A stretch of DNA of 64,000 nt from the NCBI RefSeq assembly GCF_007748115.1, contig NZ_CP036289.1:6324001-6388000 (forward strand), read 5' to 3'. Below, in pieces: positions 1 through 64,000 of the stretch. The DNA comes from Bremerella volcania. GTDB taxonomy: Bacteria > Planctomycetota > Planctomycetia > Pirellulales > Pirellulaceae. Under the pieces are notes generated by a model. That model had not been told where the DNA came from, ran no database searches, and was given only the letters and a program-made list of their open reading frames with translations. Made by a program: the position numbers and the translations under genes. Within the stretch, counting starts at the first letter, position 1. The number at the start of each line of letters is the position of its first letter.

Positions 1-372
1 GGCAACCACGCTTTTGGCCGTGGATGGGTTCTTTTAGCTTCGCCATGTACATATGTCGGGAAACTGGTCCAAACCGCCACCACTGGGTACTTCGGCAATC
101 TGCGCGGGTCAGATAAGTCCAGACCTTCCGTCCTTGGTTAAATCGGCTATTCCGGTGGGTAGTCTGAGTCTTTATGAAGCTATCATGCCAAAAACCCCTA
201 TTCTTCCGAGTATGACAGTCATCCCCAATCTCCAGATCCTGCCGCTATCCCCGTAACCGACAAACTTTACTACAATCGTCGATTCAATCCTCTCCAGTCC
301 CCTCTCCCTTGGGAAGGGAGAGGGGACACGATTTCATAAGAATCTCAGTCCGCGACCACAGGAGTTTCCACG
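1..372. other. Left-edge region with no supportable gene
   Basis: No convincing gene is seen here. A short open frame at 53-256 has no recognisable domain and no Shine-Dalgarno sequence. Frame 1 stays open from the window edge to about 141 and could be the end of an upstream gene, but it matches nothing I recognise. The only clear structure is the palindromic repeat at 297-327. The first bases contain a weak CCACG/CGTGG hairpin followed by T-rich sequence, which might be the terminator of an upstream gene. Confidence 0.5.
297..327. repeat. Palindromic dispersed repeat (GTCCCCTC family), fused-arm form
   Basis: A perfect 14-bp inverted repeat with a 3-base loop: arm 297-310 (GTCCCCTCTCCCTT) and arm 314-327. 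It lies about 45 bases upstream of the topoisomerase gene. The same core recurs at 32775-32804, 34640-34668 and in the longer elements between 40 and 46 kb. No T-run follows, so a terminator is less likely than a REP-like element. Confidence 0.8.
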
Positions 373-2502
373 TTGTCGGAAGGCGCCACCACTACTGCGA
401 ACGGAACCGCAAAGCGTAAGAAGTCTGCTCCCCGCCGCGCGACGGCCGAAACGATGGCCAAGAAGCAGCGCGAGATCTCGGTGAGCGAGTTCTTCGCCAA
501 GAATCGCCATATGCTGGGTTTCGACAACCCGCGCAAGGCCCTGCTGACGACCATTAAGGAAGCCGTCGATAACTCGCTCGACGCGTGCGAAGAAGCAGGC
601 ATTCTGCCGGAAATCTGGGTACACGTCGAACAGACCGGCGAAAGCCGCTACAAGGCCGCCATCCAGGACAACGGGCCAGGCATTCTCAAGAAGCAAATCC
701 CGCTGATCTTCGGCAAGCTGCTGTACGGCTCGAAGTTCCACCGCCTGCGCATGAGCCGCGGCCAGCAAGGGATCGGCATCAGTGCCGCTGGTATGTATGC
801 CATTCTGACGACCGGCAAGCCGATTAAAATCGTCAGTAAAACAGGTGCCAAGAAGCCTGCCCACTACTACGAATTGCGGATCGATACCAAGGTCAACAAG
901 CCCGAGATCCTTAACGGCAAGGGAGACGGCGAAGACATCCCGCCCGGCGAAAAAGGGGAGAAGTACATCGAAGACCACGGCATCGAATGGGTCACCCATC
1001 ACGATCCCGAGAAGCCCGATGCCAAGCCCAAACCGATCGTTTCCGGCACGCGAGTCACGCTCGACCTGGAAGCCAAGTACCAGCGCGGCAAAGGAAGCGT
1101 CGACGAATACCTCGAGCAAACGGCCATCGCCAACCCGCACGTCACGCTGCACTACATCGACCCCAGCGGCAATCAGAAAACGTACCACCGTTCGACCGAC
1201 GTCTTGCCGCCGGAAGCGACCGAAATCAAGCCGCACCCGTACGGGGTCGAGCTGGGCCGGTTGGTTTCGATGTGCAAGGAAACGACCGAATCGAGCCTGT
1301 CCGGCTTTTTAACTACGTCGTTCTCGCGCGTCAGTCCTTCGATCGCCAAGCAGATCTGCGACAAGGCCAAGCTCAGCACGCGGATGCGGGTGAAGCGGAT
1401 CGATCGCGACCATGCCGAGCACCTGTACGCGGCGATTCAAGACACGAAGATCTCGAACCCGACGACCGACTGCATCGTGCCGATCGGCGAAGAGCAACTG
1501 CTCAAAGGTCTGCATAGCGTGGTGCCGGCCGAGTTCTACGCCGCCGCGACCCGTCCGCCGGCCGTTTACCGGGGCAATCCATTCCAGATCGAAGTCGCCC
1601 TGGCTTACGGCGGCAACGTCGAAACGCAGAAGATCACCAAGGATCTGCTGAAAGAACTGCTGTACGAAACCGATGCCCGCACCGTGCGGCAGTTTTTGAT
1701 CCTCACGTTCAATGGCCTTGGCCCCGATGCGGCCGACAAGATCATCAAGCAGTCGAAGGTCGGCACGCGAAAGAGCCCCAACAAGCTCAAGCCGAAGGAG
1801 ATCGACCACCTCTTCGAAGCGATGCAGAACGTCAACGTCAACGAGGGGCAGTCGATGCAGGTTTACCGGTACGCCAACCGCGTGCCGCTGCAGTTCCAGC
1901 ACGGCGACTGTGCGATCACCAAGACCATCGCCCAGACCAACTGGCGTTCGTATGGCCTTTCGCAGTCGCGCGGCAACTTGCCCAGCGGCCCGGTCACCAT
2001 CATGGTACACATCGCCAGCGTCTGGGTTCCCTTCACCAATCAGGCCAAGGAAGCGGTTGCCAGCTACGATGAAATCCAGAAGGAAATGCGGCTCGCTTTG
2101 CAAACCGTCGGACGCAAGCTCGGCATGTTCCTCCGCCGCCGCATGAAAGTGAAGCAGCAGGCGGACCGCCGCAGCATCTTCCGCCGTTACCTGGGCGAAG
2201 TCGCCCAGGCCGTCAGCGACATCAACGGTACCGATAAGGAAGACATCTACGAAAAGCTACTGGAAGTCGCCAAGAAGAAGACGGCCGAAGCGGACATGGT
2301 CCTCGACGAAAGTGGCAAGGCCGTCGATCCGTCGCTCGCCAATTACGGCGGCGGCGTGCTGATCGTCGACAAAGATGACGACGCGATGCTGGCCGACATG
2401 CTCAATCGGCCGACCGAGTCAGAAACCAGCGCGGCGGCTTCGGACAAGCCGAAGAGCAAACAGACCGATTTGTTCGACGAAGAAGACGGCGACGAAGATT
2501 AG
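373..2502 (+). CDS. top6B: DNA topoisomerase VI subunit B
   Basis: ATP-binding subunit of the type IIB topoisomerase, which with subunit A passes one DNA duplex through another in the cytoplasm. The 709-residue product has a GHKL ATPase fold near the N-terminus: an N box around residues 63-72 (EAVDNSLDAC), the G1 motif DNGPGI at 99-104, and the glycine-rich lid SRGQQGIGISAAG from about 128. A transducer-like region follows, ending in an acidic tail. The TTG start at 373 is chosen because AGGAG at 360-364 lies 8 bases upstream; the next in-frame ATG is at 454. No subunit A gene is next to it downstream; it may lie beyond the left edge. The family is mainly archaeal and plant, with scattered bacterial occurrences. 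Confidence 0.93.
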   Translation: MSEGATTTANGTAKRKKSAPRRATAETMAKKQREISVSEFFAKNRHMLGFDNPRKALLTTIKEAVDNSLDACEEAGILPEIWVHVEQTGESRYKAAIQDNGPGILKKQIPLIFGKLLYGSKFHRLRMSRGQQGIGISAAGMYAILTTGKPIKIVSKTGAKKPAHYYELRIDTKVNKPEILNGKGDGEDIPPGEKGEKYIEDHGIEWVTHHDPEKPDAKPKPIVSGTRVTLDLEAKYQRGKGSVDEYLEQTAIANPHVTLHYIDPSGNQKTYHRSTDVLPPEATEIKPHPYGVELGRLVSMCKETTESSLSGFLTTSFSRVSPSIAKQICDKAKLSTRMRVKRIDRDHAEHLYAAIQDTKISNPTTDCIVPIGEEQLLKGLHSVVPAEFYAAATRPPAVYRGNPFQIEVALAYGGNVETQKITKDLLKELLYETDARTVRQFLILTFNGLGPDAADKIIKQSKVGTRKSPNKLKPKEIDHLFEAMQNVNVNEGQSMQVYRYANRVPLQFQHGDCAITKTIAQTNWRSYGLSQSRGNLPSGPVTIMVHIASVWVPFTNQAKEAVASYDEIQKEMRLALQTVGRKLGMFLRRRMKVKQQADRRSIFRRYLGEVAQAVSDINGTDKEDIYEKLLEVAKKKTAEADMVLDESGKAVDPSLANYGGGVLIVDKDDDAMLADMLNRPTESETSAAASDKPKSKQTDLFDEEDGDED

Positions 2503-2742
2503 CCGTGTCGTGACAAGACGCAATCACGCAGGTCATTCTGGGCCGTGAGTTGACGGCTGCAATGGTTCTCATAACTCGCTTAATTTTCTCAACACTTATC
2601 CGCCACTCTAGGGGCTTCTGTCGTAAAGGTTTTCTAGAGTCTGGATATCTTTCACCATCGGATCCCCCCTCCGGTATTGTGGGCGGTGCCATGCCGGTTA
2701 GCACGTTACGGACAATTCTTCTCTTTTCCTGATTAAATTGCA

Positions 2743-2771
2743 TTGACACAAACTCTTCAAGGAGATATCAC
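2743..2771 (+). promoter_or_regulatory. Putative sigma-70-type promoter of the DUF1559 gene
   Basis: A perfect TTGACA at 2743-2748 is followed after 17 bases by TATCAC at 2766-2771 (4 of 6 matches to TATAAT). It points at the prepilin-like gene starting at 2842. This is motif matching only; planctomycete promoters are poorly characterised. Confidence 0.3.
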
Positions 2772-2817
2772 GGGATAGTGGGCGTATTGCCCCATTTTCA
2801 TTTTTATCCCGTTCTCC
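2761..2817 (+). promoter_or_regulatory. Stem-loop in the leader of the DUF1559 gene
   Basis: GGAG at 2761-2764 can pair with CTCC at 2814-2817, and ACGGGATA at 2770-2777 pairs perfectly with TATCCCGT at 2805-2812. The loop is about 27 bases and pyrimidine-rich. The structure ends 24 bases before the start codon, so it could affect translation or mRNA stability. Function is inferred only. Confidence 0.4.
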
Positions 2818-2841
2818 TGCGTCTTTACTAAGGACTTCCCC

Positions 2842-3840
2842 ATGAAAAAGCGAGCCTTCACGCTCGTCGAGCTGCTGGTGGTCATTGCCATTATTGGCGT
2901 TCTGATTGCCCTCTTACTGCCTGCGGTTCAGCAGGCACGCGAAGCTGCGCGGCGCATGCAATGCAACAACAATCTCAAGCAAATCGGTCTGGGCCTGCAC
3001 AATTTCCATGACACGTTCGGCGAATTTCCCGCCGCTTACAGCTTCAACGATCAGGCCAACGCGGCCGCGTGGGTCAAAGCCTGGGGCTGGGGCGCACGGA
3101 TCTTGCCATTCATTGAGCAATCAGCCCTGCACGATCAGTTGGGTGTGACGACCCAAGAATTCAACACGCTTTTGCCGGGCAACAACTCTTCCAGCTGGCC
3201 AGCCGCAGGGGTTGCCCTGATGCGAACGCCTCTGGACGCGTACATCTGCCCCAGCGATCCCGGCGACGACATCAACACTTCGGTCGACTTCTGCCATACC
3301 GGAGGTCCCGATACGACCAAGCCTGCCAAAAGCAACTACGCCGGCGTGATGGGACACTACACGACCAACTGGAATGCATCGGCCACGGCCGCCGTCCCTA
3401 ACAAGCACGGTATGATGAATCCTCAGAAGGGGATCCGCATGGCCGACATCACCGATGGAACCAGTAACACGTTTGCCATTGGCGAACGCGACTCTCTGCA
3501 TCACGCAGCCTACTGGGTTGGCACCGGCAATGTGAACTCCGAAGACTCCTGGTCTTCCCCTAAGGCTATCGGTCGTACGTTTGGCCAAAAGGTAAATCAG
3601 CCGCTGGTGGGACGTTTCTACCTGGCGTTCTCCAGTCTGCACCCAGGCGGCGCGAACTTCCTCTATGCCGACGGCAGCGTTCATTTCATCAGCGAAACGA
3701 TCGACTCCCGCGAAGGGCTCAAGAACGACGGTAACCCGGCTGCCTGGTACGACTCGTACGACTCGCTCGATAAGTCGACTGTCGGCGTTTATCAGAAGCT
3801 GGGCCTGCGCGATGACGGCCAGCCTCTTGGTTCGTACTAA
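2842..3840 (+). CDS. DUF1559 domain prepilin-like protein
   Basis: A 332-residue type IV pilin/pseudopilin-like protein of the family strongly expanded in planctomycetes. The N-terminus has the prepilin peptidase site and hydrophobic helix ([11 protein letters not shown] at residues 2-12), then the hallmark [14 protein letters not shown] and [11 protein letters not shown]. The C-terminal part has the family H-X9-DG motif (HPGG...YADGSVHF). It is presumably exported and assembled or anchored via the helix; the function of the family is not established. Its lipoprotein neighbour starts 20 bases downstream, a pairing common in these genomes. A second member lies at 40331. Confidence 0.92.
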
Positions 3841-3860
3841 ACACGCAGGGAGGTTTTCAC

Positions 3861-4313
3861 ATGCACAAGATGACACTACGCGCCTGCGGGCTCTCTAAGC
3901 TACTGTCCGCTGTCCTTTTGGCAGCGGCGGTCGGTTGCGGTGGCAGCGGTTTGCCGTCATTAACCGGTACGGTCACAATTGACGGCAAACCGGCGCCAGC
4001 CGGTGTGGCGATTCAGTTCTCACCCATCGCTGAAGGAGGCTCCCCTTCCTACGCACAGACCGATGAACAGGGAAAGTACGAGGCCCAGTTCTCGTTCAAC
4101 AAGACAGGCATCCAGCCTGGCGAGCACTCGGTCAAACTGATCCCCGGCTCGGTCGTAACCCCGATGCCGGAGATCGGCCCCGATGGCCGCCCGGTCGGAC
4201 CACCGCCCAAGAACCCTTTGGCAAATCTCCCCAAATCTTACTGGGAAGAGATCGAAGTGATTCAGGTCGATGCCGGCAGCAACACGCATGATATTGCGCT
4301 AGTGTCGGAGTAA
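3861..4313 (+). CDS. Small lipoprotein with carboxypeptidase-regulatory-like fold
   Basis: A 150-residue lipoprotein: a hydrophobic signal ends in the lipobox AAVGC with the lipidated cysteine at residue 26. The mature part looks like a small beta-sandwich (GTVTIDGKPAPAGVAIQF, then DEQGKYEAQF), as in the carboxypeptidase-regulatory-like proteins often found after DUF1559 genes in planctomycetes. The start is supported by AGGGAGG at 3846-3852. It probably sits in an operon with the preceding prepilin-like gene. The precise role is unknown. Confidence 0.8.
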   Translation: MHKMTLRACGLSKLLSAVLLAAAVGCGGSGLPSLTGTVTIDGKPAPAGVAIQFSPIAEGGSPSYAQTDEQGKYEAQFSFNKTGIQPGEHSVKLIPGSVVTPMPEIGPDGRPVGPPPKNPLANLPKSYWEEIEVIQVDAGSNTHDIALVSE

Positions 4314-4336
4314 GAGACTAAACCCGAGCCGTGTGA

Positions 4337-5695
4337 TTACACATTCTCCACCGTCGGGTGCATCCAGTCGCCGCGGTACTCGCGGGCCAACAGCTGGTTT
4401 GCCTCGTCGTCTCCCTTCACGTTGCCTGATTCGGCGTCCCACGCTAGGCTGCGGCCGAGCTGCAGGGACATGTTGGCCAGGATGCAGCTGGCGGTAGAGA
4501 TGTGTCCTTGTTCGATGTCGGCCACGGGGCGGCCGCGCTCTTCAATCGCTTTCAGGAAGTCGCGCTGGTGGGCCCGGTTGGCGGCGGCGACGTGTTGTTC
4601 GAGGTCCTTCTCGTGCTCGTCTTCCGGGTACTTATCCCACTCGGTCTTCGGCGCGCCTGTAAGGGTCGCTTCCTTCTTGCCTTTGGGGAAGAACTCGTAC
4701 TTGTTCACGCTCGCTTTCAAGGTTCCCTTGTCGCCGTACAGAAACACGGCCCACGGGTAATCGCGGTCAGGGGCATCGCCGTAGGTGCGATGCGTCCAGA
4801 CGACGTCCAACTGGTCGAAATCAAACGTCGCGACCTGGGTGTCTGGCACGTTGCCGGTGGCATCGGTGTACACATACGTTCCGCCGCGGCTGTTGACGCT
4901 GTTGGGCCAGCCCAGATCGAGCATCCAACGAACCGTGTCGAGCATGTGGATGCACATGTCTCCCATGATCCCGTTGCCGAACTCCTGGAACATTCGCCAG
5001 CTGCGCGGGTGCATCACCGGGTTGAAAGGCAGCTTCGGGGCCGGACCGGTCCACATCTCGAAATCGAGATACTCCGGCGGTGGGCAATTTTCGGCCTTGC
5101 GATTGCGCCCCATGCCGTAGTAGCAGCAAATCTCGGCGTGCCCGATCGTGCCGAGCAGGCCCGCATTAATCACCTTATCGCGGGCCTCGATCAGATGCGC
5201 CGTGCTCCGCCGCTGGGTGCCAACCTGTACGACGCGATCGTACTTGCGAGCCGCGGCTAACATCGCCTGGCCTTCAACGATATCGCGGCTGATCGGCTTC
5301 TGGCAGTAAACGTCCGCCCCGGCCTGGCAGGCCTCGATCATCGCCAGTGCGTGCCAATGATCCGGCGTGCCGACCAGGCAGATATCGAGATCCTTCTCGG
5401 CCAGCATTTTCCGATAGTCGCCATACTGCCGCGGCTGCTTGCCTGACTTCTGCCGCGAAGCCACCAGTTCGGCCGCCCCGGTGAGCATCTGCGAATCGAC
5501 GTCGCAAAGCGAAACGACTTCCACCGGAGCTACCTGAATCAACCGCATCAAGTCGCACTTGCCATACCACCCACAGCCAATCAGCCCGACCCGCTTTGGC
5601 TTAATGTCAAGCAGATCCTGCGCCCAGGTCGACCGAGGCAGCGAAGAAACAGCAGTCACAGCGGCAGCCGTCGTAAGAAACTGGCGACGATCCAT
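4337..5695 (-). CDS. Gfo/Idh/MocA family oxidoreductase with Tat signal
   Basis: A 452-residue NAD(P)-dependent oxidoreductase of the glucose-fructose oxidoreductase/inositol dehydrogenase superfamily. The N-terminal MDRRQFLTTAAA is a twin-arginine signal, so it is probably exported folded. A Rossmann motif follows (VGLIGCGWYGK), then the sugar-dehydrogenase Lys motif as YCQKPIS, where many relatives have EKP. The C-terminal substrate domain has GNGIMGDMCIHMLD. Planctomycetes carry dozens of such proteins, thought to act on sugars from complex polysaccharides; the substrate here is unknown. AGGAG lies 7 bases before the ATG. Confidence 0.9.
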   Translation of the reverse strand: MDRRQFLTTAAAVTAVSSLPRSTWAQDLLDIKPKRVGLIGCGWYGKCDLMRLIQVAPVEVVSLCDVDSQMLTGAAELVASRQKSGKQPRQYGDYRKMLAEKDLDICLVGTPDHWHALAMIEACQAGADVYCQKPISRDIVEGQAMLAAARKYDRVVQVGTQRRSTAHLIEARDKVINAGLLGTIGHAEICCYYGMGRNRKAENCPPPEYLDFEMWTGPAPKLPFNPVMHPRSWRMFQEFGNGIMGDMCIHMLDTVRWMLDLGWPNSVNSRGGTYVYTDATGNVPDTQVATFDFDQLDVVWTHRTYGDAPDRDYPWAVFLYGDKGTLKASVNKYEFFPKGKKEATLTGAPKTEWDKYPEDEHEKDLEQHVAAANRAHQRDFLKAIEERGRPVADIEQGHISTASCILANMSLQLGRSLAWDAESGNVKGDDEANQLLAREYRGDWMHPTVENV

Positions 5696-5844
5696 GAGGA
5701 GGCTCCTGGAGAAAAGACTGGGGCAAGGGTGCGGATGCGATTATTGTACTTTAAGATGAGACGAAGACACGAACAATCAAGGTGGCCTAGCGCAACCTTT
5801 GGGTCAACCTTCGTCAGGCATGCCACGATTCGGGAGATGTCTTC

Positions 5845-6288
5845 TTGCTGTTCCTCTTTGTATTCACCATTTTCGTGTTGGTCGGCGGCTTCACGCTGCT
5901 GCTGCTCGCATCGCTCGGAGATTGGCGGCGCCTGGCGAAGTCCTTTCATGCCCGCCACAAACCAGACGGGAAGACTTTTCACTTTCGCAGCGCCGCCGTC
6001 GGAATGGTTTCTTATGGGAACATTCTGACCGTCTGCATTTCGGCCGAGGGGCTTTACCTTGCCGTCTTCTTTCCGTTTCGCCCCATGCACCCGCCACTGC
6101 TGATTCCCTGGGAAAAAATCACCGCGGTGCGCGAGAAGAATACCTTTTCGCAGCGGAGATATCGACTCAGCATTGGGTCGCCCGAGTGGGCCAGCCTGAC
6201 TTTGCCGGAAGATATCGTCCGCGAGATCAAGTCTTTCATGGCTGAGAAAAAGTCAACTTCGGACGAGCCGCTGGTCCAATCAGAATAG
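5845..6288 (+). CDS. Small N-terminally anchored membrane protein (paralogue of 9677 gene)
   Basis: A 147-residue protein starting with one long hydrophobic helix (residues 1-22), then GDWRRLAKSFHAR and a soluble part containing GLYLAVFFPFRPMHPPLLIP. I do not recognise the family. It is clearly paralogous to the 139-residue product at 9677-10096; both share GDW, LAKSF, KPDGK, RPMHPPLLIPW and PEWAS blocks. The TTG start is supported by GGGAG about 8 bases upstream, and the paralogue also uses TTG. The RPMHPPLLIPW segment resembles a PH-like or membrane-edge beta strand, but this is a guess. Confidence 0.75.
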   Translation: MLFLFVFTIFVLVGGFTLLLLASLGDWRRLAKSFHARHKPDGKTFHFRSAAVGMVSYGNILTVCISAEGLYLAVFFPFRPMHPPLLIPWEKITAVREKNTFSQRRYRLSIGSPEWASLTLPEDIVREIKSFMAEKKSTSDEPLVQSE

Positions 6289-6424
6289 GGGAACCGCCGT
6301 CTTGCCGATTACGTCACAGCGCCGACGCGGCAGTGCTAACAGTGAAGAAGAGTAGTTTGTCAAACATCATCTGATTATCATATTGCTACAACCTCTCTTA
6401 ACCTCTGCCAATGACAAAGAAGAC

Positions 6425-7294
6425 ATGGCAAAAAAACAAGTCCAGCCAGAGAATTCCAAATCGAGCCAACAACAAAAGACGTGCTTTATTGTTACGCCGA
6501 TTGGTGCCAAAGATTCGGCGACCAGACGTTCTGCGGAAGGTTTATTAAATGCAGTCATTCGACCTGTGATGGAGGACTTGGGTTACGACGTTAAGGTTGC
6601 CCATGAAATTGCCACTCCAGGCTCTATAACAAAACAAGTTATTGAGTTGTTGCTTTCAGCCGAGGTGGTGATCGCTAACTTGACTGACTTGAACCCAAAT
6701 GTAATGTACGAACTGGCAGTGAGACATGCTAAGCGACTACCCGTCGTGTCATTCGCAGAGGACGGAACAAAACTTCCATTCGATATCGCGGACGAAAGAA
6801 CAATCTTCTACCAAAACGATCTATACGGAGTAGACGCTGCTTCACGAGCCTTAAGGGAATCAATTGAAGTTGTTACGCAGGAAGATTACAGCTGCGACAA
6901 CCCAATCTATCGTGCAGCCACGTCTCTCTTAATTCAGGTATCTCCTGATACCCCTGAACCTGACAAGTACTTGGCGAAACGAATGGACTCAATAGAAGCA
7001 GCAATTCAAGATATCGCCAGACAAGGAGGTGAAATGGGGGCTTCCGCTTCCAGTAGCCGTGCCCGCGTGACTGGGCGAAAAATAAAGTGGATCATCGAAG
7101 GTGACAACGAGGAACTAGCCCAACTCAAGAAGAGTCTGTCTCAAGTACCTTATGTAAGCTATGTGACTTTGAAAGGATCGAGGATGTCCTTTGTTCAAAC
7201 ATCAGACAACTATCAGCTAGAACGAAGAAAGATCGATCGAATACTCGATGCCTTTAATGCAACGGTCGTGAACAAGGTTACCATGCACGAATGA
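6425..7294 (+). CDS. Nucleoside 2-deoxyribosyltransferase-like protein with unknown C-terminal domain
   Basis: A 289-residue protein. Residues 20-105 match the deoxyribosyltransferase-like/TIR-like Rossmann group: CFIVTPIG at 20-27, then NLTDLNPNVMYELAVRHA at 85-102 with the likely catalytic Glu96. Such domains hydrolyse or sense nucleotides and often occur in prokaryotic conflict systems. A linker and a separate domain (about 215-289) follow, which I cannot assign. The ATG at 6425 is preferred, with an AAGAAG-type upstream sequence; a TTG at 6383 has none. The gene is visibly more A/T-rich than its neighbours, suggesting transfer. No partner defence gene is seen. Confidence 0.7.
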   Translation: MAKKQVQPENSKSSQQQKTCFIVTPIGAKDSATRRSAEGLLNAVIRPVMEDLGYDVKVAHEIATPGSITKQVIELLLSAEVVIANLTDLNPNVMYELAVRHAKRLPVVSFAEDGTKLPFDIADERTIFYQNDLYGVDAASRALRESIEVVTQEDYSCDNPIYRAATSLLIQVSPDTPEPDKYLAKRMDSIEAAIQDIARQGGEMGASASSSRARVTGRKIKWIIEGDNEELAQLKKSLSQVPYVSYVTLKGSRMSFVQTSDNYQLERRKIDRILDAFNATVVNKVTMHE

Positions 7295-7422
7295 CAGCTA
7301 AGACACGAAACAAATACTTTGCCCTAAATGGCGCCAATGAGCTTGAAACGGTGTTCGCAACTGAATTGTAGCGAGAAGATAGCACAGAACTCCTACCACC
7401 TAATTTCCATCCCAGCCTTGCT

Positions 7423-8916
7423 ATGAAATACAACACTCTTCTAGTCTCTTTCCTGGCTTCGTTCACTCTCTTCGGCCTATTGGCCGTTCCTTCTTTCTCG
7501 GCCGATCGCCCGAACATCGTGTGGATCTTCGCCGAAGACATGAATGACTGGATGGGCTGCTACGGCGACGACACCGTACCCACGCCCAACATCGACGCAC
7601 TCGCCAGCGGCGGCGTGCAGTTCCATCGTGCTTACATGCCGGCCGGCGTTTGTTCGGCGACGCGTTCAGCGATTGCCTTGGGCGCGATGCAAACGAGCCT
7701 GGGCGTTCACAACCATCGCAGCTCGCGTCAGCGCTACCCCGGCGAAGAGATCCGTCTTCCCAAGGAGAACAAGACGGTCTACCAAACGCTACGTGCCGGC
7801 GGCTATCACGTGATCAACTACGGCCCCAAGAGCGACTTCAATTTCTTATGGGCTTCGCAGAATGAGAAAGAACTGAACCGGCCCAAGGGGACCAGCGCGA
7901 TCCCTGCCGAGTCAGACGAAGATTTGCTGTACGACGTGAACGTGCTTGCCTGGGCACCGTCAGGCAACCTGCTGCCGCAGCTACTCAAAGAGTGCCCCGA
8001 CGATAAACCGGTGTTCCTTCAGCTGCAACTCAAGGGAGGAAAAAACAGCGGCAAGTTCGAAGGCTTTCCCGCCGGAAAGACCTCGCCTGAGGACGTCGAG
8101 GTGATGCCCTACTATGCCGATCTGCCCAGCGTTCGAAGCGAGATCGCGCATCACTACGACTGTATCCGCCAAACCGACGAAGAGCTCGGGCAGATCGTGA
8201 AGACGCTCAAAGAGCACGGCTTCGACAAGAACACCGTCGTTTTCTTTTTCACCGATCACGGCATGAAACTGCCGCGGCACAAACAGTGGCTCTATGAAGG
8301 GAGCATCCGCGTTCCCTTGGTGATCGCCGGGCCAGGCATCCCGGCCGGTACCACGCGCGACGACCTGGTCAGCGGCATCGACATCACCGGCACCACGCTC
8401 GCCCTGGCAGGGATTCCGCAACCCAAGCACATGGAAGCGAAGGACTTCTTCGCCAGCGACTTCCAGCGAGACTTCGTCATTAGTGCCCGCGACCGCTGCG
8501 ACTACACTATCGAACGCGTCCGCGCGGTCACCGGCCAGCGGCTGAAATACCTTCGCAACTTCAAGACCGATCGTCCCTTCATGCAGCCCCAATACCGCGA
8601 CGGCCAGGCGTTCATGAAAGACCTCAAAGCATACTACCAGGCCGGCAAAATGAACGATATCGAAAGCTTCATCATGTCGGAGACGCGCGTGCCGGAAGAA
8701 CTGTACGACCTGAAAAACGATCCCGACGAAATCCACAACCTGGCTACCGATCCGGCGTACCAAGAGCAACTCGAAAAGTACCGCGGCATTCTCGACCAGT
8801 GGATCGAGCAAACCGGCGACCAAGGGCAATACGACGAATCGGTCGCGTCGCTCAAAGGGGTGCTGAAACAATGGAGCAAGCAGGCCGTGAACCCGGAGTA
8901 TGACAAGGCGCGGTAA
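7423..8916 (+). CDS. Exported sulfatase (sulfoglucosamine sulfohydrolase-like)
   Basis: A 497-residue sulfatase that would cleave sulfate esters or N-sulfates from sulfated polysaccharides. A Sec signal ends near residue 26 (SFSA), so it is exported. The formylglycine site is CSATR with Cys77, the variant of the CxPxR motif seen in heparan N-sulfatase-like enzymes. Metal-binding parts include AEDMNDW at 37-43 and FFTDHGMKLPRHKQWLYE; the C-terminal region has EELYDLKNDPDEIHNL, typical of the family. Sulfatase abundance is characteristic of marine planctomycetes. Modification needs a formylglycine-generating enzyme, not in this window. The substrate is inferred. Confidence 0.93.
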   Translation: MKYNTLLVSFLASFTLFGLLAVPSFSADRPNIVWIFAEDMNDWMGCYGDDTVPTPNIDALASGGVQFHRAYMPAGVCSATRSAIALGAMQTSLGVHNHRSSRQRYPGEEIRLPKENKTVYQTLRAGGYHVINYGPKSDFNFLWASQNEKELNRPKGTSAIPAESDEDLLYDVNVLAWAPSGNLLPQLLKECPDDKPVFLQLQLKGGKNSGKFEGFPAGKTSPEDVEVMPYYADLPSVRSEIAHHYDCIRQTDEELGQIVKTLKEHGFDKNTVVFFFTDHGMKLPRHKQWLYEGSIRVPLVIAGPGIPAGTTRDDLVSGIDITGTTLALAGIPQPKHMEAKDFFASDFQRDFVISARDRCDYTIERVRAVTGQRLKYLRNFKTDRPFMQPQYRDGQAFMKDLKAYYQAGKMNDIESFIMSETRVPEELYDLKNDPDEIHNLATDPAYQEQLEKYRGILDQWIEQTGDQGQYDESVASLKGVLKQWSKQAVNPEYDKAR

Positions 8917-8930
8917 GGGGACGACCAATC

Positions 8931-9641
8931 ATGTGGCCATTTCGACGCAAAAGTTCCAGGCCAGCACCAACTCCGCCTGCCGTTGTTGAGCTTCCACCTC
9001 AGGAGCCTGACGATCCATTTGGTTTCGGTTACAAGAACACGTGGTGGGCGGTTCCGTCCGTCGACATGCAGGCCGTGGTGACCGCTTTTGGCCTGCAGAA
9101 CTCTCAGCCAGCCAATTGGCGGTCTGGCATCGCGAATGCCTACGATCGCTCGGTGTTTGTTACGCCGGCGGTCGATGGCTGGACCCTGGTGACAGGTTTT
9201 GAACTACCGCCGTCGAACAACGACGTACGCCGTGAAGTCGCCCAACCGCTGGAGGAACTCAGCCAAACTTTCGGCGAAGCTCAGGTATTCTCAACCCACC
9301 GAATCGTGGACTATCACGTTTGGGCGAAGGCCGTTCAAGGGAAGCTGATTCGCGGATACGGCTACCTGGGCGAATCAGGTGAAACGTTATGGAACGCTGG
9401 AGACTTAACCCCCGAAGAACAGTCGCTGGGCATCGCGTTCGTTGACGAAAGGAGCCTGAAAGACGAAGAAGAGTCGTATTGGGAACGCGATGATATCCAA
9501 ACCGCGTCAGAAGACGACGTAATGAACGTCGCCCGAGCATGGTCTGTCGCCCCTTGTGATTTCAAGAATTACAAACCGCGGGAAAGAAAACTGGGCATCC
9601 TCGGCAGTCACTCGGAACTGTTTACAAGATTTTTTCCGTAG
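8931..9641 (+). CDS. Hypothetical protein, 236 residues
   Basis: No family recognised. The protein has a basic start (MWPFRRKS), a proline-rich linker to about residue 30, then a soluble, Trp-rich globular part (NTWWAVPS, GWTLVTGFELP) with an acidic segment near 175-195. There is no signal or membrane helix. AAGGGGA lies just before the ATG and the gap to the sulfatase is 14 bases. The next gene starts 35 bases later, so a three-gene operon is likely. The globular pattern vaguely recalls small SMI1/immunity-like folds, but that is not supported. Confidence 0.65.
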   Translation: MWPFRRKSSRPAPTPPAVVELPPQEPDDPFGFGYKNTWWAVPSVDMQAVVTAFGLQNSQPANWRSGIANAYDRSVFVTPAVDGWTLVTGFELPPSNNDVRREVAQPLEELSQTFGEAQVFSTHRIVDYHVWAKAVQGKLIRGYGYLGESGETLWNAGDLTPEEQSLGIAFVDERSLKDEEESYWERDDIQTASEDDVMNVARAWSVAPCDFKNYKPRERKLGILGSHSELFTRFFP

Positions 9642-9676
9642 CGAAGTATTCGGACCGCTTAACAGGAGAAGCTTGC

Positions 9677-10096
9677 TTGTTCGCCTTCGTACTGCTCATC
9701 GGCTTCGCACTAATCGCCTGCTCCACGATGGCGGTGATCGCTTTTCTAGGTGATTGGGGGCTTTTGGCAAAAAGCTTTCGTGCCCGCGAGAAGCCCGACG
9801 GAAAGTATTTCTACTTTCAAAGTTGCGGCATCGGGATGGCTGGATATCGGAATATGCTGGCCGTCGGCGTGACGGACAAGGGACTGTACCTGGCCGTGTT
9901 CTTTCTGTTTCGCCCAATGCACCCGCCACTGCTGATCCCGTGGAGCGAGATTAAAGAGGTGCACGAGAACAAGTTCTTTTCGTGGCGGAATTATTACCTC
10001 AGCATCGGTTACCCCGAGTGGGCCAGCGTGACGTTGGCTGAGAACGTCATGAACGAGGCGCGCCAGTACCTGGGCGAGAAGGTTGCGAGCCCATGA
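9677..10096 (+). CDS. Small N-terminally anchored membrane protein (paralogue of 5845 gene)
   Basis: A 139-residue protein with a hydrophobic N-terminal helix (residues 1-24) followed by GDWGLLAKSFRAREKPDGK and RPMHPPLLIPWSEI. It is paralogous to the product at 5845-6288 over the whole length, by eye roughly 60 percent identical in the soluble part. The TTG start has AGGAG at 9664-9668, spacing about 8. The family is unknown to me. The two copies flank the sulfatase and the deoxyribosyltransferase-like gene, which suggests duplication around an inserted segment. Confidence 0.75.
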   Translation: MFAFVLLIGFALIACSTMAVIAFLGDWGLLAKSFRAREKPDGKYFYFQSCGIGMAGYRNMLAVGVTDKGLYLAVFFLFRPMHPPLLIPWSEIKEVHENKFFSWRNYYLSIGYPEWASVTLAENVMNEARQYLGEKVASP

Positions 10097-10449
10097 AGCA
10101 GGCGAGGAAAGCGTTTGCCAACCCGGGTAAAGACCACGCTTCATCAAGTATCGAACCTCATGAAAAGCTCAGCCGTACCATTGGCTGAACAAAACCAGCG
10201 CGCGCACTATCTTCTAACACCCTCAGGCTGGTATACCTAAGCCATGCAAGGGGACTGTTCCCCAAAAGCTACGTACATCACACAACCTCCTAGCCCCAAC
10301 GGGGCGACAGATAATAGCCAGGGGCGCAAGCCCCTGGTAATTCATTCGAGAAAACTCTAGCCCTGTAAGGGCGACAGAATCGAAACCCATTTCACGATTA
10401 TGCCGCCCTTTCAGGGCTTCGGAAAAAATTCAATCCAACGAGCATCACC
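10097..10449. other. Intergenic region carrying a dispersed repeat
   Basis: No gene is seen. The right-hand part is occupied by the palindromic repeat at 10292-10421; the left part (10097-10290) shows nothing I can assign. Confidence 0.6.
10292..10421. repeat. Dispersed repeat, AGCCCCAACGGGGCGACAG family, copy 1
   Basis: The element starts with AGCCCCAACGGGGCGACAG and continues with ATAATAGCCAGGGGCG, a CAGGGGC/GCCCCTG hairpin, then two further small palindromes of the AGCCCT...AGGGC type. The same order of motifs occurs at 30072-30270 and 38156-38252. It lies between genes and resembles REP-type palindromic elements. Confidence 0.8.
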
Positions 10450-11061
10450 ATGTCATCAACCCCAGCACAAACGGATCGCCGCGGATCGCTCTCGCCTGAG
10501 AGCGGACCGCAGGTCGTCGTGCGCGCTGGGAAGACATTCGTGTGCTCGGCCTGTGGGACGTTGGTGGAAGTGCCGGCGGACGTCGTCGGCCAGTTGGTCC
10601 TCGCGGTCGATCCTTCGCCGCAGGACGAACCAGTCGAGACCGAGCCTGAGGGTAGGGTTCCTGCTAAAGCGAAGACACGCCCTTCTCGGCCAAAGAAGAT
10701 CAGGCCAGCGCGGCCATCACGGCCGAAACGTCCTGAGCAACCAGAGCGTGTTTCTCTCGTTGGCGAAATCATTGACGGGCTCCGCGTGCCCTCTGGGAAA
10801 CAGTTGGACCGCGCGCTGGCGTGGGTTTCGTTTCACTTGAAAGTGCTCGACCGCCAAGGGAGCGAATTGAAACGTCTGCAGAAACTGCTCAAGCAGCGCT
10901 CGATGGATCGGGTGCCCCGCTCAAGTCCGCTTGGGCGTGCGAAGGAGGTCGCCGCAGAAGTATCGATTGGCACTCTCGCAGGCACAAAGCCAAGACACGC
11001 CCACGCGGACTTGGGCGTGGCACCCACCGTGGGCAACACGAAAGAACGCGGGCCTCCCTGA
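10450..11061 (+). CDS. Hypothetical basic protein with one CxxC motif
   Basis: A 203-residue protein of no recognised family. Near the N-terminus is one zinc-ribbon-like half, KTFVCSACGTLVEVP (about residues 28-42). A Lys/Arg/Pro-rich linker (75-100) follows, then a helical segment with LKRLQKLLKQ. The last 27 residues (AGTKPRHAHADLG onward) are encoded by a palindromic stretch (ACGCCCA and TGGGCGT arms near 10997-11018) that looks like a dispersed repeat, so the natural C-terminus may have been altered. No strong Shine-Dalgarno sequence precedes the ATG. Confidence 0.5.
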   Translation: MSSTPAQTDRRGSLSPESGPQVVVRAGKTFVCSACGTLVEVPADVVGQLVLAVDPSPQDEPVETEPEGRVPAKAKTRPSRPKKIRPARPSRPKRPEQPERVSLVGEIIDGLRVPSGKQLDRALAWVSFHLKVLDRQGSELKRLQKLLKQRSMDRVPRSSPLGRAKEVAAEVSIGTLAGTKPRHAHADLGVAPTVGNTKERGPP

Positions 11062-11169
11062 ATTCCCTCGCGAAATCTTGGGCAATTTCGGAAGCGTTTC
11101 GTAGAATTGACTTTCATGCCGGTCGCCCAGGTGCGCTTATTCTTTTCAAGACGAGTCAGGGCAGATGCC

Positions 11170-12126
11170 ATGCGAAATGCGATTCTCGTTCCCGCAGTGA
11201 TCTTCTCGCTTATTGGCGCTGGCTCTTTGGCGGCGGAAAAGGGGACAATCACGTGCGGGGCCCCTTACATGGGGACCGACAATGGCGCCGTGATCGTGGC
11301 GACCATCACGCGCGTGCTGGACAAGAAAGCTACCAATGGTCATCCGCCTCAGCTCCAGTTGCAGGTCGAGGAAGTCCTGCGTGGCGAGTTGAAGCCCAAT
11401 CGATACCTGGCGATCTGGTCGCCTCCTCCGCATGATATCGACTATGGGGACGTGGTGACCAATCCGCGTTACATCCAGTGGCGAGCGACACCACTGGCAG
11501 CGCCCAAGGTGGATACGAAGTGGATCCTCTGGGGAGAGATGAGCCCCGCGAATCGACAGCCGAACAGCGTGCCTGTATTTCGAACCAACCCATTCCATTG
11601 TTATGCGTATTCGGCAGAACGGCGTGCCTGGTCGATCGAGCAGATCCGCGCAGGCCAGCAGCGACAACGGGACTATGCAAAGCAAAAGGAGATGGAGAAA
11701 CGCCATTGGGAGTCGGCCCTGGCAAGTTGGCAGGCCAATTTCACGGAAAAGAAGATTGGCGAGCTGAGCCAACAGGCCGATGTGATCGTTGTCGCCAAGG
11801 AAGCCGGGTATTCAAGTTCCCCCAAAAAGCAGACTCGGTTCACGTTTCGAGTCTCACAGGTTCTCAAGGGAAATCTGCGTCAGCCGTTTGAGCGTGACAA
11901 AACGTGGATCTACGTGTCGACCGAAGGGACCCTCACGCAGTTGTTACAGCGGCAGGGTCATCAATTGCCGGACTACGAGTGGATTCTGTTTCTAACCCAT
12001 ACAGGGCTGGTCCCGTCGCGCGCGACAGGTAGCCCTGACCATTATCAAATGCTCGACAACAATTCAGGCATCTTCGCGGTAGATCCATCCCATGTAGAAG
12101 CGATCAGCAAGATTCTTGGCAAGTGA
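11170..12126 (+). CDS. Hypothetical secreted protein
   Basis: A 318-residue protein with a Sec-type signal (MRNAILVPAVIFSLIGAGSL, cleavage near AAEKG). The mature part looks like two similar beta-rich halves: ADVIVVAKEAGYSSS and FRVSQVLKGNLRQPF resemble DNGAVIVATITRVLD and QLQVEEVLRGELKPN, so an internal duplication is likely. I do not recognise the family. The ATG at 11170 is preferred over the one at 11107 because it begins a clean signal peptide. A pattern of VEEVLRGEL and VSQVLKGNL after a putative secretion signal hints at an extracellular binding domain. Confidence 0.6.
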   Translation: MRNAILVPAVIFSLIGAGSLAAEKGTITCGAPYMGTDNGAVIVATITRVLDKKATNGHPPQLQLQVEEVLRGELKPNRYLAIWSPPPHDIDYGDVVTNPRYIQWRATPLAAPKVDTKWILWGEMSPANRQPNSVPVFRTNPFHCYAYSAERRAWSIEQIRAGQQRQRDYAKQKEMEKRHWESALASWQANFTEKKIGELSQQADVIVVAKEAGYSSSPKKQTRFTFRVSQVLKGNLRQPFERDKTWIYVSTEGTLTQLLQRQGHQLPDYEWILFLTHTGLVPSRATGSPDHYQMLDNNSGIFAVDPSHVEAISKILGK

Positions 12127-12300
12127 AAGCCACGTAAAGAATTCTGGTAATCTTCTCCGTTGGCATCCGGGTTGCACTAGTTGGGATTGGTTCGGCCCCC
12201 CCTGGCAAGTTACGATAGGGGTAGGCGGCTCGAATGCATCAACGAACATTGACGTGACCTCATTGCCTGCTCTCACCGGGCAACCTTACGGAGCAATAGT

Positions 12301-13062
12301 ATGGCCAAGATGGTGGACGCCATCGACCGGTTTAACAATTCAGTTCGCACGCTGTTGATCTTGCTGCTGCTGATCGCGTTCTCGACCGTTTCTTATTACG
12401 GTTGGTCGGTCTACAACGAAAAAGAATTGGAGATCGCCGCGAAGGAGAAGGAGATCCAGCAGCACGTCGCGAAGATCGGCGAGCTGGAAGACGAGATCGA
12501 CCTCTTGGCCCTGCGGCTGAAACTGCTGAAGGTCGACCGCCGCGTCGGACAACTTTCGGTGATCAGCCAAGAGCAGCCTGACGACGCCCAACGCGTGCAG
12601 TCGATCATCGAGTTCGTCGAACTGAACGAACAAGGGCAACCGATCACCGAGCCGCAACAGTTCAAAATCGACGGCGACATGGTCTACGTGAACGGCAAGG
12701 TCGTGAAGTTCGAGGACGAACTGGTCGAAACGAACGACCCGCTACGGTCCGCTTCGATCTTCATCCTGCAGAAGATCTACGGCGAACATCAAAAACCGAT
12801 CGACGGATTCACGATCGATAAGGAAGGGGAGCGGCCCGAGGCTTATGGCCTGCGGGACAAGCCCAACGAGTTTGAGCAGAAAATCTGGAGCAACTTCTGG
12901 GACATCGCCAACGACCCCGTGAAAGCTGCCGAGTACGGCGTCCGCGCCGCGAGCGAGCAATCGGAAGGAATGCGGGTTCGGCCTGGCAAGAAGTACGAAG
13001 TCGAAATCCGCAGCAGCGGTGGTCTTTCGATCAACCCGCTGCCGGAACGGAAATCGACTTAA
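12301..13062 (+). CDS. Membrane-anchored coiled-coil protein, unknown function
   Basis: A 253-residue protein with a single membrane helix near residues 17-36 (LLILLLLIAFSTVSYYG), then a coiled coil from about 40 to 80 (EKELEIAAKEKEIQQ), and a mixed globular C-terminal part ending in RPGKKYEVEIRSSGG. There is no known domain. GGAG precedes the ATG. It stands alone on the plus strand, 112 bases from the convergent dehydrogenase. It may be an envelope protein with its bulk on one side of the membrane. Confidence 0.7.
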   Translation: MAKMVDAIDRFNNSVRTLLILLLLIAFSTVSYYGWSVYNEKELEIAAKEKEIQQHVAKIGELEDEIDLLALRLKLLKVDRRVGQLSVISQEQPDDAQRVQSIIEFVELNEQGQPITEPQQFKIDGDMVYVNGKVVKFEDELVETNDPLRSASIFILQKIYGEHQKPIDGFTIDKEGERPEAYGLRDKPNEFEQKIWSNFWDIANDPVKAAEYGVRAASEQSEGMRVRPGKKYEVEIRSSGGLSINPLPERKST

Positions 13063-13070
13063 AGATAATG

Positions 13071-13173
13071 AGGGTGCCCCAGAGAGCATCTCTGGGTGAC
13101 CGCAGGGAACAAGCGGCTCATGTATGGACGTTCATGAGGATGGGTACGTCCTATTTCATTCAAGCTTGATTCA
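13071..13173. repeat. Dispersed repeat, GGGTGGCC family, truncated copy
   Basis: The stretch begins GGGTGCCCCAGAGAGC, continues through CATCTCTGGGT and AAGCGGCTCATG, and ends ATTCACTAGCCG. It matches in order the 130-bp element at 33699-33828 but lacks the closing GGCCACCC arm. Its end runs into the stop codon (13174-13176) of the dehydrogenase gene, so the repeat may supply or have replaced the end of that gene. Confidence 0.65.
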
Positions 13174-14139
13174 CTAGCCGACGGTCAAACCGTTGCGGAC
13201 GTTCTCTGGCGTCTTTCCTTGCAAGCAGTCGACGACCTGCTGCGAGACGCGGCCGCGCATGTTTTCCAGCGATTCGACACTCACGAACGCCGCGTGCGGG
13301 GTGACGATCACGCGTGGGTCGTTGTACGGAGCGATCGTCAAGTCACACGGTTCCGGGTCTTGCACGTCGAGCGCCGCTCCGGCCAACTGGCCGGCTTCCA
13401 GGGCGGCGGCCAGCGCGTCGTGATCGACGATCGCCCCGCGAGCCGTGTTAATAAGGTAGGCCGTCGGTTTCATCTTCTGAAACTGCTCGGCCCCGAACGA
13501 CTTTTTCGTTTCCGGAGTGGCAGGAATCAGAAGCGAGACGTAGTCCGACTTGGCCAGCAGCGTGTCGAGGTCGACCGTTTCGACGCCGTCCATCGTCTTG
13601 CCGCTGCGGCTGGTGGCGACGACGTTCAGGCCCAGGCACTTGGCCTTTTGGGCCAGCAGCATGCCGATGTTGCCCAAGCCGACGATCCCGAGCGTTTGAC
13701 CTTCCATCCGCCGCATGATCGGGCCGGCCGTCAGGTCGTACTTGCCGCTCATCGTGTCGTGATGGTACATGGCCACCTTCCGGGCACACGCGAAGAGGAG
13801 TGCCAGCGTGTGCTCGGCGACTTCGGTCAAGCAGTAGTCGGGCGTGTTGGTGACGAGAATGCCCTTCGACGTGCAGTAGGCCATGTCGATGTTATCGAGT
13901 CCGATTCCCAGTCGGGCGACGATCTTCACGTTGGGAGAAGCCGAAATGACCTTTTCGGTGACCTGGGCCCAGTTAGTCATGATGGCATCGACCTGGTGCT
14001 GCTTAGCGAGCGCGGCGAGCGAATCTTCGTCCTTCGCGGTGGCGACGATCAACTCGACGTCGTTGTCGGCGAGCACTTGCTTTTCGATTTCCAGTTCTTC
14101 CCAGGCATAGTCGGTCAGCAGAACGTGGAATTTGGCCAT
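13174..14139 (-). CDS. D-isomer-specific 2-hydroxyacid dehydrogenase (C-terminal-binding-protein type)
   Basis: A 321-residue NAD-dependent dehydrogenase. It has the nucleotide-binding motif GIVGLGNIG in the middle and the catalytic-domain features NTPDYCLTEVAEHTLALL, INTARGAIVD and DPEPCDLTIAPYNDPRVIVTPH. Such enzymes interconvert 2-oxo acids and D-2-hydroxy acids; this one most resembles the CtBP-like bacterial group. The exact substrate is unknown. The gene is monocistronic and convergent with the coiled-coil gene; its stop codon abuts a repeat. Confidence 0.9.
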   Translation of the reverse strand: MAKFHVLLTDYAWEELEIEKQVLADNDVELIVATAKDEDSLAALAKQHQVDAIMTNWAQVTEKVISASPNVKIVARLGIGLDNIDMAYCTSKGILVTNTPDYCLTEVAEHTLALLFACARKVAMYHHDTMSGKYDLTAGPIMRRMEGQTLGIVGLGNIGMLLAQKAKCLGLNVVATSRSGKTMDGVETVDLDTLLAKSDYVSLLIPATPETKKSFGAEQFQKMKPTAYLINTARGAIVDHDALAAALEAGQLAGAALDVQDPEPCDLTIAPYNDPRVIVTPHAAFVSVESLENMRGRVSQQVVDCLQGKTPENVRNGLTVG

Positions 14140-14502
14140 GATGCGTCTCTTTCAGTCGGGCAGGGGATTGGGCGTGGAAACCACCCATGGTAACAGATTT
14201 TCGAGGCTGGTTTTGATGGGGGAAAGAGGAGAGCGAACCACGGATTTCACGGATAAGAAAAGGAAAGTTGATCCAGAAATAAAATTCTGAGCCAACCAAA
14301 CGTATGTTCATCCCCACCATATCCATGTTCATCCGTGAAATCCGAGGTTCCTCTTCCCTCTTCTCTCCAAAATGTCCCGCTTGGAACTCCCCATTTCCTG
14401 GGCGAGGGGCTACCGCGTACCCTTCTCCCTGCTCGGCAGGTCCCCTAAAATCGATGGATTCGGTCGAACTTAGCCGCGAAGTGAACCCACGGACGAGCAT
14501 CT
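14140..14502. other. Intergenic region upstream of uvrA with an inverted repeat
   Basis: No gene is seen. It contains the inverted repeat at 14235-14350. I saw no clear LexA-like operator or other SOS box, although operators differ between phyla. Confidence 0.5.
14235..14350. repeat. Inverted repeat, ACCACGGATTTCACGGAT family
   Basis: The arm GAACCACGGATTTCACGGAT at 14235-14254 pairs with 14331-14350, with 19 of 20 positions complementary. The 76-base interior contains two ATGTTCATCC copies. A related stretch lies at 38061-38090. It looks like a dispersed palindromic element inserted between the divergent dehydrogenase and uvrA genes. Confidence 0.75.
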
Positions 14503-17500
14503 ATGCCGGTTTCCGATATTGAAGTCAAAGGGGCCCGCGAACACAATCTGCGCGAGGTCACGCTGACGCTTCCTCGCAATAAACTGATTTGCTTGACGGG
14601 CGTGAGCGGTAGCGGGAAAAGCTCGCTGGCGTTCGATACCGTCTATGCGGAAGGGCAGCGGCGGTACGTCGAGAGCCTGTCCAGCTACGCGCGGCAATTC
14701 ATGGGGCAGATGCCCAAGCCCGACGTCGACTACATCGGCGGCTTGACCCCCAGCATTTCGATTTCGCAGAAGACGACCAGCAACAACCCACGTAGTACGG
14801 TCGGCACGATCACCGAAATCTACGACTATCTCCGCGTGATCTTCTCGCGCGTGGGGCAGGGCTTTTGTAGTGAATGTGGCAAGAAGCTCACCGCCCAGAC
14901 GCGGGAACAAATCCTCGAGCGGATTCTCGGCCAGGAAGAAGGGACCTCGTTCGCCGTGCTTGCTCCGCTGGTTCGCGGCCAGAAGGGGGAGTTTAAGGAC
15001 CTGTTCGTCGACCTGTTAAAGCAGGGCTTCGTCCGGGCTCGGGTCGACGGTGAGGTCATCCAGCTCAACGACGAGCTGCAGCTCGATCGCCAGATGCGGC
15101 ACAACATCGAATTGGTCGTCGATCGTTTGAGCATCAAAGAGGGGGTCCGCGGACGCCTGGCCGAAGCGGTCGAGCTGGCCCTGAAGATGGGAGAAGGCAG
15201 CCTGATCATCGCCCCGCGCGAAGACGAAACGCCCGAAGGGCAGGAAGCGGCCCCGAAAAAGAAACGGGCCAAAAGCAAGCGCAGCAAGACGGCCGTGGCT
15301 GGCGACATGATGTTCTCGGTCGACTACGCCTGCGTCGACTGTGGAATATCTTACAGTCCGCCGACGCCGCAGCTGTTCAGCTTCAACTCGCCACAGGGGA
15401 TGTGCCCGACGTGCGACGGCCTGGGCAAGGTCTACACGTTCGATCCTGAACTGCTGGTCCCCGACGTGACCTTGTCGTTCAAGCAAGGGGCGATCGAACT
15501 GCTAGGCAAGTGGAAAGAGCTGGGCCGCTGGAAGCGTCATATCTATCAAGGTATGGCCGACACGATGGAGCGGAAGTACGACCTGGGCAAAGGGGCCATC
15601 CTGGAAACGGCCTGGCGCGACATGCCCCAGGAGCACCAAGACTACCTGCTGTGGGGCACCGGAGACGAGCACATCACGTTCACCTGGCGCGGCGGCAACA
15701 GCCCCCAGATGTACGGTGGCACCTACGGTGGCATTGTGCCTGACCTGCTGGAAAAGTATCGCAATACCAACTCGAAGCCGCAGCAGCGGCAGCTTGAAAA
15801 GTACATGGCCACGGTCATCTGCCCACAGTGCCATGGCGATCGCCTGAACCCTCAGGCCCGTAGCGTGAAGGTCACCACCGCCAGCAAGGCGTTCGGCAAG
15901 GACGGCTCGCGGACGCTGCCGGAGATCTGCCAGCTGTCGATTCAACAGGCGGCCGATTTCTTCGGAGAGCTGGAACTCGACAGCCTTTCGCAGAAGATCG
16001 CCGAAGAAGCAGTCAAGGAAGTGCGAGGACGACTCGGCTTCCTGCAGAACGTGGGGCTCGAATACCTCACGCTCGACCGAACGGCTCCGACCCTCAGCGG
16101 TGGTGAATCGCAGCGTATACGCCTGGCAGGGCAGATCGGCTGCGGCCTGGTCGGCGTGACGTATATCCTCGACGAACCGTCGATCGGTCTCCACCCGCGC
16201 GATAACGACCGCCTGCTGGCAACCTTGAACGACCTGCGCGACCTGGGCAACACGGTCCTGGTGGTCGAGCACGACGAAGACACGATGCGCGTCGCCGACC
16301 ATATCATCGACTTCGGTCCCGGGGCCGGAGTGCGCGGCGGGTACGTCGTCGCCCAAGGCTCGGCCAAGCAGTTGGAAGCGGTCGAGGAAAGCGTCACCGG
16401 GCGGTTCCTGTCCGGCAAAGACAAAATCGAAATCCCCACGTCGCGCCGTCCTTTAGGCGAGAAGAAGCTCCGCATCGTCGGTGCCGCGCAGAACAACCTG
16501 AAGAACATCACCGCCGAGATCCCGCTAGGGGGATTCGTCTGCATCACGGGGGCCAGTGGTAGCGGCAAGAGTTCGCTCATTAACGGCATCCTGGTCGAAG
16601 CGCTCCGCCGCGATTTGAACGGCGGCCTGGGCGAGCCAGGCGAGCACGAGCGGATCGAAGGGATCGAGCATCTCGACAAGATGATCGCGATCGATCAAAG
16701 CCCGATCGGCCGCACGCCGCGCAGCAACCCGGCGACCTACATCAAGGTGTTCGACGAAATCCGCGACCTGTTCGCCCAACTGCCCGAGTCTCGCAAGCGA
16801 GGCTACAAGCCAGGCCGCTTCAGCTTCAACGTCGACGGCGGCCGCTGCAGTGCCTGCGAAGGGAACGGGGCCAACAAGCTGGAGATGGACTTCCTGGCCG
16901 ACATCTGGGTCACCTGCCCGGTGTGCGAAGGACACCGCTTCAACCGCGAAACGCTCGAAATCTTGTTCAAAGACAAGTCGATCGCCGACATCTTAGAGAT
17001 GGACGTGCAGGACGCTTTGAAGACGTTCGAGAACGTCCCCAAGATCGCCCAGAAGCTGCAAACGCTGCACGACGTCGGGCTCGATTACATCAAGCTCGGG
17101 CAGCCTTCGCCGACCCTTTCTGGGGGTGAAGCCCAGCGTATCAAGCTCGCCAAAGAGCTTTCCAAACGCAGCACCGGCAAGACGCTGTACCTGTTGGACG
17201 AACCCACCACCGGGCTCCACTTCGCCGACACGAAGATGCTGCTGAAAGTGCTGCACGACTTCGCCAGCGCCGGCAACACGGTGCTGGTGGTCGAACATAA
17301 CCTGGACGTGATCAAGACGGCCGACTGGGTTGTCGATCTCGGTCCTGAAGGGGGCATCAACGGCGGCACGATCGTCGCCGAAGGAACGCCGGAAGAAGTC
17401 GCCGCGGTCGAAGCTTCGTACACCGGCCAGGCACTGCAGCCTCTCTTGAGGGGTGAAACGAGCCGGGCCGTGGCCGAGATCAAACGCGCGGCGAAAGAGT

Positions 17501-20500
17501 CGCAGCAGACCGCCAAGGTTCAGGCCAAGCGGATCGACGTGCGTGGTGCCAAGATGCACAACCTGAAGGACGTCAGCGTCGGCATCGACCGCGACAAGAT
17601 GACCGTCTTCTGCGGCCCCAGCGGTAGCGGCAAAAGCTCGCTGGCGATGGATACGATCTACGCCGAGGGGCAGCGCCGCTACGTCGAAAGCCTGAGCGCG
17701 TACGCGCGGCAGTTCGTCGGCCAGATGCAGAAGCCGAAGGTCGACCACATCGAGGGACTTTCGCCGGCGATCGCCATCGAGCAGAAGAACCTCGGCAAGT
17801 CGCCCCGTTCGACGGTCGGTACCGTCACCGAGATTTACGACTACCTGCGCGTGCTGATGAGCCGCCTGGGCGAGCCCAATTGCCCCGACTGCGACGTCCC
17901 AATTAAAACGCAAACGTCGACGCAGATCACCGATAAGGTCTTGCAGGAAGAGGAGGGGACCAAGCTGTTCCTGCTCGCCCCGCGGCACCTCGATACGGGG
18001 CAACAATACTCCGACCTATGGGAAGAGCTGAAGGCCGCCGGTTATCAGCGCGTTCGCGTCGACGGCGTGGTGCACACGATCGACAAGATGCCGAAGATCG
18101 ATCGCCGCCGCAAGCATGACGTGGAAGTGGTGGTCGACCGAATCGTCGTGCGTCAGGATGCCCGGCCGCGCATTGCCGACAGCGTCGAGATCGCGCTGAG
18201 CCAGTCCGGCGGCGTGTTAGTGCTCGCCTACGCGGAAGACGACGTCCCCGAAGCCCACTGGCGAACCAAGCGTCTGAGCCAGAAGCTTTCGTGCGAGTCT
18301 TGCGATCGCAGCTTCGATCCACTGTCGCCGCATAACTTCTCGTTCAACAGTTACCTCGGCTGGTGCCCCGACTGCGAAGGGCTCGGCACGCAGACCGGTG
18401 CCGATCCAACAGCACTGCTGAGCGATCCGAAGCGCAGCCTGGCTGAAGGTGCGCTGCGGTTGTGGCCCGACCTCAAGTCGCCGACCGCGATGCGCATGCT
18501 CGAAGCGATTTGCGAGAAGAACAAGATTCCGATCGACGTTCCGTTTGAACAACTTGGCGCGCGTCAGCGGCGAATCATTCTGCACGGCACCGGCGACACG
18601 GTCTACGACATCTACACCGATGGGAAGAAGAAAGACAAGATCGAGTTCCGCTTCCAGTTCAAGGGGTTGTATCCAGCGCTGGAAGATGCCTCGCGGCTGA
18701 GTCCTTCGTTCCGCGGTCAGCTGGAATCGCTGGTGGCGGAAGTGGAATGCACCACCTGCGATGGCTCGCGTTTGCGGGACGACGCCTCGGCGGTGCGTTT
18801 CCGGAAGAAGTCGATGCGCGACATCACCAGCATGCCGCTGGCCGAACTGCTGGAGTTCATCCGCTCGGCCAAATTGAAGAAGCGCGAACAGAAGATCGCC
18901 GGCGAGCTGCTCCGCGAGATCGACAGCCGCGTGCAGTTTTTGCTGGACGTGGGGCTCGAGTACCTGACTCTCCGCCGCACGGCCCCCACGCTTTCGGCCG
19001 GGGAAGCCCAGCGTATTCGCCTGGCCAGCCAGCTGGGCAGCGGCCTGTGCGGCGTGCTGTACGTGCTGGACGAACCGACGATTGGCCTCCACCCGCGCGA
19101 CAACCGTCGACTGCTCAAAGCATTGCATCGGCTGCGTGACCTGGGCAATACGCTGCTGGTGGTCGAACATGATCAGGAAGTGATTGAGGGGAGCGATCGG
19201 TTGATCGACTTTGGCCCTCAGGCAGGGCGTCACGGCGGAACGATCGTGGCCGAAGGAACGCCCAAGCAGATCGCCAAAGCCTCTGGCTCGGTAACCGGTC
19301 CATACATCTCGGGCAAACAGGCGATCTACGCGCCGAGCAATCGCCGTATGATGTCGATCGCGAACAACTCCGACGAAGACGTGATCGCCGATTTCAGCAG
19401 CCCTTCGGGCGAATGGCTTGAGATCGTCGGGGCCAGCCACCGCAACCTGCGGAACGTGAACGTCTCGATTCCGCTGGGTGCTTTGGTTGCCATTGGCGGC
19501 CCGAGCGGTAGCGGCAAGAGCACGCTCGTTCAAGACATCTTGTACAACACGCTGGCCCGCCGCCTGCATCGCGCTTCGACCATTCCCGGCGCGCACGATG
19601 CCCTGCGCGGCATGGAGAACATCAACAAGGTCATCCGCGTCGATCAGCAGCCGATCGGCAACAGCCCCAGCTCGAATCCGGCGACCTATACCGGCGTGTT
19701 CGACTTGATTCGCGACCTGTTCGCTCAGCTGCCTGACGCCAAGGTCCGCGGCTACACGGCGCGTCGCTTCAGCTTCAACGTCGAAGGGGGACGCTGCGAA
19801 GACTGCCAAGGCATGGGGCAGAAATGCATCGAGATGCACTTCCTGCCCGACGTGTGGGTCACCTGCGAAACGTGCAACGGGCTGCGTTACAACGAAGAGA
19901 CGCTCGCGGTCAAATTCCACGGAAAGTCGATTTCCGAAGTGCTCGAAATGTCGTGTGGCCAGGCCGTGCAGCTGTTCGAGAACATCCCCAAGATTCGCCG
20001 CACGCTGCAGACGCTATGCGACGTGGGTCTCGATTACGTCACGCTCGGCCAGTCGGCCCCGACCCTTTCCGGTGGCGAAGCCCAACGCGTGAAGCTCGCT
20101 TCGGAACTGGCTCGGCCTGATACGGGCCGCACGCTGTACCTTTTGGACGAACCTTCGACCGGGCTGCACTTCGAGGACCTGAAGAAGTTGCTGGACGTGT
20201 TCCATCGGCTGGTCGACCTGGGCAATACGGTGATCGTGATCGAACACAATCTCGACATCTTGAAGCAGGCCGACTGGGTCATCGAGATGGGTCCCGAAGC
20301 CGGCCAGGCGGGCGGCCAGGTCGTGACGGTCGGTACGCCGGAAGATATCGTCGCGTACTCGAAGTCGTTCCTCAAGCTGGCCAAGAAGCAGAAGAGCGAA
20401 GAGTCGACCCTGACCGACGAACGAGGCATGACCTGGCTGCGCAGTCATACTGGCGAAGCGCTGGGCCCCGTGCTGGAAGCGGCCCCGCGCGAAGAGCGTC

Positions 20501-21525
20501 CGCAGTACGATCCGCACGCGGCGGAGCAGCAGCGCGAAGGAGACCTCGACATCGACGACGTGGGTGCCCAAATCCAGATGCCTTGGGAACTCGACGGACG
20601 ACGTTGGCACACGAAGGATCGCGTCGGACGCGACGGGCAGCCGTGTAACTGGGACGGCAAGATCCTGGCCGAGGTGGTCGATCGCATTCAAGCTTCCGAC
20701 TCGTTCAGCGACCCCAACTGGAACTCGCGGACGATCGTCGAGATCGCGGCGAAGAAGAAATCGGACGGCTGGTTCTTCCACGGCATCACCGGCGAAAGCT
20801 GGCTGGTGAAGCTGAAGTTCCGCGTGATGAAGGGGACGTTCAACAAGTACGAACTACCCCAGGAACTCAACTTGCCAACCCTCAACCAGATGGACGACCT
20901 GCCGATCTACAGCAACGATCCGCGGGTGAAGGTCAAAAACCTGCGTGGTCCGTTCCAGGAAGTCGAGATCAGGGCCCACAGCTGGCAAGAGATCAACAAG
21001 CCGGAGTTCTGGAAGTTCGTCGACGACGCGATCATCGGCTTTCAGAAGTATGAGTCGACCATCAGCCAGGACGTCGAAAGCCACATGCCGTGGAAGAAGC
21101 TCGGCGAGAAGTGGCACCTGTCGCGCAAGGGCTTCCCGCCGGGCAAAAAGGTAGCGTGGGACCAGTCGGTGCTGGAAGAGGTGATCGAGCTGCTGAAAGA
21201 AGTCGCTCCGCAAGGCGAGATCCTGTGGAACAACCAGATGCTGATCAACATGATGATCCCCGGCAAGCGGACCGCGTGGGCCGTGGTGACGACCAAGAAG
21301 CCGGAACATGTTCGGCTGGAACTGAAGACCTCTAAAGCGTCCACGACGCAGGGCAGAATCGCCGGATTAGGCCACGAACCGGACGTCGATCAGTCGCGCA
21401 GCGGCGAAGAGATCGTGCGGCTTCACTTCCGCCATGATGCGGACCTGCAAAAGGGTGATTTGCGAGCGTTTTTGAAGGAGAGCTTCGAAGGCGAATCTTC
21501 CTCTGGTCAGCGATCGCTCCTCTAA
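14503..21525 (+). CDS. uvrA: Tandem UvrA fusion (two UvrA modules plus novel C-terminal region)
   Basis: A 2340-residue excinuclease ABC subunit A, the damage-recognition ATPase of nucleotide excision repair. Ordinary UvrA is about 940 residues; here two complete UvrA copies are joined in frame. Walker A sites begin near residues 33, 683, 1038 and 1666. Signature motifs are LSGGE at 531, 872 and 1855, but LSAGE at 1497. Zinc Cys pairs are intact in both halves: 277/280-301/304, 782/785-805/808, 1264/1267-1288/1291, 1765/1768-1788/1791. After about residue 1960 comes a 380-residue extension with a duplicated Trp-rich domain (starting MPW at 2026 and 2195). As UvrA works as a dimer, the fusion could form an intramolecular dimer. 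Large fused UvrA proteins occur in planctomycetes as far as I recall. Confidence 0.95.
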   Translation: MPVSDIEVKGAREHNLREVTLTLPRNKLICLTGVSGSGKSSLAFDTVYAEGQRRYVESLSSYARQFMGQMPKPDVDYIGGLTPSISISQKTTSNNPRSTVGTITEIYDYLRVIFSRVGQGFCSECGKKLTAQTREQILERILGQEEGTSFAVLAPLVRGQKGEFKDLFVDLLKQGFVRARVDGEVIQLNDELQLDRQMRHNIELVVDRLSIKEGVRGRLAEAVELALKMGEGSLIIAPREDETPEGQEAAPKKKRAKSKRSKTAVAGDMMFSVDYACVDCGISYSPPTPQLFSFNSPQGMCPTCDGLGKVYTFDPELLVPDVTLSFKQGAIELLGKWKELGRWKRHIYQGMADTMERKYDLGKGAILETAWRDMPQEHQDYLLWGTGDEHITFTWRGGNSPQMYGGTYGGIVPDLLEKYRNTNSKPQQRQLEKYMATVICPQCHGDRLNPQARSVKVTTASKAFGKDGSRTLPEICQLSIQQAADFFGELELDSLSQKIAEEAVKEVRGRLGFLQNVGLEYLTLDRTAPTLSGGESQRIRLAGQIGCGLVGVTYILDEPSIGLHPRDNDRLLATLNDLRDLGNTVLVVEHDEDTMRVADHIIDFGPGAGVRGGYVVAQGSAKQLEAVEESVTGRFLSGKDKIEIPTSRRPLGEKKLRIVGAAQNNLKNITAEIPLGGFVCITGASGSGKSSLINGILVEALRRDLNGGLGEPGEHERIEGIEHLDKMIAIDQSPIGRTPRSNPATYIKVFDEIRDLFAQLPESRKRGYKPGRFSFNVDGGRCSACEGNGANKLEMDFLADIWVTCPVCEGHRFNRETLEILFKDKSIADILEMDVQDALKTFENVPKIAQKLQTLHDVGLDYIKLGQPSPTLSGGEAQRIKLAKELSKRSTGKTLYLLDEPTTGLHFADTKMLLKVLHDFASAGNTVLVVEHNLDVIKTADWVVDLGPEGGINGGTIVAEGTPEEVAAVEASYTGQALQPLLRGETSRAVAEIKRAAKESQQTAKVQAKRIDVRGAKMHNLKDVSVGIDRDKMTVFCGPSGSGKSSLAMDTIYAEGQRRYVESLSAYARQFVGQMQKPKVDHIEGLSPAIAIEQKNLGKSPRSTVGTVTEIYDYLRVLMSRLGEPNCPDCDVPIKTQTSTQITDKVLQEEEGTKLFLLAPRHLDTGQQYSDLWEELKAAGYQRVRVDGVVHTIDKMPKIDRRRKHDVEVVVDRIVVRQDARPRIADSVEIALSQSGGVLVLAYAEDDVPEAHWRTKRLSQKLSCESCDRSFDPLSPHNFSFNSYLGWCPDCEGLGTQTGADPTALLSDPKRSLAEGALRLWPDLKSPTAMRMLEAICEKNKIPIDVPFEQLGARQRRIILHGTGDTVYDIYTDGKKKDKIEFRFQFKGLYPALEDASRLSPSFRGQLESLVAEVECTTCDGSRLRDDASAVRFRKKSMRDITSMPLAELLEFIRSAKLKKREQKIAGELLREIDSRVQFLLDVGLEYLTLRRTAPTLSAGEAQRIRLASQLGSGLCGVLYVLDEPTIGLHPRDNRRLLKALHRLRDLGNTLLVVEHDQEVIEGSDRLIDFGPQAGRHGGTIVAEGTPKQIAKASGSVTGPYISGKQAIYAPSNRRMMSIANNSDEDVIADFSSPSGEWLEIVGASHRNLRNVNVSIPLGALVAIGGPSGSGKSTLVQDILYNTLARRLHRASTIPGAHDALRGMENINKVIRVDQQPIGNSPSSNPATYTGVFDLIRDLFAQLPDAKVRGYTARRFSFNVEGGRCEDCQGMGQKCIEMHFLPDVWVTCETCNGLRYNEETLAVKFHGKSISEVLEMSCGQAVQLFENIPKIRRTLQTLCDVGLDYVTLGQSAPTLSGGEAQRVKLASELARPDTGRTLYLLDEPSTGLHFEDLKKLLDVFHRLVDLGNTVIVIEHNLDILKQADWVIEMGPEAGQAGGQVVTVGTPEDIVAYSKSFLKLAKKQKSEESTLTDERGMTWLRSHTGEALGPVLEAAPREERPQYDPHAAEQQREGDLDIDDVGAQIQMPWELDGRRWHTKDRVGRDGQPCNWDGKILAEVVDRIQASDSFSDPNWNSRTIVEIAAKKKSDGWFFHGITGESWLVKLKFRVMKGTFNKYELPQELNLPTLNQMDDLPIYSNDPRVKVKNLRGPFQEVEIRAHSWQEINKPEFWKFVDDAIIGFQKYESTISQDVESHMPWKKLGEKWHLSRKGFPPGKKVAWDQSVLEEVIELLKEVAPQGEILWNNQMLINMMIPGKRTAWAVVTTKKPEHVRLELKTSKASTTQGRIAGLGHEPDVDQSRSGEEIVRLHFRHDADLQKGDLRAFLKESFEGESSSGQRSLL

Positions 21526-21858
21526 AGGGCGAATTAAGATCGCGAGGTTTCCCTTAAACATTCGCATGCGTTTTACCCGAGAAAATACGGGTTAAAACGC
21601 AGTTGCCGGGTGCTTGAATGGGCGCGAAAAGATTGTGATCAAAATTGCGAATTCTTTTTATAGTGACCACGGAGTGATCAATCAGCGCAACTCTTTGCGC
21701 CCGTTACATGTTCGTTGAAATTGGTGTTCGGAGCTACCGAATTTCGACGTTTGACGCCATACGGATTCCCGTTATTAATGGAAGTCTAGGGCGGTCGCCG
21801 GCCAGACGTTACTGGTCGCAGTCTATCTATTTTCCCAATCTTTATGAGGAGAGCGCAA
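21526..21858. other. Intergenic region after uvrA
   Basis: No gene is seen. A strong stem-loop lies at 21567-21601 (annotated separately). The remainder is relatively A/T-rich and presumably holds the promoter of the CoA-binding gene, but I could not pick a convincing one. Confidence 0.5.
21567..21601. terminator. Stem-loop after uvrA, possible terminator
   Basis: TGCGTTTTACCCG can pair with CGGGTTAAAACGCA, with one bulged base and an A-rich 8-base loop. It begins 42 bases after the uvrA stop codon. There is no T-run afterwards, so it may protect the mRNA end rather than terminate by the intrinsic mechanism. Confidence 0.4.
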
Positions 21859-22242
21859 ATGGTGTCGAAGCCAACTGTGGCCATCTTGGGAGCAAGTGCG
21901 GAGCGTTCCAAATACGGGAACAAATCCGTCCGAGCTCATCTGGAGCGCGGGTACGATGTTTACCCCGTGAACCCAAGAGGTGGCCAGATCGAAGGTCTTA
22001 AGGTTTACACCTCGGTGAAAGACATTCCGGTCGATCAGCTGGATCGCATCAGCGTATACGTTCCGCCTCAAATCGGTATGAAGATGGTGAGCGACATCGC
22101 TTCGAAGCCGGCTCGTGAAGTCTTCTTCAATCCTGGCAGCGAAAGCGCCGAGCTGCTGGAAGCCGCTCGCCAGCGTGGCATCGACCCGATCCAGGCCTGC
22201 AGCATTGTCAGCGTCGGCGTAACGCCTCACGCATTCGATTAG
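21859..22242 (+). CDS. CoA-binding domain protein (YccU-like)
   Basis: A 127-residue Rossmann-fold protein of the CoA_binding_2 family. The N-terminus has TVAILGASAERSKYGNK, the nucleotide loop of the family, followed by GYDVYPVNPRGGQIEG and VYTSVKDIP; SVYVPPQIG and FFNPGSES complete the pattern. The family binds CoA, but its cellular role is not established. The ATG at 21859 is chosen because GAGGAGAG at 21846-21853 lies 5 bases upstream. A strong intrinsic terminator follows, so the gene is transcribed alone. Confidence 0.88.
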   Translation: MVSKPTVAILGASAERSKYGNKSVRAHLERGYDVYPVNPRGGQIEGLKVYTSVKDIPVDQLDRISVYVPPQIGMKMVSDIASKPAREVFFNPGSESAELLEAARQRGIDPIQACSIVSVGVTPHAFD

Positions 22243-22285
22243 GCCAGCCGCCCCCCTCCTCATCGTAACGAAACAAAACAGAAGA

Positions 22286-22314
22286 GGCCGCGTCCCACGA
22301 CGCGGCCTTTTTTT
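22286..22314 (+). terminator. Intrinsic terminator of the CoA-binding gene
   Basis: A perfect 9-bp GC stem, GGCCGCGTC (22286-22294) and GACGCGGCC (22299-22307), with a CCAC loop, is followed directly by seven T residues. This is a textbook rho-independent terminator 44 bases after the stop codon. Confidence 0.92.
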
Positions 22315-22358
22315 ATCGCGCACGTTTATTCATTTCAGGGGTGGCCCTCTATGAAGAC

Positions 22359-22595
22359 AGACTCGTTGTCAAGTGTTTTCACCGGTGGTTCCCTTCCTCT
22401 ATCCGAGCGTTTCCCGTGGTGGGATAGCCCCTGTGGGTGTTTTCGAAGTAAAGGGGAAGGCTGCCCTAACCAGAGACGAGCTTGAGCCCAGGGCCACCTC
22501 GAGCGTACCTTCCCGCCGGAACAGGTGAATGCTTGACCAGTCGCTTCTTTCGAAGGATCTCCCAGAGTTCTATCGAGTTGTGGGGATTCCTTAAT
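22359..22595 (-). ncRNA. Candidate bridge/seek RNA region of the IS110 element
   Basis: IS110-family elements encode a guide RNA in their non-coding end; in the IS1111 subgroup it lies downstream of the transposase. This 237-base non-coding stretch is in that place. It contains GGGCCACC (22491-22498), an 8-base match to the GGGTGGCC/GGGCCACC flanks of the insertion. This fits a target-binding loop but could be chance. RNA boundaries and strand are inferred from the transposase orientation. Confidence 0.35.
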
Positions 22596-23636
22596 TTAAA
22601 CGGCTTGCTCTAAAACGCGATCCGCTTGGGGCGTTTCGCGGCGTAGTTCGTGGTGCAGCCAGCGAACCCAACGATTGGCGACCGCCGCGACCACCACGTT
22701 CTTCGGTTTGCCTCGACTCAGCATGCCGGTCGCTAGCTTGGTCCATGGGCCACTTGTTTGTCGAATCAGTCGATGCCCCAATTCGATCAACACAGTCCGC
22801 AGGTCGGGGTTGCCGGCCTTGATCAGTCCTGCATCTGCCTGACGTTGTCCACTGCTGGCATTGCGAGGCGTCACTCCGCAGAACCGAGCCAGTTGCTTGC
22901 CACGCGTGAAGCGATCGAAGCGACCGATCTCGGCGCGAAGCGTAACCGCCGTCACCAGCCCCACGCCGGGCATTGTCAGAAGCTTCGCAACGACCGGATC
23001 GTCTTCGACCGTGTGCCTGATCTTGGCTTCCACAGCACGGATGCGACGCCCCAGGGAAGTCAATTCCTCGAGGTGGTCTTCCACAAGCCACCGGTCGCTT
23101 GGTGCCAAGTCGTCTGTTTCCTGCAGCCATGTGAGCCACTTCTTCGTCCAAGGCGTGCCGCCCGGTGAAGGCACCCGGTTTTCTCGTAAAAGCCCACGAA
23201 TCCGCAGTTTAACGTCCCGCCGCCGCCGCACCAATTGAGCCCGATGGCGGACCAGGCGTCGCAGTTGCCGCGTTGCTTCGGGGGCCAGCCACACGCTCGG
23301 CAGGTAATTGACGCGAGCCAGATCGGCCAGCAGTTGGGCATCGGCCAGGTCGGTTTTGTCAGGCGAACGCTTCATCCGTGCGACGTAGCCTGGATGAGCC
23401 AGCTGCACCGGCAAATTGCGATGGGTGACCAGTTCCTCGGCCAGATCGGCCGCCCCGCAACAGGCCTCGATCGCCACGCGTTGCGGCGTGCCATGCTGCA
23501 ACGCAAAGCGGGCAATCAAATCAGCCTCATTCCGCACCGACCGATTCGCCAGCGTCCGCCCTTCCGAATCCAAAACACACACCTGAACCAAATCCTGATG
23601 GTAATCAAGCCCGACGAAAGTTGGTAAACTAGGCAT
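22596..23636 (-). CDS. IS110 family transposase (DEDD)
   Basis: A 346-residue recombinase. The N-terminal RuvC-like DEDD domain has VGLDYHQD (Asp11), VAIEACCG (Glu57) and KTDLADA (Asp96, Asp99). A coiled-coil linker follows, then the Transposase_20 domain with TMPGVGLVTAVTLRAEIG, FCGVTPRNASSGQR (the presumed catalytic serine region) and KAGNPDLRTVLIELG. It looks full-length, so the element may still be active. IS110 enzymes act on DNA with a guide RNA made by the same element. The gene ends 237 bases from the left inverted repeat. Confidence 0.93.
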   Translation of the reverse strand: MPSLPTFVGLDYHQDLVQVCVLDSEGRTLANRSVRNEADLIARFALQHGTPQRVAIEACCGAADLAEELVTHRNLPVQLAHPGYVARMKRSPDKTDLADAQLLADLARVNYLPSVWLAPEATRQLRRLVRHRAQLVRRRRDVKLRIRGLLRENRVPSPGGTPWTKKWLTWLQETDDLAPSDRWLVEDHLEELTSLGRRIRAVEAKIRHTVEDDPVVAKLLTMPGVGLVTAVTLRAEIGRFDRFTRGKQLARFCGVTPRNASSGQRQADAGLIKAGNPDLRTVLIELGHRLIRQTSGPWTKLATGMLSRGKPKNVVVAAVANRWVRWLHHELRRETPQADRVLEQAV

Positions 23637-23643
23637 CGCTCGT

Positions 23644-23700
23644 TGCTCCTTTTGGGTTTATGGGTTACTAACACACTCGTAGTAAACCCTAGGAGCAACG
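23644..23700. repeat. Long hairpin at the transposase 5' end of the IS
   Basis: CGTTGCTCC near 23640 pairs with GGAGCAACG near 23692-23700, and an inner GGGTTTA pairs with TAAACCC. The structure lies directly upstream of the transposase start and just inside the right inverted repeat. It may mark the IS end, or be part of the promoter formed when the ends join in the circular intermediate. Confidence 0.5.
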
Positions 23701-23756
23701 GGTCTTCATCCCTATCCAGAGGGCTATCTCTGGGCCACCCGGGACGTTGGTCGGCG

Positions 23757-25250
23757 TTAAGCGGCTTGCTTCTCTTCGTCGCTGGGCTTGGTCCCCTGGC
23801 CGGACCGTTTCAGCCATCCTTCGCCGATGACCCTTAGCGCGACGCGGTCTTCCAGGTTCGGGCGAAAGATCGTCAGCAGCATCAGCGGCATATACCAGGC
23901 AACATAGGTCGTGCCGTCGTTGGCATGCCAGAACTGGGCGGCCAGCATCAGGCCGGCCGTGCAACTGATCAGCGTGCCCAGGTTCTTCTGGGCCGGCCAG
24001 ATGGCGAACGCGATCGAGATCACCGCGAACGCCGCCAGAACCGGAATGCGGTAGGCGTTCGAGTTGAAGTAGTAGTTCCAGAAGCCGGTGTACCCTTCGT
24101 CGCGCGGGAGCCACAAACCGAACATCGCCCGGAACTGGTTCAGGAAGGTTTCGAAGTCGGACGACGTGAACGCGAGCGATAGTGCCAACAGCACCAGCGT
24201 CGCGACCACCCCAATCAGGAAGCGACCACGCCCCCGTTCCCAGTAGTAACTGAACCACAGCGGCAAGAGGAACAGCGGGTAATAGAGCGTGCCGATCGCG
24301 AAGCCCATGAAGATGCCGGAGACCAGCGGCTGGCGGTAAAAGAAGATCGCCCAGACCAACAGCGCCGCCGGCAGCACGTGATCGATCCGGCCGGTATAGA
24401 CCGCCGCATAGGGAAGCAGGAAGTAGAACATCGCTGCTCCCACTCCCATTTTGATGTTATCGAAGTGCCGATAGCCCACCAGGATGATGCCGGCGATCAG
24501 GGCCATGTTCGCCAGGATGGCCATCGTTTTGGTCACGATGACGGTGATCTTCTCGGTCGTCTGCAGATCGGTTGGCTCGTCCTGCTGAGCCAATTGATAG
24601 GTCGGAATGCGCGGCACCAAAAGGAGCATGCGGTAGCCAGGGCCAAAATGGCGCAGCGACTCTTCCACTTCTTCCGGGCTGCTCTTCGAGGCCTCGCGAA
24701 CGCCGCGCAGGTCGGCATCCGAAGGGCGGCCAACAATGACGTTGGTCATCAAGAAGATGAATAGCGCACAGGTGATGAAGGTCATCCCGCCAATGGTCAG
24801 GTTCGGCTCGAGCATCGGCCGGCGGACCATCGTCGGATCGACGAACAAGCGGATCACGATCAACGTGCTCAAACAGAAGAGCCAGATGTATCCGGTCTTC
24901 TCCAGCGTCTTACCAACCTGCAGCATCTCTTGCCGCGTCGGCGGGGCGATTGCCTCCTCGGGTACCAAGGGGGCCGCCTGCGCAGCAGGCTCCACCACGG
25001 GTTCCAACTTGGGTATCAGAGGGACGGTTTCCGCGGGAGCCGTGGGAAGGCTCGCCGCGACGTTGATGCTCTGCTGACCGAAGTAGACCATCAGCAGGCC
25101 CGGCGCCAGGGCGATGATCAGCAAGATATCGAGGTTTCGAACGCTCCAGACGCGGTTGAACTTGAAGTACAGCCCAATCACCAGCAGCGACGACAAGTAA
25201 GCCCAAGTCGTCGGGTTCACGCTTTCGTATTGAAAGAGTATCTCGCGCAT
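23757..25250 (-). CDS. Polytopic membrane protein, GT-C-like
   Basis: A 497-residue integral membrane protein with about ten or more hydrophobic helices (for example LILLIIALAPGLLMVYFG-type segments at the start and YVAWYMPLMLLTIF near the end). A proline-rich loop lies at about residues 70-105. The middle has HFDNIKMGVG and TGRIDHVLPAALL. The general architecture resembles GT-C/DUF2029-type glycosyltransferases, but no diagnostic motif is visible, so the function is open. The stop codon lies 17 bases beyond the repeat that holds the IS. No strong Shine-Dalgarno sequence is seen before the ATG. Confidence 0.8.
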   Translation of the reverse strand: MREILFQYESVNPTTWAYLSSLLVIGLYFKFNRVWSVRNLDILLIIALAPGLLMVYFGQQSINVAASLPTAPAETVPLIPKLEPVVEPAAQAAPLVPEEAIAPPTRQEMLQVGKTLEKTGYIWLFCLSTLIVIRLFVDPTMVRRPMLEPNLTIGGMTFITCALFIFLMTNVIVGRPSDADLRGVREASKSSPEEVEESLRHFGPGYRMLLLVPRIPTYQLAQQDEPTDLQTTEKITVIVTKTMAILANMALIAGIILVGYRHFDNIKMGVGAAMFYFLLPYAAVYTGRIDHVLPAALLVWAIFFYRQPLVSGIFMGFAIGTLYYPLFLLPLWFSYYWERGRGRFLIGVVATLVLLALSLAFTSSDFETFLNQFRAMFGLWLPRDEGYTGFWNYYFNSNAYRIPVLAAFAVISIAFAIWPAQKNLGTLISCTAGLMLAAQFWHANDGTTYVAWYMPLMLLTIFRPNLEDRVALRVIGEGWLKRSGQGTKPSDEEKQAA

Positions 25251-25723
25251 CAGCCGGCTGAGTAGGTAATTCGACGAGGTCTATCCGTCGCGTCTTAACG
25301 GCCGATTGTCGAGGATCCGGCCGGATTGGCATCCGCCAAGTCTTATTATCAACCATTCGGATGCCCGATTCCAAGCCCAAGCTGGCATCCTGCCACCCAG
25401 GTTTATCAAGAAGTTTGGGATCGCGCGTTCGTGTTCGTAACTTCAAGAAGAATACGCATTTCCGTTAAAAACGCAAGCACCAAGCAAGTCCAGCTGCCTG
25501 GGACCAGCTGCCCGGCATTGAGCTGACTGCCCCTTTACCGGGCGAACCCAACTTATCTCTGGCACATTAGGGAGAAACCTCGTACGATGTCGGATGGTTA
25601 GGGCATTGACGCTAACGTTAGGCAAATTTCGGCTTGGCGATATCGATGGAAATCGCTTCTATCAGCCGATTTCGGGCCATTCTTTTCTTCCCCCTTTGAT
25701 GGAAACCTTTGAGGACTCAATTC
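25251..25723. other. Intergenic region between divergent genes
   Basis: No gene, RNA or repeat is recognised in these 473 bases. It separates the divergent membrane protein and hypothetical secreted protein genes, so it presumably carries both promoters. CAGCTGCC and close variants recur near 25490-25530. Confidence 0.5.
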
Positions 25724-26275
25724 ATGAAGCTCGATTCGACAACTCGTTTCTGGCTGGCAAGTTTCGCGGTGGGAAGCGTCATGACGGCGTTTGCTATCGT
25801 TGGGTTGACGGTCGGACTTCAGCAACAGCAGCCTGCTCTCGAAATCCCGGTCAATGCCACGGCAAGTACCTGGAGCGAAACGATGTGCGCCGCAACCGGC
25901 CGCGTGGATGAAGAAGTGGAAGGCCTGTTTACGCTCGACTCGCTGACCGGCGACCTGCAGTGCTCGGTCTTGAATGGCCGCACGACGAAGTTTGCCGGCC
26001 TTTTCCGCACCAACGTGCTGCAAGACCTGGGCGTCGACGCCGCGAAGAAGCCGACGTACATGATCCTGACCGGTGCCGCCAGCTTCCCTGGCCAAGGGGG
26101 CAACACGCGTCCCGGCGACTGCGTGGTGTACGTCATCGACGCGACCACCGGCCGTTTCGTCGTGTATGGGGTGCCCTGGCAGCGAACGCTGGCCGCTCGT
26201 GGCGCACCGCAGCAGGGCGCTTTGATTCTGTTGGACTCCGGCACCGCGCGAAACGTCATGCTCCGCGAACCATAG
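25724..26275 (+). CDS. Hypothetical membrane-anchored protein
   Basis: A 183-residue protein with one N-terminal hydrophobic helix (residues 8-31, FWLASFAVGSVMTAF region), then an exported part: CAATGRVDEEVEGLFTLDSLTG, VLNGRTTKFAGLF and VVYVIDATTGRFVVYGVPW. The alternation of short beta strands suggests a beta-propeller-like or beta-sandwich fold, and LDSLTGDLQC resembles proteins conserved in planctomycetes, whose function is unknown. The ATG at 25724 has GAGG 9 bases upstream. An intrinsic terminator follows. Confidence 0.75.
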   Translation: MKLDSTTRFWLASFAVGSVMTAFAIVGLTVGLQQQQPALEIPVNATASTWSETMCAATGRVDEEVEGLFTLDSLTGDLQCSVLNGRTTKFAGLFRTNVLQDLGVDAAKKPTYMILTGAASFPGQGGNTRPGDCVVYVIDATTGRFVVYGVPWQRTLAARGAPQQGALILLDSGTARNVMLREP

Positions 26276-26305
26276 TCGGACGGATCGCCGCTCAGACATA
26301 CGATC

Positions 26306-26342
26306 GGGCCTGCTTCTCTCGGGAAGCGAGGCCCTTTCTTTT
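26306..26342 (+). terminator. Intrinsic terminator after the 25724 gene
   Basis: GGGCCT (26306-26311) pairs with AGGCCC (26329-26334), and inner CTTC pairs with GAAG; the T-rich run TTTCTTTT follows. It lies 30 bases after the stop codon and separates this gene from thiS. Confidence 0.75.
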
Positions 26343-26440
26343 GGATCTGGACGTCATTTCCGCCGGAAAACCCAACCTACGGCAAATCGTCCGGTTGTCG
26401 AGAGAAACCCTCCCGTCGTAAACTTGGGTAAGGTTCGACC

Positions 26441-26471
26441 CACGGCCCCGTGAGGCGGCTAGTGGGCCGTG
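26441..26471 (+). promoter_or_regulatory. Stem-loop in the thiS leader
   Basis: CACGGCCC (26441-26448) pairs perfectly with GGGCCGTG (26464-26471), 28 bases before the thiS ATG. The conserved TPP riboswitch core is not present, so this is not that element. It may be a leader structure or a small dispersed palindrome. Confidence 0.35.
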
Positions 26472-26498
26472 CCGCCTGATTTTCTGTCTGAGAGTTTC

Positions 26499-26699
26499 AT
26501 GAAAATACGTATTAACGAAGAGGAACGCGACGTCCCGGAAGGTGCCTCCGTGGCGGACGTCGTCGAGACTCTTTCGCTGAATCCCAAATTCATCGCCGTG
26601 GAAGTCAACCTGGAACTCATCCCGCGCGGCGAGCACGCAACCTATAAGTTGTCTGCTGGCGACCAGTTAGAAGTCGTGACCCTGGTAGGAGGTGGCTAA
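26499..26699 (+). CDS. thiS: Sulfur carrier protein ThiS
   Basis: A 66-residue ubiquitin-like sulfur carrier for thiamine thiazole synthesis. The sequence begins [18 protein letters not shown] and ends TLVGGG; the terminal Gly-Gly is adenylated by ThiF and thiocarboxylated. The ATG at 26499 gives the normal ThiS length. The stop codon TAA overlaps the thiG ATG by one base, so the two are translationally coupled. thiF and thiH/thiO are not nearby. Confidence 0.93.
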
Positions 26700-27541
26700 T
26701 GAGTCTTGTCCAGGCTAAGACCGACGATGCCCCTCTGGTGCTCGGAACGCACACGCTGCGCAGCCGCTTGATCGTCGGGACCGGCAAGTACGATACGCTC
26801 GAACTGATGCAGCAATCGCTCGAAGCTTCCGGCAGCGAGTGCGTCACCGTCGCCGTGCGTCGCGAAAAGCTGTACGACCCGACGGGTCGTAATCTCCTGG
26901 ACTACATCGATTTCCATCGCTACACGCTGCTGCCCAACACGGCCGGCTGCTACAACGCCCGCGATGCCGTCCGGACGGCTAAGCTCGGCCGAGAGATCCT
27001 GCTGGGGTTGGAGAACCCCGGTGCCGACTGGGTGAAGCTGGAAGTGCTGGCCGATACCAAGACGCTGCTGCCCGATCCGGTCGAGACGGTTCAGGCCTGC
27101 GAGCAGTTGGTCGAACTTGGCTTTCAGGTTCTGTGCTATACGACCGACGATCCGGTGATCGCCAAACGCTTAAAAGAAGTGGGCGCGACCGCCGTAATGC
27201 CGGCTGGCAGTCCAATTGGTTCGGGGCAGGGGATCTTGAATCCGAACAACATCCGCATCTGCCTGGAGTACCTCAAGGGAGAAGACCCCGACTACCCTGT
27301 GATCGTCGACGCTGGCGTCGGCACGGCCAGCGACGTGGCCTTCGCCATGGAACTGGGAGTCGATGGCGTGCTGCTCAACACGGCGATCGCCCACGCGAAG
27401 GATCCTGTGCGAATGGCTCACGCGATGCGGCATGCGACCGAGGCAGGGCGCCTGGCATTTCAGTCGGGGCGGATCCCTCGGCGGTTGTACGCTTCGGCCA
27501 GCAGCCCGGAAGATGGCGTCATCGGCCGCACGAGACACTAG
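26699..27541 (+). CDS. thiG: Thiazole synthase ThiG
   Basis: A 280-residue TIM-barrel enzyme that condenses 1-deoxy-D-xylulose 5-phosphate, dehydroglycine and ThiS-thiocarboxylate to the thiazole phosphate. Recognisable parts are [11 protein letters not shown] at the start, [30 protein letters not shown] with the Schiff-base lysine, [13 protein letters not shown], and the phosphate loop [12 protein letters not shown]. It is slightly longer than typical (about 255), with extra residues at both ends. It is coupled to thiS by a one-base overlap. Confidence 0.97.
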
Positions 27542-27601
27542 ATACTAAGAGCAGGAACACCACAGAGAAGGTTCCGTCCCCTAAAGGACCAGGCACATAC
27601 C

Positions 27602-28798
27602 ATGACGAAGCCGCACCCTAAGTTTGCCGCGGCACTTTCGGTTCAAGACACGACCGAAGCAGCGCTGGCGGAAGTCGTTAAAGAGGCGCTCGACGCGTTG
27701 GCCGCTCCGGTCGATCTGGCGATGGTCTTTGTTTCGCCCCATCACCTGCCATATGCCGATGTGGTGGCAAAAGAGCTCACGCGTCTTTTGGGAACGCAAA
27801 ACGTGATCGGCTGCACCGGCGAATCGATCATCGGCCAATCGCGCGAGGCGGAAGACACGCCTGCGATCAGCTTGTGGCTGGCTCACTTGCCGCAGACGAC
27901 CGTCTTACCGATGCACTTGGAATTCCAGCGCACGCCGGACGGGGGCTCGATCGTCGGTTGGTCGGACGAGCTACCGACCCAGTGGCCCCAGGATGCCTGC
28001 ACGTTGGCCTTGGCCGAGCCCTTCAGCTTTCCGGCCGATCTGCTATTGGAGCGTATTAACGAAGACCAGCCCGGCATCCCGGTGATTGGCGGGATCGCCA
28101 GCGCCAGCTATCAGCCCGGCGAAAATCGTTTGATCCTGGGAGATCGCACGTTTGATAGCGGCGGCATCTTGATTTACCTGCACGGCAACGTCCGCGTGCG
28201 AACGATCGTTTCGCAAGGGTGCCGACCGATCGGCGATCCGCTGATCATTACCAAGGCCGAGCGCAACGTCATTCACGAACTGGGCGGGATACCGGCGCTC
28301 AAGCAGTTGGAAGCGATCTACAAAACGCTACCCGTGACGGATCAGCAACTGGTCAGCCGCGGCCTGCACATCGGACGCGTCGTCGACGAATACCAATCGG
28401 ACCGCAGCCAAGGAGACTTCATCGTTCGCAACGTGGTGGGGATCGAGAAAGAATCAGGCTCGCTGATGATCGGCGACTACGTGAAGCCTGGTCAGACGGT
28501 GCAGTTCCACGTGCGCGACGAGTTCTCGGCTTCGGCGGAACTCAAGCAGCTGACCGCCGAGATCAAGAAGAGCGGGTCGTCGCCCACCTCGGTGCTGACG
28601 TTTACCTGCAATGGGCGCGGAACGAAGCTCTTCAGCGAACCGCATCACGATGCAACCTGCTTGAAGACCGCGTTCGGCACGATCCCCAACGCCGGCTTCT
28701 TCGCCGCCGGCGAAATCGGCCCAGTCGCTGGCAAGAACTTCCTACATGGCTTCACGGCCAGCGTAGCGGTAATGGAACCGCTGGAAGACGACACTTAA
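27602..28798 (+). CDS. FIST domain protein
   Basis: A 398-residue protein with FIST_N and FIST_C domains, predicted to bind small ligands such as amino acids in sensory pathways. Typical features are FVSPHHLPYADVVAKELTRLLG, NVIGCTGESIIG, GIPVIGGIAS, and the C-terminal TFTCNGRGTKLF and PNAGFFAAGEIGPVAGKNFLHG. It has no fused kinase or other output domain, so it is cytoplasmic. AAAGGACC lies upstream. It follows thiG by 60 bases and may be cotranscribed. Confidence 0.9.
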   Translation: MTKPHPKFAAALSVQDTTEAALAEVVKEALDALAAPVDLAMVFVSPHHLPYADVVAKELTRLLGTQNVIGCTGESIIGQSREAEDTPAISLWLAHLPQTTVLPMHLEFQRTPDGGSIVGWSDELPTQWPQDACTLALAEPFSFPADLLLERINEDQPGIPVIGGIASASYQPGENRLILGDRTFDSGGILIYLHGNVRVRTIVSQGCRPIGDPLIITKAERNVIHELGGIPALKQLEAIYKTLPVTDQQLVSRGLHIGRVVDEYQSDRSQGDFIVRNVVGIEKESGSLMIGDYVKPGQTVQFHVRDEFSASAELKQLTAEIKKSGSSPTSVLTFTCNGRGTKLFSEPHHDATCLKTAFGTIPNAGFFAAGEIGPVAGKNFLHGFTASVAVMEPLEDDT

Positions 28799-28830
28799 GA
28801 CGCAGGGTGATTTCCATGAATGGAAATTGC

Positions 28831-29268
28831 TTATAGTCCGCTGCGCTGGAGCATTTGCAGTTCCAGTTGCATTAGGCGCATCCGGTCTTGATGGAAGCGC
28901 TCCAGCAGCGACTTTTCTTCGATCAAATTCTTGAGGTTTTCTTCGGCTTGGACAAGTCCGACCTTGGTGAACTCTAACTGTCCGAAGAGGGGCGCCGAGT
29001 ATTTGAACTTGGTGAACTGCTCGTACTCGGCCAGCTGTCGCTCGTACGATTGGATCTGGGCCTTGGCGATGTTGATCTTCGAGTTGAGTAGCCGTCGCTG
29101 CAGCGGGTACTCTTGCCCCTGGTACAACTTGATCCGCAGGCGAGCGGCTTCGATCTCTGGGGATTCACCGGCCGGGCCCGCGGCCTGAACGATCAGACAG
29201 GCCACAAACAGCATCTTGGACAAGACAATCAAAACAGTCGGTATGCGTACCAAAAGACGGTAATTCAC
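28831..29268 (-). CDS. Secreted helical protein, unknown function
   Basis: A 145-residue protein: a hydrophobic N-terminus (IPTVLIVLSKMLFVACLIVQ) acts as signal or anchor, and the rest is almost all helix with coiled-coil character (YERQLAEYEQF, VQAEENLKNLIEEKSLLERF). No family recognised. The GTG at 29268 is preferred because GAGGAT lies 8 bases upstream; an ATG at 29295 in the same frame is possible. It is convergent with the FIST gene and divergent from the response regulator. Confidence 0.65.
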   Translation of the reverse strand: MNYRLLVRIPTVLIVLSKMLFVACLIVQAAGPAGESPEIEAARLRIKLYQGQEYPLQRRLLNSKINIAKAQIQSYERQLAEYEQFTKFKYSAPLFGQLEFTKVGLVQAEENLKNLIEEKSLLERFHQDRMRLMQLELQMLQRSGL

Positions 29269-29440
29269 GGCTGGGTATCCTCGGAAGCAAAGCATGGTAG
29301 ATACCTTCCAGCCTAATCACCCCGCGGGAAACCTCAACTAAGTTGCCTGCCTGGGCCGATATCAGCCGTTTCCGCGAATCGACTTGGCTTCTATAATCAC
29401 GGGATCGATTCGCGCATTCGGCAGTAAGTTGAGGAGAACC

Positions 29441-29881
29441 ATGGCGGACAGCTACAAGATTCTGATTGCCGACGACAATCAAGCCAATGTTGAACTCTTG
29501 GAGGCCTATTTGGCCGGCGTCGACTGCGAAACGGAAATCGCCGTCAACGGGCAAGACACGCTCGACAAAGTCGCCAGCTTCCAGCCTGATTTGATCTTGT
29601 TGGACGTGATGATGCCCAAGCTCAGCGGCTTCGAGGTTTGCAAGCAGTTGAAGGCCGATCCATCGACCAAAGGTATTATGATACTTATGGTTACGGCGCT
29701 TAACGAACTGGGCGACATCGAACGCGCCGTCGCAGCCGGGACCGACGATTTCCTCTCGAAACCGGTCAATCGCATCGAACTGACCAAGCGCGTCGAGAAC
29801 ATGCTGCGCCTAAAGAACGTGGAAAACGAGAACGAACGGCTTCGACAGTATATCGAGCAGATGGAAAACAGCCGCATCTAA
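29441..29881 (+). CDS. Single-domain response regulator with short helical tail
   Basis: A 146-residue receiver protein. The acidic pocket is Asp11-Asp12 (LIADDNQ), the phosphoacceptor is Asp55 (LILLDVMMPK), followed by the conserved Thr (MVTAL) and Lys (LSKPVNR). After the receiver comes only a short coiled coil (VENENERLRQYIEQME), with no output domain. It would pass its signal by protein contact, as CheY- or PleD-receiver-like proteins do. No histidine kinase is adjacent. Start from the AGGAGA Shine-Dalgarno sequence before 29441. Confidence 0.93.
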   Translation: MADSYKILIADDNQANVELLEAYLAGVDCETEIAVNGQDTLDKVASFQPDLILLDVMMPKLSGFEVCKQLKADPSTKGIMILMVTALNELGDIERAVAAGTDDFLSKPVNRIELTKRVENMLRLKNVENENERLRQYIEQMENSRI

Positions 29882-30320
29882 CCCCCCGGCGTTCTCGGCT
29901 TTTCCTGGCTCTACGATGTACTTGATATGGATTTTTTAGGCCCCGATCGCTTCATCCCCTCGGACCTATCGGCTGCTGACTTGCGACTCTTGCCTTGTTT
30001 CTGGGCCGCCTTGAGGGGTATCCTTAGAGAGTCCCTAAAGCGACAGCGTTGGATCGAATTCATGATCTCTCAGCCCCAACGGGGCGAAAGATAATAGCCA
30101 GGGGCATAGGCCCCTGGAACGCTTTCTACGAAGCGATAGCCCTGAAAGGGCGACAGAATCTTCCCCAAGCTAGAGGTTCTGTCACCCCGTTGGGGCTCAG
30201 ACTTTGTTGAGATTGCCTGTCCAGGGGCTCACGCCCCTGGCTATTATGTGTCGCCCCTTCAGGGCTTCGGATGGATTCATACCGGCGCTGTAGTACTTAG
30301 ATAATGGCGAGGAACGATCT
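29882..30320. other. Intergenic region with a long dispersed repeat
   Basis: No gene is seen in these 439 bases. About half is the repeat at 30072-30270. The remainder, 29882-30071, shows nothing assignable. Confidence 0.55.
30072..30270. repeat. Dispersed repeat, AGCCCCAACGGGGCG family, double inverted copy
   Basis: A forward unit (AGCCCCAACGGGGCGAAAG, ATAATAGCCAGGGGC) is followed by an inverted unit (CACCCCGTTGGGGCT, then CCAGGGGCTCACGCCCCTGG, CTATTATGTGTCGCCCC). The whole is thus a large inverted repeat of the element at 10292-10421. It ends 50 bases before the HEAT/TPR gene. Confidence 0.8.
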
Positions 30321-32279
30321 ATGCCTTGGAATGTACGGCTCGGCTTCCTGGTAGCTGCGGTCTGTGTAGTGATGCTCGGACCGTGGTCGGAAAGCACTGC
30401 CCATGCGCAGTCGGCGGCCGCCACCTCCCCTGAAAAAGTTCAGGCCCTGATCACCCAGCTCGGCGACCGCAACTTCACCGTTCGCGAACGCGCCCAGTCC
30501 GATCTGGCACGCATGGGAATCGCGGCCTTCGATCAGCTGTTCGGCGCGATGCGCGATCCCGATTTGGAGATTGCCCGCCGTGCGCAGTATCTCATCCGCA
30601 GTGTTGAAATCGAATGGACCCGGCCAGAGTTCTCGGACGAGGTCAATGCTTACCTCAATCGCTACGGCAACTTGAACGTCGACAATCGCCGCAGCCGCAT
30701 TGGCGAGCTGTCGCGTCTGCATACGATGGACGCGCTAAGCGCCCTGTGCCGGATCAGCCGCTACGACGTTTCGGAAGTCCTCTCGAAGGAAGCTGCCCTG
30801 GCCGCGGCCATTCAATTTCAAGGAGCCTCGGACGACGAGAAGCCGCAGATCATCGAGATCATCAGCGATCGGATCGGCGATAGTCCTCGCGTCGGTCCCA
30901 GTTGGCTGAAGGTCTTCCGCACCAGCTTGAACCAGCCTGGCGAGGCGATTGCCCAGTGGGAAGACCAGATCACCAATGAGATCGACCTGTTCACCACGCG
31001 GCCCGGGCTGACCAGTCAGCAGGTCGTGCTCGACCTGGTCCGCTGGGAAGTCGATCAGCTGCGTCAACAAGGCAAACAAGACGAAGCCTTGGCGGCGATG
31101 GAAGACGTCATTCGCATCAGTGCCAAGTTTTCCGAAAGCGAACTGTTGGACCTGACTACGTGGTTTTTGGATCGCAAAGGGCCTTCGGTGGTCGGACAAC
31201 TGGCCGAGTATCACGCCAAGAAGTCCCCGGCGCTCGACGGCATGCCGATTGGCGGCCCGTTTGGCGAGAACCCCTCGCTGTTGTATTTGCTCGCCGAATC
31301 GGAACTGGTGCAAGACAACATTGAAAAGGCCGAAGCGTACGCCAAGGCCGCGTTGAGCTTGGAGCCTGATTCGTACGACAGCCATTACCTGACCGCCCAG
31401 GCCCTTTCCGACCGCGGCACCTTCCGCTGGAGCCGTAGCGAGTACCAGTACGTCATCGACAGCTTCGACGACGTGCTGGAGCGCGAATCGATGTTGGCCC
31501 GCATGCAACTGGGCGAACTGGAGAACGACCTCGGCTACCCCGACAAAGCGGCCGATGTGATGTGGCCGTGGGTCGAAGCGGTCGAGAAGAAGTTCGGCCC
31601 GAACAACCCCCTCAATGCGGATCGCGACGAAGCGATCTCGCGGTTTCTGGCGCGTAGTTATTTGTTCCGTGCCACCGCCGCCGAGAAGCGGGGAGACCTG
31701 ACCGCGGCCAAGAAGGACCTCGACAAGGCGATCAAGTATTACGAAGACGAAGCGGACGTTCTGATCGCATCATACCGCGTCGGCCAGCAGGACGACATGT
31801 GGAAAGCCAAGGCCAAGGAACACATCGACCACACGATCGACTTCTACAAGCCGTTTGTCGAGAAGTTCCAGAAGCAGTACGAGATCTTCAAACAGAACAG
31901 CCGCGGCGACGACTTCATGGGAGCCCAAGGCTCGCAAATGGCCAACTACTGCAATCAATACGCCTGGCTCGTCTGCAACACGTACGGAGATTTCGATCAC
32001 GCGATCGAGGCGAGCGAACTTTCGCTGGAAATGGTGCCAGGCAACGGTGCTTACCTGGACACCCTGGCGCACTGTCATGCCGCGAAAAAAGACTGGGCTT
32101 CGGCGGTCAAGTATCAACGCATGGCGGCCATGCAGATCCCGCACTCCGGCATGATTCGCAAGAAGTACCACGAGTTCGCCAAGAAGTGCCAGGAAAACAA
32201 CATCGAATTCGAGGCCATCGAACTGCCTGACAGCCCTGACACGCACTTCCCTGAGTACAAGCAAGAGGGGAAGCTGTGA
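30321..32279 (+). CDS. Exported HEAT/TPR repeat protein
   Basis: A 652-residue protein with a Sec signal (residues 1-30, cleavage near AHAQS). The first part carries HEAT-like helices (VQALITQLGDRNFTVRERAQ, DPDLEIARRAQYLIRS), the C-terminal half TPR-like helices (NIEKAEAYAKAALSLEPDSYD, DFDHAIEASELSLEMVPGNG). It probably acts as a periplasmic scaffold; the partner is unknown. GAGGAA lies before the ATG. The last codon overlaps the GTG start of the DUF2752 gene, so the two are coupled. Confidence 0.85.
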   Translation: MPWNVRLGFLVAAVCVVMLGPWSESTAHAQSAAATSPEKVQALITQLGDRNFTVRERAQSDLARMGIAAFDQLFGAMRDPDLEIARRAQYLIRSVEIEWTRPEFSDEVNAYLNRYGNLNVDNRRSRIGELSRLHTMDALSALCRISRYDVSEVLSKEAALAAAIQFQGASDDEKPQIIEIISDRIGDSPRVGPSWLKVFRTSLNQPGEAIAQWEDQITNEIDLFTTRPGLTSQQVVLDLVRWEVDQLRQQGKQDEALAAMEDVIRISAKFSESELLDLTTWFLDRKGPSVVGQLAEYHAKKSPALDGMPIGGPFGENPSLLYLLAESELVQDNIEKAEAYAKAALSLEPDSYDSHYLTAQALSDRGTFRWSRSEYQYVIDSFDDVLERESMLARMQLGELENDLGYPDKAADVMWPWVEAVEKKFGPNNPLNADRDEAISRFLARSYLFRATAAEKRGDLTAAKKDLDKAIKYYEDEADVLIASYRVGQQDDMWKAKAKEHIDHTIDFYKPFVEKFQKQYEIFKQNSRGDDFMGAQGSQMANYCNQYAWLVCNTYGDFDHAIEASELSLEMVPGNGAYLDTLAHCHAAKKDWASAVKYQRMAAMQIPHSGMIRKKYHEFAKKCQENNIEFEAIELPDSPDTHFPEYKQEGKL

Positions 32280-32731
32280 GTTCTTCCCTCGTGATGCCGC
32301 TAGAGAGTGACGCCCCGCGGCCGAAGTGGACCTTCCACATCATCATGCTGAGCATCGCCGTGCTGGTGACGGCGCTGTCGTTTCTGCTCACTACCGACGG
32401 ACCGACCGACGTGGTCATCCCGTGGCTGAACATTGCGCTGCCGCCGACGTGCAGCATGCAGAACATGGCCGGCATCGATTGCCCCGGCTGCGGTCTGACG
32501 CGCAGCTTCATCTCGCTGGCGCACGGCCAACTGAGCGCGTCGCTGGCGTTCAACCCGGCCGGCATTCTGATCTTCGGCGTGGTCCTCTTTCAGATCCCCT
32601 ATCGCATCGCTCAACTATGGCGCTTGCGCCGCGGACTGCCGGCCTGGAACTTGAACATGGTGTCGCTTTGGATTTGGGCACCGATCGTCGTCGTGTTGAT
32701 GATGCAGTGGATCGGGAAGCTGGCGTCTTAA
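32276..32731 (+). CDS. DUF2752 membrane protein
   Basis: A 151-residue membrane protein of the DUF2752 family. The hallmark DCPGCGLTRSF, with its Cys pair, sits between membrane helices; helices are near residues 22-40, 90-108 and 125-145. Function is unknown; relatives are widespread. The GTG start at 32276 overlaps the preceding stop codon (GTGA), the classic translational coupling arrangement. It may work with the TPR protein. Confidence 0.88.
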   Translation: MSSSLVMPLESDAPRPKWTFHIIMLSIAVLVTALSFLLTTDGPTDVVIPWLNIALPPTCSMQNMAGIDCPGCGLTRSFISLAHGQLSASLAFNPAGILIFGVVLFQIPYRIAQLWRLRRGLPAWNLNMVSLWIWAPIVVVLMMQWIGKLAS

Positions 32732-32774
32732 TTTTTGAGTCAGCGAAATTCGTTGACGGCACATGCTTCTTCTT

Positions 32775-32804
32775 GTCCCCTCTCCCTCGCAGGGGCGAGG
32801 GGAC
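32775..32804. repeat. Palindromic dispersed repeat (GTCCCCTC family), fused-arm form
   Basis: GTCCCCTC at the left end and GAGGGGAC at the right end flank a CTCGC/GCGAG core. The 30-base palindrome lies 90 bases upstream of the hydrolase gene. Confidence 0.75.
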
Positions 32805-32894
32805 AGAACTCGGGGCGAGTTTCCCAAATCGATCGTTCTTTGTCACAATGAACTACGGTTAGACCATCGTGACTTCAACCTGCGGAGCAACTCC

Positions 32895-33695
32895 ATGGAC
32901 CATAAACTGCGAATCGGCGACACCTCGTTTCATGTTCGCACGGCAGGCCAGGGGAGTCCGCTGGTGCTGGTGCATGGCTTTCCGCTGGACCATCACATGT
33001 ACGACGCCGTGTTCGAGCCGCTGGCCGAGCAGCACCAGGTAATTGCCGTCGACCTGCGCGGCTTCGGCGAGAGTGATGGTTATCGCGAGATCGTTCCGAT
33101 GGAGATGTTCGCCGATGACGTCGCCGCGATTCTCGATGAGTTGGATATCGCAGAGCAAGTCACCTTCGCCGGGCTGAGCATGGGGGGCTATATCGCGTGG
33201 CAGATGTGGCAGCGGCATCGCGATCGATTGAGCCGCATGATCCTGCTCGACACGCGGGCCATCGCCGACGACGAGGTGCAAGCCCGGGCTCGTCGCATGG
33301 CCGCCGAGGCGGTCCTTTCGGCTGGCATGAGTGACGTGCCGGTGAACATGCTGCCCAAGCTTCTTTCGGAAAATACCCGCCATGAAAAGCCGGAAGTGGC
33401 CAAGGCTCTGACTGAAATGATCTTGCGGCAAGATCCCCGCGGCGTAGCCGCCGCCCAGCGCGGCATGGCCCAAAGGCCGAATGTGGAAAGTTGGCTGCCG
33501 GAGATCAACATTCCCACGCTGGTCATCAGCGGCGAGCACGACGTGATCAGCCCACCGGATGAAATGAAAGGATTCGCCGCCCAAATCCCAGGTGCCCAGT
33601 TCGTCGAGATTCCCGCCGCGGGACACATGGTTCCCATGGAAAACCCCGAGGCGATGTGCGAAGCCGTGCTACCGTTCTGCCGAGATTTGGAGTGA
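32895..33695 (+). CDS. Alpha/beta hydrolase
   Basis: A 266-residue alpha/beta-hydrolase fold enzyme. It has the oxyanion loop HGFP at 27-30, the nucleophile elbow GLSMGG with Ser95, the acid in SGEHDVISPP, and the histidine in AAGHMVPMENP. No signal peptide, so cytoplasmic. The family includes esterases and haloperoxidase-like or pimeloyl-carrier esterases, and the substrate cannot be told. The ATG at 32895 has GCGGAG upstream; the frame opens earlier but through the repeat, without a start signal. Confidence 0.9.
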   Translation: MDHKLRIGDTSFHVRTAGQGSPLVLVHGFPLDHHMYDAVFEPLAEQHQVIAVDLRGFGESDGYREIVPMEMFADDVAAILDELDIAEQVTFAGLSMGGYIAWQMWQRHRDRLSRMILLDTRAIADDEVQARARRMAAEAVLSAGMSDVPVNMLPKLLSENTRHEKPEVAKALTEMILRQDPRGVAAAQRGMAQRPNVESWLPEINIPTLVISGEHDVISPPDEMKGFAAQIPGAQFVEIPAAGHMVPMENPEAMCEAVLPFCRDLE

Positions 33696-33698
33696 CGA

Positions 33699-33828
33699 GG
33701 GGTGGCCCAGAGAGCATCTCTGGGTCGGCATCGCCGACAAGCGGCTCAGGCATGGAGCTGGTTGAAGGTGGAATCGTTCTATCTAAGACAAACCTGATGC
33801 ACTAGCCGCTTGTGGCCTGCGGCCACCC
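33699..33828. repeat. Dispersed repeat, GGGTGGCC family, intact copy
   Basis: The 130-base element starts GGGGTGGCCCAGAGAGC, contains an internal CATCTCTGGGT palindrome, GGCATCGCC and AAGCGGCTCA, and ends GCCTGCGGCCACCC. Terminal GGGTGGCC and GGCCACCC are inverted. A truncated copy is at 13071-13173, and the same ends flank the IS110 element. It lies between convergent genes. Confidence 0.75.
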
Positions 33829-33839
33829 GTGGAAGCGGC

Positions 33840-34379
33840 TTACCCTGGCAAACGGAAATACGTTTCCGTTTTGACGATGGCCTGGTCGTCGGGAAAGGTG
33901 TGAAACGCTTGGATGAAGACGCTACGGTTGCGTGTCTCGGCGTTCATGTAGCTGACGGCCCCCATGTTCATTCGGCCGCTGGAATCGAATTCATGCACGA
34001 GCCCAACCTTGCGATCGTCGTTGCAAAGTTCGCGTTGGCACATCCGGAAAAGCTTGGTCGAAACGCCTTCCAATTGAAACGTCGTTTGATAGCGAATGCC
34101 GTGGCACTCGAATTGATCGCTGCGTCGTCCCTTGATTTGATAGGCCATGATCCGCCGCTTGGTCGGCAGTTCTTGATGAGCCGAGGTGCAAACTTCGGTC
34201 AGCGTGAGCCCTTCGTGCCGCCAGGTGAGAACATGGCCGCAGTTGGTGATATCCATCTTCAGAGTGTACCCTCCCCGCTGGACCGTTCGCGTTTGAAACG
34301 CTTCGAACAGTTCGGGGTGAAGTGGCCTCGTGTAAAGCTGAAAGGCCAGCTCAGCAACTCTGGGACGGATCGAAAGCAA
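33840..34379 (-). CDS. DUF2617-like protein
   Basis: A 179-residue protein whose start (MLSIRPRVAELAFQLYTRPL, then HPELFEAF) matches my recollection of the DUF2617 family, found mainly in planctomycetes. There is no signal peptide; the rest is mixed alpha/beta with several Cys but no metal pattern. Function unknown. The TTG start at 34379 is chosen because AAGGAG lies 7 bases upstream on the reverse strand. Confidence 0.7.
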   Translation of the reverse strand: MLSIRPRVAELAFQLYTRPLHPELFEAFQTRTVQRGGYTLKMDITNCGHVLTWRHEGLTLTEVCTSAHQELPTKRRIMAYQIKGRRSDQFECHGIRYQTTFQLEGVSTKLFRMCQRELCNDDRKVGLVHEFDSSGRMNMGAVSYMNAETRNRSVFIQAFHTFPDDQAIVKTETYFRLPG

Positions 34380-34919
34380 TGAAAACTCCTTCTCAGTTTA
34401 AGGCGGCGAGATCCTCCTGATCTCGATGACGTACCGCTGCGAGCATTTGCCGCTCGTCTTTTGCAAGCTTAGTTCGCGTCGGCGTCCTTGATTATAAACA
34501 GGCCACAATTTCCCGAGGAATACTGTTTTCCGGTCTGTCTGAATTTGATTATTTACCGGATGAAATTTTTCGCAAGGACTTGACTTTTAAGTCGCCGTAG
34601 GCGAACGAGGGGGCAAGTGTTTAGTAAGAATCAATTCCTGTCCCCTCGCCCCTGCGGGGAGAGGGGACAAGATTCTTTGAGACTGAAAACTCTCTGCCCT
34701 AGTTTGACGAATTCTCGTCAGGCGTGAAATGTCAACTTTTTTGCCACGATCTTCCTTGCTTGCTTGCTATCGGAACGCGCGCTTTCCGCTTAGAATACAA
34801 GTTTACCGAATTCACCGATTTCGCGACCCTGATTGCACTTGCGCTGCTTTCCGCGCCCCAGGCAGACTAACGCAATCCCCAGGGGAAGCACTTTCACCAG
34901 CGGCTCTTTCGAAGCGACT
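34380..34919. other. Intergenic region upstream of glnE
   Basis: 540 bases between the divergent DUF2617-like and glnE genes. It is A/T-richer than its surroundings and contains one palindromic repeat at 34640-34668. No gene or recognised regulatory site is seen; a nitrogen-related operator cannot be identified. Confidence 0.5.
34640..34668. repeat. Palindromic dispersed repeat (GTCCCCTC family), fused-arm form
   Basis: GTCCCCTCGCCCC on the left mirrors GGGGAGAGGGGAC on the right around a TGC loop, with one mismatch pair. It is the same family as 297-327 and 32775-32804. Confidence 0.75.
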
Positions 34920-37900
34920 ATGACCGTATCTGATTTCGCGAAGCTTGCTGATAATTCTCAGGACGCAGACGAGTGGCTTTCGCAACTGAAGATTGTTGAC
35001 ACGGCGCGCGGCCGAGAAAACTTGAACAGCTTCGTGCGGTTGAACTTGCCCATCGACTTGCAAGCGTCCCTGTGCGGGCAGCTTTCGCAAACGCTGCCCG
35101 GCTGCAGCGATCCCGATATGGCGCTGAACAATCTGGAGCGACTCTTCAGCCGAGCGCGCAGTCCACTCAGCCTTGCCGCGCTGTTCGAGCGCGATTCGAG
35201 TTCGATGACCACGCTGGTCCGGATCTTCAGCTCCAGTCAAAGTCTCAGCGATCAGATCATCAACGATCCGGAAAGCTTCGAGTTGGTTCGCATCACCGAC
35301 GGCCAGCCTGCGGCGCGGCAGTACCTGGTCGACGAGATCGTCTCCGAGGTACGGCTACTAAACGAAGAGAAAGCGATCATGAAGGCGCTGCGGCGTTACA
35401 AGCGGCGCGAGACGCTGCGGATCGCTTACGGCGACTTGATCTGCAATCAAAACATCGAAACCGTCACGCGGCAAATCTCGTTTCTGGCCGATGCGTTGAT
35501 CGAAGCCGCTTACCGCGCCGCGTGCAAACTGGTCTCGCTGCGATTCGGCAACCCCACGCCTAAAAATGGTCGCAACGGCAAGGCAAGCACGCCGCGGTTT
35601 TGCGTGATCGCGCTGGGGAAGCTGGGAGGCTCGGAGTTGAACTATTCGAGCGACATCGACCTGATGTTTCTCTACGACGGCGAAGGCAGCACCGACGGTG
35701 AGAAATCGATCACCAACAAAGAGTACTTCGAGCGCGTCGGGCAGCGACTGATGAAGCTGCTGACCGAACCGACCGAACTCGGCACCCCCTACCGCATCGA
35801 CATGCGGCTGCGACCCGAGGGAAGTCGCGGCCCACTAATCAACAGCCTGGACGGGGGGCTGCACTATTACGATATCCTGGGCCGCACGTGGGAACGCCAG
35901 GCGTTCGTCAAAGCACGGTCCTGTGCCGGCGATAGTTCCCTGGGGCAAGAGTTTCTCGAAAAGCAGGAACCGTGGATCTATCGCAACTATCTCAGCCGCG
36001 CCGATATCACCGGCATCAAAGCACTCAAACGCCGCATCGAGAAACGTGCCACCGGCGCCGGCGCGGTCGACGCCAACGTCAAGACAGGGCATGGCGGCAT
36101 TCGCGATATCGAGTTCGTCATTCAGTTCCTGCAGCTGCTCAACGGGGGCGATCTGCCGCAGATTCGCATGCCGAATACGCTCGAAGGGATTCGCACGCTG
36201 GAAGAAGTGGGTTGTCTGACGCTGCAGGAAAGTTCGATCCTGAAAGACAACTACAGCTTCTTGCGTAAGGTCGAACACCGCTTGCAGATCATGTTCGATC
36301 TGCAAACCCATTCCCTCCCCGGCGAGGCGCTCGAGCGCAACAAGCTGGCCATGCGGATGGGATACGTCGACGATTCCGACGGCACCGCGCTCAAGAAGTT
36401 CCAGGCCGACTTTCAAGAGAAGACCGAGATCAATCGCAAGATCCTCGATCACCTGCTGCACGACGCCTTCCCCGATGACGAGGTAACCGCCCCGGTGGTC
36501 GACCTGGTGCTCGATCCCGAGCCGACCGCCGACGCGATCGACGAAGCCCTCTCCGACTTTGGCTTCCACGATCCGAAGATCGCCTACGAAAATGTGATGG
36601 CCCTGACGCGCGAACGGGTGCGTTTTCTTTCGACGCGTCGCTGTCGGCACTTCCTGGCCGCGATCGCGCCGCAACTGCTCGAAGCCATTTCACAGACGCC
36701 GGATCCTGACTCCACTTTGGTGAACCTGGCCCAGGTAAGTGATTCGCTCGGGGGTAAAGAAGTTCTGTGGGAATTGTTCAGCGCGAATCCGGCGACGCTG
36801 CATTTGTACGTGCGGCTTTGTGCCGGCAGTCCCTACCTGTCAAACGTGCTGATCAGCAACCCAGGCATGATCGACGAGTTGATGGACTCGCTCATGCTCG
36901 ACCGCTTGCCCAGCCGCCGCGTGCTGGAAGAGATGGTGCTGGAGCTGTGCCGCGGGGCGGAAGACATCATGCCGATCCTGCACAGCTTCAAAAACCTGAT
37001 GCACCTGCGTGTGGGCGTGCTCGATATTCTGCGTAAGAAAGATCTCCACACGCGGCTGCAAACTCTTTCCGACGTGGCCGAAGTGTGCCTGCATCAAATC
37101 GTCTTCCGTGAGTATCGCCAGCTGGTGGCCCGCTTTGGCGAACCGCGCCTGCCTGACGGTAAGCCGTGCGATCTGATCATTTTGGGGCTCGGCAAGATCG
37201 GGGGCAAAGAGCCGAACTATCATAGCGATCTCGACATCATCTTCGTCTACGAAGGGAACGGGAACACGGTCGTCGATGGTCGGCATCGCGGCGCAAGCAG
37301 CACGACCAACCAGCACTTCTTCGGCCAGCTCGGCCAGCGGATCATCAAAAGCGTCAACGAGCTGGGGCCGTATGGTCGGCTGTATGAACTCGATCCGCGG
37401 CTGCGTCCGACCGGCAAGAGCGGCCCCATGGCCGTCACGCTCGAAGATCTTTTCAACTACCACGCCAAGGGAAGCGGCGAACTGTGGGAGCGCCAGGCAC
37501 TGACCAAGGCCCGTCCGATCTTCGGTCCGCCGGCCGGGTGCGAAGCGGCCGAGAAGACCATTCGCGACGCGATCGCCTGTCATCCGTGGAAGCCATCCGA
37601 CGCGGACGAGATTCGCAAGATGCGTACCCGCATGGAAGAGACAGCGTCGAAGAACAACATCAAACGCGGCCCTGGCGGGACGGTCGACATCGAGTTCGTC
37701 GTGCAGATGTTGCAGATGAAGCACCTGGCCGAGAGCCCCGAAGTGCTGGTCCCCAACACGCTCGACGGCTTGAAGCTGCTGCACGAGAAAGGCTATCTCA
37801 GCCAGGAAGACCACGACCATTTCCACAAAGCGTACGAGTTCCTCCGCATGGTGGAAGCCCGGCTGCGACTGATGAACACCACGGCCCGGCACGACCTGCC

Positions 37901-38042
37901 GGAAGAACGCCTGGAGGTCGCCAAGCTGGCCTACCTGTTGGACTACGAAGACCCGGCCACGCTGCTGAAAGAGTGCCGCCAGATGACCCGCGAAACGCGC
38001 CGCCGCTACGATCAAATCTTCGACAAGGCCGCTGCTGGTTAG
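34920..38042 (+). CDS. glnE: Glutamine synthetase adenylyltransferase/deadenylylase
   Basis: A 1040-residue bifunctional enzyme that adenylylates and deadenylylates glutamine synthetase in response to PII. Two nucleotidyltransferase domains are visible, each with the G-G...DxD pattern: GKLGGSELNYSSDIDL (from residue 233, Asp245/Asp247) and GKIGGKEPNYHSDLDI (from 758, Asp770/Asp772). Each is followed by a helical GlnD-UR-like domain (GHGGIRDIEFVIQ and GPGGTVDIEFVVQ). The ATG at 34920 lacks a strong Shine-Dalgarno sequence; the frame opens at 34833. A PII gene lies 0.8 kb downstream on the other strand, fitting the pathway. Confidence 0.95.
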   Translation: MTVSDFAKLADNSQDADEWLSQLKIVDTARGRENLNSFVRLNLPIDLQASLCGQLSQTLPGCSDPDMALNNLERLFSRARSPLSLAALFERDSSSMTTLVRIFSSSQSLSDQIINDPESFELVRITDGQPAARQYLVDEIVSEVRLLNEEKAIMKALRRYKRRETLRIAYGDLICNQNIETVTRQISFLADALIEAAYRAACKLVSLRFGNPTPKNGRNGKASTPRFCVIALGKLGGSELNYSSDIDLMFLYDGEGSTDGEKSITNKEYFERVGQRLMKLLTEPTELGTPYRIDMRLRPEGSRGPLINSLDGGLHYYDILGRTWERQAFVKARSCAGDSSLGQEFLEKQEPWIYRNYLSRADITGIKALKRRIEKRATGAGAVDANVKTGHGGIRDIEFVIQFLQLLNGGDLPQIRMPNTLEGIRTLEEVGCLTLQESSILKDNYSFLRKVEHRLQIMFDLQTHSLPGEALERNKLAMRMGYVDDSDGTALKKFQADFQEKTEINRKILDHLLHDAFPDDEVTAPVVDLVLDPEPTADAIDEALSDFGFHDPKIAYENVMALTRERVRFLSTRRCRHFLAAIAPQLLEAISQTPDPDSTLVNLAQVSDSLGGKEVLWELFSANPATLHLYVRLCAGSPYLSNVLISNPGMIDELMDSLMLDRLPSRRVLEEMVLELCRGAEDIMPILHSFKNLMHLRVGVLDILRKKDLHTRLQTLSDVAEVCLHQIVFREYRQLVARFGEPRLPDGKPCDLIILGLGKIGGKEPNYHSDLDIIFVYEGNGNTVVDGRHRGASSTTNQHFFGQLGQRIIKSVNELGPYGRLYELDPRLRPTGKSGPMAVTLEDLFNYHAKGSGELWERQALTKARPIFGPPAGCEAAEKTIRDAIACHPWKPSDADEIRKMRTRMEETASKNNIKRGPGGTVDIEFVVQMLQMKHLAESPEVLVPNTLDGLKLLHEKGYLSQEDHDHFHKAYEFLRMVEARLRLMNTTARHDLPEERLEVAKLAYLLDYEDPATLLKECRQMTRETRRRYDQIFDKAAAG

Positions 38043-38060
38043 GAGAGAGAAGAGAGGGCT

Positions 38061-38090
38061 AACCACGGATTGCACGGATGGTCACGGATA
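38061..38090. repeat. ACCACGGATT family repeat, single arm
   Basis: AACCACGGATTGCACGGATG followed by GTCACGGATA matches the arm of the inverted repeat at 14235-14254. It lies 18 bases after the glnE stop codon. Confidence 0.6.
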
Positions 38091-38155
38091 CGCCCGAGGC
38101 GAATTGGTCACCCGCGATTGTGTGGCAGCTTCCGACGATTCCCGGCATCCTCTTG

Positions 38156-38252
38156 AGCCCCAACGGGGCGACAGATAATAGCCAGGGGCGCAAGAGCCCC
38201 TGGTTGGCGACCAACAACAATGTCTTAAGCCCTGAAAGGGCGGCCGAAGGAT
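38156..38252. repeat. Dispersed repeat, AGCCCCAACGGGGCG family, copy 3
   Basis: Motifs in the same order as at 10292: AGCCCCAACGGGGCGACAG, ATAATAGCCAGGGGCG, a GGGGC/GCCCC hairpin, then AGCCCTGAAAGGGC. It lies between the convergent glnE and 38292 genes. Confidence 0.8.
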
Positions 38253-38291
38253 CTCACGCGTGAACGTGGTCCACGTCTTAACACGCGAACC

Positions 38292-38798
38292 CTACCGCCC
38301 CAAGTCCCGCGCCGAAGGGGTCGACCGCTGCTGCTGGGCTCGCGGGGCGATCATCCCTGGGTGCGATGGTCCGCGGTAAAGCTGCTGCTCGGTTCGTTCA
38401 CTCGCCGAGAGCCGGTTCCGCATCAGCGGATCGCGCGTGGTGCGCTCGGTTCCCAGCAGCGGGCCGCTCAGGTTACGCAAGGGATTGGCCGACGGCAGCA
38501 CGTTGCCGGCGGCATCCTTTAAGTTCGCGTCGCGCTTCTCCGGCAGGATCGGCAGCTTTCCCGCGACCCCGTATCCCTCGCGCAGCAGTTGCCGCTGCAC
38601 GGGGTTCACGCGGGTCCGGCCGCTGTAGAGGGTATCGAAGACCAGGACGCTGCGCGGCGCAAGCCTTAGCTGCAAGGCACTTTCCACTGGGGGCGCCGCG
38701 CGGGTCGGCGGTTCCTCACCCCAAATCTTGGCCGAGGCGTACAGGACCAACATGAGAAAGATGACCAGGGCAATCAAACCGATGAGTAGGTGTCGCAT
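38292..38798 (-). CDS. Membrane-anchored hypothetical protein
   Basis: A 168-residue protein with an N-terminal membrane helix (residues 4-22, LLIGLIALVIFLMLVLYAS), then a hydrophilic, Pro- and Arg-rich exported part (LRLAPRSVLVFDTLYSGR, GVAGKLPILPEKR). No family recognised. AAGGAG lies 9 bases before the ATG. It follows the PII gene by about 40 bases on the same strand, so it may be cotranscribed with it. Confidence 0.65.
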   Translation of the reverse strand: MRHLLIGLIALVIFLMLVLYASAKIWGEEPPTRAAPPVESALQLRLAPRSVLVFDTLYSGRTRVNPVQRQLLREGYGVAGKLPILPEKRDANLKDAAGNVLPSANPLRNLSGPLLGTERTTRDPLMRNRLSASERTEQQLYRGPSHPGMIAPRAQQQRSTPSARDLGR

Positions 38799-38839
38799 GG
38801 CTTGGACTCCTTATACTCCGGCCTGATCGACGACCGGGG

Positions 38840-39241
38840 CTAGGTTTCTTTCTGCCGGGCTTCGTATTCGGCGAAGTCGATCATGTCCGCGGCGAACGTC
38901 ATCGGCAGGACGAAAATCTTTCCGTCCCCCATTCGGCCGCTACGCGCGACCGCGACGATCTTGCGAACCGTCTCCTCGACTCGCGAATCATCCAACCACA
39001 TACTGATTTCGATCTTGGGCAGAAACGTTTTGGAATATTCGCTCTCGCTGTACTCGTCGAGATAATTCTTCTGCCGACCGAAACCTTTCACCTCGCGGAC
39101 GTTCAATGCTTCCAGCGGAGCGCGGCTGAGCGTGTCGAGCACTTTCTCGGCCAGATAAGGTTTCACGATGGCGATAATTTGCTTCACGTTATTGAATTCT
39201 TTCGCTTCTTGAACGAATTCCAAGTCAGCGACTTTCGGCAT
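38840..39241 (-). CDS. glnB: PII-family nitrogen regulatory protein
   Basis: A 133-residue PII signal transducer, sensing 2-oxoglutarate and ATP/ADP. The body shows VKQIIAIVKPYLAEKVLDTL, VREVKGFGRQK, TFLPKIEI and RSGRMGDGKIFVLP. Between GRQK and FLPK there are 14 residues, as in E. coli GlnB; Tyr64 falls on the uridylylation position (Tyr51 there). An extra N-terminal segment of about 13-18 residues precedes the usual start, and T-loop residues (NYLDEYSESEYSKT) are not canonical. It probably controls the GlnE encoded nearby, though no GlnD or AmtB gene is in view. The gene could instead be glnK-like. Confidence 0.88.
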   Translation of the reverse strand: MPKVADLEFVQEAKEFNNVKQIIAIVKPYLAEKVLDTLSRAPLEALNVREVKGFGRQKNYLDEYSESEYSKTFLPKIEISMWLDDSRVEETVRKIVAVARSGRMGDGKIFVLPMTFAADMIDFAEYEARQKET

Positions 39242-39405
39242 GTTTTTGCCTGCATCGCTACTATCTATGGTAAACCTTGGGGCGTATGTCCCGCTAGTGA
39301 GTTTGTGAAACTTGCCCCCACACAGCAGCAGTATTACAATCGGTTCTTTCCCGAAAACCGGGACCCCACCGCCATTTCATCCCCCCGGAAAGTCCATCGC
39401 CCGCG

Positions 39406-40053
39406 ATGCACGCCTGGCATCAGCTAACCGATCAGTCCCTTGGAAAACGTACGCTTACGTTTATCCTGTTGGGCACCATGGTCTTATGGGGAGCGGGCAT
39501 CACCATCTCGGTACCAAATTTTAAGGACACCAGCATCCCGTTCATGTGCCAGGATCACGCTTGCTCCTGCCGTAACGCCGGTAACTGCTGGAACCACTGC
39601 TGTTGTTTCAGCCGCCAGGAGAAACTGGCCTGGGCTCAGAAGAATGCGGTTCAGCCGCCAGAGGCCTTCCTGGCCGCGCTGAAGGAGACGATCGATTCGT
39701 CGTCGGAATACTGCGGCTCGCAGGAGCTGAAACCAGACGTTTACGCCGCCCAGTGCACGTTGCGAGGGATTTCGCCGCAGAAGAAGACGGAAGAGGCAGC
39801 GTGTGCTGGCGGTTCATGCTCGCTCACCAAGAGCGAGCCGAAAGAGGCTCCTGCTTCACGTCCTTTCTCGCTGACCAATGCGATGCAGTGCCATGCTTTG
39901 GCGAGCGTGACGTTGATTTACTCGCCGGTCCTGGAATTTGATCTGGGTGCCGGACGACTGGTGGCTTTGCACGTCGAAGCCATGCCCCACGATTCTTTAC
40001 TGCGGCCTACCTCTTTCCGCGCCCCCCCCGACCCGCCACCGCCGCGGGTCTAA
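39406..40053 (+). CDS. Cys-rich membrane-anchored protein
   Basis: A 215-residue protein with one N-terminal membrane helix (residues 17-35), then a tight Cys cluster: Cys48, 53, 55, 61 and the triplet 65-67 in MCQDHACSCRNAGNCWNHCCC. After it comes KLAWAQKNAVQPPEAF and a second set of Cys (about 102, 116, 133, 138, 162). The tail is APPDPPPPRV. Proteins with a CxC...CWxxCCC signature and the same proline tail are conserved in several phyla as far as I recall, but with no known function; metal binding is inferred. The DUF4198 protein downstream (41447) ends in CPCC. Confidence 0.75.
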   Translation: MHAWHQLTDQSLGKRTLTFILLGTMVLWGAGITISVPNFKDTSIPFMCQDHACSCRNAGNCWNHCCCFSRQEKLAWAQKNAVQPPEAFLAALKETIDSSSEYCGSQELKPDVYAAQCTLRGISPQKKTEEAACAGGSCSLTKSEPKEAPASRPFSLTNAMQCHALASVTLIYSPVLEFDLGAGRLVALHVEAMPHDSLLRPTSFRAPPDPPPPRV

Positions 40054-40105
40054 CGTGTTTCTCGAAGTCTGATTGGTGAAGGTTCGCTGCTGCGCACTCC
40101 TTCCC

Positions 40106-40268
40106 GTCCCCTCGCCCCTGAGGGGAGAGGGTGAGGGGGGTTATCCCAGATCGAATTGCGTGGCGGGTATGGGTTCCTGATCGATGCATGAATAGCGACG
40201 CACGATGTTCGTCGACGCGCGATCGTGAATCCCTCACCCTAGCCCTCTCCCTTCGAGGGAGAGGGGAC
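40106..40268. repeat. Paired inverted repeat element 1 (GTCCCCTC family)
   Basis: The left arm 40106-40140 (GTCCCCTCGCCCCTGAGGGG, then AGAGGGTGAGGGG) faces the right arm 40231-40268 (CCCTCACCCTAGCCCTCTCC, then GAGGGAGAGGGGAC) across about 90 unique bases. It ends 62 bases before the DUF1559 gene. The same layout recurs at 43575, 45023 and 46016. Confidence 0.85.
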
Positions 40269-40330
40269 AAGAATTGCCAATCATTTCTCTTTCATTTCTT
40301 AAAACATGTTACTTACTTCAATACATAATC

Positions 40331-41413
40331 ATGAAAAGACGACAAGCTTTTACGCTGGTCGAGCTTCTGGTGGTGATTGCCATCATCGGAATCTTGATCG
40401 CGCTACTCCTGCCTGCCGTGCAACAAGCCCGCGAGGCGGCTCGGCGGATGACTTGTACCAACCATCTCAAGCAGTTGGGGTTGGCTCTGCACAACTACGA
40501 ATCGACGCACCAGGTGCTGCCTCGGTTTGGTCAGCGCGACGCCGACTTCTCGGTCCAGGCACGTGTGTTGCCCTATATCGAACAGGGCAATCTGTACGAT
40601 CTGTTGGACTTCTCCGAAGTCGCTTTCACCGGCAGCTGGAGCGAGAAGATCCCCAACCCGCTGTTCGCCAGTGCGTTCGCCACGCCCATTCCCGTTTACC
40701 TTTGCCCGAGCGATCCAGCTCCGGAGATCACCACGCTGACCACCAGTGGCGGCCCAGTGACCTACGGAGGACTGAACTACATGGTGAGCATCGGCAGCGG
40801 TACCGGGACGAACTACGACTTCCGCTGGCGGACCGATGGTCCTTTCTTCGAGCCCAGCGGCTGCAAGTTCTCTGCACTGACCGATGGCCTGAGCAACACG
40901 GCGCTGATGAATGAAACGGTTCGCAGCGTGGGGCCTGATACGACGCTGGCCGCGGGAGAGCTGCCGAAGGCTCCGTATCAAAAGACCCTCAACGGATCGA
41001 GCGGCGTGGGAACGAGCATGGGTTCGGTTCGCGGCATGGATGGAAGCGGCAGCCCTTGGAGCAGCTACACCGATGGCAATGGAATGATTGCCAATCCGGA
41101 CGTTCCCTCGTTCTGGAACCAGTTCACCAGTTGGCGCGGCGGCGAGAGCCCGGCCCTGCGCGGCCGCGGCACGACGTGGGCGTTCAGCGGTGCGATCAAC
41201 TCGGCGACCAACGGGTACCTTTCCCCGAACAGTCGCACGCCGGACGTGGTGACTCACTTCACCGGCTACTTCGCGGCCCGCAGTTTTCACCCAGGCGGCG
41301 CGGAAGTTCTATTCGGTGACGGCTCGGTGCAGTTTCTGCCAGAGACGATCGACCTGACGATCAACCGCGCGATCTACAGCGGTAGCGGCGGCGAAGTGAT
41401 CGGCGACTATTAA
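40331..41413 (+). CDS. DUF1559 domain prepilin-like protein
   Basis: A 360-residue prepilin-like protein. The N-terminus [17 protein letters not shown] holds the peptidase site and hydrophobic helix, followed by [14 protein letters not shown] and LKQLGLALHNYEST. The C-terminal H-X9-DG motif is HPGGAEVLFGDGSVQF. ATG at 40331; earlier in-frame codons lie between the repeat and this start. A DUF4198 gene follows after 33 bases, likely an operon. It is distinct from the copy at 2842, with moderate identity outside the N-terminal third. Confidence 0.92.
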   Translation: MKRRQAFTLVELLVVIAIIGILIALLLPAVQQAREAARRMTCTNHLKQLGLALHNYESTHQVLPRFGQRDADFSVQARVLPYIEQGNLYDLLDFSEVAFTGSWSEKIPNPLFASAFATPIPVYLCPSDPAPEITTLTTSGGPVTYGGLNYMVSIGSGTGTNYDFRWRTDGPFFEPSGCKFSALTDGLSNTALMNETVRSVGPDTTLAAGELPKAPYQKTLNGSSGVGTSMGSVRGMDGSGSPWSSYTDGNGMIANPDVPSFWNQFTSWRGGESPALRGRGTTWAFSGAINSATNGYLSPNSRTPDVVTHFTGYFAARSFHPGGAEVLFGDGSVQFLPETIDLTINRAIYSGSGGEVIGDY

Positions 41414-41446
41414 TTTTCAAAACCATCTACCCATAAGGTAAACGAT

Positions 41447-42247
41447 ATGAAACGCATTCTTACCATGACTCTGCTGGTTGCCGTGATGGCCACCAGCGCT
41501 TTAGCCCACGACACCTGGGTCGAAACCAACACCGGCATCGTCCGCACGGGCGATGCCATCTACGTCGACTTGAAACTTGGCAACCACGGCAACGACCATC
41601 GCGACTTCAAGATGGCCAGCAAGGCCAACCCGGCCGATGGCACTTGGGACGTCGTTGCCCCGGATGGGTCGAAGTTCGACCTGAGGAGCGTGGCGGTCGA
41701 TTTGGGTTATGCCCCCAAGGAAGGTTTCTGGAACGCCAAGTACGTCGCCGACGCGCCAGGCCTTTACCTCGTGTCGCACGCCCGCGATACGATCGTGAAC
41801 CACGGCCACCCGGTGCGAAGCGTGAAGAGCGGCAAGACCTTCTTCATCGTCAGCGACAGTCTTTCGCAGGTACCCAGCGACCTGACCGGCTTCGACAAGC
41901 CGCAGGGTCACGCGTTGGAATTGGTACCGACCGAAAACCCCGTCGCGCCGCTGGGCCCTGGCAAGCCGATCGCCGTGAAGCTGATGTTTCATGGCAAGCC
42001 GCTGAAGGACACGGTCGTCTCGTTCATTCCGCGCCGTGAAACCCTGAAGGAAGGTTTCGACGAAACGTACGAGCGCAAGACGAACGAAAACGGCGAAGCC
42101 AGCTTCACGCCCAAGAGCGGCGATCAGTACCTGGTAGTGGCGCATGTCGAACAGCCAGACGCCAGTGGTGATGGCTACGATGCCACCAAGTACAGCGCGA
42201 CGCTGCTGGTGATCGTGCCGGAACGTTGCCCTTGCTGCGGCGAATAG
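41447..42247 (+). CDS. DUF4198 exported protein
   Basis: A 266-residue exported protein: Sec signal (residues 1-20, ATSALA) directly followed by HDTWVETNTGIVRTGD, the start typical of DUF4198 proteins, in which the mature N-terminal His may bind metal. Two beta-sandwich-like halves follow; the second contains KPIAVKLMFHGKPLKD. The C-terminus is CPCCGE. The family is often found near cobalt or nickel transport genes; here the neighbours are the prepilin-like gene and the Cys-rich protein, so a metal role is a hypothesis. Confidence 0.85.
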   Translation: MKRILTMTLLVAVMATSALAHDTWVETNTGIVRTGDAIYVDLKLGNHGNDHRDFKMASKANPADGTWDVVAPDGSKFDLRSVAVDLGYAPKEGFWNAKYVADAPGLYLVSHARDTIVNHGHPVRSVKSGKTFFIVSDSLSQVPSDLTGFDKPQGHALELVPTENPVAPLGPGKPIAVKLMFHGKPLKDTVVSFIPRRETLKEGFDETYERKTNENGEASFTPKSGDQYLVVAHVEQPDASGDGYDATKYSATLLVIVPERCPCCGE

Positions 42248-42256
42248 TTCTTGCCG

Positions 42257-42290
42257 GTGCCCTCTCCCTTTGCGAAGGGAGAGGGTTAGG
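42257..42290. repeat. GTCCCCTC family repeat, left arm only
   Basis: TGCCCTCTCCCTTTGCGAAGG continues into GAGAGGGTTAGG. It is a left-type arm without its partner close by; a right-type arm lies at 43107-43132, on the other side of the lipoprotein gene. Confidence 0.7.
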
Positions 42291-42470
42291 CCGGAAGGTT
42301 GCGAAGCGCGCCGGGCCACGGCGGATTATCACATGCAAAACGAGTGACAACGAAGTAGCCAGCGACTATCCTCGACGTTACGTTAAATGCCTGAACGTCA
42401 GGAGGAATCTTTACTGTCGACAGTTGTTAGGGAGAAGCTTCCTAACGCTCAGCTATCTGACGGAGTCGAT

Positions 42471-43037
42471 TTGAGAACGCTTGCATCACTTCTCGTCGTC
42501 GCACTTTCTGGCTGCCAGATCGTGCATTTCAGCGAAATCCCTGGTGAGCGTTGGTCTGCAGAACGAACCAACGAGATGCGTGGCTGGTGGTCATCCGCTC
42601 AGGGCGACGTTTATCAGGCAGCCACTCGATTTGACGGCGGTCTATTGATTGGGACACTGTCACGGAGGTCAGAAGACAAGTTTGAGGCTATGTCAAACGT
42701 CGGTACGTTCTCTTCGCTAGGTGAACACGATTTTATCTTCTTTGAAACCAAGACCCGGAATCGTGATGAACCGACCTACGGATTTCTGCTCGTAAAAAAC
42801 ATCTCGGATGACAAGCTGGTTCTCATACCCCCGAATGGACCCCGTTTTGCGGAAATGATCGACAAAAGTCAGCTCGCTGGAAAAACAGTTCATTACGAAA
42901 ATTCTACGGAGTATATAGCGTTGGTGACATCCAAGTCTGATGCATTCAAAGAGGTCCTTAAATCGAATAAGACCGAAGACTTGTTTGATTTCAATCAGAA
43001 GCTTGAGCTTTCGCGGATCAAACTCCCGAAGAAATGA
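42471..43037 (+). CDS. Small lipoprotein, unknown function
   Basis: A 188-residue predicted lipoprotein; from a TTG at 42471 the protein reads LRTLASLLVVALSGC, a signal with lipobox LSGC and Cys15. GGAG is 5 bases upstream. The frame opens at 42387, but that start would bury the lipobox. The mature part is mixed alpha/beta with no known domain. The gene is more A/T-rich than its neighbours and lies between the two separated arms of the GTCCCCTC repeat, which hints at acquisition. Confidence 0.65.
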   Translation: MRTLASLLVVALSGCQIVHFSEIPGERWSAERTNEMRGWWSSAQGDVYQAATRFDGGLLIGTLSRRSEDKFEAMSNVGTFSSLGEHDFIFFETKTRNRDEPTYGFLLVKNISDDKLVLIPPNGPRFAEMIDKSQLAGKTVHYENSTEYIALVTSKSDAFKEVLKSNKTEDLFDFNQKLELSRIKLPKK

Positions 43038-43106
43038 TAGTTACCCGGTCTAATCACCGGAAAACCAACGATTGATACAGAATAGGCATTAAAGGGACCG
43101 GCGTGA

Positions 43107-43132
43107 CGCTCTCCCCCAAAGGGCGAGGGGAC
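43107..43132. repeat. GTCCCCTC family repeat, right arm only
   Basis: CGCTCTCCCCCAAAGGGCGA followed by GGGGACC is a right-type arm. Together with 42257-42290 it encloses the lipoprotein gene at 42471. Confidence 0.7.
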
Positions 43133-43297
43133 CAGAGTTGCCCATGCCAGCACTGATACTATGGGCAAATTTGCTGGAATTCTGCCGCCAGGAAAGCCGA
43201 TCGCTTTACAGGTTTCGTTGACTCTGTCACGATGAATTTTCGGCCGCACCTGTTTGCGGTCTTATTTGCTTTCTTGAATGCGAAAAGGATGCCCCGG

Positions 43298-43564
43298 ATG
43301 GCCAAGTCCTACACGAAACATCAGCAAAACATCATCAAGCGTTACTACGACAACAAAGACGCCATCGCGACGCAGAAGCTCCAGGAAAACATCACCGAGC
43401 TGTACCTCGCTGAAGGGAAGAAGCGAGCCACCATCTGGAAGCGGATCATCGGTCACCTGGAAAAGCTGGAAGTCCCCAAGCAGCAGATCGATCACCTGGT
43501 CGCTTCGGACGACGCCACGCTGGTCGCCAAGTACCTGGAACGCCTACTAGCCAAGCAAGGCTAA
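43298..43564 (+). CDS. Short conserved protein, unknown function
   Basis: An 88-residue cytoplasmic protein starting MAKSYTKHQQNIIKRYYDNK and continuing LQENITELYLAEGKKRATIW. It is all helix and basic. I recall similar short proteins widely in planctomycetes and some other bacteria, with no assigned function. The ATG at 43298 is chosen because AAAGGA lies 9 bases upstream; the frame runs further to 43232 without a start signal. The helical, basic character might suit nucleic-acid binding, but this is a guess. Confidence 0.75.
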   Translation: MAKSYTKHQQNIIKRYYDNKDAIATQKLQENITELYLAEGKKRATIWKRIIGHLEKLEVPKQQIDHLVASDDATLVAKYLERLLAKQG

Positions 43565-43574
43565 CCAACATCTT

Positions 43575-43749
43575 GTCCCCCTCTCCCCTGAGGGGAGAGA
43601 GGGTTAGGGTGAGGGGCTGCTGATGACGCTTCTCACCCTTTTAAGATTTAACGGCATATTCTCTTCTCGCAGTTCACGCTTCTTCCATAGCTAACCGAGA
43701 CACCTGATCTCCCCTCACCCTAGCCCTCTCCCCCAAGGGGCGAGGGGAC
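43575..43749. repeat. Paired inverted repeat element 2 (GTCCCCTC family)
   Basis: Left arm 43575-43616 (GTCCCCCTCTCCCCTGAGG, ending AGGGTTAGGGTGAGGGG) and right arm 43711-43749 (CCCCTCACCCTAGCCCTCTC, ending GCGAGGGGAC) are inverted copies about 95 bases apart. The right arm ends 14 bases before the start of the alcohol dehydrogenase gene, so its purine-rich end may serve as the ribosome binding site. Confidence 0.85.
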
Positions 43750-43762
43750 AGGATTCGATAAC

Positions 43763-44968
43763 ATGGCACAATCCTGGAGCTTCTTCTCTGCCGGGCAGTT
43801 CACCTTTGGCTGCGGATCTCGGCACGAACTTGGCAAGCGGGCCGCTGGTCGTCGGTATCGTAAAGTTCAGATCGTTACGGACGCCACGCTGGCCGGCCTG
43901 GGCATGGTGCAGCCGCTGGTTGACGACCTGAAGGAGCACGGCATTCAGGTCGAAGTGTTCGACGGCAGCGTCGCCGAGCCTGATTTGGAAATCGCCAGGA
44001 ACGCAGCGCTGATGGCCGGTACCTTCGAGCCGGACGCGATTCTCGGGCTGGGTGGTGGAAGCAATATCGACCTGGCCAAGGTCACCGCCGTGCTGGCCAC
44101 GCACGGGGGCCAGCCGCGAGACTACTTTGGCTGGGATAACGTTCCGTCCGAGATCATTCCGGTGATCGCCATGCCGACCACCGCCGGCACCGGCAGCGAG
44201 GTCTCGCAGTCGGCCGTGCTGACCGATCGCGAGTCGCACATGAAGGTGAGCATCCTCAGCCAGTTCATGCGCCCGGCTCTGGCAATTGTCGATCCCGAGC
44301 TGACCTTCAGCTGCCCGAAGCAAGTCACCGCCGATAGTGGCATCGACGCGCTGACCCATGCGGTCGAAGCGTACCTATCGAAGGAGTCGTCCGAGATCGC
44401 GGCCGAGCCCGGCGAGTCGATTCCGTACAGCGGCAGCACGCCGATCGGCGAGTTGTTTGCCGAAGAAGCGATCGCGCTGGTAGGCCGTTACCTGGTAGCG
44501 GCCGTTCACGACCCGCACAATCGCGAGGCCCGCGAGAAGATGGCGCTCGCCGCATCGCTGGCAGGCCTGGCGTTTTCCAACTGCGGCGTGGCGGTGGTTC
44601 ACGCGCTGGAGTACCCGATCGGCGGCCGCGTGCATTGCAGCCACGGCGGCGGCAACGGACTCTTGCTTCCTTACGTGATGAAGTACAACCTGCCGCAGCG
44701 CGAGACGAAGCTGGCTCGGATCGCGCAGCTGTTGGATCCGATCTGTGATTACGCCAGCGACATGGAAGGGGGCTTGCTCGCGATCCGCCAGGTGGAACAG
44801 CTCAAGGAACTCATTGGCATTCCCGAGAAGCTGAGTGCGCTGGGCGTGACCGAAGAGATGCTGCCGGAGTTCGCCGACAAGTCATTTGCCATTTCGCGGC
44901 TGATGAATATCAATCCACGCACCCCGACCCGGGACGACTTGCTGCAAATTCTGACTGAAGCGCTTTAA
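43763..44968 (+). CDS. Iron-containing alcohol dehydrogenase
   Basis: A 401-residue group III Fe-dependent alcohol dehydrogenase. The NAD-binding GGGS is at about residues 95-98 (LGLGGGSNIDLAK), followed by PTTAGTGSEVSQSA. Metal ligands are in SGIDALTHAVEA (Asp and His), and VVHALEYPIGGRVHCSHGGGN (two His). The substrate could be an alcohol, lactaldehyde or a polyol. AGGGGACAGGA from the repeat precedes the ATG. The gene lies among other carbohydrate-related genes but no pathway can be told. Confidence 0.93.
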   Translation: MAQSWSFFSAGQFTFGCGSRHELGKRAAGRRYRKVQIVTDATLAGLGMVQPLVDDLKEHGIQVEVFDGSVAEPDLEIARNAALMAGTFEPDAILGLGGGSNIDLAKVTAVLATHGGQPRDYFGWDNVPSEIIPVIAMPTTAGTGSEVSQSAVLTDRESHMKVSILSQFMRPALAIVDPELTFSCPKQVTADSGIDALTHAVEAYLSKESSEIAAEPGESIPYSGSTPIGELFAEEAIALVGRYLVAAVHDPHNREAREKMALAASLAGLAFSNCGVAVVHALEYPIGGRVHCSHGGGNGLLLPYVMKYNLPQRETKLARIAQLLDPICDYASDMEGGLLAIRQVEQLKELIGIPEKLSALGVTEEMLPEFADKSFAISRLMNINPRTPTRDDLLQILTEAL

Positions 44969-45022
44969 GCACATGGTTGTCCCTGCGGCGCGAATCCCAT
45001 AGAACGGAGTGTTCCTCATCTT

Positions 45023-45138
45023 GTCCCCTCGCCCCTCGCATGGAGAGGGTTAGGGTGAGGGGGCGAGCGACGCTGGACATTGCTCGCTTAACTTCCCAAC
45101 ACGAACAACAAACTCTTTCCCCGCGAGGGAGAGGGGAC
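45023..45138. repeat. Paired inverted repeat element 3 (GTCCCCTC family), short right arm
   Basis: The left arm 45023-45063 (GTCCCCTCGCCCC, ending AGGGTTAGGGTGAGGGGG) is full, but the right arm keeps only the CCCGCGAGGGAGAGGGGAC part at 45120-45138. It ends 11 bases before the next start codon. Confidence 0.75.
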
Positions 45139-45149
45139 AAGAGAAGCCG

Positions 45150-45974
45150 ATGTTTCCTTACGCTATCTGCAACGAAACGTACCAAGACTGGAAGCTGGAA
45201 ACGGCCCTGGCGCACGCGAAAGAGTCAGGCTATGATGCGATCGAAATCGCTCCGTTCACGCTCGCCTCGACTGCCTACGATTTGACCGCCAAGCAGCGCG
45301 GCGAGATCCGCGGCAAGATCGAAGATGCCGAACTGGACGTGGTGGGTCTGCATTGGCTGTTGGCCAAGACGGAAGGATTCTACCTAACCACCCCGGACGA
45401 TGCCGTTCGCCAGAAGACGAGTGACTACTTTTGCGAATTGGCGCGGCTATGTCGCGATTTGGGCGGAAAAATCATGGTGCTGGGCAGCCCGCAGCAGCGA
45501 AACCTGCTTCCCGGGGTGAGTGAATCTCAGGCAATGAAGCTGGCCGCCGATTGCATTCGCAAAGCGATGCCTACGCTCGAACAGTGCGACGTGACGCTTG
45601 CGTTGGAACCGCTCGGCCCGGCCGAAGGAGACTTCCTGAACACGGCGGAGAAGGGGTTGGAGTTGATGGACCTGATCGACTCGCCCAACTGCCAGATTCA
45701 CTTGGACGTGAAAGCGATGTCGGCCGAAGAGAAGCCGATCCCGCAGATCATCCGCGAAACGCACCCGCACATTGCTCACTTCCACGCCAACGACCCGAAC
45801 AAGCGCGGCCCAGGAATGGGAGACGTCGATTTTATCCCGATTTTCCAAGCCCTCAAGGAAGTCGGTTACAATGGTTGGGTCTCGGTGGAAGTCTTCGACT
45901 ACGAGCCTGGCATCGAGTCGCTGGTGAAGGACAGCATCGCCTACATGCGACAATGCGAAGCAGCGATCAGCTAG
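45150..45974 (+). CDS. Sugar phosphate isomerase/epimerase (AP endonuclease 2-like TIM barrel)
   Basis: A 274-residue xylose-isomerase-like TIM barrel. The family pattern is visible: YDAIEIAPFT, VGLHWLLAKTEG, LGSPQQRNLLPG, TLALEPLGPAEGDFLNT (with the metal Glu), IHLDVKAMSAEEKPI, IAHFHANDPNKRGPG and GWVSVEVFDYEPG (second Glu). Such proteins isomerise or epimerise sugars or inosose derivatives. The substrate is unknown. GAGAAG precedes the ATG. It may be cotranscribed with the alcohol dehydrogenase, separated by repeat element 3. Confidence 0.9.
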   Translation: MFPYAICNETYQDWKLETALAHAKESGYDAIEIAPFTLASTAYDLTAKQRGEIRGKIEDAELDVVGLHWLLAKTEGFYLTTPDDAVRQKTSDYFCELARLCRDLGGKIMVLGSPQQRNLLPGVSESQAMKLAADCIRKAMPTLEQCDVTLALEPLGPAEGDFLNTAEKGLELMDLIDSPNCQIHLDVKAMSAEEKPIPQIIRETHPHIAHFHANDPNKRGPGMGDVDFIPIFQALKEVGYNGWVSVEVFDYEPGIESLVKDSIAYMRQCEAAIS

Positions 45975-46015
45975 TTGCCATACATGCTGGTGAACGCAGC
46001 GCGTCCTAAGCTCTT

Positions 46016-46187
46016 GTCCCCTCGCCCCTTGGGGGAGAGGGCTAGGGTGAGGGGCGCAGCGCGATCGATACCGTCCACCGAGTTCGACTTTCAGAATACA
46101 ACGGATTGCCGTGGGAAACCTCTTCACCAAGGCTCACTCCGTTCAAAATACCTCACCCTAACCCTCTCCCTGCGAGGAAGAGGGGAC
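46016..46187. repeat. Paired inverted repeat element 4 (GTCCCCTC family)
   Basis: Left arm 46016-46054 (GTCCCCTCGCCCCTTGGGGG, ending GGGTGAGGGG) and right arm 46151-46187 (CCTCACCCTAACCCTCTCCC, ending GAGGAAGAGGGGAC) face each other across about 95 bases. The right arm ends 10 bases before the thyA ATG, so it supplies the AGGGGAC ribosome-binding-like sequence. Confidence 0.85.
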
Positions 46188-46197
46188 ATGAGTTTTT

Positions 46198-46992
46198 ATG
46201 CGACAGTACCTTGATCTGATGCAGCGGATTCTCGACGAAGGGGTCGAGAAGCACGATCGTACCGGCACCGGCACGCTGAGCGTATTCGGGCATCAAATGC
46301 GGTTCGATCTCGCGGAAGGGTTCCCGGTCGTCACGACCAAAAAGCTGCATCTGCGTTCGATCATTCACGAACTGCTGTGGTTTCTGCAAGGGGATACCAA
46401 CATCCGGTATCTCAAAGAGAACAAGGTCCGCATTTGGGACGAGTGGGCCGACGCCGATGGCAACCTCGGGCCGGTCTACGGCAAGCAGTGGCGCAGTTGG
46501 CAGACCCCCAGCGGCGAGACGATCGATCAGGTTTCGCAGTTGGTCGAGCAGATCAAGACGAACCCTGATTCGCGGCGGTTGATCGTCTCGGCCTGGAACG
46601 TGGCCGACGTTCCGCAAATGGCGCTGCCGCCGTGTCACTTGCTCTTTCAGTTCTACGTGGCGGAAGGGAAGTTGAGCTGTCAGCTCTACCAACGCAGTGC
46701 CGACGTGTTCCTCGGCGTACCGTTCAACATTGCTTCTTACTCGCTGCTGACGATGATGATCGCCCAGGTATGCGATCTGCAACCAGGCGACTTCGTGCAT
46801 ACGTTTGGCGACGCGCACCTGTACTCGAATCACCTGGAACAAACCAGGCTCCAACTGTCGCGCGAGCCTCGCCCGCTGCCGACGATGAAGATCAACCCGA
46901 ACGTGAAGGACTTGTTCGCGTTTACGTTTGAAGACTTCGAGCTCGTCGACTACGACCCGCACCCGCACATTTCCGCCCCGGTGGCCGTATGA
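46198..46992 (+). CDS. thyA: Thymidylate synthase ThyA
   Basis: A 264-residue thymidylate synthase making dTMP from dUMP with methylenetetrahydrofolate. Typical parts are [18 protein letters not shown] at the start, [24 protein letters not shown], and the active-site [11 protein letters not shown] with nucleophile Cys146, plus [17 protein letters not shown] and [12 protein letters not shown]. Length equals E. coli ThyA. The ATG of folA overlaps the thyA stop codon (ATGA), so the pair is coupled, as is usual because folA recycles the dihydrofolate made here. Confidence 0.98.
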
Positions 46993-47486
46993 GAATTTCG
47001 ATGATCGTCGCGGCCAGCCAAGACTGGGTGATCGGCCGTGACGGAGACATGCCGTGGCGATTGTCTCACGATCTGAAGCGGTTCAAAAGCCTGACCATGG
47101 GGCACCCGATGATCATGGGGCGTAAGACGTACGAGTCGATCGGGCGGCTGCTTCCGGGACGCACGACGATCATCGTTACCCGCGATCCTGGCTACCAGGT
47201 CGAAGGGGCGGTCATCGCCAGCAGCGTCGGCGATGCGGTCGCCGCGTGTCACGACGCGGACGAAGCGTTTGTGGTGGGGGGCGCCGAAATCTACAAGGCC
47301 ATGCTCCCATGGACGACGCGGCTTTACCTGACGAAGGTACACGCCATGATCCCCGATGGAGACACGCACTTCCCGCTGCTCGATTTTCATCAGTGGCATC
47401 TGGAGTCGGCCGAAGAGATACCCGCCGACGAGAAGAACCAGTACCCGACCCGCTTCGAGGTCTGGGAACGTTTGCCGGAAGCGTAG
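46989..47486 (+). CDS. folA: Dihydrofolate reductase FolA
   Basis: A 165-residue dihydrofolate reductase. The N-terminal [20 protein letters not shown] and [11 protein letters not shown] (catalytic Asp28) are typical, followed by [28 protein letters not shown] and LYLTKVHA. It reduces dihydrofolate with NADPH after thymidylate synthesis. It overlaps thyA by four bases (ATGA). Confidence 0.97.
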
Positions 47487-47489
47487 AAT

Positions 47490-47558
47490 GGTAGGGCCCG
47501 CGTGTCGCGGGTCGCGCAGCGGTACTCGGTATCCGACCCGCGACACGCGGGCCCTACC
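47490..47558. repeat. Long perfect inverted repeat between folA and the methyltransferase gene
   Basis: A 25-base arm at 47490-47514 (GGTAGGGCCCGCGTGTCGCG...) is perfectly complementary to 47534-47558, with a 19-base loop. It starts 4 bases after the folA stop codon, and its last base is the first base of the methyltransferase stop codon. No T-run follows either way. It may act as a bidirectional RNA end or be a dispersed element. Confidence 0.85.
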
Positions 47559-48451
47559 TAGGCCGTGGTTTCTTTCAGTCGGCGTCCCTTGGCGGTGCTC
47601 GGGGCGCTGGTGAGTGGGTTTTCGGCGCCGACCAGGGGATCCCCTTCTTTGACGCTGGCCAGACGCTGGCGCACTTGTTTCGCGTAGTCTTTGGATAGCT
47701 CGAAACCCAGCGGCTGGCGGCCCAGCTTCTTCGCAGTCACCAGCGTCGAGCCGCTGCCGGCAAAGGGATCCATGACGATCTCTCCTTCGTTGGAGCAGCA
47801 CTTGATGATTCGCCCCAGCAGTTGTTCCGGCATTTGGCAGCCGTGAAAGCCGGCTCGTTCCTTGAAGGTACCGGCCACGCGGGGGAAGTACCACGTATCC
47901 TCTTCGCTGCTGAAGCTTTCGGGGGCATCCTGGGGACGCAGGATCCAGGTATCGTCGGGAACGCGTCCCTTGGGATTGGCTCGCTTGTCGCCATAAACCA
48001 GCATCCGGGCGCTCGGGACGCGGATCTGCTCGTCGTTGAAGGTGAACTGCTTGGCGTCCTTGGTGAAGTAGAAGAGGTGCGCGTGGCTGCGGGTGAACTT
48101 GCTCTTGCAGTGCACACCGAAGGTGTAATACCAGACGACCCAGTTACGGCAATGCAGACCGAGCGTGCGCGTCGCCAGAACTTTCAGCTCCGCGGCGAAT
48201 TCATCGCCGATCGCCAGCCAGAATGCCCCGGTCGGCTTGAGAACGCGCTGGACTTCCCGCATCCATGTTTCGCTCCACAGGAGATACTCGTCGACCGATT
48301 TACGATCGTCGTACACGTCGTACTTGTAGCCGATGTTGAAGGGGGGATCGGCAAAGGCCAGATCGATGCACTCCTCCGGCAGCTTCTTCATCTGGGCGAT
48401 GCAATCGCCGGTCGTCAAACCGGTGGCGGAAAGTTTCGGTGGCGTCGCCAC
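47558..48451 (-). CDS. Orphan beta-class DNA methyltransferase
   Basis: A 297-residue DNA adenine-N6/cytosine-N4 methyltransferase. The catalytic motif DPPF is at residues 35-38 and the AdoMet-binding FAGSGST at about 230-236, so motif IV precedes motif I: the beta class, like CcrM. Between them are [20 protein letters not shown] and HLFYFTKD. The GTG start at 48451 is chosen because AAGGAGGG (48457-48464, reverse strand) is 5 bases upstream; a TTG start 11 codons earlier has no such site. No restriction endonuclease gene is adjacent, so it may be regulatory. Target sequence unknown. Confidence 0.9.
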
Positions 48452-48855
48452 AGCGGCCCTCCTTGGCGTGAATACTTCGTGCAATTTGGGACAAGCCCTG
48501 GTGGTATCACAGTGTAGCCCGGCAAGCGGCAGGGCGCAATCCTATCGGACCACCGTATCTTAACGGATTCTTGCCCCAACGTGGGTTTCCCCAGTCAGCG
48601 AATAAGAGGCCATTCACCCCCCAGCAGTATCTTCATTGGTCGCACAACTGGTGGCTATCTTGCCTGTCAAACGAAGAAACACCCATTGGCTGCGGATGTT
48701 ATCAGCACGGGAAATAAGCGGTCGAAAGTCCTTTCTTTCGAATTTCGCCGGTTGACCTTCCCTCAAAGGTAGGTGATGCTAAATCATTGAAACTCTGTTA
48801 AGAGTTTCTCCTCATTGAGCGCTTGTGAGGTGATCCACTTTGAAAAGGGCCAGCC
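48452..48855. other. Intergenic region between methyltransferase and STAS genes
   Basis: No gene is seen. One perfect hairpin, GAAACTCT/AGAGTTTC with a GTTA loop, lies at 48789-48808, about 48 bases before the STAS gene; role unknown. Promoters for the divergent genes are presumably here. Confidence 0.5.
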
Positions 48856-49236
48856 ATGAACGATGCCGCTCCGACGTTAGTCCACCACCATATTGCGGAT
48901 GAAGTCCTAGTGCTCACTCCGCAAGTCGAACAAATGCGTGATTCCGAGATCTGTTATTCGATTCGGGATGGCATGACCGACTATGTGAAACAGATCGATC
49001 ATCGACGCGTAGTGATCGATATGCAGAACGTCAACTTCGTCAGCAGTATCGGAATTCTCGCGTTTCTGAATCTTCGTCGGGCAGTTCCCAACGCGGACGA
49101 ACGGATCATTTTCTGCAACCTGTCCGACTCCCTCACCGGAATGTTCAGAATTTGCAAATTAATCTCAGAAAACCCTAACGACCCAACGCCGTTTGCTTCC
49201 GTAGATACTCTTGAGTCAGCTTTGTCGGCCGCGTAA
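48856..49236 (+). CDS. STAS domain protein (anti-sigma factor antagonist-like)
   Basis: A 126-residue single STAS domain. Core parts are DEVLVLTPQVEQMRD, RRVVIDMQNVNFVSSIGILA and ERIIFCNLSDSLTGMF. The phosphoacceptor region carries Ser63-Ser64 where SpoIIAA-like proteins have the regulated serine. It would bind an anti-sigma or other kinase-like partner in the cytoplasm, but no such kinase or phosphatase gene is in view. A second STAS gene with matching layout follows after about 100 bases. Confidence 0.88.
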   Translation: MNDAAPTLVHHHIADEVLVLTPQVEQMRDSEICYSIRDGMTDYVKQIDHRRVVIDMQNVNFVSSIGILAFLNLRRAVPNADERIIFCNLSDSLTGMFRICKLISENPNDPTPFASVDTLESALSAA

Positions 49237-49340
49237 CTTATCTGCGATCAGGCCGATCAGGCACTTCTGATTACCGATCATGCTAGCTTGATGCGAGCGA
49301 TCGGCACCCACCCCAACCATGCAAGGCGGAGCAAGGAAGC

Positions 49341-49733
49341 ATGAACGCCAAGGTATCTCATTCACTCGTTTCGTTCGAACAAGTCGACGATGTTCACGTG
49401 GTCACTCCCTTGATCTCGAACATGCGCGACGCGAACAACTGTCTGACGATTCGCGAATTGTTTATCGATTATGGGCGGTCCCGTCACCCGGAAAAGGTCT
49501 TAATTGACCTGAGCCACGTACGCTTTATGTCGAGCGTTGGCGTCCGAGTACTGGTCGCTTTGCTGCGGGAAGTGTGCGAAGTTCAGGGGCGAATCATGGT
49601 CTGCAGCCTGAATGGAGAGTTGCGGGGAGTACTTTTCGTCTGTAGCCTAATATCAGACGATATGAATCAACCGGGACCGTTAGAGGTAGCGACAAACCGT
49701 GAAGACGGACTCGATCGCCTGCGTTCCCCTTAA
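49341..49733 (+). CDS. STAS domain protein, paralogue
   Basis: A 130-residue STAS protein paralogous to the one at 48856: the VTPLISNMRD segment aligns with LTPQVEQMRD, and VLIDLSHVRFMSSVGVRV aligns with VVIDMQNVNFVSSIGILA. Ser64 (or Ser65) is the candidate phosphorylation site. The frame starting at 49341 is supported by GGAGCAAGGAAGC upstream. Function is likely partner-switching signalling; partners unknown. Confidence 0.87.
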   Translation: MNAKVSHSLVSFEQVDDVHVVTPLISNMRDANNCLTIRELFIDYGRSRHPEKVLIDLSHVRFMSSVGVRVLVALLREVCEVQGRIMVCSLNGELRGVLFVCSLISDDMNQPGPLEVATNREDGLDRLRSP

Positions 49734-49750
49734 CAAGGCTTGCCCTCCCC

Positions 49751-50128
49751 ATGCCCGATTTGCTACTCGAAGCCGTGAACCCTGTCCTGCCGTCCCGCGA
49801 CGTGAAGGCCGCCATCCAGTTTTATGTCGACAAGCTGGACTTTAAGCTATCGTATCAAGATGCGGACGATCCACGCTATGCATCGATCATTCGAGATCGA
49901 GTCGAAATCCATCTGCGCTGGCACGATCCCTCGAGCTGGGATCGTGTCGAACGACCCAATATCCGCATCGCCGTGTGCGACGTCGAGCACCTTTACAGCG
50001 TGTTTCAGCCCCTGGGGATCTTCGCTTCCGATACGACGCTGCGTGACACGGCCTTCGGCACCCGCGAGTTTGGCTTCTTCGATCCTGATGGCAACTTGCT
50101 GACGTTTTACTCCGACCTGGGAGAATAG
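49751..50128 (+). CDS. Glyoxalase/bleomycin-resistance superfamily protein
   Basis: A 125-residue vicinal-oxygen-chelate fold protein: AVNPVLPSRDVKAAIQFYVDKLDF, YASIIRDRVEIHLRW, and FGTREFGFFDPDGNLLTFY. The pattern is typical of bleomycin-binding-like proteins (PSRDVxxxxxFYxxxLGF and DPDGNLLxF). Activity cannot be assigned: dioxygenase, glyoxalase or drug binding are all possible. It follows the STAS pair by 17 bases. Confidence 0.9.
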   Translation: MPDLLLEAVNPVLPSRDVKAAIQFYVDKLDFKLSYQDADDPRYASIIRDRVEIHLRWHDPSSWDRVERPNIRIAVCDVEHLYSVFQPLGIFASDTTLRDTAFGTREFGFFDPDGNLLTFYSDLGE

Positions 50129-50181
50129 CCGACGCCTGCCGGAACGGTTCGTTACAGCTGCGCAGAGGTCCGGCCTTCACC

Positions 50182-50724
50182 ATGACTCATCCTCCGGTAC
50201 CTGAGATCCCGTGGACCAAGCGGCTGTTCTACTTGGGGTGTGCAGCGATCTTTTTCACGCTCGCAGTCCTGGGGATGATCTTGCCGATCGTCCCGGCAAC
50301 TCCATTTCTATTAGTGACCAGCTACTTTCTGGTCCGGTCGTTCCCGAAGCTGAATGACCTGCTGCTCGATCTGCCCTATTTCGGACCGATCCTGTACGAC
50401 TGGGAAGTGCGTAAGGGAATCAAGACGAGCACCAAGATTCAGGCAATCGCCACGGTCGTGCTCGGCTGGGGCATTTCGATCCTGCTTTTCCCGATCCCCG
50501 GCTGGGCATTGTTCATCATGGCCGCGCTGGTGGCGGTCGGAATCTATGTCATCTACCGCGTGCCTGAACCGCACGACGTGGCAATCACCAAGCCCAAGAG
50601 TGAGTCGGACGTTGCCCCTGAGAAAACCAAAGACGCGAGTGCCGTGCACGCACCACACGAGCTGGAACGCAAGCCCAGAGAATGGGATCGTAACCAGCGC
50701 CAGACGCATGGTGAGAATCATTAA
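50182..50724 (+). CDS. YbaN/DUF454 family inner membrane protein
   Basis: A 180-residue membrane protein of the YbaN (DUF454) family: LGMILPIVPATPFLLVTSYF, RSFPKLNDLLLDLPYFGPIL, YDWEVRKGIKTSTKI and two or three further helices (GISILLFPIPG). A hydrophilic, Lys-rich tail of about 50 residues extends beyond the usual family length. Function is unknown. It may be translated with the glyoxalase-like gene, 53 bases upstream. Confidence 0.88.
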   Translation: MTHPPVPEIPWTKRLFYLGCAAIFFTLAVLGMILPIVPATPFLLVTSYFLVRSFPKLNDLLLDLPYFGPILYDWEVRKGIKTSTKIQAIATVVLGWGISILLFPIPGWALFIMAALVAVGIYVIYRVPEPHDVAITKPKSESDVAPEKTKDASAVHAPHELERKPREWDRNQRQTHGENH

Positions 50725-50798
50725 ACGCAAACGCATGAAGGCGTAGGATCGATGGGTGCGTTACCTTCTTTGGCGATGCGAGAGGGGTCAAGGTTTTT

Positions 50799-50981
50799 CT
50801 AGATCGTTCCGACCTGCTGTAGGGCGAGATACGCCAGCAGGCTGAACCAGATGACCGCAACCACGGTCATCAGGATCAAGAAAGCGACGTGCGGCCTGGG
50901 TGGGTTCGATGTGGGAAGGTACACCGGCGATTTGCGGGCTTCATCCGGTTTGGGTGCCTGTTTGTTTTTGGCGGCCGCCAT
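50799..50981 (-). CDS. Small single-pass membrane protein
   Basis: A 60-residue protein with a basic N-terminus (MAAAKNKQAPKPDEARK) and one membrane helix in the second half (FLILMTVVAVIWFSLLAYL). It resembles small membrane proteins found at the end of ricT-containing operons in planctomycetes. AGGGAAGAAGC precedes the ATG. The gap to the TIGR04138 gene upstream is 23 bases, so it is in the same operon. Confidence 0.75.
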   Translation of the reverse strand: MAAAKNKQAPKPDEARKSPVYLPTSNPPRPHVAFLILMTVVAVIWFSLLAYLALQQVGTI

Positions 50982-51004
50982 GCTTCTTCCCTGTGCGTTT
51001 TAGA

Positions 51005-51502
51005 CTAGGCTTGTCCTGATTCTTCCGACAGTTGGAAGTCAAAGTTCTTCACGAACGCGTCTTCGAAGTCGTACTGATCGTTGAAGTCTTCGCGGCGGTC
51101 CGATTTCGACTTGCGCATCATGCCGATGCCAATCAGGTTGTAGACGATCTCGCCGAAATCGCTGGTGGTATGGATGCCCCACGAGTTGAGCACCACCTTG
51201 GCCAGCAGGCCGTACTGCTGCTGGGCGTACTGCCGGATGGCCTGGCACAGCACCTGACCGGTCAGATGGCGTTCGACGTCTTCTTCTTCATCCCAACCTT
51301 CGAGATCCTCTTCGAGTTCGTCGATCTCTTCCTCGAAGCATTCCAGGTCCAGATCTTCTTCTTCAGAGGCTTCTTCGTCCTGCTCTTCTTGGTACCGCTG
51401 TCCGAACGAAAGGGCTTCGCGGACGAATTGATAGGCTTCCATGCGATAGCGTGGATCGTCTTTGAGCAGCTGCATGAAGGCGGAATAAGTATCTTCGGAC
51501 AT
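51005..51502 (-). CDS. Minf_1886 family protein (TIGR04138)
   Basis: A 165-residue protein of the family found in planctomycetes and verrucomicrobia: YRMEAYQFVREALSF at the start, LTGQVLCQAIRQYAQQQYG, WGIHTTSDFGEIVYNLIG, and MMRKSKSDRREDFNDQYDF. A highly acidic insert (residues 40-75) is inside it. Function is unknown. It lies 6 bases after ricT, and AAGGAA before its ATG overlaps the ricT end, so it is translationally linked. Confidence 0.9.
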   Translation of the reverse strand: MSEDTYSAFMQLLKDDPRYRMEAYQFVREALSFGQRYQEEQDEEASEEEDLDLECFEEEIDELEEDLEGWDEEEDVERHLTGQVLCQAIRQYAQQQYGLLAKVVLNSWGIHTTSDFGEIVYNLIGIGMMRKSKSDRREDFNDQYDFEDAFVKNFDFQLSEESGQA

Positions 51503-51508
51503 GCCGTG

Positions 51509-52429
51509 TTATTCCTTCGGAGTGTCTGAGTTGGACTGGGTGTTCTCGCCGCTCTCTTCCGCGGCTTCCTTCTTGTCACGACGTTTGCCGCGTTTGGAAC
51601 CACCCCCGGTTTGGCCATTGCCCCGCTTGAGGACCGTCAGCACGTCGCTGGCGTCGATCATGATGTTGCGGTTGTCTTCCATGCGCACCAACAGCTGACC
51701 GGCCAGAATCTCGTGATTCAAAACGCGACCGCGGCCACTGTTGGTGACGATGTCGCTGCCAATGGGTGGTAGGTCGCGCTGCAGTTCTTCGTACGTGTCG
51801 TACTCGTAACGCAGACAGCACTTGAGTCTGCCGCAGCGGCCGGAAATCTTCGTCGGGTCGAGCGTCGCTTTTTGCAGCTTGGCCATCCGCATCGAAACCG
51901 GCGGCATTTCGCTCAGGTGCGTGTTGCAGCAGACCGGCTTGCCGCAGTCGCCATAGTCGGCCAGCAGCTTGGCTTCGTCGCGAACGCCGATTTGCCGCAT
52001 CTCGATGCGCGTCTGGAGTTCGGAAGCCAATGCCTTGACCAACTCGCGAAAGTCGACCCGCGACTCGGCCAGGTAATAAACGATGATCCGCTCGCCGCCG
52101 AAAAGGTGCTCGACGTCGACCAACTGCATCGGAAGATCCATCTCGCCGATCACGCGGCGAACGGTTTCCACCTCGCGCTGGGCGTCTCCGACCATGTGCT
52201 CGGTCTGCTTGAGGTCTTCGTCCGACATGGCCCGCATGATGCTGCCAAAGGCCGGATCGCTCAACTGCTTGACCGCCTCGTCGGTAGCTTCACATAGCAC
52301 ATCCCCCACCTCCAAGCCGCGCTTGGTGCGAATGATGACTTGATCGTCGCGGTTGTATTCATCTTTTGCTCGGGCCGAGAACACGCCTAAAAAACGCATG
52401 GCCCCGTAGCGAATGATGTATTTCGCCAT
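51509..52429 (-). CDS. ricT: PSP1 domain protein RicT-like
   Basis: A 306-residue PSP1-domain protein, similar to B. subtilis RicT (YaaT), part of an iron-sulfur complex affecting RNA maturation. The Cys-rich parts are DCGKPVCCNTHLSEMP and SGRCGRLKCCLRYEYDTYEEL, the presumed cluster ligands. The N-terminus (YIIRYGAMRFLGVFSA) is typical. The C-terminus is a charged tail (RGKRRDKKEAAEES) beyond the usual length. It starts an operon with the Minf_1886 gene. Confidence 0.9.
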   Translation of the reverse strand: MAKYIIRYGAMRFLGVFSARAKDEYNRDDQVIIRTKRGLEVGDVLCEATDEAVKQLSDPAFGSIMRAMSDEDLKQTEHMVGDAQREVETVRRVIGEMDLPMQLVDVEHLFGGERIIVYYLAESRVDFRELVKALASELQTRIEMRQIGVRDEAKLLADYGDCGKPVCCNTHLSEMPPVSMRMAKLQKATLDPTKISGRCGRLKCCLRYEYDTYEELQRDLPPIGSDIVTNSGRGRVLNHEILAGQLLVRMEDNRNIMIDASDVLTVLKRGNGQTGGGSKRGKRRDKKEAAEESGENTQSNSDTPKE

Positions 52430-52624
52430 ACTGAATATCTTTATTTCGCCGTTGCCCTAACCAGCGCCGCCGGCGACAAAAACGTGCGGCCTGGCAGGCA
52501 ATCTGCATGGTGACCGCACGTTAGGTAGGTTTCCATAATCCTTGCAGTATAACCTGATTAGAGCCATCCCTGAAATTGGGAACTTGAACCATGCTGTGGC
52601 AGCCTGGCAGCCGGTAGCCATCGA

Positions 52625-52966
52625 TCACGGGAGGATCTCATCAACGCTCTCAGGCGGTCGTCCTAAGCGGGCCTCTTTACCGACCACGACAATCGGACGT
52701 TCGATGATCTTCGGGTTGGCAGCCATCTGGGCGATCCAGCCTGCTTCGTCTTCCGGCTGCGGTAGCCCCAAGGCCTTATGATCCTTCTTCCGCACGAGCT
52801 GCTCGGCCTTGAGTCCCAGCTTCTTGAGCAGTCCTTTGATCGTCTTTTCGTCAGGCGGGCTATCGAGGTACAGCACCACGTTCGGCTCAAGGCCGTGCTC
52901 CTGGAGCCGGGTCAACGTTTGGCGGCTCTTCGTACAACGCGGGTTATGATAGATCGTGACGCTCAT
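52625..52966 (-). CDS. arsC: ArsC-like arsenate reductase family protein
   Basis: A 113-residue ArsC/Spx-type protein: IYHNPRCTKSRQTLTRL places Cys11 in the CTKS position of glutaredoxin-coupled arsenate reductases, and IIERPIVVVGKEARLGRPPE carries the conserved Arg-Pro. There is no second Cys motif or Spx-type CxxC, so arsenate reduction or an ArsC-like role is more likely than regulation. No arsenite pump is nearby. Confidence 0.85.
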   Translation of the reverse strand: MSVTIYHNPRCTKSRQTLTRLQEHGLEPNVVLYLDSPPDEKTIKGLLKKLGLKAEQLVRKKDHKALGLPQPEDEAGWIAQMAANPKIIERPIVVVGKEARLGRPPESVDEILP

Positions 52967-53281
52967 CGCGCATCTCGCAGCTGGGGTGTGGCGTAATATG
53001 GGAACTTCGGGAAACCGAGGGCAATCTGCCTGTAACGCTGACCACCAAGTGGCATCCTAGTTAGCAGAGCACGGCTGGAGGGTGCCGCGGAAGGTTGTCC
53101 TGACTCGGTTACCCCCCATAATAAAACCATGCCCCCTGGGTTGTGAACCTGGTTAAAATTCGCGATTCTATTGGTTTAGGCTCGGAATTACGGCATGCTG
53201 GACGTCTGGGCTCGACTTGATCTCATGAGACGCAAGCGACAGTAAACCCCCATATTTTCCATTGATCGGGAGAAGCCTCCA
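52967..53281. other. Intergenic region upstream of thioredoxin gene
   Basis: No gene or known RNA is seen in these 315 bases between the divergent arsC-like and trxA genes. No confident promoter could be picked. Confidence 0.5.
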
Positions 53282-53602
53282 ATGGCCAAGACATTTAACG
53301 AAGACAACTTTGATGCCGAAGTCCTGCAGTCGAGCGAGCCGGTTTTGGTCGACTTCTGGGCCCCTTGGTGCGGTCCCTGCCGTCAGCTGGCACCAGTGAT
53401 CGATCAACTCGCCACCGAATACGAAGGTTCGGTCAAAGTCGGCAAAGTCGACACCGACCAGAACCCGGGTTTGGCGGTGAAGTACGGTATCCAGAGCATC
53501 CCGACCGTGATGATCTTCAAGAACGGCGAAGTCGTGAACCAGATGCTCGGCAACCAGCCAAAAGCCAATTTGCAGCAAGCGCTGGACGCCGCCAAAGGCT
53601 AA
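53282..53602 (+). CDS. trxA: Thioredoxin
   Basis: A 106-residue thioredoxin: VLVDFWAPWCGPCRQLAP has the redox pair Cys30/Cys33, followed by the cis-Pro loop QSIPTVMIFKNGE and the terminal Gly-rich helix. It reduces disulfides in the cytoplasm, accepting electrons from thioredoxin reductase. GGGAGAAG precedes the ATG. A strong terminator follows, so it is monocistronic. Confidence 0.97.
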   Translation: MAKTFNEDNFDAEVLQSSEPVLVDFWAPWCGPCRQLAPVIDQLATEYEGSVKVGKVDTDQNPGLAVKYGIQSIPTVMIFKNGEVVNQMLGNQPKANLQQALDAAKG

Positions 53603-53638
53603 GCGCTGATGCCCAACGCAGATCGCCTGCTAGCATAG

Positions 53639-53664
53639 CGGAGGACGTTCGTCCTCCGTTTTTT
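53639..53664 (+). terminator. Intrinsic terminator of trxA
   Basis: CGGAGGAC (53639-53646) and GTCCTCCG (53651-53658) form a perfect stem with a GTTC loop; six T residues follow. Confidence 0.92.
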
Positions 53665-53828
53665 GTGCGCCGACACCTTTTTGGCTGCTGGTAGCACCGC
53701 CAACGGATTGCTAGCCCTCAGCATTTCAATCTGCGCAGCCGTTAAACTCAACTTCTTAGGCACATCATGCCGATGCGAAAGGATGGCCGAGTAATCCATT
53801 CGACTGCCGCCAACTGATTTGATTCGCC

Positions 53829-55004
53829 ATGAAGCCGACTATCCGTCCATCGAATATCACGCCGTCGTCGCGTCCTCTTTCCGAGCAGGCCTCGCCTGAG
53901 TTGCGTATAGATCCTCCGCATGCACCCTCGGTGGATAGTAATTCGGCCGACGTCCTGGAAGACGATCAAGGGGTCGATCTTGCTTCGGCCGATCTCGAAA
54001 CATTACCCGACTGGCAGCGGCGGCAGATCAATCAACTGGCCCGCTTGATGCGTGATCGCCAGATGGAACTCGACCGTCGCGAGGCGGAACTCAATGCTCG
54101 GATGGCGAATTTCGAAAGTCAGCAGCGAAGTGCCGCCCTGGCGATGGACCAGCCTCTTCCCAAGTCCGCCAAGCCGACCCCGCAAGAACCCCAAGCGAAG
54201 GCCTCGAACCCCGGCGGCCTGTGGAGCATCGAAGAGAAGATTCGCCAATGGCGGCGTAAATGGCGCGGCCAGACGACCGACATTCCCGAGGTCGAGCCGG
54301 AGATGGAAGGGCCGGTCACCGTTCGACTGGAGAAGTTGAGCGAGGCCGAGTCGCAACTGGCGCAGCAGTGGGCTCTATTGAAGAACGCTCGTTCGCTGCA
54401 GGCCCTGCGCGAAAAGGAGTTTGCTGCCTACACGGCCAAGGTTGAGCGAGAAATCGAGCAGAGCCGCGCTCAACAGCATCAATGGCTTGAGCAGGAACAA
54501 CAGCAGCTGGCACACGATCAGGATGAACTGGTTCGTCGCGAGAACGAACTGGCCGGCGTGCAGCAGGAAATGCAGTATGCGTTTGAAGAGCTGCAATTGA
54601 TTCGCGATCAGTTGGAAATGGCCTGGGCCGAGATTCGCGTGCGGATTCCTTCCGCGCTGCGGCGGCGACTGGATCAACAAACGGACCACGCCGTCGATCA
54701 CTTCGACAAAGCGCTGCATGCCCGGAACCAGGCAGCCAAGAGCGAGATTCGGCAGCTGCTGCATCAACTGGAACTCGCCAAGCTCGAGATCCAGGAACAA
54801 CAGGTGCGGCTCGAAGACGAAGCCGATCAACATCACACCGAGCTGCGTCGCGCCAAACATGAGTTGGCCGACCGCGAGGCCCAGGTTCGCGCTCAGCTGG
54901 CCGAGCTTCGCCGCGAGCACGAGTCGCTCAACGAGTCCAAGCTGGAGATCTTGAAAGAGCGTTACCAGGATCTGAGCCGGGAAATTACTCCCAAAGCAGC
55001 CTAA
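53829..55004 (+). CDS. Coiled-coil protein, unknown function
   Basis: A 391-residue soluble protein with a low-complexity N-terminal 60 residues, then long coiled coils (MELDRREAELNARM, QLAHDQDELVRRENELAGVQQ, LELAKLEIQEQQVRLEDEA). A basic, Pro-rich linker lies near residue 120-155. No membrane segment or known domain is seen. It may be a structural or scaffolding protein. A signal for start choice is weak; the ATG at 53829 is the first. Confidence 0.75.
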   Translation: MKPTIRPSNITPSSRPLSEQASPELRIDPPHAPSVDSNSADVLEDDQGVDLASADLETLPDWQRRQINQLARLMRDRQMELDRREAELNARMANFESQQRSAALAMDQPLPKSAKPTPQEPQAKASNPGGLWSIEEKIRQWRRKWRGQTTDIPEVEPEMEGPVTVRLEKLSEAESQLAQQWALLKNARSLQALREKEFAAYTAKVEREIEQSRAQQHQWLEQEQQQLAHDQDELVRRENELAGVQQEMQYAFEELQLIRDQLEMAWAEIRVRIPSALRRRLDQQTDHAVDHFDKALHARNQAAKSEIRQLLHQLELAKLEIQEQQVRLEDEADQHHTELRRAKHELADREAQVRAQLAELRREHESLNESKLEILKERYQDLSREITPKAA

Positions 55005-55065
55005 CGGCTCTTATACTGTCCGGTCGACTTGCCTTCCCTTCTTGTTCGCACCGAAGGAACTCGGC

Positions 55066-55497
55066 GTGACTGGTACGATCATCGTTTATTCGCTTATGTC
55101 CCTGGCGCTGCTAGTCGGCTCGCTCGTTTCGTTGTCCAATGAGCCCCGTATTCGCGGATGGCGAAATCTGGCGATGCTCTCGATCTTCATTTTGGGGATC
55201 GTCAGTTTGCTGGTCGCCGGCTGGATGATGGCCACTATCGTTTGGCTGAGCTGCGCGGTGGTGAGTGCACTTCTCTACAAGGTTTACGACCTCGTCGCCA
55301 GGGCGAAACATTCACCGAAAGACGATGAAACGGAAGAGCCACCGCAGTCGATCTTCACTCTTCTGTTGCACAGTTTGTTGGCATGGCCGCTGATCTTTCT
55401 CGAAGGATTCGAGTACCTCTGCACGGAATTGTTTCCTTCGCAGCTTGCGATCCCGCCGAGTGACCAGGCCAACGTCGATGAGGATCCGAGCGCATAA
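55066..55497 (+). CDS. Small membrane protein with three or four helices
   Basis: A 143-residue membrane protein: TIIVYSLMSLALLVGSLVSL, MLSIFILGIVSLLVAGWMMA, TIVWLSCAVVSALLY and a last hydrophobic stretch (FTLLLHSLLAWPLIFLEG). No family recognised. The GTG at 55066 is preferred because AAGGA lies about 8 bases upstream; a TTG at 55042 has none. It follows the coiled-coil gene by about 60 bases. Confidence 0.65.
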   Translation: MTGTIIVYSLMSLALLVGSLVSLSNEPRIRGWRNLAMLSIFILGIVSLLVAGWMMATIVWLSCAVVSALLYKVYDLVARAKHSPKDDETEEPPQSIFTLLLHSLLAWPLIFLEGFEYLCTELFPSQLAIPPSDQANVDEDPSA

Positions 55498-55524
55498 AAA
55501 AGGGGACGCTCGATGAGCGTCCCC
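55496..55524 (-). terminator. Terminator of the Gly-rich gene, shared with the 55066 gene
   Basis: GGGGACGCTC (55502-55511) and GAGCGTCCCC (55515-55524) form a perfect 10-bp stem. Read on the reverse strand it is followed by six T residues (the A-run 55496-55501), so it terminates the Gly-rich gene. The A-run overlaps the stop codon of the plus-strand gene. Confidence 0.85.
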
Positions 55525-55556
55525 CGAATCGTGCTGACTCGAATGAATCGTCCGTC

Positions 55557-56414
55557 TTACTCGGCGCTGAGCAGCGAGAGCGATTCGGTCGGCTTCTTGC
55601 TCTTGTTCGCCTTTTCGCGAGCTGCGTGACGCTCTTTAGCGACTTCGGCTGCGCGGTAAGCGATCTGCAATTCCTGACGGCTGAAGTAAGGGGTATCGTC
55701 ACCAATCAAGTGCTCGATGCGTTTGTTGGCCAGTTCTTCCCAGCTCATGCCATTGTTCAAGTGCCAGGCAGCTGCTTGGGCACTGCGTTGATTCAGTTGG
55801 CCACTGCCGAGCATGTGGCAGAGATCAGCGACGCCAGGCTTTTCGGTGTAGGCACCGATTGGCTTCAATTCGTAAGGGATCTGCGGATCGGGATCTTCCA
55901 AACCGTGATCAAGGCAAACGCCTTGGACTTTGATGCGTTGAACTTTTTCAGGCATGACGTTGAAGAAACCGCCACCGCCGCCTTGATTACCAAAACCGCC
56001 ACCACCGCCACCGAAGCCGCCGCCGCCTTGGTTGCCGCCAAAGCCGCCGCCTACGCCTTGGTTACCGCCACCGCCTTGGCCGCCGAAGCCACCGCCTTGG
56101 TTGCCGAAACCGCCGCCGTTGTTACCGCCGAAGCCGCCACCGCCAAACTGAGCGAGCGGAACACCAGCGAACGCGGCCGGCAATTCGACACGCATCTTCT
56201 TCTTGGTCTTGTTCGTGATGATCACGGTGCCCTTCTCGGAGTTCATCGGAATGAACTTCACTTCGATGTCACCATTATCGATGGCTTGGAACATCTCGAC
56301 CGTTTCGACTTCGCTGGCCGACTCGGATTTCTTATTGTCCGCGTATGCCGCGGGAGCCAAACAGGCCAGCATGGCCATGCAGCCAAACAATCGCCCAACC
56401 ATGTGCCATTTCAT
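55557..56414 (-). CDS. Exported Gly-rich protein
   Basis: A 285-residue exported protein with a Sec signal (MLACLAPAAYA, residues 15-25). Before the repeat it has a beta-rich stretch (DNGDIEVKFIPMNSEKGTVI). Residues 91-150 form a Gly/Asn/Gln/Phe-rich low-complexity region made of GGGFGNQGG-like units. A C-terminal domain follows (AAAWHLNNGMSWEELANKRIEHL). The start at 56414 has AGGAG upstream; the longer frame would hide the signal. Function unknown; the repeat may be a flexible surface linker. Confidence 0.75.
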   Translation of the reverse strand: MKWHMVGRLFGCMAMLACLAPAAYADNKKSESASEVETVEMFQAIDNGDIEVKFIPMNSEKGTVIITNKTKKKMRVELPAAFAGVPLAQFGGGGFGGNNGGGFGNQGGGFGGQGGGGNQGVGGGFGGNQGGGGFGGGGGGFGNQGGGGGFFNVMPEKVQRIKVQGVCLDHGLEDPDPQIPYELKPIGAYTEKPGVADLCHMLGSGQLNQRSAQAAAWHLNNGMSWEELANKRIEHLIGDDTPYFSRQELQIAYRAAEVAKERHAAREKANKSKKPTESLSLLSAE

Positions 56415-56970
56415 GAGATAACCGCTCCTATGATTCGCTACAGTTTGGCGATCGCCAGCGAATCGACTAAACAACTGTGAGATGATCCAAGACAAGATCC
56501 GCCAGAGCCGCCCCCAAAAGATGCAGCGATTCACGGATACTTTTCCTACCCAATACGTAGGAAACACAACATCTAAAGCTTAATCGCTGTTCGCAAAGAA
56601 GCCAACAATTTTGCACAGGGGAAATCAATCTGCCTAACATGGGGGGAACGGGGCGATGGAGCACACTGCCGAGAACGACCGTGCCAGGGGCATCAGCAAA
56701 CCAAAACGTCTCCACACCGCACAAGTCGCAATTTCCCGGTGAAATGAGGCCATCTCACCTTAAAGGACTTTGCTGCCCCGCAAAAGGCGTCTTAACGCGC
56801 ACTTAATCTCGTTTTTCCTTGTCCAAGCTATCACAAACCAGTTTAAACCCCTCCGATAATATGGATAATGACGACTACCCCACGCTAGACTTGGCCTGTC
56901 GATCGGCCTGTGGGCTTTCATCGATTGCGACACCTTGGAATTTGCCGTCGGTCTTCAAAGGAATGGCACC
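56415..56970. other. Intergenic region upstream of the pyrophosphatase gene
   Basis: 556 bases between divergent genes with no gene that can be supported. The pyrophosphatase frame stays open upstream to 56935 but the better start is 56971. A short TCCTAC/GTAGGA hairpin lies near 56545-56565. No clear promoter or riboswitch is recognised. Confidence 0.5.
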
Positions 56971-59469
56971 ATGTTTTTCGGCATCTGGCTGTTGGTACTT
57001 TTTGCGTCGATTGCGGCCCTCACTCAGGCCTACTTCTTTTTCATGGGCATGGTTCGAGCGGACCCCGGCACGCCGACCATGCAGCGGATCGCCGGATATG
57101 TTCGCGAAGGGGCGAATGCTTACCTCGCCCAGCAGTACGTGGTGGTGACGATCTTCTTCGTGGCGATCGCCGCGGTTCTTGCCTTCCTCGCATTTGTTGT
57201 CGGGGTACAAAGCCGCTGGGTCCCTTTTGCGTTCATGACCGGCGGCTTCTTTTCAGGGCTCGCCGGTTGGATCGGCATGAAGACCGCCACCCTGGCGAGC
57301 AGCCGCACGGCCGCCGGCGCCCAGAAGTCACTTAACCAAGGGTTACAAGTCGCGTTTCGCAGTGGCGCGGTCATGGGGCTGACGGTCGTTGGCCTGGGAC
57401 TACTCGACATTGTGATCTGGTTTGGCGTGCTGAAGTGGATCTTCAATCTCTCGCTGTTCAATATCACCACTACGATGCTTTGCTTCGGCATGGGGGCCAG
57501 TTGTCAGGCGCTGTTTGCCCGCGTCGGGGGTGGGATCTTTACGAAAGCCGCCGACGTCGGCGCTGACCTGGTGGGTAAGGTCGAGCAAGGCATTCCCGAA
57601 GACGACCCGCGCAATCCGGCCTCAATTGCCGACAACGTCGGCGACAACGTTGGGGACGTTGCCGGGATGGGGGCCGACCTTTACGAGAGCTACTGCGGAA
57701 GTATTCTGGCCACCGCCGCGCTGGGCGTAGCCGCGTTTTCTTCTCCAGAGATGGCTAGTGCGGCGGGCTTTGACGATGTCGCCGATGCTCAGATTCGCGC
57801 GGTGTTCGTTCCGATGTTGATCGCGGCATTCGGAACGCTTCTCTCGATTATCGGTGTTTATCTCGTTCGCACGCAGGAAGGCGCTTCGCAGAAGAATCTG
57901 CTCGCGGCTCTTTCCCGCGGCATTAACATGGCCACGGCGGCCGTGATGGTCGTGGCCATCCTCATCTGCATTTTGCTGATGCCTGCCGTCCCGGAGGCGT
58001 CGTTTCAAGTTGGCTTTGCCATCCCCGGGGTATCGCTAAGCATCATCGTCGGGCTCGCAGCCGGGTGGCTGATTGGAAAGTGGACCGAGTACGCGACCAG
58101 CGACGAATTCACGCCGACCAGAAAGTTGGCGGAACAGTCCGAGACCGGCCCAGCCACGATCATCATCGGAGGGATCGCCGACGGGATGCTCAGCGTCTGG
58201 CCGCCGGTCATTGTGATTTCGTTGGCAACGCTGGCATCGTTCGGTTTTGCCAATGGTTGGAATTTCAACGATCCCAACCTGTTCGCTCTCGGTCTGTATG
58301 GCGTGGGGATTGCGGCCGTCGGGATGCTCAGCACCCTCGGCATTACGCTGGCCACTGACGCGTACGGCCCCATTGCCGACAACGCCGGGGGGAACGCCGA
58401 GATGTCCCACCTGGAACCGATCGTCCGTGAGCGAACCGATGCGCTTGATAGCCTGGGCAATACGACGGCAGCCACGGGGAAGGGTTTTGCGATCGGTTCG
58501 GCCGCGCTGACGGCATTGGCCTTGATGGCGGCCTATGTGGAAGTGGTGCGGGAAGGTTTCGATCGCTGGGGAACCAGCGTCGCGGCACAGGTCCAGTATG
58601 ATACGCCTACCAAGATCGCCCCAGGCCTGGTCGTTTTGAAGGAAGATCAGGACGGCACCGATCGCGTTTATGGCTACTTGCCCATGCCGGCCGATCTTCG
58701 TGACGTGAAGGTCAAAGAGGCATGGCACGCGCTGGGGAGCGACGGAAAGCCGGCGGCTTTGTCTACCGACATGGTTCAACTCATCACTCCGGAGCAAGGG
58801 GAACCTCGTCTGACGTTCGTCGCGAGTGGGGCCAGCTTTGTGAACGTGCACGAGGCCAGCCTCAGCGACTTCGCCACCTATTACGAAGCGAACGTCATGA
58901 ATCCGAAAGTGCTGGTCGGTATTTTCATCGGTGCGATGACGACGTTCGTCTTCTGTGCGCTGACGATGAAAGCGGTCGGACGCGCGGCCAAAGGAATGGT
59001 CGAAGAAGTCCGCCGGCAATTCCGCGAAAAGCCTGGCATCATGGACAATACCGAAGAGCCTGATTATGCGACCCCGGTCGAGATCAGTACCAAGGCAGCC
59101 CAGATGGAGATGATCGTTCCTTCGCTGCTCGGGCTGATTACTCCCTTGGCCGTGGGCTTCTTGCTGGGCGTCGGCGGCGTGCTGGGACTTCTCGTGGGGG
59201 CACTCACCAGCGGCTTCTGCCTGGCGATCTTCATGGCTAACAGCGGCGGCAGTTGGGACAACGCGAAGAAGTATATCGAAGCGGGCCATCACGGCGGCAA
59301 GGGAAGCGACGCCCACAAGGCTGCCGTCGTGGGAGATACGGTTGGCGATCCGTTCAAAGATACCAGCGGCCCCAGCTTGAACATTCTTATCAAGCTGATG
59401 AGTATGGTCAGCCTGGTCGTGGGTGGATTTGTCGTCCGCTATAGCTTGATCGCGATGGGGATCTTCTAG
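56971..59469 (+). CDS. hppA: Membrane-bound pyrophosphatase (K+-dependent type)
   Basis: An 832-residue ion-translocating pyrophosphatase with about 16 helices; it couples PPi hydrolysis to H+ or Na+ transport. Catalytic motifs are [11 protein letters not shown] (from 195) and [19 protein letters not shown] (from 211), plus a C-terminal [26 protein letters not shown] near 496 has Ala and Gly at the K+-determining positions, indicating the K+-dependent group, which includes both H+ and Na+ pumps. A loop of roughly 90 residues (about 545-635) between two helices is not usual in the core family. ATG at 56971 has AAAGGAA upstream. Confidence 0.95.
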
Positions 59470-59486
59470 CGCGGTTCCAATTCATC

Positions 59487-59608
59487 TGTAGCGTCTTTGG
59501 CTGGCTGCGGCCGCGCGGGACTTCGTTGACCTGCATCGACGAATCTAGAGGATTCGCCTGCTTCGGTCGCCTTGCCCAGCTTGCCTCGCCGACGCCCAGG
59601 ACGCTACA
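59487..59608. repeat. Dispersed repeat with TGTAGCGTC/GACGCTACA ends
   Basis: The ends TGTAGCGTC (59487-59495) and GACGCTACA (59600-59608) are perfect inverted repeats about 120 bases apart. Inside are CGAATC/GATTCG and several GC palindromes. It lies between the pyrophosphatase stop and the convergent lipoprotein gene; no protein is encoded. Confidence 0.65.
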
Positions 59609-59637
59609 CCTAACTTAAAAACGCTCTACAGCCCATC

Positions 59638-60411
59638 TCAATTGTCGGCCAGCGTCTGGCGAAACGCGACCCAGCCGCGAAGTTTTCCGACTCCTTCGAT
59701 TTCTACCGGCGGTACGATGGCAGCCACGTCGGTCGTGCTTTGAGCCCACCGATGCACGACCTCATTCGGCTCGATCGTATTGTCCTCCAATACCCCTTGA
59801 GCCGAATCGTAGTAGGGTTTGCCTTGGTACTTGGCATGGCTTGCGTCTTCGGCGATGTGGATGACGCGGACGCGCTCGTAGTCCGACCAGTCATCGCGCT
59901 GGAGGTGAAAGAGTCGCCTGCGAATCGCAGGGTGTTCGGTCAACGGTATCACCAAGTGACCTGGGTTGGGACGAAAGCTTTCGGGAATGAATTGGGTCAC
60001 GCGTTTGAGATCGAGGGAATCGTCGTCAAATGTGACGCGGTAAAGTTGATCGTGATACGGAATTACTTCGCCAGGGCGGACGAAGATCATGGTCTGATCG
60101 GAAAGGATCTTTCCGACTTCAATCGCATACTCCGATTCGAGAAAGAGAACGCCGACCAGGCTGCCGTCGATTTTGGCTTGGCGGAATCGCATTGTCACCG
60201 GCTTTGAGGTCAGATTGGGAATGGGTAACAGGCAAGCCGTATCTTTCCCATGATGGTCCCAGTGATAAGTGAGCGATTCGGCATCGTCCTCAGCTGTCTG
60301 AATGCTGACAGAGGGAAGTTGGCTTGCGAGTTTTTGCGAGTTCGAGTTCTTATCGCAGCCCGTCAGCAAAACAAAAACAAGCAAGATGATGCGAAGATCA
60401 CAGCAGCGCAC
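59638..60411 (-). CDS. Lipoprotein, paralogue of the 60398 gene
   Basis: A 257-residue lipoprotein: signal ending in LLTGC with Cys19. The mature part is beta-rich: EVIPYHDQLYRVTFDDDSLD, RLFHLQRDD and VEIEGVGKLRGWVAF. It is homologous to the gene upstream (compare DVIPYYGDLFRITIDSDQV and FFRKRLHRPDG), so a duplication. The GTG start at 60411 is supported by GGAGAGG and overlaps the upstream gene by 14 bases, so the two are translated together. Function unknown. Confidence 0.78.
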   Translation of the reverse strand: MRCCDLRIILLVFVLLTGCDKNSNSQKLASQLPSVSIQTAEDDAESLTYHWDHHGKDTACLLPIPNLTSKPVTMRFRQAKIDGSLVGVLFLESEYAIEVGKILSDQTMIFVRPGEVIPYHDQLYRVTFDDDSLDLKRVTQFIPESFRPNPGHLVIPLTEHPAIRRRLFHLQRDDWSDYERVRVIHIAEDASHAKYQGKPYYDSAQGVLEDNTIEPNEVVHRWAQSTTDVAAIVPPVEIEGVGKLRGWVAFRQTLADN

Positions 60412-61261
60412 GATGCCTCTCCACTTGCGAGAGATCGACCTGTTCTAACTCGATCCAACCGACCGGCGTTCCAACGCCTGAAATCTCGTCGGGCTGCACG
60501 ATTTGCTTCACGCGAACGAGTTGGTCGTCGACGAGCAAATTGGCACCAGCGCCTACCCATTCTCTCTTGGGAGGTTCGATCAGCTTGGTTTCGGGAGTTC
60601 CGTTGACGATATGGACGATCATTCGTTTACGCAGAATCAGGGCCCGTGTGGATTCGGGATCTGTCTCGAACTTGACTAGCTCGATCGTCTCGAAAGGGTC
60701 TTCTGGGATGATAACACCATCCGGTCGATGCAATCGCTTGCGGAAGAACGTGGCCTCGGAACCATCCATCGTGATGACGCGACTTCCGGCGGCGGGCACC
60801 ATTTCTGACGGTAGCAGCTCAGTGCACTGCTCCATGCGCACCTGGTCGCTGTCGATCGTTATCCGAAACAGATCGCCGTAATAGGGAATCACGTCTCGCT
60901 GAGAGAAACGAATCACCGTTGGATTGTCATCGTGGCGAAGGTCATCCTCGGGAAAACGACTTGCCCGGAAGATGTTCAAACCCCATCGGTCATCGCTCAG
61001 CACTTGGAGGTTCATGCCGACGTGCTCGTCCGCTTCTTCTCCCTCGGCACTGGGCAACAAGATTCCGCTATCGTTGAGTTGAGCGATTTCGAATTCGTAC
61101 TTTCGATTTTTCTCGCCAGGACTAACCGGCGAATTCGGTTGGACCGGGGAGGGAAGGTAATGAAGATGCTCGGAATTTCGCTGAAACTTGACGTCGCACC
61201 CCAGCAGCAACAGCCCTGCGACGATTACCGACCCGAAAGCCAATGGGCGAACGATTTCCAT
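60398..61261 (-). CDS. Lipoprotein, paralogue of the 59638 gene
   Basis: A 287-residue lipoprotein with lipobox LLLGC, Cys22, starting at ATG 61261. The frame runs further upstream to 61321 but that would bury the signal. The mature part contains PYYGDLFRITIDSDQV and QPDEISGVGTPVGWIELEQV. It pairs with the next gene, overlapping by 14 bases. The family is unknown; a partner of a secreted or outer-membrane process is likely. Confidence 0.78.
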   Translation of the reverse strand: MEIVRPLAFGSVIVAGLLLLGCDVKFQRNSEHLHYLPSPVQPNSPVSPGEKNRKYEFEIAQLNDSGILLPSAEGEEADEHVGMNLQVLSDDRWGLNIFRASRFPEDDLRHDDNPTVIRFSQRDVIPYYGDLFRITIDSDQVRMEQCTELLPSEMVPAAGSRVITMDGSEATFFRKRLHRPDGVIIPEDPFETIELVKFETDPESTRALILRKRMIVHIVNGTPETKLIEPPKREWVGAGANLLVDDQLVRVKQIVQPDEISGVGTPVGWIELEQVDLSQVERHRALL

Positions 61262-61702
61262 TTTTCTACCTAGGGCAAGTTTCCCATGAAGGATATCTAT
61301 CCCTGGAAGGACGAATCCCACAGATCGATGGACTTAACAATTCCTCATTAAACCTGAAAGTACCCAACTTTTCTTAAAATTGGTCTTTCTAGACTTCAGG
61401 GGGATTCGTTCGTAGTGGGGAAATCTTTGCCCCGTTACTCCCGGAACAATCGATTTCGGTCGATATGAATCTCAAGTTTTGGCCAAATTTTTCCCCAAAT
61501 CGCTCTGATCGGGAATAATTTACTAAGCACAATAAGAAGACGATTAAAGGCCAGTAGTGCGTGAGTAGATCTCACCCCGGATTCACCTTCCACCCGCACA
61601 CCCAACAAGCGACTGGGATTCTCTCAGATTCGCCCTGGCTTTTTCCGCTTCCTAATCTCACCTGCGACCGGTTGTCGCGCTTCGTTTCCTTTCGAGGTCC
61701 AG
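61262..61702. other. Intergenic region upstream of the ExbB-like gene
   Basis: 441 bases, A/T-richer than the flanking genes. A GGGG/CCCC hairpin around 61420-61436 is the only structure noted. The divergent lipoprotein and channel promoters should lie here, but no motif is convincing. Confidence 0.5.
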
Positions 61703-63397
61703 ATGTACTTCCAATTCAATTGTCCCGAGTGCGGTCAGAAGCTTAAGGTCCGTCAAGAACTCGCTGGACAAAAGCGAAACTGCCCTTACTGCAAAAAAAG
61801 TGTCCATATCCCTCACGTTCAGGAAGAGCCGGAACAACTCCCTTCGCTCGACTCTCCTTCCCTGCCTGAGTTTGGTAGCGGCTCGACATCTTCGGGCGGT
61901 AGTCTCGACCTGGGAAATCTTTCCTCGGAATCAGCCTCGGCGCCGGCCGGCCCGGTCGTCAAGACGGGCGGAGCGCGTAAGGGCACCACAACGGCCAAGA
62001 AGCAAACCGCAGCCGCCACGAGCAGTTCGTCCGGCGAAGGGGACTTCACCGACCCGAGCAACGTCAACTTGTGGTTGTCCGGTCTGATCGGCCTGGTGTC
62101 GATGATCGTCTTCATGGGGCTGATGTACTTCTCGAAGGGAACCTACATCGGCGGCCTGTTCTGGATCGGCGGTTTTCAAGCGGTCGCTATTCAGTCGCTC
62201 AGTACGTTCCTGTTCTTCTGGGCCGTGAGCATCTTGTGGATGAAGCATCGCAAGATTCTGCGTCAGAAGGACTATCTGCTGATGGACGTTCTGCCGACCG
62301 ACATCTCGCAAGAGATCCGCGTCGATACGCTCAGCAAGTTCGTCGAGCACATCCAAGGGCTGCCGGGTCATGACGGTGAAAGCTTCTTGATCAACCGCGT
62401 GCTGCGTGGTCTGCAGCACTTTCGCGTGCGTCAAAACGCCTCGGAAACGGCGACGATGATGGCCTCGCAGTCGGAGATCGACTACAACAACGTTTCATCC
62501 AGCTACGCTTACTTGCGGGTGCTGATCTGGGCCATCCCGACCATGGGTTTTATCGGGACGGTGCTCGGTATCAGCTTGGCCGTGACCGAGCTTTCCGGTG
62601 CCCTGGGGGGTGGCGACCTCGACAAGCTGACGGCCTCGCTGCAGGGGATGTTCAGCGGTCTGGGTACGGCGTTCAATACGACCCTGGTCGCCCTGGTGAT
62701 GAGCATGATCATCAAGTTCCCGATGTCTTCGCTGCAGAAGAGCGAAGAAGGGGTGCTCAACTGGGTGGATGAGTACTGCAACGAAAACCTGATCCGTCGT
62801 TTGAACGACGGTCGCGAAAAGGCCGAAGACAAGCCAACTTCTCCCTACGACACGAAGATCTTCCGCCGTGCGGTCGAAGAGGCGATGGCCGCCCAGCAAG
62901 GAGAGCTTGAGGCGTGGGTCAAGAAGCTGGAACTGGTCGGCCAGACGATCACCGAACAAACCTCGAAGGGTTGGGACGAGATCAACGGCAAGATTCTGAC
63001 CAGCCAGGAAGAAACGACCAACAAGCTGCTGGAAGTGGTCAACGCCAAGACGGTCGACATGCAGAAGCGTCAGGAAGAGCAACAGACCCTCATGCAGGAT
63101 CAGCTCAACCAGATGCAGGAAGTCGCCGCACAGCTGCAAAGCACGCTTGGCCAGCTTGCCAGTGCCTCGGTCGACTCGCACATCAAGGTCAACGAAACGA
63201 TGACCGACACCTCGGAGCGTCTGCAGAAGTACCTCGGCGGCGTCGAGCAAGGCCTCAGCGGCTTGACCGAAGTCCTCAACAAGCTCGGCAACGAAACGGT
63301 CGTGGTGCAGCAGGTCGAATCCAACGGCTCTGGCGGCGGATGGTTTGGCTTCGGCGGCGGCAGCAAAGCCAAGAGCAAGCGAAACGGGAGGCGCTAA
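61703..63397 (+). CDS. MotA/TolQ/ExbB-type channel protein with N-terminal zinc ribbon
   Basis: A 564-residue protein. A zinc ribbon sits at the start (FNCPECGQK with Cys7/Cys10, NCPYCKK with Cys27/Cys30), then a Ser/Ala-rich linker to about 115. Two helices follow (122-143, 158-178), then the channel core (IPTMGFIGTVLGISLAV, then FSGLGTAFNTTLVALVMSM), and a long helical tail with coiled coils. TolQ/ExbB proteins use the proton motive force to power envelope processes. The zinc ribbon is an addition seen in planctomycetes. The next gene starts directly after its stop codon. Confidence 0.9.
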   Translation: MYFQFNCPECGQKLKVRQELAGQKRNCPYCKKSVHIPHVQEEPEQLPSLDSPSLPEFGSGSTSSGGSLDLGNLSSESASAPAGPVVKTGGARKGTTTAKKQTAAATSSSSGEGDFTDPSNVNLWLSGLIGLVSMIVFMGLMYFSKGTYIGGLFWIGGFQAVAIQSLSTFLFFWAVSILWMKHRKILRQKDYLLMDVLPTDISQEIRVDTLSKFVEHIQGLPGHDGESFLINRVLRGLQHFRVRQNASETATMMASQSEIDYNNVSSSYAYLRVLIWAIPTMGFIGTVLGISLAVTELSGALGGGDLDKLTASLQGMFSGLGTAFNTTLVALVMSMIIKFPMSSLQKSEEGVLNWVDEYCNENLIRRLNDGREKAEDKPTSPYDTKIFRRAVEEAMAAQQGELEAWVKKLELVGQTITEQTSKGWDEINGKILTSQEETTNKLLEVVNAKTVDMQKRQEEQQTLMQDQLNQMQEVAAQLQSTLGQLASASVDSHIKVNETMTDTSERLQKYLGGVEQGLSGLTEVLNKLGNETVVVQQVESNGSGGGWFGFGGGSKAKSKRNGRR

Positions 63398-64000
63398 ATG
63401 GCCAAGGGACGACAAGCCGAAGGGGAAGACATTTCGCTCTTCCCTTTCCTGAGCGTGCTTGCCTGCGTGATCGGGACGCTGGCCATGGTGATCGCGACGA
63501 TCGCCGTCCAGTCGCTCGATAACGACGCGGTCGATGCGGCCATGGAGTACCAGAAAAAAGAAAAGGAACTCCAGGCCGAAACGGCCGCGCTGGAGCAGCT
63601 TCGCGATCAACTGAAGAAACGCGAAGAGCAGATCAAGCGCGAAAATTCGAGCGAACAGAAGAAGCTCGAAGATGCCAAGAAGAAGCTGGCCGAACTTCTG
63701 GCCAAGCTGGAAGAAACGCAGAACAAGCTGCAAAACATCTCCATCGAAGGCCCCAAAGTCAACGTTGCCGCGCTGACTGAGGAGGTGGGCGCGATGGAGG
63801 AAGAGCTGAAAGGGCGGCGCGAGGAGATTGCCCAGCTGACGAAAGTCATCGCCGAGCGAAAGCTGCCGCCGAAAGAGGCGGAAAACTCGATTCTGCCAGG
63901 GGGTAGTGGCGTGGGCTTCAAGCCCTCGTTCATCGAGTGCGACGATGGCCGCGTCGTCATTCACGAAGACGGCAAAACCATTCCCGTCCGCACGGCGGAA
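63398..64000 (+). CDS. Partner membrane protein of the channel, partial at the right edge
   Basis: The first 201 codons of a gene that runs off the window. Directly after MAKGRQAEGEDISLFPFLSV comes a membrane helix (about 17-38, LACVIGTLAMVIATIAV), then a long coiled coil (KKREEQIKRENSSEQKK region). This layout, one helix next to an ExbB-like gene, suits an ExbD/TolR- or MotB-like partner, but the C-terminal domain is cut off. The ATG follows the stop codon of the channel gene by one base, so they are co-translated. Confidence 0.85.
   Translation, partial: MAKGRQAEGEDISLFPFLSVLACVIGTLAMVIATIAVQSLDNDAVDAAMEYQKKEKELQAETAALEQLRDQLKKREEQIKRENSSEQKKLEDAKKKLAELLAKLEETQNKLQNISIEGPKVNVAALTEEVGAMEEELKGRREEIAQLTKVIAERKLPPKEAENSILPGGSGVGFKPSFIECDDGRVVIHEDGKTIPVRTAE

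Follow-up and report, generated by a model that had tools for sequence, protein, structure and literature searches.

A duplicated C-terminal domain in a planctomycete tandem UvrA and its relatives on NucS-like proteins

The tandem UvrA and its extension

What is the domain that follows the second UvrA half in the tandem UvrA of Bremerella volcania, and what could it do there? The window (the whole stretch of 64,000 nucleotides analysed here) contains at 14503..21525 (+) an open reading frame of 2340 aa, in which two full UvrA halves are followed by a C-terminal extension. The protein is of the tandem type: Pfam finds PF17760 and PF17755 in two stretches each and ABC_tran in 8 stretches, PRK00349 (2647 bits) and TIGR00630 each match in two stretches, and the DNA-binding and interaction domains of UvrA are each present twice in the chain. 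The PRK00635 kind of tandem UvrA (1809 aa), which we take to be chlamydial, likewise joins two UvrA halves in one chain, and its 1809 positions are probably too few to include the extension. The same layout is found in the tandem UvrA of Planctomycetes, where the uvrA gene fusion has already been published, and the section of that paper on the fusion does not mention a C-terminal domain (PMC8567305). A second UvrA frame of the same genome, located outside the window (C1:5343027), encodes a single chain of 981 aa without the extension. Just downstream of the tandem gene, a 346-aa ORF at 22596-23636 of the window (-) reads like a transposase, presumably of the IS110 type.

The canonical UvrA tail is recognisable in the sequence as SHTGEALGPVL (residues 1981-1991; 20443..20475, +), and tails of this kind terminate extension-free UvrA copies (e.g. 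L125, L127). A sequence-only reading of the locus had counted about 380 extra residues; the canonical tail falls inside the interval it had noted, and the extension actually comprises about 349 residues (1992-2340). Alignment assigns residues 1992-2025 (20476..20577, +) to a linker, while profiles and conserved columns delimit two modules, both in frame within the 2340-aa ORF: M1 (residues 2026-2194; 20578..21084, +), which starts with MPWELDGRRWHT at residue 2026 (nt 20578), and M2 (residues 2195-2340; 21085..21522, +), which starts with MPWKKLGEKWHL at residue 2195 (nt 21085). The conserved columns define a Trp-His box at the head of each module, with the pattern PW-x3-G-x2-WH-x8-G-x4-W in M1 (residues 2026-2050; 20578..20652, +) and its counterpart in M2 at residues 2195-2219 (21085..21159, +).

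The two modules are clearly alike at the profile level. Profiles of 79 sequences align at E 2e-10, whereas 10 column shuffles reach no lower than 0.011 and reversal of the profile gives 0.46; with more widely sampled profiles, built from 60 and 56 sequences, E falls to 8.9e-22 over 146 columns, the shuffle control applying to the 79-sequence profiles only. Within the window's own genome, M1 is also matched by the M2 profile (6.5e-11). The columns conserved to at least 80% in both modules are P5, W6, G10, W13, H14, G23, W28, L33, W51, V57 and W68, where W51 corresponds to the Trp-Asn that had been noticed by eye in the sequence-only reading. Conservation of the box is nearly complete, with W13, H14 and W28 each retained in 117 of 119 M1 sequences, H14 and W28 in 120/120 M2 sequences and W13 in 119/120. 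The suspected tandem duplication is thus real, its profile match lying far beyond the shuffles. By these comparisons the extension consists of two tandem copies of a single small accessory domain, of about 145-170 residues per copy, each probably built of the Trp-His box and then a core, which in M2 appears to resemble DUF5655. We rejected the possibility that the extension arose as a copy of some other region of UvrA, the best E being 0.016 in 36 comparisons with UvrA windows.

The domain is covered by no curated model of Pfam, NCBIfam or PHROG, and the PDB likewise holds no convincing match, profile searches with the modules returning chance-level matches only, which bears out the earlier impression of an unrecognised domain. 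Pfam offered no family for three extension fragments, and DUF5655 was absent among the families of the 79 homologues at E<=1. No PDDEXK family was found by Pfam in the fragments or the 79 members, and the extension gives no sign of being itself a NucS/PDDEXK nuclease; a single HepT-like match at E 0.077 among these members was taken as chance. Matches to the Pfam family HTH_32, seen in 39 of the 79 members at E<=1 (best 4.7e-5) and spanning M1 residues 2031-2082 in the window protein, could suggest that the modules descend from a helix-turn-helix domain of the transposase type. We consider this descent very improbable, given that the window protein scores 16.9 bits against a gathering cut-off of 33.7 and that the match spans only about 50 of the 169 M1 residues. 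The accessible portions of the literature searched on the domain and its relatives contain no description of it; to that extent the domain is undescribed, the UvrA fusion in Planctomycetes being already known (PMC8567305).

Distribution, constraint and separability of the modules

The extension is a common feature of tandem UvrA in the class. It is matched at E<=1 by 56 of 60 relatives, 55 of them at 1.2e-11 or better and one (0.746) at chance level. Genome alignment searches, in which the best 5 to 10 first-look candidates were scored per genome, place it (E<=0.001) in 267 of 297 genomes drawn from the class, in 239 of the 261 better genomes and in 140 of the 154 genera. Thirty of the 297 genomes have no match to the extension; nine of the 20 misses listed belong to family f8, and this family has no genome among the 267 positive ones. 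In a phylum-wide draw 42 of 392 genomes match, 40 of them members of the class and 2 from family f70, which lies outside the class. The UvrA-type module pair gave no tblastn match in plasmids or phages.

The extension is under purifying selection. Median dN/dS among nine congeners is 0.046 for M1 and 0.065 for M2, compared with 0.032 for the last ABC domain and 0.092 for the linker region (residues 1960-2022), the weakest constraint of the four segments. These ratios are to be read with synonymous sites near saturation (median dS 1.0-1.5) and with 2 (M1) and 7 (M2) of the 36 pairs dropped because their ratio could not be computed.

Could the modules act within the UvrA chain itself? A scan of named genomes matched a sequence pattern in 236 stretches, 190 of which encode a relative, and the best 80 were kept. 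A UvrA ABC motif shares the frame of the extension in 71 of these best 80 loci, the other 9 frames being open at the locus edge and beginning in the UvrA tail or its linker. All 80 loci have their two PW boxes spaced 166-170 residues apart, and in 62 of them the spacing is 169. Such regularity, together with the lack of the extension in the single-chain 981-aa UvrA, is what an intramolecular regulator would predict, in which the modules would lie against the last ABC domain or link the two UvrA halves and thereby tune ATPase activity or dimer geometry. We nevertheless find this regulation unlikely: there are tandem UvrAs free of the extension, the module occurs in another protein context (the NucS-like proteins described below), and where a tandem uvrA is split the extension is kept on its second part.

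The forms with a single module were surveyed in 30 genomes, mostly picked for weak scores, and in ten regions picked likewise, a sample from which no frequency can be derived. An M1-type module stands alone in many of the surveyed genomes (e.g. L115, L217, L228, L229), an M2-type module stands alone in others (e.g. L111, L112, L113, L119, L237, L239, L241), and some tandem UvrAs have neither (L121, L125, L126), which shows that M1 and M2 can exist independently of each other. In family f21, four genomes (G083, G607, G251, G531) have the tandem uvrA naturally split at one and the same place, which, judged by position, is the zinc-binding loop of the second UvrA half (loci L273:9742-13476 with L265:5700-8966, L271, L267 and L268). 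The distance separating the two parts is about 12 kb in G083 and about 0.7 kb in G607, while in G251 and G531 the first part is not found within about 25 kb upstream of the second; in these splits the extension remains on the second part. Three further genomes, G164, G146 and G445 (L266, L269, L270), have extension frames that begin at about UvrA residues 1630, 1610 and 610, respectively, and in G029 (L272) the tandem frame is broken between the halves near a contig end, by decay or assembly error.

Relatives on NucS-like proteins and in DUF5655

Does the module occur outside UvrA? A search of 392 genomes with the M2 profile returned one match assignable to another protein (E 3.8e-5), a 373-aa frame of G262 (locus L299), a planctomycete of another class; the remaining matches include one in G125 at 0.013, probably chance, and one in G419, in a 382-aa frame close to a contig edge. 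The G262 protein is NucS-like in its N-terminal part, with NucS_C at E 5.9e-4 (below its cut-off) and NCBIfam NucS at 1e-7 (far below), and its last 140 residues correspond to one module (7.7e-11 with the M1 HMM and 3e-7 with the M2 HMM, in single-sequence searches). With the whole protein as a tblastn query, 363 plasmid records match, five of which, all haloarchaeal, cover at least 80% of the query, and its C-terminal region alone finds exactly those five. The plasmids carrying this NucS-like relative come from Halobacterium, Haladaptatus, Halocatena and Natronomonas, and the box PW..DG..WH is present in G262 and in all four plasmid proteins read, of the five. A profile of the nuclease modules, made from four of the five plasmid proteins and L299, aligns with M2 at E 2.8e-14 and with M1 at 1e-10, the lowest value in 40 shuffles, tested on M2, being 0.029; the N-domain of the nucleases matches neither M1 nor M2 in profile comparison (0.071/0.62). 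Single nuclease modules score modestly, the best HMM E per protein ranging from 7.7e-5 to 0.014 when scaled to a million sequences. For the nuclease-type relative, two scans of viral contigs found none, and the C-terminal region of L299 found itself only among 75 genomes of its class.

Judged by these profiles, the M1/M2 module and the last domain of NucS-like PDDEXK proteins are homologous from end to end; in those proteins the module is C-terminal as in UvrA, but present in single copy and joined to a NucS-like domain in place of UvrA. The observation made in the sequence-only reading was correct and fell short of the full extent: the domain exists, is duplicated, occurs widely across the class, and extends beyond planctomycetes and UvrA. 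Its suggestion of something planctomycete-specific does not fit a module that also ends NucS-like proteins of haloarchaeal plasmids.

A phylogeny of 53 modules combined the 5 nuclease modules with a selection from the dereplicated M1 (119) and M2 (120) rows. One branch (95/90) sets apart the 23 M1 rows and a second one (99/95) the 5 nuclease modules, while the 25 M2 rows require two changes, since two rows of family f70 stray; M2 is in one piece in 55% of 200 bootstrap trees, in an analysis for which the program warned that long branches meet at the M2 region and that the bootstrap had not settled. The simplest reading of this tree would be a single duplication into M1 and M2 that predated the diversification of the class.

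The NucS-like proteins carry in their N-domain a D..D..E-L-K motif, which we take to be the PDDEXK motif. The N-domains of three of them are matched by PADLOC PDC-S11 models (1.5e-26 to 1.2e-46), although these matches span only the first 200 or so residues; PDC stands for 'PADLOC defence candidate', described in the cited source as an unvalidated class (PMC12813430). One plasmid gene adjoins a KwaB-like gene with a BREX-5 pglX nearby, a second lies near a helicase gene and a TIR-domain gene, and the other two regions contain a GIY-YIG nuclease gene and a TnpB gene instead. Five other NucS_C-type proteins have different C-terminal parts: DUF5655 in L193 and L185, DUF4268 in L305, and parts not named by Pfam at E 0.1 in L306 and L307. 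The NucS_C-type protein with DUF4268 (L305:1920-3068) is encoded between hsdS and hsdR in a type I restriction operon of a Vibrio plasmid.

Is the module related to any described family? M2 aligns colinearly with 18 PF18899 (DUF5655) rows at E 8.5e-6 over 94 columns, the aligned core being residues about 2223-2329 (21169..21489, +). Controls with closely related profiles gave minima of 0.021 in 40 shuffles and 0.016 in the 36 UvrA comparisons. The score varies with the rows included: subsets gave 1.3e-4, 0.14 (4 DUF5655 rows alone) and 3.2e-5, the addition of DUF1801-like rows gave 2.3e-6, and narrower sampling of M2 gave 0.0012. DUF5655 was picked from a remembered pattern and three families were compared (DUF5655, YjbR and DUF1801-like rows), for which reason we treat the match as moderate evidence; corrected for a blind scan of all Pfam, its E would be borderline, about 0.2. 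M2 is likely a remote relative of DUF5655. A described counterpart is thereby found, remotely, for M2 and not for M1, which shows no direct match (E 0.29); the nuclease module gives 0.0018 over 17 columns only. DUF5655 resembles the module in being C-terminal in NucS-like and GmrSD proteins and differs in that the PF18899 rows align without the Trp-His box, that the extension gives no Pfam-level match and that M1 is not matched directly.

By its Pfam name DUF5655 has no known function, it is not named in the literature searched, and its profile found nothing below E 0.06 in the PDB. Among 8 DUF5655 proteins scanned, two are of the GmrSD type (L186, L187), L193 and L185 carry NucS_C (above and below the cut-off, respectively), and four carry DUF4287 (three plus OmdA) without a DNA-enzyme domain. 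The DUF4287/OmdA proteins indicate that DUF5655 is not confined to DNA enzymes, which weakens its association with DNA. The set of PF18899 hits including DUF1801-like rows matches YjbR (PF04237) at E 3.9e-8, and at 3.2e-4 without these rows; the YjbR/MmcQ fold is described in the cited source as 'double-wing' DNA-binding and CyaY-like (PMC7641849). As a direct relative of the modules YjbR/MmcQ was rejected (E 0.1 for M2, 0.013 over 8 columns for M1). In E. coli K-12 (L278:4659-7872) yjbR, a remote relative of the DUF5655/DUF1801 group by these matches, and uvrA are convergent genes whose ends are separated by 34 bases, an adjacency possibly due to chance.

A possible DNA-contacting role

What could be the role of such a module? 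We propose that the extension may be a mobile DNA-contacting accessory domain common to candidate defence nucleases and, in duplicated form, to UvrA, a reading whose chances we put barely short of even. DNA contact is our leading guess, which we infer by association, because on NucS-like proteins the module stands where other members have a different C-terminal domain, because it is found again on UvrA, and because DNA is the expected common substrate of both. The reading is favoured by the homology, the selection, the class-wide presence, the sharing with NucS-like proteins, the occurrence of DUF5655 on two GmrSD-type proteins and the basic character of M2 (median pI 9.1, 79 sequences). Against it stand M1, which is neutral (median pI 6.98, 79 sequences) and has no DUF5655 match, the row-dependent score of M2 with DUF5655, the modest scores of single nuclease modules, the absence of the extension from 30 of the 297 genomes of the class, and the consideration that a C-terminal accessory domain may equally bind protein.

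The main rival is protein docking, in which the Trp-rich modules would bring a binding partner to UvrA, such as UvrB, Mfd, SSB, RNA polymerase or a nucleoid protein. The many conserved aromatics and the near-neutral M1 are compatible with docking, lineages with M1 or M2 only would suit loss of a partner, and some DUF5655 relatives belong to proteins that lack a DNA-enzyme domain; it is on account of the DUF4287-type DUF5655 proteins that DNA contact is placed slightly below an even chance and docking is raised. UvrB, which the sequence-only reading had considered as a partner, gains no support for a special role: it was found once in 23 of 24 genomes examined, with or without the extension, the sole miss being a genome without it, so that its presence does not track the extension. 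The presence of the module on archaeal plasmid NucS-like proteins also means that its original ligand was unlikely to be a planctomycete repair partner. Taken together, docking seems to us possible but rather doubtful.

If the module does contact DNA, it would in both settings be a unit that holds or reads DNA, tethered behind a catalytic or sensing machine. With two copies, the pseudo-dimer formed by the single UvrA chain could touch DNA at additional points beyond the lesion cleft, and these contacts might raise residence time or select DNA context prior to UvrB loading. UvrC offers a comparison, its C-terminal (HhH)2 domain being described in the cited source as adding DNA binding behind the nuclease domains (PMC7835731). 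A more far-reaching version, which we regard as improbable, would have an unnamed DNA-reading domain move between anti-invader nucleases and a damage sensor, the duplicate making UvrA, in one planctomycete class, a reader of lesions and also of a particular DNA state, be it base modification, an unusual structure or bound DNA.

UvrA belongs to the highly conserved repair proteins, and in most sampled genomes of one class a duplicated domain is added to it. The link to NucS-like proteins of the PDC-S11 type ties excision repair to candidate defence enzymes through a common part, and the modules, at about 145 residues, may serve as small test proteins for finding the ligand that they bind.
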